Positions 1 to 40,241 of a stretch of 40,241 nucleotides of DNA are shown piece by piece (the first letter of the stretch is position 1; each line of letters opens with the position of its first letter). Below the pieces are notes generated by a model. That model had not been told where the DNA came from. It worked only from the letters and a program-made list of their open reading frames with translations, and ran no database searches. Made by a program: the position numbers and the translations under genes. The stretch spans positions 1 through 40,241 of the forward strand of contig JADGAN010000046.1 of the NCBI GenBank assembly GCA_015231955.1. Reading direction: 5' to 3'. The stretch is from Oligoflexia bacterium (GTDB lineage: Bacteria > Bdellovibrionota > Bacteriovoracia > Bacteriovoracales > Bacteriovoracaceae).

Positions 1-121
1 AACTGGCAACTGTCCCCGCTAGCTTCACACTGGAACTGCTAACAAATACTGCTACCAGCCACCCTGCTACCTGCTTGCTGGATTTGTAAAACTGTTTTAC
101 TGGAATCCAGTTTAAACTTAC
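1..121. repeat. Left copy of a 121-bp inverted repeat bounding the window
   Basis: This stretch is the reverse complement of 39998-40118, with one difference seen (the left copy gives GGTGGCT in reverse complement where the right copy has GGTAGCT). Inside are a repeated TGCTACC word (51-70) and a strong compound hairpin at 78-110: CTGGATT (78-84) pairs with AATCCAG (104-110), and GTAAAAC (86-92) pairs with GTTTTAC (94-100). It ends in the palindrome AGTTTAAACT (109-118). It codes for nothing obvious. Because the window begins inside it, the left edge of the repeat may lie outside. It looks like a dispersed REP- or MITE-like element, but no transposase is attached to it. Confidence 0.93.
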
Positions 122-158
122 AAAAAAGATAACTATCAAAATAGCTTCAGATTCAATT

Positions 159-572
159 ATGGCAAGATATAAAATATCAAAAATTTTATGGAGTGATTCT
201 GTTTTAGTGAATAGTTTTGTTATTGTGTTAGTCATGATGATACTCGGTAGTTTGAGTTCCAATTTTGATAAGGGGATTTTTTTGAGTCTGAGTATGGTCG
301 TGTTTGTCTTGTTGTTTTATGAAAATTACAAAAAAATGTGCGTAAGTGAGAAATCTAACGATATTGTTATTGAAAAAAACATTCTTTCGCCTGCAGTATG
401 CGCTTTCATTCCTGCTTTGTATTTGCCATTAGTCATTATTAATCATTACTTTCCATTGTCAACAAATGTAAATATTATCGTGCTAGTAAACGTATCTTTA
501 CCATTGGTTACAATCCCAATGTTTTTCGCTTACGCTTTGCTTTGCAATCAAAAGAAAAGAGAGTGCGCCTAA
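159..572 (+). CDS. Small four-helix membrane protein, unknown function
   Basis: The 137-residue product has about four hydrophobic segments, near residues 15-35, 39-55, 78-97 and 103-128, a short basic N-terminus and a Lys/Arg-rich C-terminus. This suggests an inner-membrane protein with both ends in the cytoplasm. I recognise no family. No good ribosome site precedes the ATG, so the start is uncertain. The gene stands alone between the left inverted repeat and an intrinsic terminator that overlaps its last codons, so it is a single-gene transcription unit. That it is real rests on its length, its sensible membrane topology and the terminator. Confidence 0.6.
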   Translation: MARYKISKILWSDSVLVNSFVIVLVMMILGSLSSNFDKGIFLSLSMVVFVLLFYENYKKMCVSEKSNDIVIEKNILSPAVCAFIPALYLPLVIINHYFPLSTNVNIIVLVNVSLPLVTIPMFFAYALLCNQKKRECA

Positions 573-596
573 TAAGCTGGGCACTCTCTTTTTTTT
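558..596 (+). terminator. Intrinsic terminator after the small membrane protein
   Basis: A nine-base-pair perfect stem (AGAGAGTGC at 558-566 pairing with GCACTCTCT at 581-589) is followed by a run of eight T. The left arm lies inside the last codons of the preceding gene, whose stop is at 570-572. Confidence 0.9.
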
Positions 597-740
597 ATTA
601 AAATTTATTGAGACAAGATAACATCTTGAAATTATTTTTTTAAAATAATATTTTTTTCAAAGAAGAACTAATCTCCTTGTTTTTCAGAGAATTCGATTAT
701 GATGAAAAGAACAGTAGGACTCTTTAAGGAGAATATGAGA

Positions 741-1997
741 ATGAAAATTCGAATTCATGTCAAGCAAATCAAAGAGCGTTTACAACGCCTCCATCAAACG
801 CTATCGCCCTATTTTACTTGTACCCTTGGCATGATGGGCATCGTTGGGTTCGTGCTTTATCCTGTGATTGGTGAGTGTAAGAAGTTCAATATTGAAGAGA
901 TCAGGACGATGATGGCCTTTATTCCGGTTCTTAGTGGTGTTAGTCCTATTAGTGTATGTAGTAGCTCTGTTCCTTCTAATGCTTGTACTCCGCCGGGGCA
1001 TGGGATTAACAGTGAAAGTGCAATTGGAAGTTATCAAACCCAATCTAGAACAACAGCGACAGGAGCAATCTATAAACAAATTATAGGCAAGTATCCTGTG
1101 TTGGGCAAGAATGCTTGGATTGATCCTAGAGGATTGATTTGGGGAGATATTGTGAGCAGTAATAAAATGAATTATAACGATGCTGTTCAATATTGTTTAA
1201 AGTTGAGTACACCAGCAATCTCTTGCCATCTACCTACTAAAGAGGAGTATGACACGATTAGCGAGAAAAATGGAGATAAGGGATGGAGATTGATGTCTGA
1301 CATGTCAGGCAAAGGATTTTGGTCGTCCTCGCTTCATCCTAATATCATAGACTACTCTTTCAACTTCAGTGGCACTTCGGGTTCCGTGGATTATCATAAT
1401 GGACATAACAATTATTATGCACGTTGTGCTTGTCGTGAAATTAGCATTGGCAGCGGAAGTGCAATTGGAAGTTATCAAACCCAATCTAAAACAACAGCGA
1501 CCGGAGCAATTTATAAACAAATTATAGGCAAGCATCCTGTGCTAGGTGAGAGTGCTGGGATTGATTCTAGTGGAAATGGAAGTTATCAAACCCAATCTAA
1601 AACAACAGAGACCGGAGCAATTTTTAAACAAATTATAGGCAAGCATCCTGTGTTAGGCGATAATGCTTGGATTGATCCTACTGGGTTGATTTGGGGAGAT
1701 ATTGTGAGCAGCAATCAAATGAATTATGATGATGCTGTTCAATATTGTTTAAAGATGAGTACACCAGCAATCTCTTGCCATCTACCCACTTACTATGAGT
1801 ATAAGAATATTAGTGCGTTAAAAAATGGAAATAAGGGTTGGAAACTAATGTCTGGCATGTCAGGCAAAATGTTTTGGTTGCCCAGTGATACATCTCATCT
1901 CACAGAATCAGAATACTACTTCAGTGGCCTTTTGGGGCGCGTGCACTATGATAATCGTAGCGATACCAATCATGTACGTTGTGTTTGTCGCAATTAG
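741..1997 (+). CDS. Surface/secreted protein with two Lcl (DUF1566-type) domains
   Basis: A basic N-terminus and one hydrophobic segment end at a GECKKF motif. A Ser/Cys-rich linker follows, then two copies of a domain with the Lcl_C/DUF1566 pattern (W-I-D-P-x-G-L-I-W-G-D, DAVQYC, CHLPT, G-W-x-L-M, a final R-C-x-C-R). These lie near 1117-1440 and 1669-1995. A roughly 30-residue module (GSYQTQS...TTxTGAI...KQIIGK) stands before each domain and once more, alone, between them. Such domains are found in secreted lectin-like or adhesin-like proteins; the ligand is unknown. AAGGAG (726-731) lies 9 nt before ATG 741, so I prefer this start to ATG 699 or 735. Conserved cysteines suggest disulfides outside the cytoplasm. 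Confidence 0.85.
   Translation: MKIRIHVKQIKERLQRLHQTLSPYFTCTLGMMGIVGFVLYPVIGECKKFNIEEIRTMMAFIPVLSGVSPISVCSSSVPSNACTPPGHGINSESAIGSYQTQSRTTATGAIYKQIIGKYPVLGKNAWIDPRGLIWGDIVSSNKMNYNDAVQYCLKLSTPAISCHLPTKEEYDTISEKNGDKGWRLMSDMSGKGFWSSSLHPNIIDYSFNFSGTSGSVDYHNGHNNYYARCACREISIGSGSAIGSYQTQSKTTATGAIYKQIIGKHPVLGESAGIDSSGNGSYQTQSKTTETGAIFKQIIGKHPVLGDNAWIDPTGLIWGDIVSSNQMNYDDAVQYCLKMSTPAISCHLPTYYEYKNISALKNGNKGWKLMSGMSGKMFWLPSDTSHLTESEYYFSGLLGRVHYDNRSDTNHVRCVCRN
1017..1658 (+). repeat. Three direct copies of a 90-bp coding repeat
   Basis: Near-identical DNA occurs at 1017-1106, 1458-1547 and 1578-1658, inside the Lcl-domain gene. The first and third copies precede a full domain. The second is followed by only a few codons (SAGIDSSGN) before the third begins, as expected from an unequal duplication or a domain deletion. 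Confidence 0.9.
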
Positions 1998-2027
1998 TGT
2001 TTGTCTAGATTGGATAGAACATCAATC

Positions 2028-2060
2028 GGAACTACTCGAGCTTAATTGATCGGTAGTTCC
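2028..2060 (+). terminator. Possible weak terminator hairpin after the Lcl protein
   Basis: GGAACTAC (2028-2035) can pair with GTAGTTCC (2053-2060) across a 17-nt loop, followed by only three T. It lies about 30 bp past the stop of the Lcl gene. It may be a terminator or mRNA-end structure; the T tract is poor. Confidence 0.4.
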
Positions 2061-2187
2061 TTTGCCGTGTCGGCAAGCAAAGTTACCCTCAATAAAATTT
2101 TTTCCAGGATCTGTTGGTGTTGATCGACGAGAAGGTGGTAAATGATTCGATCTTAATGAGGTTGTGGAAGTAGATGTTAGGAATAGA

Positions 2188-2379
2188 TTATTTTTTTTGG
2201 GGGGAAATCTTTTTTTGTTTATTCACAGGGAGTTTGATCGATGCCATGGCAGCGTCGATTTTGCTCTTCTTGAATTTTTTGCATTCGCCGGTTGTAGGGA
2301 AGAGTAGAGATCCTAGAATGCAGATGATGGATAGGGCAAAAATTAAGTTTGATGCTAGATTTTGTTTTCTTTTTTTCAT
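2188..2379 (-). CDS. Short secreted peptide sharing the GECKKF leader
   Basis: The 63-residue product has a Lys-rich start, a hydrophobic core (about residues 10-27) and then GECKKF followed by a Lys-rich tail. The segment I-L-G-S-L-L-F-P-x-x-GECKKF closely resembles the leader of the Lcl-domain protein at 741-1997 (I-V-G-F-V-L-Y-P-V-I-GECKKF), so the two proteins share a leader module. A ribosome site (AGGAGAA, GGAG at 2385-2388) is well placed before the ATG, which supports translation on this strand. The overlapping reading frame on the other strand has no such signal. The product is either an exported small peptide or the stub of a larger lost protein; its function is unknown. Confidence 0.6.
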   Translation of the reverse strand: MKKRKQNLASNLIFALSIICILGSLLFPTTGECKKFKKSKIDAAMASIKLPVNKQKKISPQKK

Positions 2380-2712
2380 CTTTTCTCCTGGTGATTGTTT
2401 CGTTTTTAGCGCCTATAGAGATCATCTTATCACTGTTTAATGAAGATCATTTTTAGAGAATAAGCAAGTTGAACGATTTCATTGAGTTGCTTGTTTTCTA
2501 GAGTGGTAATGATTGTTGTTTACCTCCAATATTATTTTGCGAGTTAGAGTAGCAATAGAATTTTTTGAGTCAATAGTAGGTGGAAAATTGGCAGGGGAGT
2601 TAAGGGAGAGTTTGAAATCAAAAGTATAAAGTATTAGATTTCCTGCAATAGAGAAAAATAACCCAATAACAAGGGAAGAAATAACTTAAACTGTGAATGA
2701 AGGATTTTTTTT
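2380..2712. other. Intergenic region between divergent genes
   Basis: This stretch of about 330 bp holds the upstream region of the short GECKKF peptide (minus strand) and of the giant ankyrin gene (plus strand). A possible weak plus-strand promoter is TTGAAA (around 2611) followed 17 bp later by TAGATT. AAGGA just before 2713 is the ribosome site of the ankyrin gene. I see no RNA gene or other open frame here. Confidence 0.5.
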
Positions 2713-5700
2713 ATGGGGGATTATGGGATGTTAAAAATAAATTATTTATTGTTCCTGTTGTTGATGACCATTGTGTCCTTTAGTGGAATTGCGAAAGAGC
2801 ATGAGATATTCTCGCTTATTCAGGATAATCATGAATCAAGTGTGAAGCGGTTGATTGAAAAAGATTTGTCGGTGGTGAATGTGAAAGACAAGGATGGAGA
2901 TACTCCGCTGATGTATGCGGTGAGGGCGGGGCATCTTGCTATGGTGAAGAGACTTGTTGAAAAGGGAGCAGCGATTAATGCTGAAAATAAGCGTGGCCTT
3001 ACGGCGTTGATGGAGGCCATCTCTACTGAGAATAATGATATTGTTAAATATTTATTAAAAAAAGGTGCTCGATACAATGAGAAGGATAGTTCTGGTCGTT
3101 CAGTTTTGGATGTTGTGGAAAGCCGTGGGAATAAAAAGCTAGAAAAGGTGCTGCAGAAACAGAAGAGTAAGGATGAGAAACAGGCCAATAAAGTTATTGA
3201 GTTGATTCGCAAGGGGAAGGTCGGTGCGGTGATGGAGATGATTCGCCAGGATCCTGAAGTTGTCGTGTTAAGAGATGAAGCAGGATCAACATTGTTAATG
3301 CATGCTGTTCAAAGCGGCCAGGAAGAATTGGTAAACTTTTTTATAGAAAATGGGGCCAATATCAATGCAAAAAATACAAAAGGAGTGACTCCTTTGATGT
3401 TTGCTGCAAAGAAAGGTACGCAAAGTGAGGCGATGGTGGCCCTTTTGTTGGCAAAAGGGGCCAGCTATCGTGAGAAGGATCACTTGGGAAAAACTGCATT
3501 CGATCTTGCTTTAGAGAAGAGAAATAAGCGTGTGGCCAATTTATTGAGGCGACATCGAGGGATAAGTGAGAAGTTGATCTTTGAGTTAATTAAAGACGAT
3601 GATCGTGAGGGCATCAATCAATTAATCGCGATAGATCCTTCGGTGCTGGCGTTAAAGGATACTGCAGGGAACTCCACTCTTGTCTACGCCGTCTTAAGCA
3701 ACAATATGGAGTTGGTCAAGAGGTTGGAGTTAGATGTTAATACAAAAAATAGCAAGGGTGTCACTCCGCTTATGTATGCGGCCATGGATCCTGAGCGAAC
3801 ACAGATTCTCTCCTATTTACTGGCCAAAGGTGCCAATTATAATGAAAAGGATAGTGATGGTCGCACTGCCTTTGATATCGCATCAGCAAGGGGTAACGTG
3901 CTTGGTGTTGAGCTTTTAAAACATCATAAGGGAGTTACAGAAAAATTAATTTTTGATTTGATTCGAGATGATGATAATGAAGGAGTGAGTGAATTAATAG
4001 AGAGTGATCCTTCCATTATTCACCAAAGAGATGAGCATGGGGACACTGTGCTGATGTATGCGGTGAGAGCTAATAATTTGAATCTGGTTAAAGCAATGAT
4101 CAAGAAGGGTGCTCGATATGATGAAAAAAATCTTGAGGGAAAAATAGCATTAGATTTTGGGAATATACTGATTCGAGATTACTTATTGAAACACAAGATT
4201 AATAAGGAGCGATTGATTTTTGATCTTCTAAAAGCGGATGATTTGGATGGAGTTCATCAATTGATTAAAAAAAATCGTGCAGTAGTGGATTATAAAGATC
4301 GATCAGGAGATAGCACTTTAGTGTATGCGATTTTAGGCCATCATCTCGATTTGGTTCGAGAATTGGTAGAACAAAATGCTTCTAATGTTAATAGCAAGAA
4401 TAATCAAGGGATCACTCCTTTAATGCATGCGAGTATGGGAAAAGATAACGAGGAGATTGTGCGCTATTTGCTTTCACAAGGGGCCAACTATAATGAAAAA
4501 GATCGTGCTGGCCGTACCGCTTTTGATATTGCTTCTGCCAATGGTAACGTTGAGTTATCCACAATTTTGAAAAGGCATAAATGTATAGAAGAAAAATTAA
4601 TTTTTGATTTGCTTCAAGATGATGATCTTGAGGGGGGCGGCCAATTAATCAGCAAAGATCCCTCGGTGATGATGTCCATCGATAAGGAAGGAGACACTCT
4701 TCTCACCTATGCTATTTTAGGCCATCATTTTTATTTGGTCAAAAAATTAATTGGAGCAGGGATCAAGGTTAATACTCAAAATAGGATGGGTATCACTCCT
4801 CTTATGTATGCGGCCGCTACTGATGCTGATACGGATGAAAATGGTATTCAAATCATGAACTATTTACTGGATGAAGGGGCGGATTATAGTGTGAAAGATA
4901 GTGTTGGTCGCACCGCTTTGGATTTTGCTATTGGAACAGGCAATAGTGTAAAAGCTAAAATATTAAAACATCATAAGGGTATCGGTGAACAGTTAATTTT
5001 TGATCTGATTCGCGAGGGAGACCAAGATGGTATTGATCAATTAATGAAGAGAGACTCTTCCCTTCGTATCTTCAAGAAGAAAGATAATAGTGGAAATACA
5101 ACCCTTATGCACGCTATTAAAGCAAACAATTTTCCTCTTGTTAAAATATTGTTTGAAAACGGAGAGAGTATCAATGCGCAAAATAAGCAAAGGGAGACTC
5201 CGCTTATGGTGGCGGCCGCTACAAAAGAGGTAAAGGGAGAAATAATTGATTATCTGCTTAGTCATGGGGCAAAGGATGAGGACAAAAACCGCGCTGGTCA
5301 AACGGCATTGGATATTGCGAAGGCGATAAAAAATAGTGCGGCGTTGGATTCGTTGCTTAAATATAAGACCGATAAGGAAAAAGTTATTTTTGATCTTATT
5401 CAAAACGATGATCTTGTTGGCGTTCATCAGTTGTTAGAAAAAAATCCTAGTGCCATTTATTACAAGGATCAGTCAGGCGATACAACTATCGTCTACGCCA
5501 TTTTAGGAAATCATCTTGATTTTGTCCAAGAATTGGTGGCAAAGGGATTAGAGGTTAACAGTAAAAATAATTTAGGGATAACTCCTCTGATGTATGCGGT
5601 AATGGATGCAGACAATATTGAAATAGTTCAGTATTTGCTTTCACAAGGGGCCAGTTACAAGGAGAAAGATAGTGCTGGTCGAACGGCGTTTGATCTGGCC

Positions 5701-8700
5701 ACGGGCAAAGGAAACGCTTTAATGGCCAAGCTTTTGAAACGCCATAAGGCGGTGACAGAAAAACTAATTTTTGAGTTGATTAATGATGGAGATAGTGAAG
5801 GGATTGCGCAATTGATGGCGAAAGATCCTGCTATTATTCATGCTGTTGATAACAATGATAATACAGTTTTAATGCACGCGATTTTGAAAAAGAATTTTTC
5901 TCTTGCCGAAATATTGCTGCAAAAAGGATTGGACATTAATGAAGAGGATGCAAAGGGGATGACACCGCTTATGTTAGTAGTGGCGGCCAATGGTTCTTAT
6001 GAGATGATCGATTATCTTCTTCAGCATGGTGCTCATTACGATGAAAAAAATAATTCTGGTCAAACTGCTTTTGATATTGCTAAATCCAAAAAAAATAGTG
6101 TGATCTTTGATCAATTGCTTAAGTATAAAACAAATAAGGAGAGAGTGGTCTTTGATCTTATTCGAAAGAATGATCTTGTGGGCGTTCAACAGCTGTTGGA
6201 GAAAGATCCCAAAGTGCTTTATTATAAAGATCAATCAGGAGACTCCACTCTGGTCTATGCTATTTTAGGCAATCATATCGATTTGCTAGAAAAGTTTCTG
6301 ACAATCTCTAAAGGATCATTAGCATTAGATATCAATGGAAAAAATAATCAAGGTATTACGCCCTTAATGCATGCGTCTATGGATAAAGACAATATAGCGA
6401 TCATCAATTATTTGCTCGCGCACGGGGCGAATTATAATGAAAAAGATGGTGCTGGTCGAACGGCCTATGATATTGCGAGTAAGAATGGGAATGTGGTTAT
6501 GGCCAAGCTCTTAAAGCGGCATAAGGGGGTGACGGAGAAATTAATTTTTGAGTTGATCTCTGATGGCGATCATGAAGGGGTGCTGCAATTGATAGAGAAA
6601 GATGCTTCGATTGTTCGTGCTATTGATCCACAAGGAAATACCACGCTGATGCGTGCAGTTTTGGCAAATAATCTACCGCTTGTTAAAACATTGCTGCAAA
6701 AAGGGTTGGATATCAATGGAAAAAATAAGGATGAGATGACTCCGCTGATGTTGGCCGCTAGTGGGGGAAAAGATTTTAGAGAGATGATTGATTATCTCTT
6801 AAAGCAAGGTGCCCATTACGATGAAAAAAATAGTTCTGGGCAAACTGCTTTTGATCTAGCGAAAACGCATGGGCAGAGTGCAGTCTTTGAGCAAATGCTT
6901 CAGTTTAAGACGAACAAGGAAAAAGTTATTTTCGATCTCATACAGGGTAATAATCTTGTTGGAGTTCAAGAGCTCCTGAAAACAGACAAGAAAGCTATTC
7001 ATTATAAAAATCCATCGGGAAATAGCACACTGGTTTACGCGGTTCTTGGAAATCACCTCGATTTGATTCGTAGCTGTTTGGCCGCTGGGGTAGATATAAA
7101 TGGTAAAAATAATCAAGGGATCACTCCTTTGATGCATGCCTGTGTCGGTATGGATAAAGAGTTGAGTAAAGAGGGTACTGATCTTGTTCGTTATCTGCTC
7201 TCCCAAGGGGCAAATTACAATGAACGAGATTATTCGGGACGGACGGCGTTTGATATCGCTTCTGCTCGAGGGAACGGTGAATTGGCAACGCTGCTAAAGC
7301 GGCATAGGGCGGTTACGGAGAAACTTATTTTTGAGTTGATTGCCGATGGTGATAATTTGGGTATGGCGCAGCTAAAGGCCAAAGATCCTGCAATTGTAAA
7401 GGCGCTTGATCACGAGGGTAACACCACGCTAATGCATGCAATTTTCAAAAAGGATTTAGATTTGGTGAAAGAGTTGCTTCGTAAGGGATTAGATGTGAAT
7501 GCAAAAAATAATAGAGGAATCACGCCGCTCATGTTTGCGGCCAAGGATAAAGATTGTGCGGACATTGTGGATTACTTAATCTCAGAAGGGGCCGAGGTCA
7601 ATGAGAAGGATAAGAGTGGCAATACAGCTTTAACGTTTGCAGAGCAAGCGGGCAATCACGCTGTAGCAAAGTTATTTAGAGAGTGGGAGAGTGCTTATCG
7701 TACGATCTTTGCCAATGCTCAATTTAGAGTAGAGGGTGTTTATGAGAAAGTTCCTGCGAGTGGTGAGAACGGTGGAATTCATACCTATTTTACCAATGAT
7801 TTAAATCACCCTGTGGCCATCGGACTTTATCATCCTAGTGATATGAAACTCATGAGACAGGAAATTGTGTTGCCAGGGAGAAGACAACATCTTAGCGCTC
7901 CTTACGGATTACGCAGCGATTTTGGAGTAGCGATGATCTCGCCGGAGCATCCTCTTCTTCGAAAAATGATGAGCTTAGGCGATTGTGCTCTTCGAGATTC
8001 ATCGGAGTATTCTCTCAAGGCGAGCGACTATATCACTCGCGTTGATCACCTTTTAAATCACCCTGATGAGATCACAGGCATGGCACCACTTCATCAGGCG
8101 GCCTTTTCGGAAGATCCAAAAAAATTAGAGAAGCTGTTGCAAGATGGGGCCAATCCTAATCAACGAAACCCATTTACTTTAGAGACTCCTCTCCATACGG
8201 CCATCCGTGCCTTCGATGCTGATTGCGTGCAAGCTTTGTTAAATTTCGGCGCTGATCCTGTTTTGAAAAATGCTGGAGGTTGTAGTGCTGCAGAGCTATT
8301 ACGAAATGTTTGTGCGAAAGTACCGAGTTCGCTTGCGTATAAAAAAGATGAAGTCGAGTCGGTCTTTAAAATCGGCCAATTTTATGAACTCTTAAGAATG
8401 GGCAATTTCAAGCAGGCCAAACAATTTCTTATCGATCTATCCAAAGGCAATGTCCGCAGAAATGGCGTAGGAGTGGAAGATCGCTTCGTAATGATCAATC
8501 GGAACAATGGTGTGCTCTCTGCCCATGCCTCTGATACAAGATCGCTAGGAGTGGTTCGTAAAGATAATCAAATTTATCTTCTGGATAGCAATCGCGGAAT
8601 TTCCATTATACCAACTCATGGTGGAAAGCCGAAAGAGCAAATCTCTTTGACGTTTACTTTTGGAGAGCGGGCCCCTGGTGATTCTGGAGAGTTGAATATT

Positions 8701-9141
8701 AGAGATACTAAAGGCCCAGGAAATAAGACGTATCAAATTCCTTTGCCTTGCAAATTTAAAGGTGGGTCAGGGGTGTCTGAACTTGATGAGATTAAGAAGC
8801 AGTTTGCGGGGAATAAAAAGATCATTGAGATTTATACTAGGGCCTTAAAGCAAGCAGTGAGTAATGGAAATCTCAAAGCGTTTTTAATGAATTATATGAT
8901 TTTAAACATTAGTCAAGAAGAGGATGAAAATGATTTGTTTCTATCTGCAGTGGTACTTGCCTCTCTTGGATATGAGAATGCTGCAAAGGCAAGGCTTTTG
9001 AATTCAGCAACATCATTGGGAAGTAATGATGAAAAATATTTGCAACTGTATTCGGTCTTGATGTTTGCTGACGGAAACAAAAAAAGAGAGGTCTTGCTTG
9101 CGTTGCTAAAAAGTCAGGGGTTTAATATTTCAAAACTGTAG
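2713..9141 (+). CDS. Giant secreted ankyrin-repeat protein (2142 aa)
   Basis: A signal peptide (about residues 1-27, ending SGIA) is followed by about 1630 residues of ankyrin repeats arranged in higher-order modules of roughly 130 residues. Each module runs from an E-K-L-I-F-D-L-I start through G-D-T-x-L-x-Y-A, G-I-T-P-L-M-x-A, Y-L-L-x-x-G-A-x-Y-x-E-K-D and G-R-T-A-F-D-I-A to an L-L-K-R-H-K end. I count about 13 modules; the fourth is shortened by about one ankyrin unit. A non-ankyrin stretch follows (about residues 1665-1780), then two more ankyrin repeats (about 1785-1860), then a unique C-terminal region of about 280 residues that I do not recognise. Ankyrin arrays bind proteins; with the signal peptide, this one probably works in the periplasm, on the surface or in a partner cell. 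AAGGA sits 7-8 nt before ATG 2713. The gene stands alone. Confidence 0.93.
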   Translation: MGDYGMLKINYLLFLLLMTIVSFSGIAKEHEIFSLIQDNHESSVKRLIEKDLSVVNVKDKDGDTPLMYAVRAGHLAMVKRLVEKGAAINAENKRGLTALMEAISTENNDIVKYLLKKGARYNEKDSSGRSVLDVVESRGNKKLEKVLQKQKSKDEKQANKVIELIRKGKVGAVMEMIRQDPEVVVLRDEAGSTLLMHAVQSGQEELVNFFIENGANINAKNTKGVTPLMFAAKKGTQSEAMVALLLAKGASYREKDHLGKTAFDLALEKRNKRVANLLRRHRGISEKLIFELIKDDDREGINQLIAIDPSVLALKDTAGNSTLVYAVLSNNMELVKRLELDVNTKNSKGVTPLMYAAMDPERTQILSYLLAKGANYNEKDSDGRTAFDIASARGNVLGVELLKHHKGVTEKLIFDLIRDDDNEGVSELIESDPSIIHQRDEHGDTVLMYAVRANNLNLVKAMIKKGARYDEKNLEGKIALDFGNILIRDYLLKHKINKERLIFDLLKADDLDGVHQLIKKNRAVVDYKDRSGDSTLVYAILGHHLDLVRELVEQNASNVNSKNNQGITPLMHASMGKDNEEIVRYLLSQGANYNEKDRAGRTAFDIASANGNVELSTILKRHKCIEEKLIFDLLQDDDLEGGGQLISKDPSVMMSIDKEGDTLLTYAILGHHFYLVKKLIGAGIKVNTQNRMGITPLMYAAATDADTDENGIQIMNYLLDEGADYSVKDSVGRTALDFAIGTGNSVKAKILKHHKGIGEQLIFDLIREGDQDGIDQLMKRDSSLRIFKKKDNSGNTTLMHAIKANNFPLVKILFENGESINAQNKQRETPLMVAAATKEVKGEIIDYLLSHGAKDEDKNRAGQTALDIAKAIKNSAALDSLLKYKTDKEKVIFDLIQNDDLVGVHQLLEKNPSAIYYKDQSGDTTIVYAILGNHLDFVQELVAKGLEVNSKNNLGITPLMYAVMDADNIEIVQYLLSQGASYKEKDSAGRTAFDLATGKGNALMAKLLKRHKAVTEKLIFELINDGDSEGIAQLMAKDPAIIHAVDNNDNTVLMHAILKKNFSLAEILLQKGLDINEEDAKGMTPLMLVVAANGSYEMIDYLLQHGAHYDEKNNSGQTAFDIAKSKKNSVIFDQLLKYKTNKERVVFDLIRKNDLVGVQQLLEKDPKVLYYKDQSGDSTLVYAILGNHIDLLEKFLTISKGSLALDINGKNNQGITPLMHASMDKDNIAIINYLLAHGANYNEKDGAGRTAYDIASKNGNVVMAKLLKRHKGVTEKLIFELISDGDHEGVLQLIEKDASIVRAIDPQGNTTLMRAVLANNLPLVKTLLQKGLDINGKNKDEMTPLMLAASGGKDFREMIDYLLKQGAHYDEKNSSGQTAFDLAKTHGQSAVFEQMLQFKTNKEKVIFDLIQGNNLVGVQELLKTDKKAIHYKNPSGNSTLVYAVLGNHLDLIRSCLAAGVDINGKNNQGITPLMHACVGMDKELSKEGTDLVRYLLSQGANYNERDYSGRTAFDIASARGNGELATLLKRHRAVTEKLIFELIADGDNLGMAQLKAKDPAIVKALDHEGNTTLMHAIFKKDLDLVKELLRKGLDVNAKNNRGITPLMFAAKDKDCADIVDYLISEGAEVNEKDKSGNTALTFAEQAGNHAVAKLFREWESAYRTIFANAQFRVEGVYEKVPASGENGGIHTYFTNDLNHPVAIGLYHPSDMKLMRQEIVLPGRRQHLSAPYGLRSDFGVAMISPEHPLLRKMMSLGDCALRDSSEYSLKASDYITRVDHLLNHPDEITGMAPLHQAAFSEDPKKLEKLLQDGANPNQRNPFTLETPLHTAIRAFDADCVQALLNFGADPVLKNAGGCSAAELLRNVCAKVPSSLAYKKDEVESVFKIGQFYELLRMGNFKQAKQFLIDLSKGNVRRNGVGVEDRFVMINRNNGVLSAHASDTRSLGVVRKDNQIYLLDSNRGISIIPTHGGKPKEQISLTFTFGERAPGDSGELNIRDTKGPGNKTYQIPLPCKFKGGSGVSELDEIKKQFAGNKKIIEIYTRALKQAVSNGNLKAFLMNYMILNISQEEDENDLFLSAVVLASLGYENAAKARLLNSATSLGSNDEKYLQLYSVLMFADGNKKREVLLALLKSQGFNISKL
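2800..7690 (+). repeat. Nested ankyrin super-repeat (unit about 385-400 bp; dimer about 780 bp)
   Basis: Modules starting with the E-K-x-[IV]-F-[DE]-L motif lie near 3568, 3939, 4204, 4588, 4984, 5371, 5755, 6130, 6532, 6913 and 7315, with two more divergent ones near 2800 and 3187. From 5371 onward two module types alternate: type A (N-K-E-K-V-I-F-D-L, with Y-K-D-Q-S-G-D) and type B (T-E-K-L-I-F-E-L, with G-L-D-I-N). A-B dimers are spaced 759-783 bp. This indicates recent amplification of a two-module unit. Confidence 0.85.
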
Positions 9142-9195
9142 TTAAAGAGGAAATAAGATAACAAAAATATATTAATTGAATATAGGGTGTGCAAG

Positions 9196-10152
9196 ATGAA
9201 TAATGAAAATGAAAATGAAAATGAAAATGAAAATGAAAATGAAAATAAAAAAATAAAAATAAATGTGTATCGAAATCAGTATTTGATCTATGCGTTGGTC
9301 TGTTATGCGCTCTATATGATAGCAAGAATTTCGTTCCTTTGTTACTCTTCCCTTGCAAAACATGTAGGAGAAATATCAATGCACCTTATTTTTCTCATAG
9401 TGATAATGGGTGTTTATGCTATTTGTATCTGGAAAACAAAAACTTTACTAAATTTTCGAGTCATCCCATCTCTTGAGACCATCCGATCAGGTAATAAATA
9501 TATTTGGATTATATTGATTGCAATCCTGAATGCGTATTTTATAACAAGGTTGGGATTTCAATCAACAACAACTTTTAGTCTACATTTTATCACGAATTGC
9601 TTGATGCATTATTTAGTCGTTTCATCTTTTATCGATCAGTTTATTGATGATAAGTATTTCATGATCAGAATTGGTCATACATCGTTACTTCGCAAGTATA
9701 ACATTGATCGATATCTATGGCCGAATTCTATTAGTGATACCATCAAGTCAATGTCTCTTTGGATTCTACTGAGTACCCTGATATTCATCCTGTACCTTGG
9801 ATGGATAGAGTTAAAAAAAGATATTGCTTTAATTTTGTTGTGTTTGTTTTTGGCCATATTGTATGGCCTTTTTGCTTTCCTGATTTATGAAAATAAAAGA
9901 TCAAAAATAAAAGATGGCAAAGACAACAATCAAGAGGAACGACTCTTCTTGTCTTTTTTTTGTGTCTGTTTGATTAGTTTGTTTTTTGGGATGTTGTATG
10001 GGGTTGTAATATTGTTCGGGAGCTCGCTTTTTCCTGTGGCAATGGATCGGTGCGAGGTAGGGATGTTGATTATTATTGTCTATATGTGCATTCCGAAAGG
10101 GATTGCACTTGATAGAAGAATGAGACAAAAAACAAAAAGATTAAAAACGTGA
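9196..10152 (+). CDS. Multi-spanning membrane protein with an Asn-Glu repeat N-terminus
   Basis: The product has about 318 residues and about eight hydrophobic segments, with Lys/Arg-rich loops and a basic C-terminus, so it is an inner-membrane protein. I recognise no family. The N-terminus is M-N followed by alternating N-E dipeptides, encoded by a GAAAAT hexamer array. ATG 9196 follows AGGGTG by a suitable distance and is preferred to GTG 9187. The gene follows the ankyrin gene by about 50 bp and precedes the glycine-zipper protein gene by about 80 bp. All three point the same way and may be co-transcribed. Confidence 0.75.
   Translation: MNNENENENENENENENKKIKINVYRNQYLIYALVCYALYMIARISFLCYSSLAKHVGEISMHLIFLIVIMGVYAICIWKTKTLLNFRVIPSLETIRSGNKYIWIILIAILNAYFITRLGFQSTTTFSLHFITNCLMHYLVVSSFIDQFIDDKYFMIRIGHTSLLRKYNIDRYLWPNSISDTIKSMSLWILLSTLIFILYLGWIELKKDIALILLCLFLAILYGLFAFLIYENKRSKIKDGKDNNQEERLFLSFFCVCLISLFFGMLYGVVILFGSSLFPVAMDRCEVGMLIIIVYMCIPKGIALDRRMRQKTKRLKT
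9205..9246 (+). repeat. GAAAAT hexanucleotide microsatellite
   Basis: Six to seven tandem GAAAAT units, the last degenerate, lie inside the 5' end of the membrane-protein gene and encode the N-E repeat. Gain or loss of units keeps the frame, so it would change tail length and not switch the gene off. Confidence 0.9.
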
Positions 10153-10231
10153 GGATGTGCTAGTTATAATTGTTTTACGGGGAAAAAGGTAATTTAAAGT
10201 TTGAACATTTAAACCAGAGGGAGTGTCGCTG

Positions 10232-11068
10232 ATGAAAGTAAAAAAACTATGGATCTTCTTTTTATTGCTTTTTATGCATCTTGATGTCTTTGCTGCTAAT
10301 GAAGGAGGTGAGATAAAAAAAATCTGTGTTTGCAAATGTGATCAGATTTTATTTGTTAAAAATGGTGCAGAGCTTCTGTATATTAATAATTTTAAAGGAC
10401 GTGAACTATTCATAATGAGATCTTCAGACTACTACAGATCGGAGGAGTACCAACAGGAGTTAATTGATTTTGGAGTACAATTCCATTTTATGCCAACAGA
10501 TAAATTTAATATTGTTGCGTCTCAAACAAAGCGTGGGTGCATTCGTTTATTAGAAAATAGGGAAGAAGAGTGCAACAAAAATCAACCATCTTATTATGAT
10601 GGAATATGTGCTGGAGCGATTGGAATTACCGCTGCAATTTGCCCTAGCGCTGGAGGGATTATGGGAGGAGCTTTAGGAGGTATTGCTGCTTTTGGTTTGA
10701 GTGGAGGTAATCTTGCTCTGGCCGGAGAGGGAGTGGTGTATGGTGCTAAAGCAGGTGCCGTGGTTGGCCTTGCAGGATGTGCTACTGCTACCGCTATAAC
10801 GTGTTTAACTGAAGACGCTTATTCCTCAGTACCTGATCGTTGTATGGAGGAGATGCCTTGTACCCCTGATTATTCACAAGAACACCCGGAAACAGCGGCC
10901 ATGATTGATCAGGTTATGGATGAAACATTTAATGAACCGGCACCAGAGGTTCCGATGGCCCCGATACCACCGCAATCTCCTCCGCATAACCCGAACCCGA
11001 CGCCACAAAAACCAGCACATGCTCCCTTTTCGATGGGCCCTCTTATGATGTCCACCAGAAGCTGGTGA
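10232..11068 (+). CDS. Secreted protein with glycine-zipper segment and proline-rich tail
   Basis: A signal peptide (about residues 1-22, ending VFA) is followed by a Cys-containing region (C-V-C-K-C), then a long Gly/Ala-rich hydrophobic stretch (about residues 125-190, with G-G-x-x-G-G-A-L-G-G and G-A-K-A-G-A-V-V-G). An acidic region and a Pro-rich C-terminus follow. Glycine-zipper segments of this kind occur in membrane-inserting and outer-membrane proteins, so this may be a membrane-associated or membrane-active exported protein. No catalytic motif is seen. GAGGGA (10217-10222) precedes ATG 10232 by 9 nt, which favours it over GTG 10223. The coding end contains a small hairpin with no T run. 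Confidence 0.75.
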   Translation: MKVKKLWIFFLLLFMHLDVFAANEGGEIKKICVCKCDQILFVKNGAELLYINNFKGRELFIMRSSDYYRSEEYQQELIDFGVQFHFMPTDKFNIVASQTKRGCIRLLENREEECNKNQPSYYDGICAGAIGITAAICPSAGGIMGGALGGIAAFGLSGGNLALAGEGVVYGAKAGAVVGLAGCATATAITCLTEDAYSSVPDRCMEEMPCTPDYSQEHPETAAMIDQVMDETFNEPAPEVPMAPIPPQSPPHNPNPTPQKPAHAPFSMGPLMMSTRSW

Positions 11069-11091
11069 TCATTGATTAAGGCAGCAGGAAT

Positions 11092-11300
11092 TTATATTCC
11101 GCAAGACTTCAAGAGAATAGCATCGGCCAGAATCGACTTAATAAACGGATCAGTGGTCGATTCTTTTTTGATCAGCATTAAGATTTTAAATTTATTTGGC
11201 ACTTGTTGGGTGATGGTTTCGTCATCCCCGATTATGAGTAAATCGATATCTCCACCCTTTTTGTGGTCATGGACTCTACTACGATATGTAAAGAGGTCTC
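11092..11300 (-). pseudogene. Remnant of a small nucleotidyltransferase
   Basis: The minus-strand frame reads S-R-V-H-D-H-K-K-G-G-D-I-D-L-L-I, which matches the signature of MNT-type nucleotidyltransferases (GSRA...G..SDIDL). It continues through D-P-F-I-K-S-I to a stop at 11092-11094. The expected G-S-R is changed (R-S-R), an in-frame TGA lies just upstream, and no start codon remains. It is therefore a 5'-damaged fragment of about 70 residues. Such genes often come from toxin-antitoxin pairs (HEPN/MNT), but no HEPN partner is visible. Confidence 0.55.
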
Positions 11301-11306
11301 ACCACT

Positions 11307-11711
11307 CTATAAATGCGGAAATAAGGGTAGGATTGAACGTTCTTTAACTCTCTTATAGGGAAGAGTGGCCGATTCGATCACTTCACGCAATCGATGGATT
11401 GAATTTCCTACACCAATTCTACTGGCAATGGCCGGAGGAATTCCCCAGGGATATTTCTCTGCTTGAGTTATAGAGTTCATGGTATTTTCAAAAGGGGATT
11501 TGTAACCACATTGATTGGCAACATAGCAAATTGTCCGAATAATCTCTCGTGCACTTGTTTTGACTGCACTAAAAAAGCGCTGGGCCCAGAAACTTCCTTT
11601 GCGTCCAAAGCATTTGTTAAAGTAAAGAGCAAGTTTAGCGGCCAGAAATTGCATGGCATGAGAAATACATCCACAAACGCTTACCAGCAGAAACAGATGC
11701 AGGTGTTATGT
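11307..11711 (-). pseudogene. 5'-truncated REP-associated (Y1/IS200-like) transposase
   Basis: On the minus strand the frame reads H-L-H-L-F-L-L, then A-M-Q-F-L-A-A-K-L-A-L-Y-F-N-K, G-R-K-G-S-F-W-A-Q-R-F-F and I-C-Y-V-A-N-Q. This matches the Y1_Tnp pattern (HVHLLL...MQ..K..Y..YFN...GR.G..WQ.RF......RYI..NP). The HUH pair survives as H-L-H. The N-terminal part before H-L-H is absent, and no start codon with a ribosome site is visible. It sits between the nucleotidyltransferase remnant and the recombinases. A shorter start at 11654 would give a 115-residue product without the HUH motif. Confidence 0.6.
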
Positions 11712-11830
11712 TAAGTTTGTAGTTATGTTAAGTTAACGCCCACTGTCCATCTATAAACATCATTAATATTTAACATAATTTTTCAATATAATGTTAGGAC
11801 ACTCTTGAGTTATTAACCAGGAGGTGTGTG

Positions 11831-12727
11831 ATGCGTTTATTGAAAAGCTATGTAAGTTTTTTAAAAGATGAGCAGAATTTAACTAGTGGCACCATTAAAC
11901 ATTATGAAAGGGATGTCCGTTGTTTTTTGAAAACAATAAAAGGATACGCTACCCCTGCATTGCTGAAAAAAATTTCCGCCTCATTAATTCATCAGTACAT
12001 TGTTGAAATTTTTAGATCCTACAAAAGAGAAAAACGAAGACAAACTTCAGCTGCCATTCGAAGTTTTCTGAAATTTTCTTATCAAAAAGGTTATTTGAAA
12101 AAAAACTTAACCTATTCAGTTCCTACAATACGATTACCCAAGCTTGCATCATTGCCTCGTGGATATCCATGGGAGATTGTTAAAAAAATCGTACAATCAC
12201 CAAATCGAAAAACTCACTCTGGATGCCGTGATTATGCAGTTTTGCAAATATTAGCAAGTTACGGTGTTAGATCAAAGCAAATTGTTGATCTAAAACTTAA
12301 AGATATTGATTGGCATGCAGCCACTATCAGTTTTCATTCTTGTAAAGGTGGTAAACCATTATGTTTTCCCTTAACGAAAAATGTTGCATTAGCAGTTATT
12401 AATTATTTAAAGAAATATCGTGATAACAAAACTCCTCATCAGAATTTATTTTTAAGTGTGAGAGGATTACCACGACCGTTCAGTGGAATTAGTTGTAATA
12501 ACATTCTTCGAGCTTGCCATGAAAGGCTTGATTTTAAGTTTCCGCATCAAGGGGCACACTCAATCCGCCATGCTTTTGCGACTAACCTTATTGAAAAAAA
12601 CATACCAATAAAAACCATCTCAGATTTATTAGGGCATCGTTCAATAAATACAACATTTATTTATACCAAAGTTAACTTAAAAAAACTTCGCAAACTTGCA
12701 CGCCAATGGCCTAAGTGGGCTTTATGA
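11831..12727 (+). CDS. Tyrosine recombinase/integrase, XerC/D-like
   Basis: The product has 298 residues. The N-terminal SAM-like DNA-binding domain is about residues 1-95 and the catalytic domain about 120-298. Active-site signatures are present: Arg in Y-G-V-R-S-K-Q-I, H-S-I-R-H-A-F (HxxR), L-L-G-H-R-S (the second His) and the nucleophile Tyr in T-F-I-Y-T-K-V-N. It should catalyse site-specific DNA strand exchange. A strong GGAGG (11819-11823) precedes ATG 11831. Its stop overlaps the start of a second, broken recombinase (ATGA), so the two formed an operon, as in elements carrying tandem recombinases. Length and motifs suggest it could still be active. Confidence 0.92.
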   Translation: MRLLKSYVSFLKDEQNLTSGTIKHYERDVRCFLKTIKGYATPALLKKISASLIHQYIVEIFRSYKREKRRQTSAAIRSFLKFSYQKGYLKKNLTYSVPTIRLPKLASLPRGYPWEIVKKIVQSPNRKTHSGCRDYAVLQILASYGVRSKQIVDLKLKDIDWHAATISFHSCKGGKPLCFPLTKNVALAVINYLKKYRDNKTPHQNLFLSVRGLPRPFSGISCNNILRACHERLDFKFPHQGAHSIRHAFATNLIEKNIPIKTISDLLGHRSINTTFIYTKVNLKKLRKLARQWPKWAL

Positions 12728-13400
12728 AAAAGACATTGAAGGATCTTATCGATCAATATCTTGATTTTCGCAAATCGTTTGGGTGTTCTGATCAATACAT
12801 CAGACTTAATCTTTATCGATTTTATCAGTACCTGGTAATCAACTTCCCATCAGCAAAAACCATTACCAGACCAATGTTGGTAGGTTTTCTTGGACACAAT
12901 AAAAACCTACATCCAAATACTCTTAAAAACAGTGTTTCCTGTATAAAACATTTCTGTCTTTTTCTTGTTCAGCATGAAATCAAGACTTATGTTCCAGTCG
13001 GAGGAGAGATCTTTTTTCATAAAAAAATTCTGTATGCCCTTATGTTTTTAAAAAGGAAGAAATTGCTTTAATGATTAAATGTGCTTTGAATATAAAATAC
13101 AGATCAAAGAGAGAGTCTTTCAAACCTTATACTTATTCTACATTGATCTCATTGCTGTGGGTAAGTGGTTTACGGATTGGCGAGGCACTTCGGTTAAATA
13201 TTGAGGATATCGATTTTGAGCGGCTTGTTTTAAATATACGACTGACAAAGTTTTTTAAATCAAGACTGGTTCCAATATCAAAATCCACTGGTTATGCTTT
13301 GAAAAAATATCTACAACTTCGTAAATCTTATGGATACAAATCAAAACTCAAAGATCCAGTTTTTATTAACAGTGATGGGGTGAGGTGTAAAATAACCAAT
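12724..13400 (+). pseudogene. Second tyrosine recombinase, frameshifted and truncated
   Basis: Frame 1 (12724-13071) encodes a SAM-like core-binding domain and then runs off-frame. The continuing homology (P-Y-V-F-K-K-E-E-I-A-L-M, then V-S-G-L-R-I-G-E-A-L-R-L with the catalytic Arg) lies in another frame, open to 13469. The switch maps to a run of seven A near 13021-13027. After D-P-V-F-I-N-S-D-G (around 13380) similarity stops; the HxxR and Tyr regions are missing. The 3' end joins unrelated DNA before the peptide-transporter remnant. ATG 12724 overlaps the stop of the intact recombinase. Confidence 0.8.
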
Positions 13401-13599
13401 GTGGATGTCACGTTTCCATGTTGTATTTTCCTGGTTAAACATTTTATCAATTGCTTGTTTCAACATTGATTCGTGCTTTAGAATATTATACAACAACGAG
13501 CAATATACATGATTTTGTTTTTCAACAAATCAAATGAAACCAAGAGCATATATATTGAGTATAAAATAAATTAAAATTATTGCTGCCAACTAGACTTAG

Positions 13600-14167
13600 T
13601 CCCTCAACCCTCACAAGAATAAAAATGATGATTAATGCCGAAATGCGCTTCCACTCTGGAACTTCATCCATTGCTGTTCGTGTCTGCGTTTGCAGCAGTT
13701 GATGCTTCAGTTGCTCTTCTTCGTGTTTTCGTTGCCATGCTGGTAAACGATCGGCCGCCATGACATGCTTACGAAAGACCCAAAAAATAATCATGGAGAT
13801 GATCATACCAGCTGCGGCCGCTAAAAAGGTCGCGCGATATCCAAGGCCATGTAGAAGATGGTGATATTGGAGTTTGTTAACAGGCATTGGCCAATGAAGA
13901 AAAAGAGAGCGCCTACGTAATACAGTAGCGAGTTCCTAAAAAGCGATCCGCCAAAAAACCGCCAAGTAAAGGGCTTGCATAGACAAAGGCCGAATACCAT
14001 GAGTAGACGTTCGTGGCCTCCGCTGTACTCCAACCAAAGCCTTGAACGGGATCTTTCACATAGAGCATTAAGACGGCGAGCATCGTGTAGAAACTAAAAC
14101 GCTCCCACATCTCCGTCGAAAAAAAGACGTACAAACCAATAGGGTGCTTTTCTACTGTGTCACTCAT
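13600..14167 (-). pseudogene. Decayed POT-family peptide transporter (dtp-like)
   Basis: From ATG 14167, preceded by GAGGA, the reading is H-P-I-G-L-Y-V-F-F-S-T-E-M-W-E-R-F-S-F-Y, then G-G-F-L-A-D-R-F-L-G-T-R. This is the classic N-terminus of proton-coupled di/tripeptide transporters. After GTR the frame is lost. Further helices (Y-Y-V-G-A-L-F-F-F-I-G-Q-C-L, then A-A-A-A-G-M-I-I-S-M-I-I-F-W-V-F) lie in other frames with a gap of roughly 100 residues, so there is an internal deletion plus at least one frameshift. Homology ends near E-W-K-R-I-S-A-L-I-I-I-F (around 13620), where sequence next to the broken recombinase begins. It is non-functional; the intact family member has about 480-500 residues. 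Confidence 0.85.
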
Positions 14168-14328
14168 AACGTTCCTCTGTTCTTATTATTCTTAATGCTT
14201 GTATTTGATTGTTAAATAATAGTTTCGACTTTCAGAGCAAAATCGCTGGCCCATCTTCAATGAGTAAGATCTTCATAAAACTAATGTTATCCTTTATTAA
14301 ACGCATTCGTAAAATTTAAAATTGTTGT

Positions 14329-15759
14329 TTATTCTAACAGATCTTCAAAAGAGATCATTTTGTAAAAATACTCCACCAATTGTTCCTGGTGATTTTCAGA
14401 TAGCTCTCCAGCATAAATCAAAACTGGTCTTGCAACAGAGCGCTTGGGCAAAGACAAGGCAACAATTTTTTGCTCAACCTCCTTGATCACCTCTGCAGTA
14501 ATCACTTTTTTACATTTCATCTCACATAGGTAAAACACATCCATATTCGTATGAATAAGAAGATCAACCTGGCAACCATGTTTATTTTTTGAGTTTTTCT
14601 TTTGTAAGTGAGGAGAACTGGAATTTATGCTAGCGGAGTCGATTTTTAAATGCTCGTGCACCAGATCCCTGTTTGCCAAAATAATATTCTCAAATTGCAG
14701 TCCCATTAACCCAGAGATATTTTTCAGATCTTCAACTGATTTTACTGTTTGGGCCTTATTAATGACTTTATCTCGTAGTGGCTCAATATACTTGATGTAA
14801 AATCGAAGATAATTATCCCGTAACCGTAAGCGAGATAATTTCGATTGTGTTCCATCTGCATGGTAGTAGTAATCTCTGGAGAGGAGTCCGGCCATGGTGA
14901 GAATGTGGAGGTAATTGCTAAAATCACTATTGGGATCAATCTTTAAGGTATGGGCCAGTTCGGATGGGGATAAGTTTTTCTCTACTAACTGTCGAATCAC
15001 CTTCTCCAAAGTTTTGCTCTTTCTCTCAAACACTTCTGTAAATATTTTTTCAAATTCGTTAAATAAAAAGCCATTGGGGTTAAAACAGAGGAACAAGAGA
15101 TCTTTTAAAGGATCTGTTCCTGCAAGCACCTCCTCCAAATATTTTGCAACCCCTCCCGTCGCTGAAAGAATTAATATTTTCTCCCGAGAGCTTAGTCTGG
15201 TTTTATTTGTATTAAAGAATTCATTGATTTCATTTAAAGAAAATTCCTGCAAATTCATTTGCAATGAAATTCTCCCTTCAAAACTGCTATTCTTTAAAAT
15301 ATTCTCTTCTATCCATGCAGAAACCGATCCACATAAAACTAAAATGACTTTAGGATTTTTTTTTATTTGAGTATCCCATGCCTCTTTCAAACAGGAAGAG
15401 AAGGTTGGATCTTTTTGGGCCATCCATGATATTTCATCTAAAAAGATAAGGTGTTCCCCTTTTTGTGTGAGCTTTGCCAATTGATTAAAGGCCATCGTCC
15501 AATTTTCAAAATATTCTTGTCTTGTATTAAACCGCAGACTTAATTTTGTTGCAAAATGGATTAATTGATCTTTTGAGGAAAGAGTTTCACCAGGAGACAA
15601 CCCCTGAATCTCAATAAAAGATTTGAATTTTTTTGAAAACTCTTGAATTAAACAACTTTTTCCTATCCTGCGACGACCAGTGATGCAGACAAGCGATGCC
15701 ATTTTTTTTGTTTTTAATTGGTTAAGTTGTTCTAATTCTTTCCTTCTGCCTATAAACAT
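14329..15759 (-). CDS. AAA+ ATPase of the archaeal-ATPase/DUF234 type
   Basis: The product has 476 residues. Walker A is GRRRIGKS (28-35), Walker B is L-I-F-L-D-E (about 104-109), and L-V-L-C-G-S resembles sensor 1. The middle resembles a winged-helix region. The C-terminus has a PD-(D/E)XK-nuclease-like pattern (Q-V-D-L-L-I ... Y-L-C-E-M-K) as in DUF234 proteins. These ATPases are common in archaea and in host-associated and anaerobic bacteria; their roles are poorly defined and may involve DNA or mobile elements. GGGGAG lies just upstream of ATG 15759 and sits inside a hairpin. No partner gene lies in the same direction. It lies in the island of decayed mobile genes, so transfer is likely. 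Confidence 0.88.
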   Translation of the reverse strand: MFIGRRKELEQLNQLKTKKMASLVCITGRRRIGKSCLIQEFSKKFKSFIEIQGLSPGETLSSKDQLIHFATKLSLRFNTRQEYFENWTMAFNQLAKLTQKGEHLIFLDEISWMAQKDPTFSSCLKEAWDTQIKKNPKVILVLCGSVSAWIEENILKNSSFEGRISLQMNLQEFSLNEINEFFNTNKTRLSSREKILILSATGGVAKYLEEVLAGTDPLKDLLFLCFNPNGFLFNEFEKIFTEVFERKSKTLEKVIRQLVEKNLSPSELAHTLKIDPNSDFSNYLHILTMAGLLSRDYYYHADGTQSKLSRLRLRDNYLRFYIKYIEPLRDKVINKAQTVKSVEDLKNISGLMGLQFENIILANRDLVHEHLKIDSASINSSSPHLQKKNSKNKHGCQVDLLIHTNMDVFYLCEMKCKKVITAEVIKEVEQKIVALSLPKRSVARPVLIYAGELSENHQEQLVEYFYKMISFEDLLE

Positions 15760-15760
15760 A

Positions 15761-15804
15761 AAACTCCCCTTGTCATTACCATTTTGACATTTAGAGGGGA
15801 GTTT
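15761..15804 (-). promoter_or_regulatory. Hairpin covering the ribosome site of the ATPase gene
   Basis: AAACTCCCCT (15761-15770) is perfectly complementary to AGGGGAGTTT (15795-15804), and TGTCA/TGACA pair inside. In the ATPase mRNA the GGGGAG next to the ATG would be held in this stem. A further CCCCTCT copy (15821-15827) could compete for the same partner. This fits translational control or a dyad operator; which of the two cannot be told from sequence. Confidence 0.6.
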
Positions 15805-15984
15805 GTCTAGTGGGAAATTTCCCCTCTAGATAGCGTTTTATCCATTTGGAGGGGTGAATATCAAGTTTATCCCACAATGTTCATCGATAAAAGTTGTTGC
15901 GATCAAGCTGCCAAAAATTATCAAAAAAATCGAGCAGCAAGCAGTAGGAGCAGACAAGGATCACTTAACATTGAAGTAGACTTC

Positions 15985-16013
15985 TTGACTCTCTTTGTAA
16001 GGTTCAGTAAAAA
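15985..16013 (+). promoter_or_regulatory. Candidate sigma-70 promoter upstream of the antiporter remnant and hpd operon
   Basis: TTGACT (15985-15990) and TAAAAA (16008-16013) are separated by 17 bp. This is the best promoter-like match before 16047 and could drive hpdBCA through the short antiporter fragment. There are no other plus-strand genes in 15760-16046. Confidence 0.4.
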
Positions 16014-16046
16014 TGATGGAGAGTTTGATTTCAAGAGGGGGATGTC

Positions 16047-16310
16047 TTGGCGGAGATAAAGGATCTAAAGAAGGTAAAACTAACTTTTTTCATTCCAACA
16101 ATAGCGTTTGGTGTTTTTCTATATGCACTGACAAAACCTTCCTTTGAGTGGAGTTTTGCTGTCATTATCTTATTGGCCCTCATTGCTGCCATCATTTCTT
16201 CAGTTCACCATGCAGAGGTTCTTGCGCATAGGCTTGGTGAAATAATCGGAACACTCATTCTCGTCATCATTATCTCGGAAGGATCTGGGGCCGGCACTAT
16301 AAAACTGTAA
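16047..16310 (+). pseudogene. N-terminal fragment of a ChaA/Cax-type cation:proton antiporter
   Basis: An 87-residue frame from TTG 16047, with an AGAGGGGG ribosome-like site before it, has two hydrophobic helices. It then reads S-S-V-H-H-A-E-V-L-A-H-R-L-G-E-I-I-G-T-L-I-L, which strongly matches the early signature of Ca2+/H+ antiporters of the ChaA family (H-A-x-V-L-A-H-R-x-G-E-P-x-G-x-L-x-L). Normal family length is about 360. Right after this the chain reads S-E-G-S-G-A-G and stops. That short end resembles the later S-P-E-G-L-G-A motif of the same family, so a large internal deletion may have joined the two parts. It is only 25 bp before hpdB and is probably co-transcribed but without function. 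Confidence 0.6.
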
Positions 16311-16335
16311 AATCAAAATTAAGGAGATAGAGCAT

Positions 16336-19014
16336 ATGCACAATGAATTGAAGTTGTTTCCAAGAGAAATAAAAGGTCAGATGTCTGAGCGTACTCAAAA
16401 ATTACTTAAAATTTACTATCAGACACTCTCTTCTGTCGACAATGAATTTCCCTACTGGTACTCCAGAAAATATTTTGAGCTGGATAACGAAGTCGCTGCC
16501 GTCAGAAGAGCTCAAGCGCTCAAAGAAGCCTTCTCTCACCTTACTGCTGTAATCTTTCCGGGGGAACTGATTGTTATGCAAAAGACTATGCATTATCGAG
16601 GTTCTTTTGCCATGCCTTGGCTGTCCGAAGGATACTTTATGTCCAAAGAGGACGAATTTTATCAGGCGTCACTAAAGCGAGGCTCTACAAGTGCGGATCA
16701 ACACTCAAAAATGGGAAGCGGTGGTGGTAATGTGACCAAAAGTTTTGGTAAGGTTGTTTCCATTGCTGGCAAATTTGGAATTAGAGAAGAGGAGATGCCG
16801 GCCCTCTTAGAACTCGCTCGCATGTGGTATGGGAAATCGGTCGATGATTTGGGTAATAAATATGAAAAAATGGTTCCTGGGTACGATTGTAAAGAAAAGA
16901 TCATGAGAAGCTTGGTCTGCATGTTTGACTCCGGATATACATTACCACAGGGAAGAGAGGTGATTAATTACTACTATCCTCTTCAATATGGATTTGATGG
17001 ATTGATTAAAATTGCTTCGGATAAAATGTCAGAGGTGGCAGGATTTGCTAATGGTGATGGGATGGTAGGCATGAATCGTCTATACAACTATCAAGCGATC
17101 AAGCTCGTTTTAGAGGGAGTTCAAGCTTGGATTCTAAACTATGCAAAAGAGGCAAAACGTTTAGAGCATATTGAAAACGACCTTGATCAAAAACAAGAGT
17201 ATCAAGAGATTTATGAAAATTTGCAGTGGATTGCTTATCACCCGCCTCGAAGCTTTAAAGAGGCCTTGCAACTCTGTTGGACTTTGCATATTGCAGTCTT
17301 AAATGAAGATGCAATCTCTGGTCTGTCGCTTGGGCGCTTAGGACAAGTGTTATATCCTTATTATGAGAATGATCTTCGCAATGGGAAAATAATTGAGGAA
17401 CAGGTGATCGAGCTTTTAGAGCTGCAGCGACTGAAATTTACTTGTGTAGATTGTTTTGCCTCCATGGGTGTAGTCGGAGGAGTTTTATCTGGAAACACCT
17501 TTAATAACCTAAGCATTGGAGGTACGGATAAAGATGGAAGGGATGCCTCTAATACATTGGAAATGTTAATGCTGGAAGCAGGAATCAGATGTCCGACACC
17601 TCAACCAACCCTCTCCTTACTTTATGATGACAAGCTTGACGACGAATTCCTTCTGAAGGCCGTGCAGTCAGTGAAGACAGGGACTGGTTATCCTGCCTTT
17701 ATGAACAACCGAGTGGCCATGGAATTTCTACTGGAGCAATATCGAAACGAAAACATGAATATTGAAGAGGCCCGTGCCTGGTCCATCGGTGGTTGCCTGG
17801 AGACTTCACCTTGTTCCTGGATGCCTTTGAAAATAAATTCCGATCCTAAAACCTATTACATCCCCGGAGGATCAGGACAGCCGACTAGTGTCGGAGTACA
17901 CTTTGTTTCTCTTCCAAAAGTGTTGGAGCTAGTGCTGTTTGATGGTGTTGATCAACGAACTTCCGAATCGGTATTGGAAAAGCATAATCGAAAACTTAAC
18001 TCTTATGATGAATTGCTGGCAACTTTTAAAGATTATTTTTCCAAAATTGTGGAGTTGCTGGTTCGTTGTAATAATATTCAGCATGATATCTGGCGAAAAA
18101 ACAACATGGCGATTTTTAATTCTCTCTTAAAACCGGACTGTCTGAGTAAAGGGCATTTAATTAATGAATTGGGTTATCGTTACAATGCCACCTTTAATAT
18201 TGAAACTACGGGCACCATTAATTTGATCAATAGTCTGGCTTCACTGAAAAAAAATATTTACGACGAGAAGAGGATGACCCTTGATGAATTAAAATGGGCG
18301 ATAAAAAATAACTGTGGATATAAAACAGCAGAGTCGATTAACTCTTACTCTTTGATGGATCAGGTAAAGATTGCGGATACAGAGGGAGTGACTAGAAGGG
18401 AGCTTGAGCATTTTGAGGAAATTCATTCTCTCCTGATGAAGGCCCCCAAATATGGAAACTCAGAAGAGTATGTTGATAGCATCCTCAAGGATTGGGAGGA
18501 TTGGTTCACCGGAATGTGCCGTAACTATCAATCCCTTTACGGCCATCCTCTCTATGCCTGCCAGATCTCTGTCTCCACTCATGGTGCAATGGGTGCTGTT
18601 ACCTCGGCCACTCCTGATGGCCGTCTGGCAGGCACCACCTTTGCTGATGGATCGCTCTCTGCCTATCCGGGTACGGATAAGAATGGTCCCTTTGCCTTGA
18701 TGAACTCTGCAACTTGTTTTGATCACTCAAGATCTCAAAACACGCAGCTTAATTTTAAGTTACATCCGATGGCGATTGCAGGAAATAGCGGCTCTAAAAA
18801 GTTGCTAGAACTTATCCGGGGTTATATGCGAAGAGGTGGCTTCCATTTGCAATTTAACGTCGTTGACACCAATATGTTAAAGGATGCCCAGAAACACCCG
18901 GAAAACTATCGTGATCTTTTAGTGCGTGTTGCTGGTTTTACTCAGTACTGGGTAGAAATTGGAAAAAATATTCAAGATGAAGTCATTGCAAGAACTGAAT
19001 ATGGTGAAATGTAA
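16336..19014 (+). CDS. hpdB: Glycyl-radical 4-hydroxyphenylacetate decarboxylase, large subunit
   Basis: The product has 892 residues, close to the roughly 900 of clostridial HpdB/CsdB. It should decarboxylate 4-hydroxyphenylacetate to p-cresol in anoxic cytoplasm. Active-site Cys487 and Glu489 lie in G-G-C-L-E-T-S-P-C, the decarboxylase-type version of the GCVE(P) loop. The glycyl-radical site is R-V-A-G-F with Gly867. Downstream H-F in V-G-V-H-F and Glu in F-N-I-E-T-T-G-T-I-N match regions that I recall bind the phenol side of the substrate. AAGGAG precedes ATG 16336 by about 9 nt. The small subunit (hpdC) and activase (hpdA) follow directly, the order known from Clostridioides. Phenylacetate or indoleacetate decarboxylase is an alternative, but the small subunit favours 4-hydroxyphenylacetate. 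Confidence 0.88.
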   Translation: MHNELKLFPREIKGQMSERTQKLLKIYYQTLSSVDNEFPYWYSRKYFELDNEVAAVRRAQALKEAFSHLTAVIFPGELIVMQKTMHYRGSFAMPWLSEGYFMSKEDEFYQASLKRGSTSADQHSKMGSGGGNVTKSFGKVVSIAGKFGIREEEMPALLELARMWYGKSVDDLGNKYEKMVPGYDCKEKIMRSLVCMFDSGYTLPQGREVINYYYPLQYGFDGLIKIASDKMSEVAGFANGDGMVGMNRLYNYQAIKLVLEGVQAWILNYAKEAKRLEHIENDLDQKQEYQEIYENLQWIAYHPPRSFKEALQLCWTLHIAVLNEDAISGLSLGRLGQVLYPYYENDLRNGKIIEEQVIELLELQRLKFTCVDCFASMGVVGGVLSGNTFNNLSIGGTDKDGRDASNTLEMLMLEAGIRCPTPQPTLSLLYDDKLDDEFLLKAVQSVKTGTGYPAFMNNRVAMEFLLEQYRNENMNIEEARAWSIGGCLETSPCSWMPLKINSDPKTYYIPGGSGQPTSVGVHFVSLPKVLELVLFDGVDQRTSESVLEKHNRKLNSYDELLATFKDYFSKIVELLVRCNNIQHDIWRKNNMAIFNSLLKPDCLSKGHLINELGYRYNATFNIETTGTINLINSLASLKKNIYDEKRMTLDELKWAIKNNCGYKTAESINSYSLMDQVKIADTEGVTRRELEHFEEIHSLLMKAPKYGNSEEYVDSILKDWEDWFTGMCRNYQSLYGHPLYACQISVSTHGAMGAVTSATPDGRLAGTTFADGSLSAYPGTDKNGPFALMNSATCFDHSRSQNTQLNFKLHPMAIAGNSGSKKLLELIRGYMRRGGFHLQFNVVDTNMLKDAQKHPENYRDLLVRVAGFTQYWVEIGKNIQDEVIARTEYGEM

Positions 19015-19039
19015 AAATCAAAAATATAGGAATGAATCC

Positions 19040-19321
19040 ATGAAAAACAAAACACAATATCACTATAGAGACACATTAAACTATGCACCCGTAGATGTCG
19101 TGAAAGGTATTGATCTTATCACGAAATCGTTGGTTAAAGCGGATGACTTGGCACCTCCTGAGTATGAGTTGCTCCCTAAGTGTAAATTTTGTAAACACTT
19201 TAGTTCTGGTGCAAACTCCAATTACAAGGGAAGCTGTTTGGGGTTTGCCAAACCCTTTCTTGCCTATCCTGATATGATTGCAAAAACCTGCAGTAGCTAT
19301 ATCAAGAATGAGCATGAGTGA
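19040..19321 (+). CDS. hpdC: 4-hydroxyphenylacetate decarboxylase small (iron-sulfur) subunit, variant
   Basis: The product has 93 residues from ATG 19040, starting 25 bp after hpdB. It shows the HpdC-type C-terminal half: P-K-C-K-F-C-K-H-F with Cys48 and Cys51, G-S-C (Cys66), and Y-P-D-M-I-A-K-T-C (Cys84). This spacing matches the four-cysteine [4Fe-4S] site of the clostridial small subunit. The N-terminal half is alignable (V-D-V-V-K-G-I-D-L ... A-P-P-E) and keeps a His (His8). However, positions where clostridial proteins have the three cysteines of the other cluster carry Thr, Asp and Pro. Only four Cys exist in the chain. The subunit is thought to support regulation or radical storage of HpdB. 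Confidence 0.85.
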   Translation: MKNKTQYHYRDTLNYAPVDVVKGIDLITKSLVKADDLAPPEYELLPKCKFCKHFSSGANSNYKGSCLGFAKPFLAYPDMIAKTCSSYIKNEHE

Positions 19322-20234
19322 AGATTTAGCACTGATTTTTGATGTCCAGGGATACTCTGTACACGATGGCCCTGGACTTAGAACCACAATATTTTTTAGT
19401 GGATGTCCTCTTTCTTGCCTTTGGTGCTCAAATCCCGAGGGGATGCTGTTTAAGAAAAGAATTATGTACAATGCATTACACTGCAAACTTTGTTTGAAGT
19501 GTAATGAGCGATGTATTTTGCTCGAAAAAAACTGTAAGGATTGTCAGCTACTATCGTGTGTTGAGGCTTGCCCCCACCAAGCGCTAAGGGTCTGCGGTAA
19601 GCACTATTCCATCAATGATTTAATGAGAATTTTCCGAAGAGATCGTCCCTTTTGGGGAGCAGAGGGAGGTGTTACCTTTAGTGGAGGAGAGCCACTACTG
19701 CAAGAAAAATTTTTGCATCAAATCCTGACGGAGTGTAATAAAACTCATATTCACACCGCCATCGAGACCTCTGCATACATGGAAAACTGTGATGATTTCC
19801 TGGATATCATGGAGCACGTTGATTTTGCTTTTATTGATGTGAAGGCAATGAATGAAGAGAAACATCGAAAACTGACTTCCGTTTCCAATAAAATAATTTT
19901 AAGGAACATTAGGGATTTGGCCCGATGCCAGAAAGAAAAAATACGATCTGAAAAACTTGTTTTGCGATATCCAGTCATTCCAGGGATGAATGATGATGAT
20001 CAAAACGTCGAGGCATTAATCGATTTTATGCAGGAAACAGAATTAAAGGTGATTAACATTCTCCCTTTTCATTCCATGGGGAGTTCTAAATACGATTTGT
20101 TAAACTTAAATTATGAGTTTAAAGATCTCCTTTTCCCGAGTATCGAGGAGAGAGCGGGGCAGATGGCAAACATCGCAGAAAAATTTGCTGCAAAAAAGAT
20201 TCAATGTTTTATTGGCAGTGAGACACTCTTTTAA
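19308..20234 (+). CDS. hpdA: Glycyl-radical-enzyme activating enzyme (radical SAM)
   Basis: This is the activase that abstracts hydrogen from Gly867 of HpdB using S-adenosylmethionine. Counting from ATG 19314, the radical-SAM motif C31-x3-C35-x2-C38 follows D-G-P-G-L-R-T-T. An inserted ferredoxin-like region has eight Cys (57, 60, 63, 67 and 74, 77, 82, 86), enough for two extra [4Fe-4S] clusters, as in HpdA and other long activases. T-F-S-G-G-E-P-L-L is the SAM-binding GGE motif. ATG 19308 and 19314 both overlap the end of hpdC (stop 19319-19321), so translation is probably coupled. There is no strong ribosome site. At about 307-309 residues it has the usual length. It ends before a convergent gene. 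Confidence 0.9.
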   Translation: MSMSEDLALIFDVQGYSVHDGPGLRTTIFFSGCPLSCLWCSNPEGMLFKKRIMYNALHCKLCLKCNERCILLEKNCKDCQLLSCVEACPHQALRVCGKHYSINDLMRIFRRDRPFWGAEGGVTFSGGEPLLQEKFLHQILTECNKTHIHTAIETSAYMENCDDFLDIMEHVDFAFIDVKAMNEEKHRKLTSVSNKIILRNIRDLARCQKEKIRSEKLVLRYPVIPGMNDDDQNVEALIDFMQETELKVINILPFHSMGSSKYDLLNLNYEFKDLLFPSIEERAGQMANIAEKFAAKKIQCFIGSETLF

Positions 20235-20238
20235 AGAG

Positions 20239-20261
20239 CTGTTATTAGCGACTAATCAGCA
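20239..20261 (+). terminator. Hairpin just past hpdA, weak terminator candidate
   Basis: GCTG...ATTAG pairs with CTAAT...CAGC around a three-base loop, with a two-base bulge. It lies 4 bp past the hpdA stop, between convergent genes. There is no proper T run on either side, so termination is uncertain. Confidence 0.35.
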
Positions 20262-20286
20262 TTCGCAGCATGGCACTAGCTCAATT

Positions 20287-23200
20287 TTAAGGGCGCTTTT
20301 TTTGGAAGTAGGCCAAAAGTTCGGTCTTTAGATTGAGGTTTTGCATGGAGACGATCTTTTCCCACTCTTCCTTGCTTATCGAACGCTTCTCGCTTTTTTT
20401 GAAAAGGCCCTTAGAATGGTAGCTTCGTTCTACGAGATAGTAATCAAGATAGCTTTGGAGCAACTCTTTTCGCTGGGCCATGCTTAGGCGAGAGATCTCC
20501 TCAAAGAACTCTTTCTGAATTTTTTCAAACTCCGTTGGATTATATTTCTCAGTGAACTTTTTAAAGATCATTTTGATGATTTGAGCTTTGGGTGAATTAC
20601 TATCATCAGCTTGAACATTAGGATCTAGTGAAAGGAGATCGAGATAGGGGAACAGTTTCTTTGCAGTTAGTGATGGTTCGTTTTTCTGCAAAAAAGCGAC
20701 AAGAAATTCATTTTTCCAAGTTGGATGCTTTTTTATGTTTTCCATGTGCTCTTGTAAAAATTTATAATCAGCGGAAACTGCAGGCAAGATTTTATTATTT
20801 TGATACAAGTATTCAAGATATTTCATTTCAAGCAGTTCCAAGGTTTCGTAGCGATTAGGGACAAATTTCTCTTCGACCATCTTCTTGATCTCGGCATACA
20901 TTTTGTGATCAACAGGAAATTCATTGCTTGTAGTAACAGCAGCTGTGAGAGTTTTTGCAATTAATCTGTTAAGGTGAAATGGTTGGAGCTCTTTTTGTGC
21001 TTTCAGGAGAAGAGAGAGTTTATCTTGGCCTTTTATCAAATCCCTCTCCAAAATTTTTTCGTTAAGCAGGGATGAAAAATCTTTAAAAGCGATGGAATTT
21101 TTTGTTAAAAAGTCATCAATACCTTGACCGAAGCGCTTGACCATTGCCTTGTCGATACTGGCCTTATCGCCTGCAGTAGCATCATGGTAAAGTTGCTGTG
21201 CTATCAGCTCTGTTTTTAGTTGAGGACTTTTAATTCGCATGAGTGGTCCTATGGTTACAGGGATACCTTGGGCCTCTAGAGAATAACTTGTCAATTGCAT
21301 GAAGAGAGTATCAAAACATTTATTGCTTTCCCATGCAAATTTTTCGCAATTTCCTCCGTCGATGTTGGTGTAAATATTTTGCTTTTTAAGGAATGAAATC
21401 TCTTGTTCCACCTCATCGTAGCTAGCACCATTATCTTGCAAAAATGCCAATCGATCGTAGCTAGTCTCAATTTCAAGCGTTGGATGTTTTTCGAAATAAT
21501 CTTTATAGATTACGTTTGCTTGAGCAGGAGTAATCTTATTTTCTTGTTTAAGCGCCAGAAGTTTTTTCAAGAAGTCTGTTTCTGGCATGTTTTCCATCAT
21601 GATAGAATGAACCAGCGTTTGAAGATTCGGAAAAGAGTTATCTAAGTTTTTTGATTTTAACAAGGAGTGGATTTCCAAAAGATCGTTCTTGGCATCTTGA
21701 GATCCAAACAAAAGGGTATGGTGATTTTTTGCAAACCATTGTTCGAAATCCAAACCTCTGTCATTACTTGAGAAGGATGGAAAATATTTTTTTCCCAGTG
21801 ATAAAATTTGCTGAAGCGGAATCGTCTCGCTCGTGAGGATGACATGCCATACCTCCTCCCTTGCTCTTTGTAGGGTATACCTTTGTTTTATCCACCCTTG
21901 TATGCTCTTATTTAAATCAAGATAGGGGGAGATTTCATTTTGGATATTTTGAAGGTCTTGTTGATAAAATTGCATGAGTTTTTGTTGATCCTTAATAATG
22001 AGATTTTGATCGCGATTGCTGCTTAGATATTCCGTAATCAACTGGTTATTAAGGTATGGAGGACAAATGACGGTAGCAGAAAAAGTAATTTTATCGACCT
22101 CTGTCAATGCTTGATGTTTACAAAAAAGCACCTCTCCAAAAAATTCATCTAACAAATTTTTAAGACACTCTCCATTCATGTTAGGGCAAAAGGAAGAGAG
22201 CATGGCCTTCTCAATAAAAAAATTCAAGGGTGAAGCTTGCTGTGTATGCAGGAACTGATTGAGATCCTGAATTTTTTCATTTTGAAGCGCCATGATTTTG
22301 GAGACCACAGGTAAATCAAAATCGATGGGAAAGTGGTGGATATTGCTTTCAGTAAAAGGGTGCTGGTGCATTTCATACTTATCTTGCAAGGTGCTCAAAA
22401 CCGAAAAGTTGACCTCTCTTTGCAAAATATTTTCCCACTTTCTTTTAAAGTCATTGAGATCCGGTAGAGCATTTGGAGTAGATGAGCTTAAAAACACATC
22501 TCGTGATTGAGTGAGTCCGGCACCACTTGCATGCATGGCCACGGACAAACGAGGCAAGTTCATTAAAATATCAACGTCCGATTTTCCTTGGGAATCAAAA
22601 TATTTGAGCTCATTGTAGTTGTGGAAGTTTGCAGGAGAGGCCCCTTTGAATGGGTTATTGGAAATCAAAGTAGTAGAACTGCCCCGTACTCCTACATCAC
22701 CACGAAGATCGTGCTTCTTTAAAATCTGTAAAAGCTCTTGCATAAAGAGCTGATACTGATCCTTGGAGGAGAAAGCAAGGGGATAGTCTCCTGCTTTCAT
22801 CGCGCGTAAACGTTCTTGCCAATTGGTCCCCAAGGCCAATGGGGCCAGCTTAACAAGATGACCTTGGGCCTCAAAATCAGTGGTCTCTTGCAGGCGTCCG
22901 ATGGCCGGAATATTGTAGTGTTGCATTCCCATGGAGTGTAACATCGGGGCAATGTCGGTTCTAACCCACCTCTCCACCTCTTTGCTTGTAGGAGAAAGAT
23001 TAGGATTGATTTTTGTGCACTGTTGGTACTCCTCACTCGTAGGAAAGACGATATATTGAGAGGGGATGATCCCTTTCTCACCGTTATTTATTGGTAACGG
23101 ATTAAAAATTCCAAGCCCTTTATCATACTCAAAATGCCATCCCTTGCTTGCGTCTGCAAAACCGATCATGGATTTAGGTACCTTAAAGAAGAGAGGTGGC

Positions 23201-23460
23201 ACGCCTTCCACACCATATTTTCTTTTGGCCTCATAAAAGTAAGGTGAACCTTTGGTAACAAGGGTATCTCTGCCAAAAACGTTGATCAGGCCTTGCCTTA
23301 AAATACTATTTCTTGTCGCTAAGGATTTTGGATAGTGAGCAACAATCACCTCTTGATTTTGATCACCTGGAAGTGCTAGATGGGGTGGAGGAGCAGCTAT
23401 AAGCTTTGGTGCTAAGGCAGCTCCCCAAAGTAGGAGTAACAATAACAATATGATCTTCAT
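20287..23460 (-). CDS. Large secreted protein with a possible nucleotidyltransferase-like core
   Basis: The product has 1057 residues. A signal peptide (poly-Leu, about residues 1-22, ending I-A-A) is followed by a Pro-rich start. Around residues 258-300 it reads V-G-V-R-G-S-S ... S-D-V-D-I-L-M. Near 378-383 it has F-P-I-D-F-D. These resemble the G-S...D-x-D plus later Asp of the polymerase-beta nucleotidyltransferase fold, although the spacing is long. The rest is mostly charged and helical with no motif I know. It is exported, so a nucleotide-transfer role would be effector-like; this is inference. AGGAAG precedes ATG 23460. It is 36 bp downstream of the 208-residue secreted protein gene, in one operon. 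Confidence 0.8.
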   Translation of the reverse strand: MKIILLLLLLLWGAALAPKLIAAPPPHLALPGDQNQEVIVAHYPKSLATRNSILRQGLINVFGRDTLVTKGSPYFYEAKRKYGVEGVPPLFFKVPKSMIGFADASKGWHFEYDKGLGIFNPLPINNGEKGIIPSQYIVFPTSEEYQQCTKINPNLSPTSKEVERWVRTDIAPMLHSMGMQHYNIPAIGRLQETTDFEAQGHLVKLAPLALGTNWQERLRAMKAGDYPLAFSSKDQYQLFMQELLQILKKHDLRGDVGVRGSSTTLISNNPFKGASPANFHNYNELKYFDSQGKSDVDILMNLPRLSVAMHASGAGLTQSRDVFLSSSTPNALPDLNDFKRKWENILQREVNFSVLSTLQDKYEMHQHPFTESNIHHFPIDFDLPVVSKIMALQNEKIQDLNQFLHTQQASPLNFFIEKAMLSSFCPNMNGECLKNLLDEFFGEVLFCKHQALTEVDKITFSATVICPPYLNNQLITEYLSSNRDQNLIIKDQQKLMQFYQQDLQNIQNEISPYLDLNKSIQGWIKQRYTLQRAREEVWHVILTSETIPLQQILSLGKKYFPSFSSNDRGLDFEQWFAKNHHTLLFGSQDAKNDLLEIHSLLKSKNLDNSFPNLQTLVHSIMMENMPETDFLKKLLALKQENKITPAQANVIYKDYFEKHPTLEIETSYDRLAFLQDNGASYDEVEQEISFLKKQNIYTNIDGGNCEKFAWESNKCFDTLFMQLTSYSLEAQGIPVTIGPLMRIKSPQLKTELIAQQLYHDATAGDKASIDKAMVKRFGQGIDDFLTKNSIAFKDFSSLLNEKILERDLIKGQDKLSLLLKAQKELQPFHLNRLIAKTLTAAVTTSNEFPVDHKMYAEIKKMVEEKFVPNRYETLELLEMKYLEYLYQNNKILPAVSADYKFLQEHMENIKKHPTWKNEFLVAFLQKNEPSLTAKKLFPYLDLLSLDPNVQADDSNSPKAQIIKMIFKKFTEKYNPTEFEKIQKEFFEEISRLSMAQRKELLQSYLDYYLVERSYHSKGLFKKSEKRSISKEEWEKIVSMQNLNLKTELLAYFQKKRP

Positions 23461-23496
23461 TATAGCACTTCCTTTTAAAATAAATTTTATTGGGGA

Positions 23497-24123
23497 CTAG
23501 ATCGAGTTCTCGCTTAAAGCACTCTCTAGCAAGGCCATAATCTTTTTATCTTTCAAAAGTTTCTGAACTGCCTTGGTCCTAAATTTTTCCATTGTATGAC
23601 AAAACATTCCTTGGTTTCCTAGTTTCATCAGTCGTAAAAAGGTACGCGAGTCCATGGATTTGTTTAAGGAGCTGTAGAGTTCTACAAATGCTTGGGATTG
23701 GATGATGAACGCTGATGCTGCACTCTCATTATTAAAAACTTTATCCTCGGCCTTTTCAAGTTTATGCATGGCCTGGTAAAGATCATTTTCTGCTAGAAAT
23801 TTATTTGCTAGGTCCATTTCCCTGGCAATTTTTAACTTTTCTATTTCATTATGAGTTTTTTGAACTCCTTTTACTGCCACATAACCCATTCCTGCAGTTA
23901 AAACGTATCCTGCAGCAACAGCAAAAGCAGCAGTTGTGGGAAGAGCAGATCTCCACTTGCATGAATCACCGGAGTGGTCATGATAATCTGAATGATGATC
24001 CGATGCCTTTTCTTTTAATTTAGTATGAACAGATCTGTACTGTGTTGTGCAAAGTTCTGCATAACAAACAGAGGATAAGAGCACTGTGGTTAAAATAGTT
24101 ACTGTTACAATTTGTTTAAACAT
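23497..24123 (-). CDS. Exported membrane-anchored protein with coiled-coil region
   Basis: The product has 208 residues. It has a signal peptide (about 1-22, ending CYA), a His/Asp-rich segment (H-H-S-D-Y-H-D-H), a hydrophobic Ala/Gly-rich helix (about residues 63-86), and then a long charged helical part with heptad-like spacing. GGGAGAAA precedes the ATG well. No family is recognised. The His-rich stretch could bind metal, but nothing else supports this. It is the first gene of an operon with the large secreted protein, suggesting the two act together, for example as membrane partner and exported protein. Confidence 0.75.
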   Translation of the reverse strand: MFKQIVTVTILTTVLLSSVCYAELCTTQYRSVHTKLKEKASDHHSDYHDHSGDSCKWRSALPTTAAFAVAAGYVLTAGMGYVAVKGVQKTHNEIEKLKIAREMDLANKFLAENDLYQAMHKLEKAEDKVFNNESAASAFIIQSQAFVELYSSLNKSMDSRTFLRLMKLGNQGMFCHTMEKFRTKAVQKLLKDKKIMALLESALSENSI

Positions 24124-24476
24124 AAATTTCTCCCGGAAACATAAAAATAAATACCTTGTTTAAAAGTTTATGTTGATGTCGCAATTGCCACAAAATATTT
24201 TTTTTTATTTTTCTAAAGCAAGAGTAACTGTTGAAAAACATAAACTTTTATGAATTTTAAATAGATAATATTGATCGCTGAACGTGCAAGGATTTGAGGC
24301 ATATTTCACTTTGTCTTGAAATGGGAGAGGGAGTGTGTCGTCGAATGGTATTGCAAGCAAAGAGCGAGAAGAGGCCTTGGGAAAGGATGGAGGGTGAGAG
24401 GAATGGGTTTACTTAGGAAGTGAAGAGGCAAATAGTGGAAGGGAGTTTCCTTATTTTATGAAAAAAGGAGTTTAAA
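24124..24476. other. Divergent intergenic region with a 13-bp inverted repeat
   Basis: This stretch of about 350 bp separates the minus-strand secreted-protein operon from the plus-strand pair at 24477. AAAAGTTTATGTT (24162-24174) recurs inverted at 24237-24249 with 62 bp between, near an A/T-rich tract. Shorter AACATAAA words lie close to the minus-strand start. This looks like an operator or paired binding sites. I see no convincing gene here. Confidence 0.5.
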
Positions 24477-25508
24477 GTGGTGTGGGTATGGGTTGTGATT
24501 TGGTGGTTTGCGTTTGCTAGTGTAGATGTAAATGCGGTGGAGGGGAGGGAGCGCTCCTTGGTTTTTCCGATTGTTTTACAAGCAATTGATAAGCTTGCTA
24601 AAGAAGAGGTGGTGGCGAGCACAGAGAATCGTTTGGTAAAGCGGGCCATGGAGATTATTCAAAAATATGGAGTGAGTTCTCACTATATTTTGAAGCTAAG
24701 AGATAAGCTCTTAAGTAATAAGAGCGCGCTTGAGGTTCGAAAATTTTATCTACTGCCTGCAAGCGATGAGGGGGATCGGCTGCTTTGGGAGAGTTATCGC
24801 AGCGAAGGAGGTTTGAAAAGTTTTGAGTATGGCCATGGGAGCTATGAGGAGTTTTTGGAGAGTTTCCTTGGGATGGGAGAGGAAGTTATGAGTAGGGTTC
24901 CAGAGATTGCTATTCATGCTTACAAAGTGGAGGTGTTGGATCCAGAGGATGATCTTTTAAAAGATGATCTCTATCTTTTTTTCTTTGTGACCGATGGGGT
25001 GTTGCCAATGGGAAGAGTGACCAGTGTGTATAAGGGGAGTGGTGCCGGCGATGCTTTCTTTTTATCACCGGAGGAGCGACTGATCTATCCTAGTAGAGGA
25101 TGGGGCAGTAAGGAGTTTTCCAAGGTGCCAGAGCAACACTTGATTATCGATTATGGGATAGTGGAGAGCGATTGTGACGATATTAAAGATTTGCAGGCGA
25201 TTTCGCAGGCGATTATTGAACTGACGTTTGAGATCTATGCGCTAAAGACGGGGGCGCTTAAGTTGCCGCTGATGCTCCGCTTGCGCAAGGAGGTAAAGAA
25301 CCTTTCGGATGCCTTGATGAATATGAATAGTGATGATCGCTTGGTGTTGGAGTCGATCTATTATCGTGCAAGCGACTTTGCAGCAATGTTTAGAGAGATG
25401 GGAAGTAATGGGAGCAGTGTGTATGAGTTTCAGAAGAGACATAGTGGTAAAAGGTTCTTTTCAAGTTGGGATTATCGTATTAGTTTTAGAGTTCTGAAAA
25501 ATCAATAG
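24477..25508 (+). CDS. Exported protein of unknown function (343 aa)
   Basis: The gene starts with GTG 24477, six bases after AAGGAG (24465-24470); a second GTG follows directly. A Trp/Val-rich hydrophobic N-terminus (about 1-20, ending near N-A-V) looks like a signal peptide. The mature part is charged and helical, with K-L-A-K-E-E-V-V and repeated acidic stretches. No catalytic motif or family is recognised. It is followed after 21 bp by another exported-protein gene in the same direction, so the two are likely one operon. Confidence 0.75.
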   Translation: MVWVWVVIWWFAFASVDVNAVEGRERSLVFPIVLQAIDKLAKEEVVASTENRLVKRAMEIIQKYGVSSHYILKLRDKLLSNKSALEVRKFYLLPASDEGDRLLWESYRSEGGLKSFEYGHGSYEEFLESFLGMGEEVMSRVPEIAIHAYKVEVLDPEDDLLKDDLYLFFFVTDGVLPMGRVTSVYKGSGAGDAFFLSPEERLIYPSRGWGSKEFSKVPEQHLIIDYGIVESDCDDIKDLQAISQAIIELTFEIYALKTGALKLPLMLRLRKEVKNLSDALMNMNSDDRLVLESIYYRASDFAAMFREMGSNGSSVYEFQKRHSGKRFFSSWDYRISFRVLKNQ

Positions 25509-25529
25509 GTGGTATAAAGGGGTTAGTAT

Positions 25530-26021
25530 ATGTGCAAGCGATCTGTCTCTGTCTCTGTTTTTGCTGTTTCGATGTTTCTCCTTTCACTCTTTTGGTGTAT
25601 GCCAATGAGTAGTGCCAAAGCAGATGTGGGAATTAACTCTTTTGTCGGCACATGGGTTGGGGCCAATGAGGTGTTTCCAAAACTGGTGATTGAGGCGCAA
25701 GGGGAGCGCAATATTTGTGTCTACCTTTATGTTAAATGCAACTCCTCTTCAGGCCTTTGCGGTCTTGATGGGTCAGAGGTCACTTGTGTAAAACCACAAC
25801 TCTTCTATTCACGACCTCGTGATGATCGTAAAAATGTTGCCACCATGATGATCGAGAGGGTCTACTCCTTTAAGAAGTATCGTATTCAGCTAAGTGTGGA
25901 GAATGGGAAGTTAAGGCTGCAAGATTTTTCGGTGTTTACCGATGGTAGTGAGCGCACTTCATATACATGGCTCTTCTACTTTACCAAAGATATTGCCAGA
26001 TCTTTTAAAACTGGAGATTAA
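25530..26021 (+). CDS. Small exported protein (163 aa), unknown
   Basis: A signal peptide (about residues 1-31, ending S-A-K-A) precedes a mature domain starting F-V-G-T-W-V-G. A beta-rich pattern with four Cys follows (C-V-Y-L-Y-V-K-C, then G-L-C-G and V-T-C-V), suggesting a small disulfide-bonded beta domain. The F-V-G-T-W start resembles lipocalin-like or calycin-type folds, but this is only a hint. AAGGGG lies 7 nt before ATG 25530. Its last 63 bp overlap the end of the convergent MFS gene. Confidence 0.72.
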   Translation: MCKRSVSVSVFAVSMFLLSLFWCMPMSSAKADVGINSFVGTWVGANEVFPKLVIEAQGERNICVYLYVKCNSSSGLCGLDGSEVTCVKPQLFYSRPRDDRKNVATMMIERVYSFKKYRIQLSVENGKLRLQDFSVFTDGSERTSYTWLFYFTKDIARSFKTGD

Positions 26022-27200
26022 AACGTAGAGTAAAAGAGCTACTGGAATGAGGCGTACACAGGTAGAGAGGAAGAAGACGTAGCTATATTCTCTTGAGTAG
26101 ACGATATTGCTGATGGTTGTCCAGGTGATGGCCTTGCTGTGAAAGTAGGCGAGGCAAGCGCCACCTACGAGTGATCCTAATACCACAATGGTGTTGTTGA
26201 TAAGGTTAAATCCAGAGAGTAGTGTGGGTTGCTCTACAGTAGGTACCCGATTAAAGACAATCAGAAAGAGTGCTAATTCGAAGAGTCCCCATAAGATTCC
26301 TGAAAAAAATTCAATCACAAAAATTGCAGCAAAATTGTTGCACATGAGGATCCATGCCAGTGGGATGAAGGAGATACCAAGTGAGGCGACAAGTAACACC
26401 TTTTCATCACCGAGCATGCGAGAGAGCGATTTTGCAAACCTCATGATAAAGATACGGCCAATCAGTGACGAGGCCATCACCGTCATATAAACCCAATAGC
26501 TCATCTGCAATTTAACCAGCATGTAAGGGTGGAAGAAGGGCGCAGAGATGTGCACTCCAAAGCGAAAGACGAGGACAAAGAGTAAAACTTTTCCATAACT
26601 GTGGTGGAAAAGGTTTTTGAATACTTTTCTAAAATCGAGAGGGGTGAGTTGTTGCTGATAGTGGGCCTCCGACTGCCTATTTAAATAGTAAGCAGAGAAG
26701 AGGCGTGCTAGTGCACTTGCACAGAACATGCCTGCAAAGATTTGCAGCACGTGGGTTTTAGAGGAGTTGCGCGTGAACTCTAAAAGTATTCCAGTAAAGA
26801 GCATTGCCAGCAAAGTGGTGATGGAGTTAAAACCAAGGCGCTTGGAAAAAAAACCGGTGCGAATCGATTGCGGAATCAGCGAGTGCATCCAGGCATTCCA
26901 AGTGCTTCCGACCGCCATTCCTGCTCCCCAATAGAGGGTGGCAATGGCAAAGGCGGGCCAAGCAGGCATGCCTTCGATGAGTGCAAGAAGGGCAATCAGC
27001 AGAAAAAAAACACCTTGTAAAACCACACCACTGACCACAAAGCGTTTATGGGATTGAAAGAGAAGCAACATCCGTGGTGTCAGCATTTGTAAAATGCCAC
27101 CGCCTACCAAGGGAAGGGTATTGATGAGTCCGGCAATGAGCTCTGAATGGCCATAGGCGAGCATAAAGGCGGCAAAGTAAGTTTCACCAAATCCAACCAT
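25959..27200 (-). CDS. MFS transporter with missing or changed start codon
   Basis: The product has 413 residues from ATG 27200 and about 12 helices, with MFS-like features. Upstream of this ATG the frame stays open for about 30 codons and reads N-L-R-F-S-I-Y-D-G-I-C-F-A-S-M, typical of an MFS N-terminus, but has no ATG, GTG or TTG before an in-frame TAA near 27293. ACG at 27276-27278 has AAAGG seven bases ahead, as if an ATG had mutated. ATG 27200 itself has no ribosome site. It lies downstream of the ATP-grasp and GNAT genes on the same strand, so it may export or import their product or substrate. The substrate is unknown. Confidence 0.8.
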   Translation of the reverse strand: MVGFGETYFAAFMLAYGHSELIAGLINTLPLVGGGILQMLTPRMLLLFQSHKRFVVSGVVLQGVFFLLIALLALIEGMPAWPAFAIATLYWGAGMAVGSTWNAWMHSLIPQSIRTGFFSKRLGFNSITTLLAMLFTGILLEFTRNSSKTHVLQIFAGMFCASALARLFSAYYLNRQSEAHYQQQLTPLDFRKVFKNLFHHSYGKVLLFVLVFRFGVHISAPFFHPYMLVKLQMSYWVYMTVMASSLIGRIFIMRFAKSLSRMLGDEKVLLVASLGISFIPLAWILMCNNFAAIFVIEFFSGILWGLFELALFLIVFNRVPTVEQPTLLSGFNLINNTIVVLGSLVGGACLAYFHSKAITWTTISNIVYSREYSYVFFLSTCVRLIPVALLLYVLISSFKRSGNIFGKVEEPCI

Positions 27201-27322
27201 CGAGGCAAAGCAGATGCCATCATAGATACTAAAGCGTAAATTTTTTTTTAAAGTGGGAAGGGAAGATGTTTTATTCGTAGAAAGGCCTTTGCTTTAAATT
27301 TTCAAGTTTAAAAGCGATAAGT

Positions 27323-27841
27323 CTAAAATCGATAAGTAAAGATGCTTAAGTCGTCACCCAAAGAGTAAAAATCTTTGATGGTCGCCTCTTCAATCATGCC
27401 GACACGCTGATAAAATTGGCGTGTGCCTTGATAGAGAGCGGCCCCTGCAGTTTCAGTGCGAATAAGGCGTGCTTCTCTAGATCTTAAATCCTCAAACATG
27501 CGCTCCATCAGTGCTTTGGCCACGCCCTGTTTGCGATAGCGGGGGTGAGTGGTGAGCCAATAGAGATCGAAGGTCTTATGAGTCATGGGCGTCTCGCCGT
27601 AGCAGATATGGCCAACCATTGTTTCATTGGTTTCACCGATGAAGGCCGCAAAGACCAAGTAGTCAGGAGGTGTCTCCGGTTTATTTTCCTCGTCAGCAAT
27701 GGCCTTGCAAATAAGTTCCATCGCGACTAGCTTTTCATCGCTAGTGAAGGTATCCATCTCATCGATAAGCTTTTGTGCTAGAGGAAGATCGGTGGCGGCG
27801 TTTTGCAGTTTGCGTATGTGTAGTTGTGGGGTAGTGTTCAT
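27323..27841 (-). CDS. GNAT-family N-acetyltransferase
   Basis: The product has 172 residues and one GNAT domain. The acetyl-CoA site is visible as T-H-P-R-Y-R-K-Q-G-V-A-K-A-L-M (about residues 97-111), following the strand F-D-L-Y-W-L-T, with F-Y-Q-R-V-G-M near the end. It should transfer an acetyl group to an amine. The start is 2 bp after the stop of the ATP-grasp ligase gene, so the two are translationally coupled. The pairing suggests acetylation of the ligase product (a dipeptide or amino-acid conjugate) or of its substrate; this is inference. Confidence 0.88.
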   Translation of the reverse strand: MNTTPQLHIRKLQNAATDLPLAQKLIDEMDTFTSDEKLVAMELICKAIADEENKPETPPDYLVFAAFIGETNETMVGHICYGETPMTHKTFDLYWLTTHPRYRKQGVAKALMERMFEDLRSREARLIRTETAGAALYQGTRQFYQRVGMIEEATIKDFYSLGDDLSIFTYRF

Positions 27842-27843
27842 CT

Positions 27844-28983
27844 TTATTTATTCTCTGAAAGTAGGCCAAGGGATGGAATTTCAACAACAGTAGCAGCAGC
27901 AGTGGCCGCAGCTTCGGCGTGGAGCACTTTATGCTCACTTAAGGCAACCTCTAATAGTTTTTGCAACAGCTGAGGATAAGGAAGATTTTTTGTGCGCATA
28001 CTTTTAGCAAATCCTGCCAAGGGATCGAGGTCGCAGTTAGGATTCACGTCGATAATATAAGGGATCTCGTGCTCATCAAGGCGTAAATCGATGCGTCCGT
28101 AGCTATGAAGCCCTAAAATCGCCGCACTCTTTTGAGCAGTGTCGAGGATCGCTTTACGAAGTTTGCTACTTAAGATTGCTTGACGACTTTCAGTGGTGTA
28201 AAACTCATCGGAGTTTTGATTCCATTTAGAAAAATAGTTTAAGATTTTAGGAAGTGCGGGGTTTTGAAACTTAAAATCGATTTCAGAGATGGCCCACAAC
28301 TTGGGGTCTCGCCCGAGGATGGCAACACTTAACTCTCGACCGTTAATATATTTTTGGATAATCACAGAGTGCTTGCCTTGTAGGAGTAGCGTCTCTACTT
28401 GGCGTTTTAAAGCGGCAGTATCGTGAACCACAGCATTGAAATCGATTCCTGTGGAGCCATCCTCTTGGTTGGGTTTTACAATGCATGGGAAAGGCAGCAC
28501 TTTATTTTCTTTCTCTTTGGCAAGCAGTGTTTGCAGGTCGCTTGCTCTTTTGATGAGGATACTCAAGGGCACTGAGATTTGTTGGCGTCTTAGCAGTTCA
28601 TTGCAATGGTACTTGTTTAAGCAGGAGGAGAGAGTATGAGCGCTGTTACCAGTGAAGGGGATTCCTGTCTGCTCAATAATTTTCACCACCTGAACTTCGG
28701 TGGTGCTATCTTGATTGATTGATTCGCAAAGATTGATAACCAGATCGAAGTGCCTTTTTTGCAGCAGTGATTGTAACTCCAAAAGAGTGGCAATGGGTTT
28801 TGTGGTAACGTCGCTGAACTTTAATTCAGAAAGTTCGCGAGTAACTGCGGAAACCACCCCGAGAATGCTGGCCCTGGCCGCATCTCCAGCGAAGGTGTCG
28901 TCGCTATGGTTATCTTGATTAAAGTCTTGATTGTAGATGATAAGCAGCTTTTTGGTTTTAAGTGATCTCAAAAAAAATCCCAT
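27844..28983 (-). CDS. ATP-grasp ligase, D-Ala-D-Ala ligase-like
   Basis: The product has about 379 residues from ATG 28983; a longer form from TTG 29040 is possible, and neither has a clear ribosome site. The N-terminal part has L-V-I-N-L-C-E-S and G-I-P-F-T-G-N-S-A-H-T (compare F-x-x-x-H-G and P-Y-T-G-S in Ddl). The ATP-grasp core has F-P-C-I-V-K-P-N, E-D-G-S-T-G-I, I-Q-K-Y-I-N-G-R-E and the metal-binding I-D-V-N-P-N. It joins two carboxylate/amine compounds with ATP. A peptidoglycan Ddl is unlikely: the family signature is loose and the neighbours are a GNAT and an MFS protein. A small dedicated ligase is more likely. It ends with an Ala-rich tail. Confidence 0.88.
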   Translation of the reverse strand: MGFFLRSLKTKKLLIIYNQDFNQDNHSDDTFAGDAARASILGVVSAVTRELSELKFSDVTTKPIATLLELQSLLQKRHFDLVINLCESINQDSTTEVQVVKIIEQTGIPFTGNSAHTLSSCLNKYHCNELLRRQQISVPLSILIKRASDLQTLLAKEKENKVLPFPCIVKPNQEDGSTGIDFNAVVHDTAALKRQVETLLLQGKHSVIIQKYINGRELSVAILGRDPKLWAISEIDFKFQNPALPKILNYFSKWNQNSDEFYTTESRQAILSSKLRKAILDTAQKSAAILGLHSYGRIDLRLDEHEIPYIIDVNPNCDLDPLAGFAKSMRTKNLPYPQLLQKLLEVALSEHKVLHAEAAATAAATVVEIPSLGLLSENK

Positions 28984-29169
28984 CGTTAAAAAAATAAGGC
29001 CCCACCATTTTTTATTAACCAATTTTACACTTTTTTTCAAACATTTTGTCAGTAACTATTCTTGTCTACTATTAAATTCTGCTTAGGCCTTCCTTTCTTA
29101 AGTTTGTGTTAGGAGCTTCCGAAGAGAAGGGAGTGTCTTTTGTTAAGAGCTAAGAGGAAGGTAGTAACC

Positions 29170-30828
29170 ATGAAATCTATTTATAACACGATTGTATGGG
29201 TGAGTTTTGTGGCCCTGTTCGCTATTTTCTGTTTACCTAAGGCCGCTAAGAGCGATGTTGATCCAAGAAGTGGTAACTTTAACCTTACCTATAGTGATAT
29301 TCGTCTTTCAGGAAAAGAGTCTGATTTAGAGATCAGTCGCACCTATAACTCTCAGACGCTGCATGTAGGGTGGTTTGGTGCAGGTTGGGGTTGTGTCTTT
29401 GAGACAAGGGTGATTGCACTGGGGGATGGATCCCTTATTGTTCGCGAAAGTGGTAGTGGGCAAGATACCCGTTATCTTCCGCTGACTGGAAGTGTGAGCG
29501 CAGAGGGTGCCACTAAGAAGATTCTTGAAGGAATTAAACAAAAAGTAAAATTGGAAGATAAAGTAGAGAAGGGACTACGAGAGCGCTTTATTGGTGATTT
29601 GCGATTACGGCAACTTTACGAAGAGGCGATGGCCTTAGGAAAGGAGATCGCAGTTGGAGCTATTTTTTATGAGAGTCGTGGTGGGAGGAAGGTGAGTGTT
29701 GAGCGCACAAAGGAGGGTTATCTTCGTACTTTTCCTCACGGGCGAAAAGAGTATTTTGCGCTGGATGGGAGTTTACGCAAAATTACCGAGGCGAGTGGGT
29801 ATGAGGTGAAAGTGAACTATGCGGGGAAGGTGGTGAAAGATATCAAAGATAATGATGATAAAATTTTGGTTTTTGAGTGGAACTCCGATCACAAAGTAAT
29901 TGCAGTGAGCAATGGTGGTAATAGTAGAGCAGTTTACGCTTACGAGGATATCAGATTAACGAAAGCAACCAATACACTTAAGCAGAGTTTTGAATACACT
30001 TATGACAGCAACAACCTGCTGTTAAAAGTGCTCCATAAAGATAAGACAACGATAGAGATCGATTACGATAAACAGCGATTTTATGTGACAAAATATAAGG
30101 ATCGTAGTGGCAATGTTGTGAGCTATAAGTATGGCCGAAGTAAGAAGAACCCAGAAACTGCCTATTGGACAGAGGCCTTGCGGGAGGATTTTTGGGGAAA
30201 ACCACAAACCATTCGTTACGAGTATGAGGAGAAGAAGCGGGCTGATGGTTCTAGCTACGATTATCGAAACGCAGTGGTAGAGAAGGGAGTTTTACGAGAA
30301 ATTATTTACGATGAGAAGAGTGGACATCCCTTAAAGCTCATTAGTGGAAAGTATGTGAGTAATTTTAAGTATAATGAGGATGGGCTTTTGCTGGAGAGAG
30401 TTTCTAATAGAGGTGAGTTCATTCGTTATCAGTACGATAAGAGAGTGAGAAAGGTTGCCAAGGTGGAGAATAATTTCGGGAGTGCGAGCTACAACTACGA
30501 CCAGCGCGGCAACTTAGTGAGTGCGAGTACGGATCATGGGTTAAAGCTGAATCTTTTTTATAACAGCAAAGGGATGGTATCAAAGGTCGTGCATGAGAAT
30601 TGGCAGGAGAAAAATCGCCACTCTATGGAGTTTGAGTATAATATCATGGGAAAACCTAGCAAGATTGTGGTGGAGCATTTAGGAACATTGGAGCTGGAGT
30701 ACGATAATCTTGGAAGAGTCAAGGCGATGAAGTCTCCCAAAGGAGATGCCTTTATTAATGAGATTGTGGCGGTAATTCGTGCGGTTGTGGATACGGTTGC
30801 TCCTGTGGGAATCAATATTGGGTTGTAA
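29170..30828 (+). CDS. Short secreted RHS/YD-repeat protein
   Basis: The product has 552 residues from ATG 29170, preceded by AGAGGAAGG. A signal peptide (about 1-28, ending K-A-A-K-S) is followed by a DUF6531-like N-terminal domain (D-P-R-S-G-N-F-N-L ... R-T-Y-N-S ... F-G-A-G-W), then about ten YD-type repeats (F-E-Y-T-Y-D-S-N, R-Y-Q-Y-D-K-R, Y-N-Y-D-Q-R-G-N-L). It ends with a hydrophobic tail. It lacks the long RHS core, its D-P-x-G autoproteolysis region and any C-terminal toxin, and it is far shorter than toxin-delivering RHS proteins (over 1000 aa). It may form a small surface or periplasmic beta structure. Its end overlaps the convergent gene by 17 bp. Confidence 0.85.
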   Translation: MKSIYNTIVWVSFVALFAIFCLPKAAKSDVDPRSGNFNLTYSDIRLSGKESDLEISRTYNSQTLHVGWFGAGWGCVFETRVIALGDGSLIVRESGSGQDTRYLPLTGSVSAEGATKKILEGIKQKVKLEDKVEKGLRERFIGDLRLRQLYEEAMALGKEIAVGAIFYESRGGRKVSVERTKEGYLRTFPHGRKEYFALDGSLRKITEASGYEVKVNYAGKVVKDIKDNDDKILVFEWNSDHKVIAVSNGGNSRAVYAYEDIRLTKATNTLKQSFEYTYDSNNLLLKVLHKDKTTIEIDYDKQRFYVTKYKDRSGNVVSYKYGRSKKNPETAYWTEALREDFWGKPQTIRYEYEEKKRADGSSYDYRNAVVEKGVLREIIYDEKSGHPLKLISGKYVSNFKYNEDGLLLERVSNRGEFIRYQYDKRVRKVAKVENNFGSASYNYDQRGNLVSASTDHGLKLNLFYNSKGMVSKVVHENWQEKNRHSMEFEYNIMGKPSKIVVEHLGTLELEYDNLGRVKAMKSPKGDAFINEIVAVIRAVVDTVAPVGINIGL

Positions 30829-31336
30829 AGTCATCCTCCTCATCAAAACTAATTTCAAAGGCAATGGCAATATGACGAATCAAAGCTTTTTGAGAGTAAT
30901 CAATGGGGATTGGAGTTAATCTTGCGATCAGAGGCATATCACAATAGGCCAGCAGCTTTTGACAAAAGAGGGAGCTGGGAATGTTTAAGAGAAGAGAATC
31001 TTTTTTCAGATTGGAGTTTTTAAGTGAAGCTGGAGCAAGTTTACTCATCTTTAGGTGAAAAATTTTTTTACTCGGGGTAGTGGTCTTTAACTCGGTAAAT
31101 TCTTCGTTGGTGATATCAAAGAAATTACTTGCGCAAGAGATGGAAGGGGCAAGCAAAATGCTCTCTTTTAGAGAAAGAGAGAGTAGTCTATTAATAGCGC
31201 TTTTGTTTAAGGGAGATGCCGCAATTGCATGCATCCCTTGCAAAGGGAAGGTGATGAGGGCGTTGGAGAGGATTGCATCTTTTGCCATTCTTAAGAGGCG
31301 ATCATCTGGATTTAGGGCCACGATAGAATAGATCAT
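30812..31336 (-). CDS. Uncharacterised protein downstream of App1 phosphatase
   Basis: From ATG 31336 the product has 174 residues; an open frame extends to ATG 31429, overlapping the upstream gene by 62 bp, with no ribosome site at either. It begins I-V-A-L-N-P-D-D-R-L-L-R-M-A-K-D and continues with a hydrophobic middle and an acidic end (F-D-E-E-D-D-F). No family is recognised. It is probably co-transcribed with, and perhaps coupled to, the phosphatase gene at 31368-32168. Confidence 0.6.
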   Translation of the reverse strand: MIYSIVALNPDDRLLRMAKDAILSNALITFPLQGMHAIAASPLNKSAINRLLSLSLKESILLAPSISCASNFFDITNEEFTELKTTTPSKKIFHLKMSKLAPASLKNSNLKKDSLLLNIPSSLFCQKLLAYCDMPLIARLTPIPIDYSQKALIRHIAIAFEISFDEEDDFTTQY

Positions 31337-31367
31337 GATTGATTCTAACACTGCTCCGTTAAAGGGC

Positions 31368-32168
31368 TCAAGCGGAATAAGAGGATTTTGGAGGAGACTC
31401 CTCCTCTTCGTCAAGTGTTTGTAAAACATATTCAGGAATTAATTTGCCTAAGTGGTATTCGTTGGCGATTTTTTCTTTAACCGATAGGGAGGTGATTCTT
31501 GAAATCGAGGGAGCTTTGTTGATTAAGTCAAATTCGGAGGTAAAGTAGGTGAGGTTGGGGAGTTTTTGATTTTCAGCAGTGACCATCCTGATAAAGATGT
31601 GCTTTTTAACACTAGAGAGATCGGGATCGGCCGCGATCTTGTGATAAATTTGTGGGTCGTACTCACCATTATCACCAAAAAGATAAAGGATTAACGACCG
31701 ATTCTGTTGTGTTGCTTGTTTGACTTTGGCCAGTAGTAATTTTTTTATTTTCTTAAATTTGTACTCCTCTGTGGATTTTAAATACTCAAGATAGCTCCTT
31801 TGAATGATCTCCCCAAGTGGGGCCCCGTGGTGTTTTAGCCAGTGGCCCTGATCAATGAGAGGAGGAGCGGCGCTCACATAGTAAAAACTTACTTGCTTTC
31901 CCGCTTTTTCATAGTGGCGCTTGATATCTTTATAGATGTCGATAAGACGAGAAAAGGGCCTGATTCCGTGCCAGAGGTGGTTGCTTAGCGCAGAGTAAGG
32001 TTTGCGGACGTTGGTCATTTTGATGGTGTCATCAAGATCACTTAGGATGACTACCTCGGGAATTGCCTCCACGAGTGATAGTTGCGAATTTTTGCTCTGC
32101 TTTTGTTCGCGATGCTTTGATTTCAGAGGAAGCATTTTAAGGAGGTGACAAAAAATTTTAGCGATCAT
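31368..32168 (-). CDS. App1-type (DUF2183) phosphatase
   Basis: The product has 266 residues from ATG 32168, with AGGA nine bases ahead; the open frame extends to 32333 but without signals. The catalytic D-L-D-D-T-I-K of the haloacid-dehalogenase-like App1 family is present, with Y-V-S-A-A-P-P (motif II-like) and F-G-D-N-G-E-Y-D (the metal-binding acidic motif). Yeast App1 is a phosphatidate phosphatase; bacterial relatives are presumed lipid phosphatases. The N-terminus is basic and hydrophobic, perhaps membrane-associated. It is read divergently from the zinc-ribbon gene and is followed by a gene of unknown function. Confidence 0.82.
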   Translation of the reverse strand: MIAKIFCHLLKMLPLKSKHREQKQSKNSQLSLVEAIPEVVILSDLDDTIKMTNVRKPYSALSNHLWHGIRPFSRLIDIYKDIKRHYEKAGKQVSFYYVSAAPPLIDQGHWLKHHGAPLGEIIQRSYLEYLKSTEEYKFKKIKKLLLAKVKQATQQNRSLILYLFGDNGEYDPQIYHKIAADPDLSSVKKHIFIRMVTAENQKLPNLTYFTSEFDLINKAPSISRITSLSVKEKIANEYHLGKLIPEYVLQTLDEEEESPPKSSYSA

Positions 32169-32362
32169 TATTTTTAGTCCTATTGTTGACCAAAAGCTAT
32201 GTATAATACTTTCGTATCGGCAAAAGGGGGGACTCAATAAACTTTCTTGCTTCGTGCTTGCGTGGATTGGATTTAAGGGTTTACTTATGCTTGCTGCGGG
32301 GGTAGTAAATGGAGTCCAACAAAATTTATTCAAACCCTATCTCGTTCGGAGAATTGCTATTT

Positions 32363-32794
32363 ATGGAAGTAGGCCAAGAACTGCTTTACTATTGTTCAAA
32401 GTGCAAGTTAAAGCTTGCTCATATCATCGAAGTGAAATATCAGGGAAAAATTCTAAAGGTTATGTGTAAGACATGCAAGAAGGTGCACGCTTACAAAGAT
32501 CCTGCAGAGAAAAAATCTAGTAGTGCTGCTAGCAAGTCAGCAGCACTGCAGTCACAATCGGTGGTCAAAAAATTGGTAAGTGCTGCCACGACTAGCTCGC
32601 ATAGCGAAGAGGGGAAGAGCTCTCTCGATGCGACTAATGCCACTCTCTACTCGATTAAGAGTAGCTTTCAGGTTAGTGAAATAATTTTGCATCCAAAATT
32701 TGGAGTGGGTATAGTCAAAGAGGTAAAGGGTGATAAAATTTTGGTTATTTTTGAAGAGGAAGGAAAGAAGCTTTTGGTGCAAAAAACACCTTAA
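32363..32794 (+). CDS. Zinc-ribbon protein with C-terminal SH3-like domain
   Basis: The product has 143 residues from ATG 32363, with GGAG about ten bases ahead. N-terminal Cys pairs C-S-K-C and C-K-T-C-K-K form a zinc ribbon. A Ser/Ala/Lys-rich linker follows. The C-terminal part (I-L-H-P-K-F-G-V-G-I-V-K-E-V ... I-L-V-I-F-E-E-E-G-K-K-L-L) is the small beta-barrel seen in many deltaproteobacterial and Bdellovibrio-like proteins and resembles the CarD/SH3-like fold. A nucleic-acid or polymerase-related role is likely but unproven. The ATG 32309 frame start lacks a ribosome site. Confidence 0.8.
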   Translation: MEVGQELLYYCSKCKLKLAHIIEVKYQGKILKVMCKTCKKVHAYKDPAEKKSSSAASKSAALQSQSVVKKLVSAATTSSHSEEGKSSLDATNATLYSIKSSFQVSEIILHPKFGVGIVKEVKGDKILVIFEEEGKKLLVQKTP

Positions 32795-32807
32795 AGCATT
32801 TTAAGTG
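32781..32807 (-). terminator. Intrinsic terminator of the APC permease gene
   Basis: Read on the minus strand, CACTTAAA pairs with TTTAA(g)GTG around an ATGC loop and is followed by six T. It lies 4 bp past the permease stop and overlaps the 3' end of the convergent zinc-ribbon gene. Confidence 0.65.
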
Positions 32808-32810
32808 AAG

Positions 32811-34235
32811 CTACTTATCTGTTGATTGTTTTTTCCCGTAACCATAGTAGATGGCCAGACCAATCAGAGTCCAAATTAAAAGACGCCCCCACGTGCTGAG
32901 TGGAAGTGCCACCATTTGTGCAAAAACACAAAGTGCGCCTGCGATGGGAACGAAAGGCACCCATGGTGTTCTGAAAGGACGAGGAAGATCGGGTCTTTTG
33001 TGTCTTAATACTAAAATCCCAATACAAACTACAAAGAAGGCGAGCAAGGTTCCAATAGAGACTAGCTCCCCTAAGATATTAAGAGGAAGTAATCCTGCAA
33101 TGGTCATGGCAATGATGCCAACAATGATGGTGGACTTATGAGGTGTTTTAAAACGTGGATGCACCTCTTTAAAGAGTGGCGGCAAAAGTTTATCGTTTGC
33201 CATCGAATAAAAAATTCTTGGTTGTCCCAATAGCATCACCAGTACCACAGAACTAAGACCAGCGATCGCACCCATTTTAATAAAAGGAGATAACCATTTA
33301 AGACCGGGGCCTGCGTGATCAACTCCTAAAGCGATTGGATCTGGTACATTTAGCATATGATAGGGAACGATTCCAATAAGCACTAATGCTACAGCAATAT
33401 AAAGTACGGTAGAGACTGCTAGTGATCCTAAAATACCAATGGGCATATCTCTTTGAGGATTTTTTGCCTCTTGAGCAGCAGTCGAAACCGCATCAAATCC
33501 GATATAAGCAAAGAAGATCACTCCTGCTCCTCTTAAAACTCCACTCCAACCAAAGTGTCCAAACTCACCGGTGTTCTCTGGGATGAAGGGATACCAGTTA
33601 GCAGTATTTACAAAAGCAAAACCGCAAGCGATGAAGAGAAGAATCACAACGACTTTAATAAAGACAATAATGTTATTAAGAAAGGCCGATTCTTTAATCC
33701 CTCTGATCAAAAGGAGCGACATTGCGGCAATGATAAGTACTGCAGGAAGATTGATAATTGCACCTGTCGTATGCCATCCAGTCGTATCATGCATAAAGGG
33801 TGCATTGGTGAGCGCGGTTGGAAGAGGAATACCCATATCATTTAAGAAACTGGCAACGTAACCAGACCATCCCACAGCAACACAAGCGGCCGCAACCATA
33901 TACTCTAAAACAAGATTCCAACCAATGAACCATCCCCAAAAGCGTCCAAGGGTGGCGTAGGCGTATGTGTAAGCACTTCCTGCAATCGGAATCATCGCTG
34001 CAAACTCTGCATAGCAAAGACCAGCGAGGGTGCAAGCAACTGCCGAAATAATAAAAGAGAGTACAATCGCTGGGCCTGCATAATTGGCAGCGGCCTGGCC
34101 GGTGATCACAAAAATTCCTGCGCCGATAATCGCTCCAATCCCTAAGGTGGTGAGATTCACCGGGCCTAAAGTACGTTGGAATTTATTATCGGACTTAACT
34201 AGGTTGTCAATGTTGTTCATTTGATTTCCCATCAT
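32811..34235 (-). CDS. APC-family amino-acid permease (cationic/general type)
   Basis: The product has 474 residues and about 12 transmembrane helices. The first helix carries G-I-G-A-I-I-G-A-G-I-F-V, the substrate-binding signature of APC transporters. F-A-Y-I-G-F-D-A-V-S-T-A-A-Q-E-A-K-N-P matches helix 6 and the E-A-K-N-P loop of the CAT/YfnA group, so this is a proton-coupled amino-acid importer of the inner membrane. AAAGGA precedes ATG 34235/34232. It is separated from the upstream DDAH-like gene by about 270 bp containing a terminator, so it is probably transcribed from its own promoter. The context (dipeptidase, arginine-type hydrolase) fits amino-acid use. Confidence 0.93.
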   Translation of the reverse strand: MMGNQMNNIDNLVKSDNKFQRTLGPVNLTTLGIGAIIGAGIFVITGQAAANYAGPAIVLSFIISAVACTLAGLCYAEFAAMIPIAGSAYTYAYATLGRFWGWFIGWNLVLEYMVAAACVAVGWSGYVASFLNDMGIPLPTALTNAPFMHDTTGWHTTGAIINLPAVLIIAAMSLLLIRGIKESAFLNNIIVFIKVVVILLFIACGFAFVNTANWYPFIPENTGEFGHFGWSGVLRGAGVIFFAYIGFDAVSTAAQEAKNPQRDMPIGILGSLAVSTVLYIAVALVLIGIVPYHMLNVPDPIALGVDHAGPGLKWLSPFIKMGAIAGLSSVVLVMLLGQPRIFYSMANDKLLPPLFKEVHPRFKTPHKSTIIVGIIAMTIAGLLPLNILGELVSIGTLLAFFVVCIGILVLRHKRPDLPRPFRTPWVPFVPIAGALCVFAQMVALPLSTWGRLLIWTLIGLAIYYGYGKKQSTDK

Positions 34236-34479
34236 TCGTCCTTTGTCAAAATGAGATAGATAATAAAACTATAATTAGCTTGATACCAATATACTATTCG
34301 TTTCTTACTCGAAAGTCATTACAAGTTGTTTGAAGAACTTGTGTACCTTGAAATAGTATAAGCTTAAGCATCGCAATTTTATTGAGAAAATATTTTAAGC
34401 GGGAATTTTTTTGCAACAAAAGAGGGCATAAATAGTGAAAATAATTATTAGAGGCAGGGAGTTTTTATCTTGAAAGGAA

Positions 34480-34510
34480 AGAGTAGAGGAAGTGCACTGC
34501 TCTTTTTTTT
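34480..34510. terminator. Bidirectional hairpin terminator after the DDAH-like gene
   Basis: AGAGTAG (34480-34486) pairs with CTGCTCT (34497-34503), with one G-T wobble and a ten-base loop. A T8 run follows on the plus strand. On the minus strand the same stem is followed by CTCTTTCCTTTC and ends the DDAH-like gene (stop 34509). No plus-strand gene leads into it; a small RNA from the 34236-34480 gap cannot be excluded. Confidence 0.6.
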
Positions 34511-35387
34511 ATGCCCTAAAAAGTGGGCGAGTCAGGCAAGTAGGCCCACCTTGGCCCTTGTGGCAGATCTCTTCACCTTTGATGGTAATGACCTCAGTTC
34601 CGCACGCTTCTAGTGCATGCTTAGTTTTAGGATTACCCTCAATCATCAGTGCCTTACGAGGGGCGATTGCTAAGACATTGCAGCCCATGCTTAAAAATTC
34701 ATCTTCTGGAACCTCTACTAAGTGGTATCCTTTAGCGAGCAACCACTCTCGAAAGACGATGGGCATGAGTGGGGAGTAGACGAGCAAGAGATCGTGGTCG
34801 ATGGGAGAGAGGATGGACATCAAGTGAAAGACATCGCCGCTTCCTTGGTAGTGGGGGAGCGGAACCACGATGATCTCGACACTTTTTCCCAGTAGCTCTT
34901 GTAACTGCCTGATACCCTCGAGATTGGTGCGATAAGAGTGAGCAACGGCAACATGAGTGCGATCGAGCCACACCAGATCCCCCCCTTCGATTTTGCCACT
35001 GCCAACGATCTCCCCCAGCACGTGAATGTTGTGTGCGTGATAGAATTTTTTAGCAACTGCTGGCTCGCACGCCCGAGCAGGCTTTCCCATTGCACATAGA
35101 ACTACTCCGTAAGGAGTGACGATGCTGGCATCGCGAACGTAGATGCTATCAATAGTAAGGGAAGGGTCACTGGGATAGAAGTGCACTTTGATCTTATGGT
35201 CAGAGAAAATTTTAAGCAAGGCCTCATACTCTTTTAGTGCCTTTTCATAATGGGGACAACTGCTATAGCGAAGCGCTTGCCACTCTTTTTCCAAAAGTTC
35301 TTGCGACCCAAAAGCGTCCTGGACATGCCGGAGGCAGATCTCTTGAATGCCTCCTACCTCTGAGAGATTTTCAAAATCTGTAATCAT
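34509..35387 (-). CDS. Arginine-deiminase/DDAH-superfamily hydrolase
   Basis: The product has 292 residues and the beta/alpha-propeller amidinotransferase fold. Visible sites are V-R-D (85-86), K-I-E-G-G-D (134-137), D-V-F-H-L (catalytic His188) and G-P-T-C-L-T-R-P-L (nucleophile Cys284). These enzymes hydrolyse arginine-like guanidino groups: dimethylarginine to citrulline, or a related substrate. The order and spacing suit a dimethylarginine dimethylaminohydrolase-type enzyme more than arginine deiminase (about 400 aa), but the exact substrate is not certain. It starts 17 bp after the pepD stop, so the two form an operon. A bidirectional terminator follows. Confidence 0.85.
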   Translation of the reverse strand: MITDFENLSEVGGIQEICLRHVQDAFGSQELLEKEWQALRYSSCPHYEKALKEYEALLKIFSDHKIKVHFYPSDPSLTIDSIYVRDASIVTPYGVVLCAMGKPARACEPAVAKKFYHAHNIHVLGEIVGSGKIEGGDLVWLDRTHVAVAHSYRTNLEGIRQLQELLGKSVEIIVVPLPHYQGSGDVFHLMSILSPIDHDLLLVYSPLMPIVFREWLLAKGYHLVEVPEDEFLSMGCNVLAIAPRKALMIEGNPKTKHALEACGTEVITIKGEEICHKGQGGPTCLTRPLFRA

Positions 35388-35404
35388 TTACTTCTGCTCC
35401 AGTG

Positions 35405-36877
35405 TTAAAGTTGTTTTAATAGTTCTAAAAGGTAACTCCAAAAACGTTCTACAGAGGCAATTTCTACCCGTTCATTGGGGGAGTGAGCATCGTGAATATT
35501 GGGGCCAATAGAGATAGCATCCATATGAGGATAGACACTAGTAATTAGTCCACACTCAAGTCCTCCATGGGTAACCATGGTTTTGCTACTCTTATGAAAA
35601 ATTTTTTCGTAAATCTCGCTTGCAACTTTAAGTGCCTTCGACTGGAAATTGGGTTTCCAGCCGGGATAACCAGAGTCGTGAGTAACTTTAAATCCCCCCA
35701 ACTCCATGGTGGCGCGAACAATTTGTGCCATTTCTATTTTTTGCGATTCCACCGCGCTTCTTTGCAGTGTGCGCACTTCGATTTTTCCATTCTTGGCGCT
35801 AACGATCCCTAGGTTGCTGGAGGTCTCTGCGACTAAAGGCATCCCCTCAATAGCGTTTTTCATTCCATGGAAGACTCCTAAAATGGTGTTGACGAAAAGT
35901 ATACTCTCTTCGCTGCTCATAAGTTTTAGGTTGGGATTAATATTGGCATCGACAGTAGCATTAAGGGTAATGCCTGGATCACTTTGGGCATACTCAAAGC
36001 TGATATGTTTTTGTAATTCGCATGCGGCCTCCAGCAAATCCTTTCCTTTGCTAGTAGGCAGAGCAATTTTGGAAAAACATTCGCGAGCAATGGCATTTCG
36101 GAGTGTTCCACCTTCAAAGCTATAAATCTTGAACTCGATTCCACGCTCTTTAAGGGTTGTCAGTAGCCGTGCCATAAGCCTAATAGCATTAGCGCGCTTT
36201 AAGGGAATATCGAGTCCAGAGTGTCCACCTTTTGCGCCAACGACAGCTAGATCATACATGCTGTAGTGTTGAGGTATTTCAACTGTCGTGTATTCGCGTA
36301 CCCCGTTAGTGTTAAGTCCGCCGGCACACCCAATATAGATCTCTCCCTCTCCTTCAGAATCGAGATTTAGCATGATATTTGATTGTAAGAGTCCACTCTT
36401 TAGTCCAAGTGCACCTCCCATACCCGCCTCTTCATCAACTGTAAAAAGTGCCTCAAGTGATCCGTGGGCAATTTCGTGTGCTTGGTGTTCAAAAACTGCA
36501 AGCATTGCCGCCACTCCAATACCATTATCTGCACCTAGAGTGGTGCGTTTAGAGGAGATCACATACCCATCACGGATAGCCGGAATAATCGGGTCTTGGT
36601 GAAAGTCGTGGTTCACATCACTATTTTTTTGTGGAACCATATCGATGTGCGATTGCAAAAGAATGCGACTTGCTTGCTCTTTTCCTTTTGTTGCAGCTTT
36701 TCTCAGGATGATGTTGCCTACGCTATCCTGTTTACACTCAATAGCGTGTGTCTTGGCAAAGTTTAAAATATACTCTTGAATTTTTTCTTCATGTTTGCTG
36801 GGATGGGGACGATAGCAGATCTCTTCAAAGTGTTTCCAGAGCAGGGCCGGTTTTAAACTTGATAATTGATTATTCAT
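35405..36877 (-). CDS. pepD: Aminoacyl-histidine dipeptidase (M20 family)
   Basis: The product has 490 residues, the normal PepD length of about 485-490. Metal-binding motifs of M20 peptidases are present in order: L-Q-S-H-I-D-M-V, L-G-A-D-N-G, D-E-E-A-G-M-G-G, H-G-G-L-E-C-G, and a final D-A-H-S-P-N-E-R-V. The lid domain lies between them. It cleaves Xaa-His and other dipeptides with two metal ions in the cytoplasm. AAAGGAG sits nine bases before ATG 36877; the frame extends to 36931 without signals. It is the first gene of an operon with the DDAH-like hydrolase. Confidence 0.93.
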   Translation of the reverse strand: MNNQLSSLKPALLWKHFEEICYRPHPSKHEEKIQEYILNFAKTHAIECKQDSVGNIILRKAATKGKEQASRILLQSHIDMVPQKNSDVNHDFHQDPIIPAIRDGYVISSKRTTLGADNGIGVAAMLAVFEHQAHEIAHGSLEALFTVDEEAGMGGALGLKSGLLQSNIMLNLDSEGEGEIYIGCAGGLNTNGVREYTTVEIPQHYSMYDLAVVGAKGGHSGLDIPLKRANAIRLMARLLTTLKERGIEFKIYSFEGGTLRNAIARECFSKIALPTSKGKDLLEAACELQKHISFEYAQSDPGITLNATVDANINPNLKLMSSEESILFVNTILGVFHGMKNAIEGMPLVAETSSNLGIVSAKNGKIEVRTLQRSAVESQKIEMAQIVRATMELGGFKVTHDSGYPGWKPNFQSKALKVASEIYEKIFHKSSKTMVTHGGLECGLITSVYPHMDAISIGPNIHDAHSPNERVEIASVERFWSYLLELLKQL

Positions 36878-37024
36878 GATGATTGACTCCTTTGTTATAG
36901 AGTTTTTATTCCAAAAAAGGGTGATAGGCAAGAACTGCTGGCGAAAGGATGCTATCTTGAGTCACTGGAAATCTTTGGTAGAATTAAACTTATAATTATA
37001 TTCCTTAAAGGAAGGGGTCGCAAC

Positions 37025-37474
37025 ATGGACGTTAGTGAAGACATCTTAGAGGAGCTTGCAATAGAAATCAGAGAGATTCAGGCGATTCTGAAAGAGGTCA
37101 TGGGTAAAATTGTTCAATCGCCGATGAAAGAGATGTCACTATATGAGAATTTCGGTCAGGTAATTGATCGCCTCTATGGGACAGCGGCAACGCTGCAGTT
37201 TGTAGAGATTGCCAATTACTGTAAGATGATGAAGGAGATCACTTATAAGTGTGGCCAAAGCGATAACGAGAAAGGGATTGAGAAGTGTACGCGTATGATG
37301 CTTGATTGTATAAAATATTTGGAGGCGCTTGCCGGTTGCATTCATAATCCTGAAGAGTTTAAGAAGATTCGTTACAGTATGCATGTGGAAATTGCGAAAG
37401 GCGATCGCCTTACTCGCTCCTATTTTTTTAGTATTAAGCGCACAAGTTGTGAGGTAGAGAAAAAGGCCTCTTAA
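37025..37474 (+). CDS. HPt-like helical protein lacking the phosphorylatable histidine
   Basis: The product has 149 residues, all helical. Residues 47-70 read I-D-R-L-Y-G-T-A-A-T-L-Q-F ... I-A-N-Y-C-K-M-M-K. This fits the HPt pattern x-H-x-L-K-G-S-A-A-x-L-G-F ... L-A-x-x-C-x-x-L-E, with Asp48 in place of His. So if it is an HPt-fold protein it cannot take a phosphate in the usual way. GGAAGGGG precedes ATG 37025. It stands alone, about 100 bp before the RNA methyltransferase gene, in the same direction. Its role is unknown; it may be a binding-only relative of phosphotransfer domains. Confidence 0.65.
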   Translation: MDVSEDILEELAIEIREIQAILKEVMGKIVQSPMKEMSLYENFGQVIDRLYGTAATLQFVEIANYCKMMKEITYKCGQSDNEKGIEKCTRMMLDCIKYLEALAGCIHNPEEFKKIRYSMHVEIAKGDRLTRSYFFSIKRTSCEVEKKAS

Positions 37475-37578
37475 GCGTCAGGGTCTCTCCAAATAGGGCA
37501 TTTTTTTGCTGGCCTCTTTGTTAAAGATCAATTACTTTCCTCGATAACTTTTTATCTTAGTTTTAGGACGTAAGCACA

Positions 37579-38766
37579 ATGACAGCAATTGGTGAGCAGT
37601 TCGAGGGTGTGGTTAGAAATTTATCCAGCAAAGGATATGGTGTTGTAGAGCATCCTAGTGGGCGTGTTTTTTTTGCCAGAGGGGCGTGGCCTTTAGATCA
37701 CGGTATTTTTGAGATAGAGTTTTGCAAACAAAAGTATGGGCAGGCAAGACTTGTAAAGCTTTTAACAGCTTCTCCAGAGCGCATCTCTACTCCATCTCCT
37801 CCCTGCCCTTACCAGGGGCATGATCGCGGGAAGTGTGGTGGCTGCCCTTGGATGATTGCAACTTATGAACATCAGTTAAAGTATAAGCAGCATCGAATTA
37901 TCCATGCACTCGATCGACAGCAAGTGAAGTATCGAGCTGGTGCTATCAAGGCGATCATTGGATCAGCGAAAACTTTAGGCCATAGGAATCGCATGCAGTT
38001 TAAAACCGATGGCACCTCTATTGGGCTTGTTTCAGAAAACTCTAATCAACTGGTTCCCATTGATCATTGCCTGGCCATCAATGAAAAAATGCAAGCGCAT
38101 TTTCAAAAGCTTAAGCAATCGCTTCCTCGTGAGGATTGGAAACCGTCACCTGCTTATCCTTGGAACTATATCGATATTGATGATGATATGGATGCAGAAG
38201 AGATCAGCACCTCCTTGAAACTCAATCGCAGAAGAGCTTTTAAACAGGGAAACTCCGAGCAAAATTTAGTGATGCGCGCATGGCTGCGCTCTAAGCTTTC
38301 TGTCAAAAGCGAGCGTACTATCTTAGAACTTTTTTGTGGTCAAGGTAACTTTACGGAGGAGATGGTAACCCTTTCCCCAAAATCCATAGTAGCAGTTGAG
38401 GTTGATGAAGATGCCAAGAGTCTCCTCTTGAAGAGGAGACTTTTGGACGTAGAAGTAATCAGCGCCGACCTGTTTGCCAGTGGAGCAATGAGGTGGTTAA
38501 AGCAAAAAATCGGAGAAGAGAAGGCGAGTGCCATTGACACCCTTGTCACCAACCCTCCTCGAGATGGAGTAAAAGGGATGCATTCGGTGATTCAATATTT
38601 TCCGAACATCAAAGAGGTATTTTACATCTCTTGCGATCCCGAAACTTTTGTTAGAGACGCTAAAATCTTACAAGAATTTGATTTTGAATTAAATGAGTTA
38701 CAACCCATCGATCAGTTTCCACAAACCCCGCATGTAGAGATACTGGCACTCTTTTATAAAGCATAA
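37579..38766 (+). CDS. RNA m5U methyltransferase, RlmD/TrmA family
   Basis: The product has 395 residues. An N-terminal TRAM-like domain is followed by iron-sulfur cysteines C76, C86, C89 (C-P-Y-Q-G-H ... C-G-G-C) and C164 (D-H-C). The methyltransferase core has SAM motif L-E-L-F-C-G-Q-G-N-F (249-258), the catalytic N-P-P-R-D-G-V (325-331) and nucleophile Cys352 in Y-I-S-C-D-P. It methylates uridine at C5 in rRNA (RlmC/RlmD) or tRNA; which one cannot be told from this sequence. AGGA precedes ATG 37579. It is read convergently with the acidic-protein gene downstream. Confidence 0.92.
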   Translation: MTAIGEQFEGVVRNLSSKGYGVVEHPSGRVFFARGAWPLDHGIFEIEFCKQKYGQARLVKLLTASPERISTPSPPCPYQGHDRGKCGGCPWMIATYEHQLKYKQHRIIHALDRQQVKYRAGAIKAIIGSAKTLGHRNRMQFKTDGTSIGLVSENSNQLVPIDHCLAINEKMQAHFQKLKQSLPREDWKPSPAYPWNYIDIDDDMDAEEISTSLKLNRRRAFKQGNSEQNLVMRAWLRSKLSVKSERTILELFCGQGNFTEEMVTLSPKSIVAVEVDEDAKSLLLKRRLLDVEVISADLFASGAMRWLKQKIGEEKASAIDTLVTNPPRDGVKGMHSVIQYFPNIKEVFYISCDPETFVRDAKILQEFDFELNELQPIDQFPQTPHVEILALFYKA

Positions 38767-38844
38767 GGGTCTAAGTTAGCAAAGCTTGTGAAGGGGTTGT
38801 TTAGATAACTAAAGACAGTCTACAGGAAGAAGTATGGAAGCTTT

Positions 38845-39150
38845 TTACTGTTCTTCATCGTGATCATACTCTTCATCATCTTCTTCTTCGTCGTCGTCAT
38901 CGTAGTCGTACTCATCATCTTCGTCATCGTAGTCGTACTCATCGTCTTCGTCGTTGTAAAGCTCATTGTTGTCATCGTCTTCTTCGTTGGCATCTGGATC
39001 ATCATCGTACTCTTCAAAATCCTCGTCACCATCATCGGCATACTCTTCCTCGTAATCTTGATTCTGATTAACGTCATCTTTATCTTTGCTGCCTCCACGA
39101 ATGAGCTCAAAGCGATTAAGGCGATTTTGGTATGGGCGTGCTGTGTTCAT
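38845..39150 (-). CDS. Extremely acidic low-complexity small protein
   Basis: The product has 101 residues. A basic N-terminus of about 20 residues (R-P-Y-Q-N-R-L-N-R-F) is followed by about 75 residues almost wholly Asp, Glu and Tyr, with a few Asn. Part of the tail is a 27-bp tandem duplication (38898-38951). AAGGAG sits six or so bases before the ATG, and a good promoter lies upstream, so I take it as a true gene; the overlapping open frames are its low-complexity shadow. Such tails may bind basic proteins, metals or nucleic-acid-binding partners. The function is unknown. Confidence 0.8.
   Translation of the reverse strand: MNTARPYQNRLNRFELIRGGSKDKDDVNQNQDYEEEYADDGDEDFEEYDDDPDANEEDDDNNELYNDEDDEYDYDDEDDEYDYDDDDEEEDDEEYDHDEEQ
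38898..38951 (-). repeat. 27-bp tandem duplication in the acidic tail
   Basis: Two 27-bp units, differing at one base, encode D-E-Y-D-Y-D-D-E-D-type segments of the acidic protein. The unit is a multiple of three, so copy number changes keep the frame. Confidence 0.75.
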
Positions 39151-39179
39151 AAATTTCTCTCCTTTTTTTCTTTTGTTTT

Positions 39180-39206
39180 ATTATATCAAAGCTTGAGACA
39201 AAGCAA
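39180..39206 (-). promoter_or_regulatory. Promoter of the acidic-protein gene
   Basis: On the minus strand TTGCTT (39206-39201) and a perfect TATAAT (39185-39180) are 15 bp apart, about 30 bp before ATG 39150. Confidence 0.55.
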
Positions 39207-39278
39207 TAACGATTTACTTTAGGGGCATTTCTGAATATGATGAGGATAGTTTGTTTTTAAAACGTAGGAGTAAGGCCA

Positions 39279-39986
39279 ATGCGAGAAAAGATGGTAAGTG
39301 AACAGGTACAAAATAGGGGGATCTCCTCGGTTCCTTTGTTGCGGGCCATGCGCGAAGTGCCTAGAGAGAAGTTTGTTCCCAAGGATTATCAACGTTTTGC
39401 CTATGAAGATGGCCCTGTTCCTATTGGTTACGATCAGACAATGTCACAACCCTATATTACTGCCTACATGACCGAGGCGCTTGAGTTGCAACCTGAGGAT
39501 AAAGTTTTAGAAATTGGAACAGGTTCTGGCTATCACACCGCCATCCTCAGTTATCTGGTCGCGGAGGTTTGCACGGTAGAGATTATCCGCTCCCTCTCTG
39601 ATCGTGCGCAACGAGTATTGCGTGATTGTCGCTGCGATAATATCAATTTTAGAGTTGGGGATGGATTTGATGGTTTTCCAGAGCACGCTCCTTATGATGC
39701 CATCATCTTGACAGCGGCCCCACCAAGAGAAATTCCCACACCACTCCTTAATCAATTAAAGGATGGTGGCCGTATTGTTGCTCCTATTGGAGATTCTCGT
39801 CAAAAACTTGTATTGCTAGAGAAGCAAGGCAATCGTTTGGAAAAGAGAATTTTACTCTCTGTTCGCTTTGTTCCTATGACGGGAGAGGTTCAGCGCGCCT
39901 TTAATCGCAATCGTGGTCAAGGCCAGGGCGGAGGTGGCGGTGGGCGCGGACAAGGTTTTAATCGCTACCACAATCCACGCTACTAA
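39279..39986 (+). CDS. pcm: Protein-L-isoaspartate O-methyltransferase with Gly/Arg-rich tail
   Basis: The product has 235 residues. The family motifs are M-R-E-x-M-V-x-E-Q-V (start), G-Y-D-Q-T-M-S-Q-P-Y-I-T-A-Y-M, SAM motif V-L-E-I-G-T-G-S-G-Y-H-T-A-I-L (76-90), and D-A-I-I-L-T-A-A-P. It repairs isoaspartyl residues in aged proteins with SAM in the cytoplasm (or periplasm in some species; no signal peptide here). After the usual end (about residue 205) it has a tail of about 28 residues rich in Gly, Arg, Asn and Gln. Such RGG-like tails are uncommon for Pcm. AGGAGTAAGG precedes the ATG. Its neighbour on the other strand is the acidic protein. Confidence 0.93.
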   Translation: MREKMVSEQVQNRGISSVPLLRAMREVPREKFVPKDYQRFAYEDGPVPIGYDQTMSQPYITAYMTEALELQPEDKVLEIGTGSGYHTAILSYLVAEVCTVEIIRSLSDRAQRVLRDCRCDNINFRVGDGFDGFPEHAPYDAIILTAAPPREIPTPLLNQLKDGGRIVAPIGDSRQKLVLLEKQGNRLEKRILLSVRFVPMTGEVQRAFNRNRGQGQGGGGGGRGQGFNRYHNPRY

Positions 39987-39997
39987 TATCATTCTTG

Positions 39998-40118
39998 GTA
40001 AGTTTAAACTGGATTCCAGTAAAACAGTTTTACAAATCCAGCAAGCAGGTAGCAGGGTAGCTGGTAGCAGTATTTGTTAGCAGTTCCAGTGTGAAGCTAG
40101 CGGGGACAGTTGCCAGTT
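39998..40118. repeat. Right copy of the 121-bp inverted repeat
   Basis: This is the reverse complement of 1-121, starting 12 bp after the pcm stop. It contains the same compound hairpin and the palindrome AGTTTAAACT. The outward flank begins AGCGGCC and is unrelated to anything visible on the left, where the window ends. Confidence 0.93.
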
Positions 40119-40202
40119 AGCGGCCACCCATTCGGGAAGGGTTTGATGCTGAACTAATTTTAGATCAAGCCTCAGCTTGCGTTTATAAACTTCTTCAAAC
40201 AT
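40077..40202 (-). CDS. Short open frame that ends inside the repeat
   Basis: ATG 40202 opens a 41-codon frame on the minus strand. It runs M-F-E-E-V-Y-K-R-K-L from unique sequence into the repeat and stops at 40077-40079. TATACT lies about 20 bp upstream, but there is no ribosome site. It may be a genuine small gene or, more likely, the start of a gene cut short by the inserted repeat. Confidence 0.3.
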   Translation of the reverse strand: MFEEVYKRKLRLDLKLVQHQTLPEWVAANWQLSPLASHWNC

Positions 40203-40241
40203 TTGGTTAAAAAAAATCACTATAGTATAAAAATTGTACCA

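What the first reader, a model, noticed from the sequence alone, without database searches (positions are those of the whole stretch)
19040..19321. HpdC-like small subunit lacking all N-terminal cluster cysteines
The 93-residue protein keeps Cys48, Cys51, Cys66 and Cys84 with the spacing of the C-terminal [4Fe-4S] site of 4-hydroxyphenylacetate decarboxylase small subunits. It has no other cysteine. From memory, the clostridial subunit uses one His and three Cys for a second, N-terminal cluster. Here the aligned positions appear to be Thr12, Asp25 and Pro39 or Pro40, while His8 remains. A single-cluster small subunit would challenge the view that the two-cluster arrangement is essential for radical control, and could mark a separate subfamily with different regulation or substrate.
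Basis: partly seen in the sequence, partly recalled or inferred. Interest (0 to 1): 0.75.

Follow-up and report, generated by a model that had tools for sequence, protein, structure and literature searches.

The report
Single-cluster HPAD small subunit subfamily
This gene encodes the small helper subunit of a p-cresol-making radical enzyme that has lost the attachment site for one of its two iron-sulfur clusters; related bacteria share the loss, so nature has already made a test of what that second cluster is for.

Summary
Window 19040-19321 encodes a 93-aa HpdC (NF033716, 78.5 bits, cut-off 50; best PDB match 2y8n_B) whose only cysteines are 48, 51, 66 and 84. It lies between hpdB (1489 bits, cut-off 1150; all catalytic residues checked are kept) and hpdA. 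One correction: the ligand histidine aligns with Tyr9, not His8, so all four N-terminal ligands are gone. In 20 HpdC-like proteins compared, 15 keep the full N-terminal ligand set; five lack all of it and share Tyr, Thr/Val, Asp, Pro there. Three of the five sit beside HPAD-type large subunits, in different families; those large subunits form one clade (98-100% support). Rooting puts this clade inside the two-cluster forms (AU p 0.008), so one ancient loss is most likely. The N-terminal half is still predicted to fold like 2y8n_B (Z 12.4, 1.6 A). Most likely this is a 4-hydroxyphenylacetate decarboxylase with one C-terminal [4Fe-4S] cluster per small subunit, the N-terminal half kept as a scaffold. 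That this overturns radical control is not shown: the clusters' function is unknown, and related enzymes already use single-cluster subunits. New variant of a known kind.

The parts
16336..19014 (+). hpdB, HPAD large (glycyl radical) subunit, 892 aa
   Evidence: NF033715 1488.8 bits vs cut-off 1150; 52% identical to 2y8n_A; Cys503/Glu505/His536/Glu637/Gly873 equivalents kept
19028..19032 (+). AGGAA, likely ribosome-binding site of hpdC
   Evidence: sequence read directly; inference
19040..19321 (+). hpdC, HPAD small subunit lacking the N-terminal cluster ligands, 93 aa
19064..19066 (+). Tyr9 codon, in place of the ligand His (His3 in 2y8n_B)
   Evidence: column check; Tyr in all five variants
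19073..19075 (+). Thr12 codon, in place of ligand Cys6
19112..19114 (+). Asp25 codon, in place of ligand Cys19; Asp in all five variants
19154..19156 (+). Pro39 codon, in place of ligand Cys36; Pro in all five variants
19181..19192 (+). Cys48 and Cys51 codons (CxxC) of the C-terminal [4Fe-4S] site
   Evidence: invariant in all 19 rows of the small-subunit alignment
19235..19237 (+). Cys66 codon, C-terminal [4Fe-4S] site
19289..19291 (+). Cys84 codon, C-terminal [4Fe-4S] site
19314..20234 (+). hpdA, radical SAM activating enzyme with CX3CX2C and an eight-cysteine ferredoxin-like insert; overlaps hpdC by 8 nt
   Evidence: NF033717 349.5 bits (cut-off 420, so below it), TIGR02494 299.7 over cut-off 174; motif read

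Best explanation
An hpdBCA operon for a 4-hydroxyphenylacetate decarboxylase whose small subunit carries one [4Fe-4S] cluster instead of two. The activase HpdA puts the glycyl radical on HpdB; HpdB decarboxylates 4-hydroxyphenylacetate to p-cresol through the Cys/Glu pair and the phenol-binding Glu. HpdC sits on HpdB, holds a cluster in its C-terminal HiPIP-like half (Cys48, 51, 66, 84), and keeps its N-terminal half as a folded, cluster-free scaffold that binds and stabilises HpdB. The N-terminal cluster was lost once, in the ancestor of a subfamily found in at least three bacteria of different families. Shown here: sequence, operon, subfamily, retained catalytic residues. Inferred: one cluster per subunit, the scaffold role, p-cresol as product.
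For: Family models and PDB match. All catalytic residues checked are kept. 15 of 20 HpdC-like proteins keep all four N-terminal ligands and 5 keep none; in those 5, Tyr, Asp and Pro are invariant at three of the four positions, as expected of an inherited, selected state and not of decay. Partner large subunits form one clade at 98/99 and 100/100 support, activases at 92/90. Rooted with other glycyl radical enzymes, holding the two-cluster forms together as one clade is rejected (p-AU 0.008), and the Cys-x2-Cys two-cluster pair branches first, so the N-terminal site is ancestral. AlphaFold model: mean pLDDT 87, about 95 across residues 11-50, and it matches 2y8n_B over 83 residues (Z 12.4, rmsd 1.6 A). 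BSS-gamma and MASS-gamma, each with one cluster, serve or are thought to serve solubility of their catalytic subunits (PMC12358834, PMC12590467).
Against: No iron or activity measurement. Few sequences: three operon-linked members, one (G058) joined from two contigs of a MAG and with a broken activase frame. The model was made from an alignment that holds canonical relatives, which may impose their fold. Root position rests on long outgroup branches.
Confidence: 0.74

Rival explanations
1. The loss is coupled to altered radical handling: in canonical HPAD the N-terminal cluster, with redox-capable residues of HpdB, quenches or drains the radical when substrate is absent; this subfamily has dropped that path and its radical lifetime and oxygen or substrate control differ.
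For: Of 307 HpdB columns invariant in nine canonical enzymes, only 7 are changed in all three variant partners, and 4 of these are Trp471Phe, His622Leu, Cys639Thr/Ala and Cys706Leu, whereas C/W/H make up 20 of 307 (hypergeometric 4e-4). [quoted passage not shown]
Against: The residue class was chosen after seeing the list (0.009 if Tyr and Met are added); the number of clade-specific changes is about what the stem length predicts compared with other clades; no distances could be measured; the proposed role is unconfirmed.
Confidence: 0.2
2. The N-terminal site still binds a metal, but a different one (mononuclear iron or zinc) through Tyr9, Asp11, Asp19 or Asp25.
For: Tyr9, Asp11, Asp19 and Asp25 are invariant in all five variants. 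MASS-delta is a precedent for a mononuclear iron accessory subunit (PMC12358834).
Against: Asp11 and Asp19 are equally conserved in the two-cluster forms, so they serve another purpose; Tyr plus Asp alone is a poor site; Pro replaces the fourth ligand.
Confidence: 0.07
3. Simple decay: hpdC in this genome is on the way to being lost and the missing cysteines have no meaning.
For: Few genomes of the phylum keep the operon (2 of 369 over cut-off), and broken genes lie nearby in the window.
Against: The same replacements occur in two other genomes, the four C-terminal cysteines and the reading frames are intact, and hpdB keeps every catalytic residue checked.
Confidence: 0.04

Closest known systems
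4-hydroxyphenylacetate decarboxylase (HpdBCA / CsdBCA) of Clostridioides difficile and Clostridium scatologenes (PDB 2y8n, 2yaj)
   Same: Operon order, large-subunit active site, C-terminal HiPIP-like cluster motif, predicted overall fold of the small subunit
   Different: All four N-terminal cluster ligands (His3, Cys6, Cys19, Cys36) replaced by Tyr, Thr, Asp, Pro; Trp471, His622, Cys639 and Cys706 of HpdB changed
Gamma subunits of benzylsuccinate synthase and (1-methylalkyl)succinate synthase
   Same: Small accessory subunit of a glycyl radical enzyme with one [4Fe-4S] cluster in a HiPIP-like fold, thought to aid solubility; MASS-gamma matches the C-terminal half of the model (Z 4.5, 45 residues)
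   Different: Those are shorter (about 53-60 residues) and match the C-terminal half only; they serve hydrocarbon addition to fumarate; no close sequence relation shown
High-potential iron-sulfur proteins
   Same: Fold of the C-terminal half (weak matches, Z 2-3)
   Different: Electron carriers, not enzyme subunits

Membership tests
HPAD small subunit (NCBIfam NF033716) | Score over the curated equivalog cut-off | tested here: met
   78.5 vs 50 bits
HPAD small subunit (NCBIfam NF033716) | Gene between hpdB and the activase | tested here: met
HPAD small subunit (NCBIfam NF033716) | C-terminal [4Fe-4S] ligands (four Cys) | tested here: met
   Cys48, 51, 66, 84
HPAD small subunit, two-cluster type | N-terminal [4Fe-4S] ligands (His or Cys, plus three Cys) | tested here: not met
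   Tyr, Thr, Asp, Pro; hence not filed with the two-cluster type
HPAD small subunit (NCBIfam NF033716) | Fold of 2y8n_B | tested here: met
   Predicted model, Z 12.4, 83 residues, 1.6 A
HPAD small subunit (NCBIfam NF033716) | Required for HpdB activity; measured Fe and S content | not testable with these tools
   Needs purified protein
HPAD large subunit (NF033715) | Cut-off score, glycyl radical Gly, thiyl Cys-x-Glu, phenol-binding Glu | tested here: met
   1488.8 vs 1150 bits; residues; roles of Cys503 and Glu637 in PMC4979209
HPAD activase (NF033717) | Curated cut-off score | tested here: not met
   349.5 vs 420 bits although it is the best match; divergent activase; the general glycyl-radical activase model TIGR02494 is passed
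BSS/MASS gamma subunit | Sequence relation to BssC/MasC | tested here: inconclusive
   Only the C-terminal half matches 9o8u_C in fold (Z 4.5)

The most novel reading that the evidence does not exclude
The N-terminal cluster of HPAD and the HpdB residues Trp471, His622, Cys639 and Cys706 form a redox path that drains idle radicals; this subfamily lost the whole path and so is a natural mutant with different radical control.
Probability: 0.15. Interest if true: 0.7.

Novelty: new variant of a known kind. Interest (0 to 1): 0.5.

Why it matters
What the clusters of the HPAD small subunit do is still open. A natural subfamily that keeps the C-terminal cluster motif, the N-terminal fold and the whole active site but not the N-terminal cluster ligands lets that question be tested with native enzymes in place of destabilised mutants. 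It also brings HPAD closer to the single-cluster gamma subunits of hydrocarbon-activating enzymes, and names candidate HpdB residues that changed together with the cluster.

Tried and rejected
Upstream TTG start that would add one Cys: inside hpdB and without support. His8 as a kept ligand: off by one column and not conserved in relatives. Different substrate: active-site residues checked are those of HPAD. Relatives in viral contigs and plasmids: none. A search of genome contigs with HpdB gave only four loci. Excess of clade-specific HpdB changes: not in excess for the stem length; only their kind is unusual. Contact distances between the changed HpdB residues and HpdC could not be measured because no coordinates are given out. 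The C-terminal ligand numbers I recalled for 2y8n_B did not fit the alignment and are not used.

Full report
What is there. Window 16336-20234 holds a compact operon: hpdB (892 aa), hpdC (93 aa, 19040-19321) and hpdA (activase, ATG at 19314, overlapping hpdC by 8 nt). hpdB passes the NCBIfam equivalog cut-off for the 4-hydroxyphenylacetate decarboxylase large subunit (1488.8 vs 1150 bits) and hpdC that for the small subunit (78.5 vs 50); the activase is closest to the HPAD activase model but below its cut-off (349.5 vs 420). The only PDB relative of hpdC by sequence is 2y8n_B.

The observation. HpdC has four cysteines only, 48, 51, 66 and 84, in the C-terminal cluster motif that is present in all 19 rows of the alignment. 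At the N-terminal ligand columns (His3, Cys6, Cys19, Cys36 of 2y8n_B; ligand identity from my own knowledge of the structure paper, columns checked) it has Tyr9, Thr12, Asp25 and Pro39. All four ligands are therefore gone.

How common it is. I searched the phylum of the window (369 genomes), 398 genomes of the phylum of a Clostridia MAG, 149 and 395 genomes around a Desulfovibrionaceae MAG and smaller groups. Twenty HpdC-like proteins including 2y8n_B were compared: 13 have His and three Cys, two have Cys in place of His (G369b, G657), and five have none of the ligands (the thirteenth canonical one, L058; the first Cys of G657). The five are the window, G058 (same phylum, other family), G904 (in the family of the Desulfovibrionaceae MAG), and two proteins from one genus of the window's family (G024, G129). 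Tyr, Asp and Pro are invariant in the five; the second position is Thr (three) or Val (two).

A subfamily, lost once. The large subunits next to the window, G058 and G904 small subunits form one clade (98/99 with one outgroup, 100/100 with five), although the tree holds no small-subunit data. The activases group as well (92/90). With five other glycyl radical enzymes as outgroup, the pair with Cys-x2-Cys small subunits branches first (99/99) and a tree that holds all two-cluster forms together is rejected (p-AU 0.008). The simplest reading is an ancestral N-terminal cluster lost once. Long outgroup branches are a caution.

Substrate. Equivalents of Ser344, Cys503, Glu505, His536, Glu637 and Gly873 are all kept in the three. 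Glu637 takes the phenolic proton and Cys503 is the thiyl radical residue (PMC4979209; PMC6181972), so 4-hydroxyphenylacetate is the likely substrate.

Mechanism. The predicted structure of HpdC (mean pLDDT 87, about 95 over residues 11-50) matches 2y8n_B over 83 residues with Z 12.4 and 1.6 A, and single-cluster MASS-gamma over its C-terminal half only. I infer that the N-terminal half is kept as a scaffold on HpdB without a cluster. This fits the role given to gamma subunits in keeping their catalytic subunit soluble (PMC12358834, PMC12590467). The small subunit of the C. difficile enzyme is essential for activity according to a title cited there (Andrei et al. 2004); which cluster matters is not known from the papers held.

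A hint, not a result. Among 307 HpdB columns invariant in nine canonical enzymes, seven differ in all three partners: Trp471Phe, His622Leu, Gly624Asn, Cys639Thr/Ala, Cys706Leu, Leu763 and Phe795Met. Four of seven are Cys, Trp or His against 20 of 307 overall (4e-4, a class picked afterwards). The number of changes itself is ordinary for the stem length. If these residues lie between the N-terminal cluster and the active site, the loss would have removed a redox path; I could not measure distances.

What the finding does and does not overturn. It suggests that N-terminal ligands are not needed in every HPAD. It does not overturn an established view of radical control, because a 2025 source calls the function of the HPAD small subunit unknown and its role in radical reduction unconfirmed. 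I found no report of a single-cluster HPAD small subunit in the open-access papers searched; the subscription papers on HPAD were not readable.

Two relatives stand apart: G024 and G129 carry an HpdC-like protein with the same N-terminal signature and a long insert in the C-terminal half, in a shared context, and no HPAD large subunit was found in either genome (94% and 84% complete). Their partner is unknown.

Noticed in passing
L052:5604-5969 (G024) and L053:5131-5490 (G129): Orphan HpdC-like proteins (121 and 119 aa) with the Tyr/Val/Asp/Pro signature, four Cys and a long insert, next to a coiled-coil exported protein, in genomes where no HPAD large subunit was found. Partner unknown.
   Followed up: partly
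L039 (G739) and L044 (G618): HPAD-like large subunits beside two-cluster HpdC but with Glu505 to Ala, Glu637 to Ile and His536 to Arg or Leu: probably a different reaction or substrate.
   Followed up: no
L005 (G369b) and L049 (G657): HPAD-like large subunits with Glu637 to Trp and His536 to Gly; their HpdC proteins have Cys-x2-Cys in place of His-x2-Cys, and they branch first in the rooted tree. Possibly an undescribed decarboxylase group.
   Followed up: no
L002:1399-2117 (G058): The activase frame next to the G058 variant hpdC is broken with a missing core stretch; assembly error or decay not distinguished.
   Followed up: no
G000 contig 18, 43073-44851 (L033) and G024 contig 61 (L030): CutC-like glycyl radical enzymes (TIGR04394 994 and 920 bits, just under the 1050 cut-off), so this family has more than one anaerobic radical enzyme.
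   Followed up: partly
window 11828-14167 and 16047-16310: Tyrosine-recombinase-like ORFs, a peptide-transporter-like gene in several frames and a short cation-antiporter-like fragment just upstream of hpdB (names by eye, not searched): signs of a rearranged spot, perhaps where the operon came in.
   Followed up: no
L038:4833-7586 (G904): In G904 an MFS transporter gene lies between hpdC and the activase, like the arylacetate-uptake MFS proposed for Olsenella HPAD clusters (PMC6181972).
   Followed up: no

Follow-up and report, generated by a model that had tools for sequence, protein, structure and literature searches.

Organization of the locus

Three neighboring genes on the minus strand of the window (the whole 40,241-nucleotide stretch of Oligoflexia DNA that was analyzed) encode, in the order of transcription, an ATP-grasp ligase, a GNAT acetyltransferase and an MFS transporter:

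27844..28983, minus strand: ATP-grasp ligase, 379 amino acids counted from the ATG at 28983; an alternative in-frame start, TTG, lies at 29040
27323..27841, minus strand: GNAT acetyltransferase, 172 amino acids, with a PF00583 match
27286..27290, minus strand: AAAGG, Shine-Dalgarno-like in sequence, ending 7 bases 5' of the ACG of the MFS gene
25959..27278, minus strand: MFS transporter, probable start at the ACG at 27276-27278

The stop codon of the ligase gene ends at 27844 and the ATG of the GNAT gene begins at 27841, which leaves a gap of 2 bp; the GNAT and MFS genes are 44 bp apart. The first-pass annotation had described this trio and had stated that no peptidoglycan gene is nearby. The trio is confirmed: Pfam recognizes all three proteins (ligase, PF07478, E 2e-21; GNAT, PF00583, E 1.5e-10; MFS, PF07690, E 1e-16). 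It recognizes no peptidoglycan gene among the 20 window ORFs submitted to it, the trio included. The same Pfam search found no asparagine synthase among these ORFs. Around the trio, a pattern scan returned 2 promoter-like sites (shuffle mean 5.2) and 6 terminator-like sites (shuffle mean 3.7).

The first ATG of the MFS frame is at 27200. Two relatives that occupy the same place in loci L034 and L036 (44% and 42% identity, respectively) have their initial methionine at the codon that is ACG in the window. Because both relatives begin there, and because the AAAGG is positioned 7 bases upstream, the MFS gene seems to start at this ACG rather than at the first ATG. Lacking a usual start codon, the window's copy may be weakly expressed or decaying. 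A sequence search of the MFS protein against solved structures gave no match at E 1.

The ligase

Judged by its sequence and predicted structure, the trio ligase is an ATP-grasp enzyme of the Ddl fold that is distinct from the housekeeping Ddl of the same genome. The AlphaFold model (pLDDT 92.3) has Ddl 8evy as its top structural match (Z 33.6, rmsd 2.2, 303 residues aligned), and E. coli Ddl 1iow and 2dln both reach Z 31.9. What the two enzymes share beyond the fold are the positions that bind ATP and Mg, which we take to be K97, K144, E187, R255, D257, E270 and N272 in E. coli numbering. All of these are identical in 35 of 35 aligned ligases except E270, whose equivalent is D in all 35. The substrate positions, in contrast, are replaced. 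In the E-S-Y triad of Ddl, presumably E15, S150 and Y216 in the same numbering, the equivalent of S150 is G or A in 35/35 aligned ligases, that of Y216 is W in 34 and F in one, and the GGxxxE motif is absent from the trio ligase. Residues of both D-Ala sites, the second-substrate site included, are substituted in the trio ligase.

The genome's own Ddl, on contig C36, keeps GGxxxE, S150 and Y216. It scores 284.5 bits against TIGR01205, whereas the trio ligase scores 101 bits, well below the cut-off of 245.65. At a threshold of E 0.001, the C36 Ddl is also the sole match in the genome to PF01820, the N-terminal domain of Ddl. A grouping with housekeeping Ddl, which according to the first-pass annotation would have spoken against a biosynthetic locus, is therefore contradicted by TIGR01205, by PF01820 and by the substrate residues.

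The bacilysin genes, with which the first-pass annotation had compared the trio, are adjoined by the exporter BacE, as the MFS gene adjoins the ligase and GNAT genes here. By sequence, however, the solved structure nearest to the trio ligase is a Ddl (E 4.1e-14), which outranks the L-amino acid ligase BL00235 (E 1.7e-4), so that its nearest solved relative does not place it with the BacD type; moreover, the system considered here includes a GNAT as well as a double ligase. BacD and BL00235 are likewise ATP-grasp enzymes, and BacD-type enzymes form dipeptides, as described in PMC6920838.

The acetyltransferase

The acetyltransferase belongs to the GNAT superfamily (PF00583, 41.8 bits against a cut-off of 20.7). 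Its model (pLDDT 95.8) matches 2r7h best (Z 23.5, rmsd 1.5, 158 residues aligned), and the next entry follows at Z 18.6. This protein, Dde_3044, is also the nearest solved relative, with 33% identity; the title of the entry, 'putative D-alanine N-acetyltransferase', gives only a putative function, and we know of no tested one. Further fold matches include the protein N-terminal acetyltransferase RimI (5isv, Z 18.0) and the antibiotic and toxin acetyltransferases 1n71 (Z 17.2) and 1ghe (Z 17.7). Against NCBIfam, resistance families included, the GNAT reaches no family at its cut-off. The beta-lysine acetyltransferase AblB was considered and rejected (TIGR03827, 16.2 bits against a cut-off of 205.1). 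In 11/35 couples of ligase and GNAT, mostly from Myxococcota, the GNAT additionally bears a methyltransferase-like domain.

Conservation of the couple and its transporters

Automatic gene picking was unreliable in the GC-rich loci, and our counts of ligase, GNAT, S58, MATE and methyltransferase genes are based not on such picks but on profile or single-sequence matches in six frames. A GNAT homologue lies directly 3' of the ligase in 34 of 53 named loci, mostly from Bdellovibrionota and Myxococcota; no GNAT is visible in the other 19, one of which (L050) has just 400 bases downstream. In 240 genomes from the phylum of the window, the top five ligases are exactly the five with an adjoining GNAT, and 114 genomes from the phylum of Sorangium gave 18 ligase loci of at least 277 bits, each from a different genome, 14 of which have a GNAT directly downstream. 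The ligase and GNAT genes are coupled beyond chance.

The first-pass annotation had proposed conservation of the trio in other genomes as a check. This conservation applies strongly to the GNAT but not to the MFS transporter, which adjoins the couple in just 3/35 cases, the window included, and whose association exceeds chance within one lineage only. Members of this MFS family are frequent across the phylum (33/144 genomes), and none of five other copies examined adjoins a ligase or GNAT within 1.5 kb flanks. An unrelated MATE exporter lies 3' of the GNAT in five other couples. In total, a transporter of one or the other family follows the GNAT in 8/35 couples, in L054 with one gene between, and the two families occur in two lineages. 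KamA is close to the couple in L054 only, and for this reason we do not claim a beta-lysine product. Several loci from Myxococcales have, on the strand opposite the ligase and 2-4 kb away from it, a separate gene that was named Ddl-like by eye.

The double ligase and the S58 peptidase

Nearly all examined genomes with the trio ligase also carry a double ATP-grasp ligase or its relative, a co-occurrence that is new here. In the genome of the window, contig C20 encodes this double ligase, which adds two ligase domains, together with an S58 peptidase of the DmpA/BapA type (PF03576, 397.5 bits against a cut-off of 23.9). Among 36 genomes of the same family, the double ligase is present in exactly the five that have the trio ligase, a count uncorrected for ancestry; in the sample from the Sorangium phylum, a double-sized frame occurs in 10/10 genomes with the ligase versus 14/104 without it, with shared ancestry ignored. 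In a separate search, double-sized frames without the trio ligase are found in G086, G111 and G210 of the same family and in many genomes of other families. In the myxobacterial genome G327, the genes for the double ligase, the single ligase and the GNAT are joined in a single run. Sorangium cellulosum, a culturable relative, likewise possesses both couple and double ligase.

In 19 genomes an S58 gene adjoins that of the double ligase, and in G017 and G143 one immediately precedes the couple. However, an S58 gene was found in just 16/30 genomes, and in nine of the double-ligase loci retrieved none was found within 1.5 kb. S58 enzymes are able to release D-Ala.

A proposed pathway and its alternatives

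That the couple belongs to a biosynthetic unit is well supported, because the ligase is set apart from the housekeeping Ddl and its neighbors are conserved. This much of the mini biosynthetic locus proposed in the first-pass annotation stands. A self-contained, bacilysin-like dipeptide locus of three genes is unlikely, however, because the genomes also carry the double ligase and often the S58 peptidase, usually elsewhere. On balance we think it probable that a non-ribosomal ATP-grasp pathway to a short N-acetylated peptide is divided between two loci, with the trio as one half and the C20 genes for double ligase and S58 peptidase as the other. The ligase would activate a carboxylate with ATP and couple it to an amine, forming an amide bond; the GNAT would place an acetyl group on a free amine, either in a building block or in the product; and the MFS protein would transport this product, or a precursor of it, through the membrane. 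The peptide may contain a beta- or D-amino acid. A wider reading, which we put forward tentatively and as a whole, is that this is an undescribed NRPS-free pathway common to Bdellovibrionota and Myxococcota whose products would be short acetylated peptides of a new class, and in which three ATP-grasp domains (double plus single ligase), the GNAT and an S58 peptidase of the beta- or D-amino-acid type act together, with methylation specific to some lineages and exporters recruited twice separately.

An acetylated dipeptide might instead be retained in the cell as an osmolyte or storage compound, similar to N-acetylglutaminylglutamine amide (NAGGN) in Pseudomonas, with the transporter as a bystander. 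NAGGN synthesis also combines N-acetylation and peptide bond formation within one pathway, according to PMC8070244, and the couple is the constant part of our loci, most of which have no transporter after it. However, separate genes and a Ddl-type ligase are found here, the genome has no match at E 0.001 to TIGR03103, the family of the NAGGN synthetase Ngg, the transporters found after the couple belong to two unrelated families in two lineages, and three ligase domains seem excessive for a single dipeptide. This explanation is unlikely. We consider it quite improbable that the ligases make or alter the peptidoglycan stem or another peptide of the cell envelope. The Ddl fold, the Ddl-like gene near several Myxococcales couples and the liberation of D-Ala by S58 enzymes would fit such a role, but the genome holds a Ddl of its own in which GGxxxE, S150 and Y216 are kept, both D-Ala sites of the trio ligase are altered, and peptidoglycan genes were not recognized among the 20 window ORFs searched. 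Slightly less credence still goes to the modification of proteins or of compounds taken up (tagging or detoxification), without synthesis of a released product: the GNAT does resemble RimI and the antibiotic and toxin acetyltransferases in fold, yet it falls below the cut-offs of the resistance families as of all other NCBIfam families, and it is recurrently coupled to a ligase that looks active and co-occurs with the double ligase.

If the proposed pathway is correct, a compact route to peptides is common to two phyla that include well-known predators, and a set of three to five genes is at hand with which a new metabolite class can be tested. Scores of the double ligase exceed the cut-offs of two NCBIfam entries, TIGR01205 and PRK01372, so annotation would call this part of the pathway a D-alanine--D-alanine ligase; extra Ddl copies should then be taken for peptidoglycan genes only with caution. 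A literature search gave no paper that we recognized as an account of this gene set, although an earlier account is possible in Iyer and others 2009, reportedly a survey of ATP-grasp and acetyltransferase-like amidoligases.

Matches in phage and plasmid records

A phage collection gave weak matches in three records. Nine plasmid records match the GNAT; of six examined, five are annotated but have no gene labeled as ATP-grasp within 4 kb, and the sixth has no annotated gene. The ligase matches 17 plasmid records, and two were examined: in one the ATP-grasp gene is close to a CapA-family gene, and in the other it adjoins diaminopropionate genes and KamA.

The ligase and GNAT genes are conserved as a couple

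The window is the entire contig C55 of a source genome (G000) of 5.6 Mb in 114 contigs, which is 95% complete. The first-pass annotation had placed an ATP-grasp ligase, a GNAT and an MFS transporter at 25959-28983 and read them as a candidate biosynthetic locus like those for bacilysin-type dipeptide antibiotics; all three genes are there:

27844-28983, minus strand: ATP-grasp ligase
27323-27841, minus strand: GNAT
directly after the GNAT gene, minus strand: MFS transporter

The MFS gene seems, from its sequence, to start upstream of its first ATG. An ACG lies at 27276-27278, seven bases after AAAGG, where both MFS relatives carry the start methionine; it represents either a near-cognate start in use, an assembly error of one base, or gene weakening. 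The window also encodes a short RHS/YD-repeat protein with DUF6531 (29140-30828), divergent to the ligase, a 2142-aa ankyrin-repeat protein with 22 Ank_2 stretches (2713-9141), and a pyruvate formate lyase-like glycyl radical enzyme (16336-19014).

A scan with the ligase only, in which neighbours played no part in selection, gave 53 named loci. Searched with a profile seeded by the window GNAT, 34 of these loci (35 of 54 including the window) proved to have a GNAT gene immediately after the ligase on the same strand, although the loci are not independent, as they include three Sorangium strains and several related MAGs, and L050, one of the 19 loci without GNAT, offers only 400 bases downstream. 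The ligase stop and GNAT start overlap by four bases in 10 of the 35 couples. The expected conservation of the trio holds for the ligase and GNAT but not for the transporter: an MFS gene follows the GNAT in only 3/35 couples, namely the window, L034 and L036, and the last two share flanking genes that the window lacks. By matching coordinates, the Bdellovibrionales and Oligoflexia MAGs that carry L034, L035 and L038 are among the same-family relatives of G000.

Among 240 genomes of the window's phylum, the GNAT reaches E 1e-15 in six. In five of these it lies next to a ligase, and these ligases are the five highest-scoring in the sample (318-415 bits); no GNAT is next to a weaker ligase match. 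For the Sorangium phylum, 114 genomes were covered (best locus per genome, with the second ligase of G248, at 303.8 bits, left out): the GNAT adjoins the ligase in 14 of 18 loci with ligases of at least 277 bits and in none of 12 fetched loci with weaker ligases. Ligase and GNAT distances are correlated (r 0.45, 31 loci, 0/2000 permutations as high), a correlation that shared ancestry alone could produce. GNAT scores are only 67-120 bits in L040, L044, L049, L054 and L074, compared with 164-206 in the remaining couples; judging by these low profile scores, the GNAT domain is diverged in these five loci. With Pfam, L074 lacks a recognised GNAT domain and L040 gives no domain hit at all. In L185 and L187-L190, two single ligase genes stand in tandem before the GNAT.

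The ligase is distinct from the housekeeping Ddl

Grouping with the housekeeping D-Ala-D-Ala ligase (Ddl), together with neighbours that are not conserved, had been named as what would speak against a biosynthetic role. This identity is ruled out: the genome's Ddl is encoded on contig C36 and scores 284.5 bits with TIGR01205, against 101 bits for the window ligase, and PF01820 is present in the former and has no match in the latter. The 54 window-type ligases form one group (support 96), separate from the Ddl rows (98), in a 102-sequence tree built by a quick method with a single support value and rooted with eight Ddl rows, seven of them myxobacterial and named by eye. The structural model of the window ligase has the Ddl fold (pLDDT 92.3, Z 33.6 to 8evy).

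Residue positions were mapped by alignment with E. coli DdlB and are given in Ddl numbering. The ATP and Mg positions are kept in 35 aligned sequences, the window included, whereas S150 is replaced by G or A, Y216 by W or F, G276 by D and S281 mostly by A. The GGxxxE motif is absent; the genome's own C36 Ddl retains it together with S150 and Y216. Because the ATP and Mg positions are kept while the Ddl substrate residues and GGxxxE are lost, the window-type protein reads as an active ligase that would use substrates other than those of Ddl. A paralogue with 32% identity is encoded on contig C92 of the same genome (L002:1375-2529), with no GNAT within the fetched 4 kb.

A double ligase and often an S58 peptidase accompany the couple

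A further pair of genes is found elsewhere in the source genome:

contig C20, 72.3-75.6 kb (L204:6299-9621): 712-aa double ATP-grasp ligase overlapping an S58 (DmpA/BapA-type) peptidase gene

The double ligase exceeds the 'D-alanine--D-alanine ligase' cut-offs of TIGR01205 and PRK01372. Within 36 same-family genomes, G000, G005, G017, G024 and G028 contain the window-type ligase with an E of 1e-60 or better. The same five genomes, and no others of the 36, carry both halves of the double ligase (hypergeometric 2.7e-6); S58 occurs in them and in G032 (1.6e-5), although these co-occurrence tests, like the others for the double ligase and S58, count related genomes as independent. Counter-cases exist in the wider 240-genome sample: a double-sized frame occurs without window-type ligase in same-family G086, G111 and G210 and in many genomes of other families.

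Thirty genomes from the 53 named loci were searched at E 1e-40; the double ligase was matched in 29/30 and S58 in 16/30, figures from a set of ligase-locus genomes throughout, with no ligase-free control. In 20 of the 29 the match is in one piece over residues 87-674 or more; G263, G265 and G269 yielded only a relative of the second half. The one genome without a match, labelled Paceibacter, is a MAG of 1.2 Mb that may be misbinned. In the Sorangium-phylum sample, a double-sized frame (640 aa or more, matching the profile) is present in 10/10 genomes with ligases of at least 300 bits versus 14/104 others (Fisher 2.9e-8), and in 16/18 with at least 277 bits versus 8/96 (7e-12). For the ten, both halves exceed the cut-off in six, G248 is double over its length, and G306, G339 and G360 qualify by frame length.

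The double ligase has an S58 gene as its neighbour in 19 genomes (all fetched loci, leaving out the weak partial case G032); no S58 gene was found within 1.5 kb of it in nine loci (L136, L137, L142-L146, L150 and L152). The S58 gene is directly upstream of the couple in G017 and G143, and in G327 the double ligase, ligase and GNAT form one run, with the first two overlapping by four bases.

Proposed pathway

The constant set is the ligase and GNAT; the double ligase is encoded elsewhere, and an S58 peptidase is often present as well. DmpA and BapA are described as acting on beta-alanyl peptides such as carnosine, with bond formation also possible (PMC9235088). The best match of the C20 S58 protein is the hypothetical D-aminopeptidase 2drh (E 1e-105), followed by a beta-peptidyl aminopeptidase (E 5e-73). 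Given these enzyme activities and matches, we propose that the product may be a short peptide that is acetylated and contains an unusual amino acid. The bond formed by each ligase, the timing of acetylation relative to ligation and the direction of transport by the MFS protein (export or import) are matters of inference.

Chemistry that combines peptide ligation with acetylation is already known, as for N-acetylglutaminylglutamine amide (PMC8070244), and so are ATP-grasp dipeptide ligases (PMC6920838). In the open-licence papers searched, we recognised no description of the gene set found here.

Variable neighbours

In 11/35 couples the GNAT carries a fused methyltransferase-like domain; among six fusions scanned with Pfam it is above cut-off in L039, L047, L052 and L074, weak in L041 and not shown in L040. 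A MATE-family protein follows the GNAT in five couples (L040, L044, L049, L054 and L074), in L054 with a KamA-like gene in between; of the three scanned, L049 is above the NCBIfam MATE cut-off and L054 and L074 are slightly below. The next or near gene was put to Pfam in 19 further couples (the next gene of 7 of the 35 couples lies outside these Pfam scans), and none of the 10 on the same strand is a named transporter. L042 has an ABC permease beside the couple on the opposite strand, and in L038 the gene directly after the couple (7532-9259) encodes a fusion of a GNAT with a histone-deacetylase-like domain.

The five MATE loci also carry extra ligases and the GNAT-methyltransferase fusion, and a glycosyltransferase gene is immediately upstream of the ligase in L049 and, by eye, in L044. 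A LipB-like gene (by eye) is directly upstream of the ligase in L058, L063 and other Myxococcales loci, where a HEAT-repeat-type gene follows (Pfam in L076 and L080; by eye in L058 and L063). On the Thioflavicoccus mobilis plasmid pTHIMO01 (L100), a related ATP-grasp gene forms a row with genes for diaminopropionate biosynthesis, with KamA opposite.
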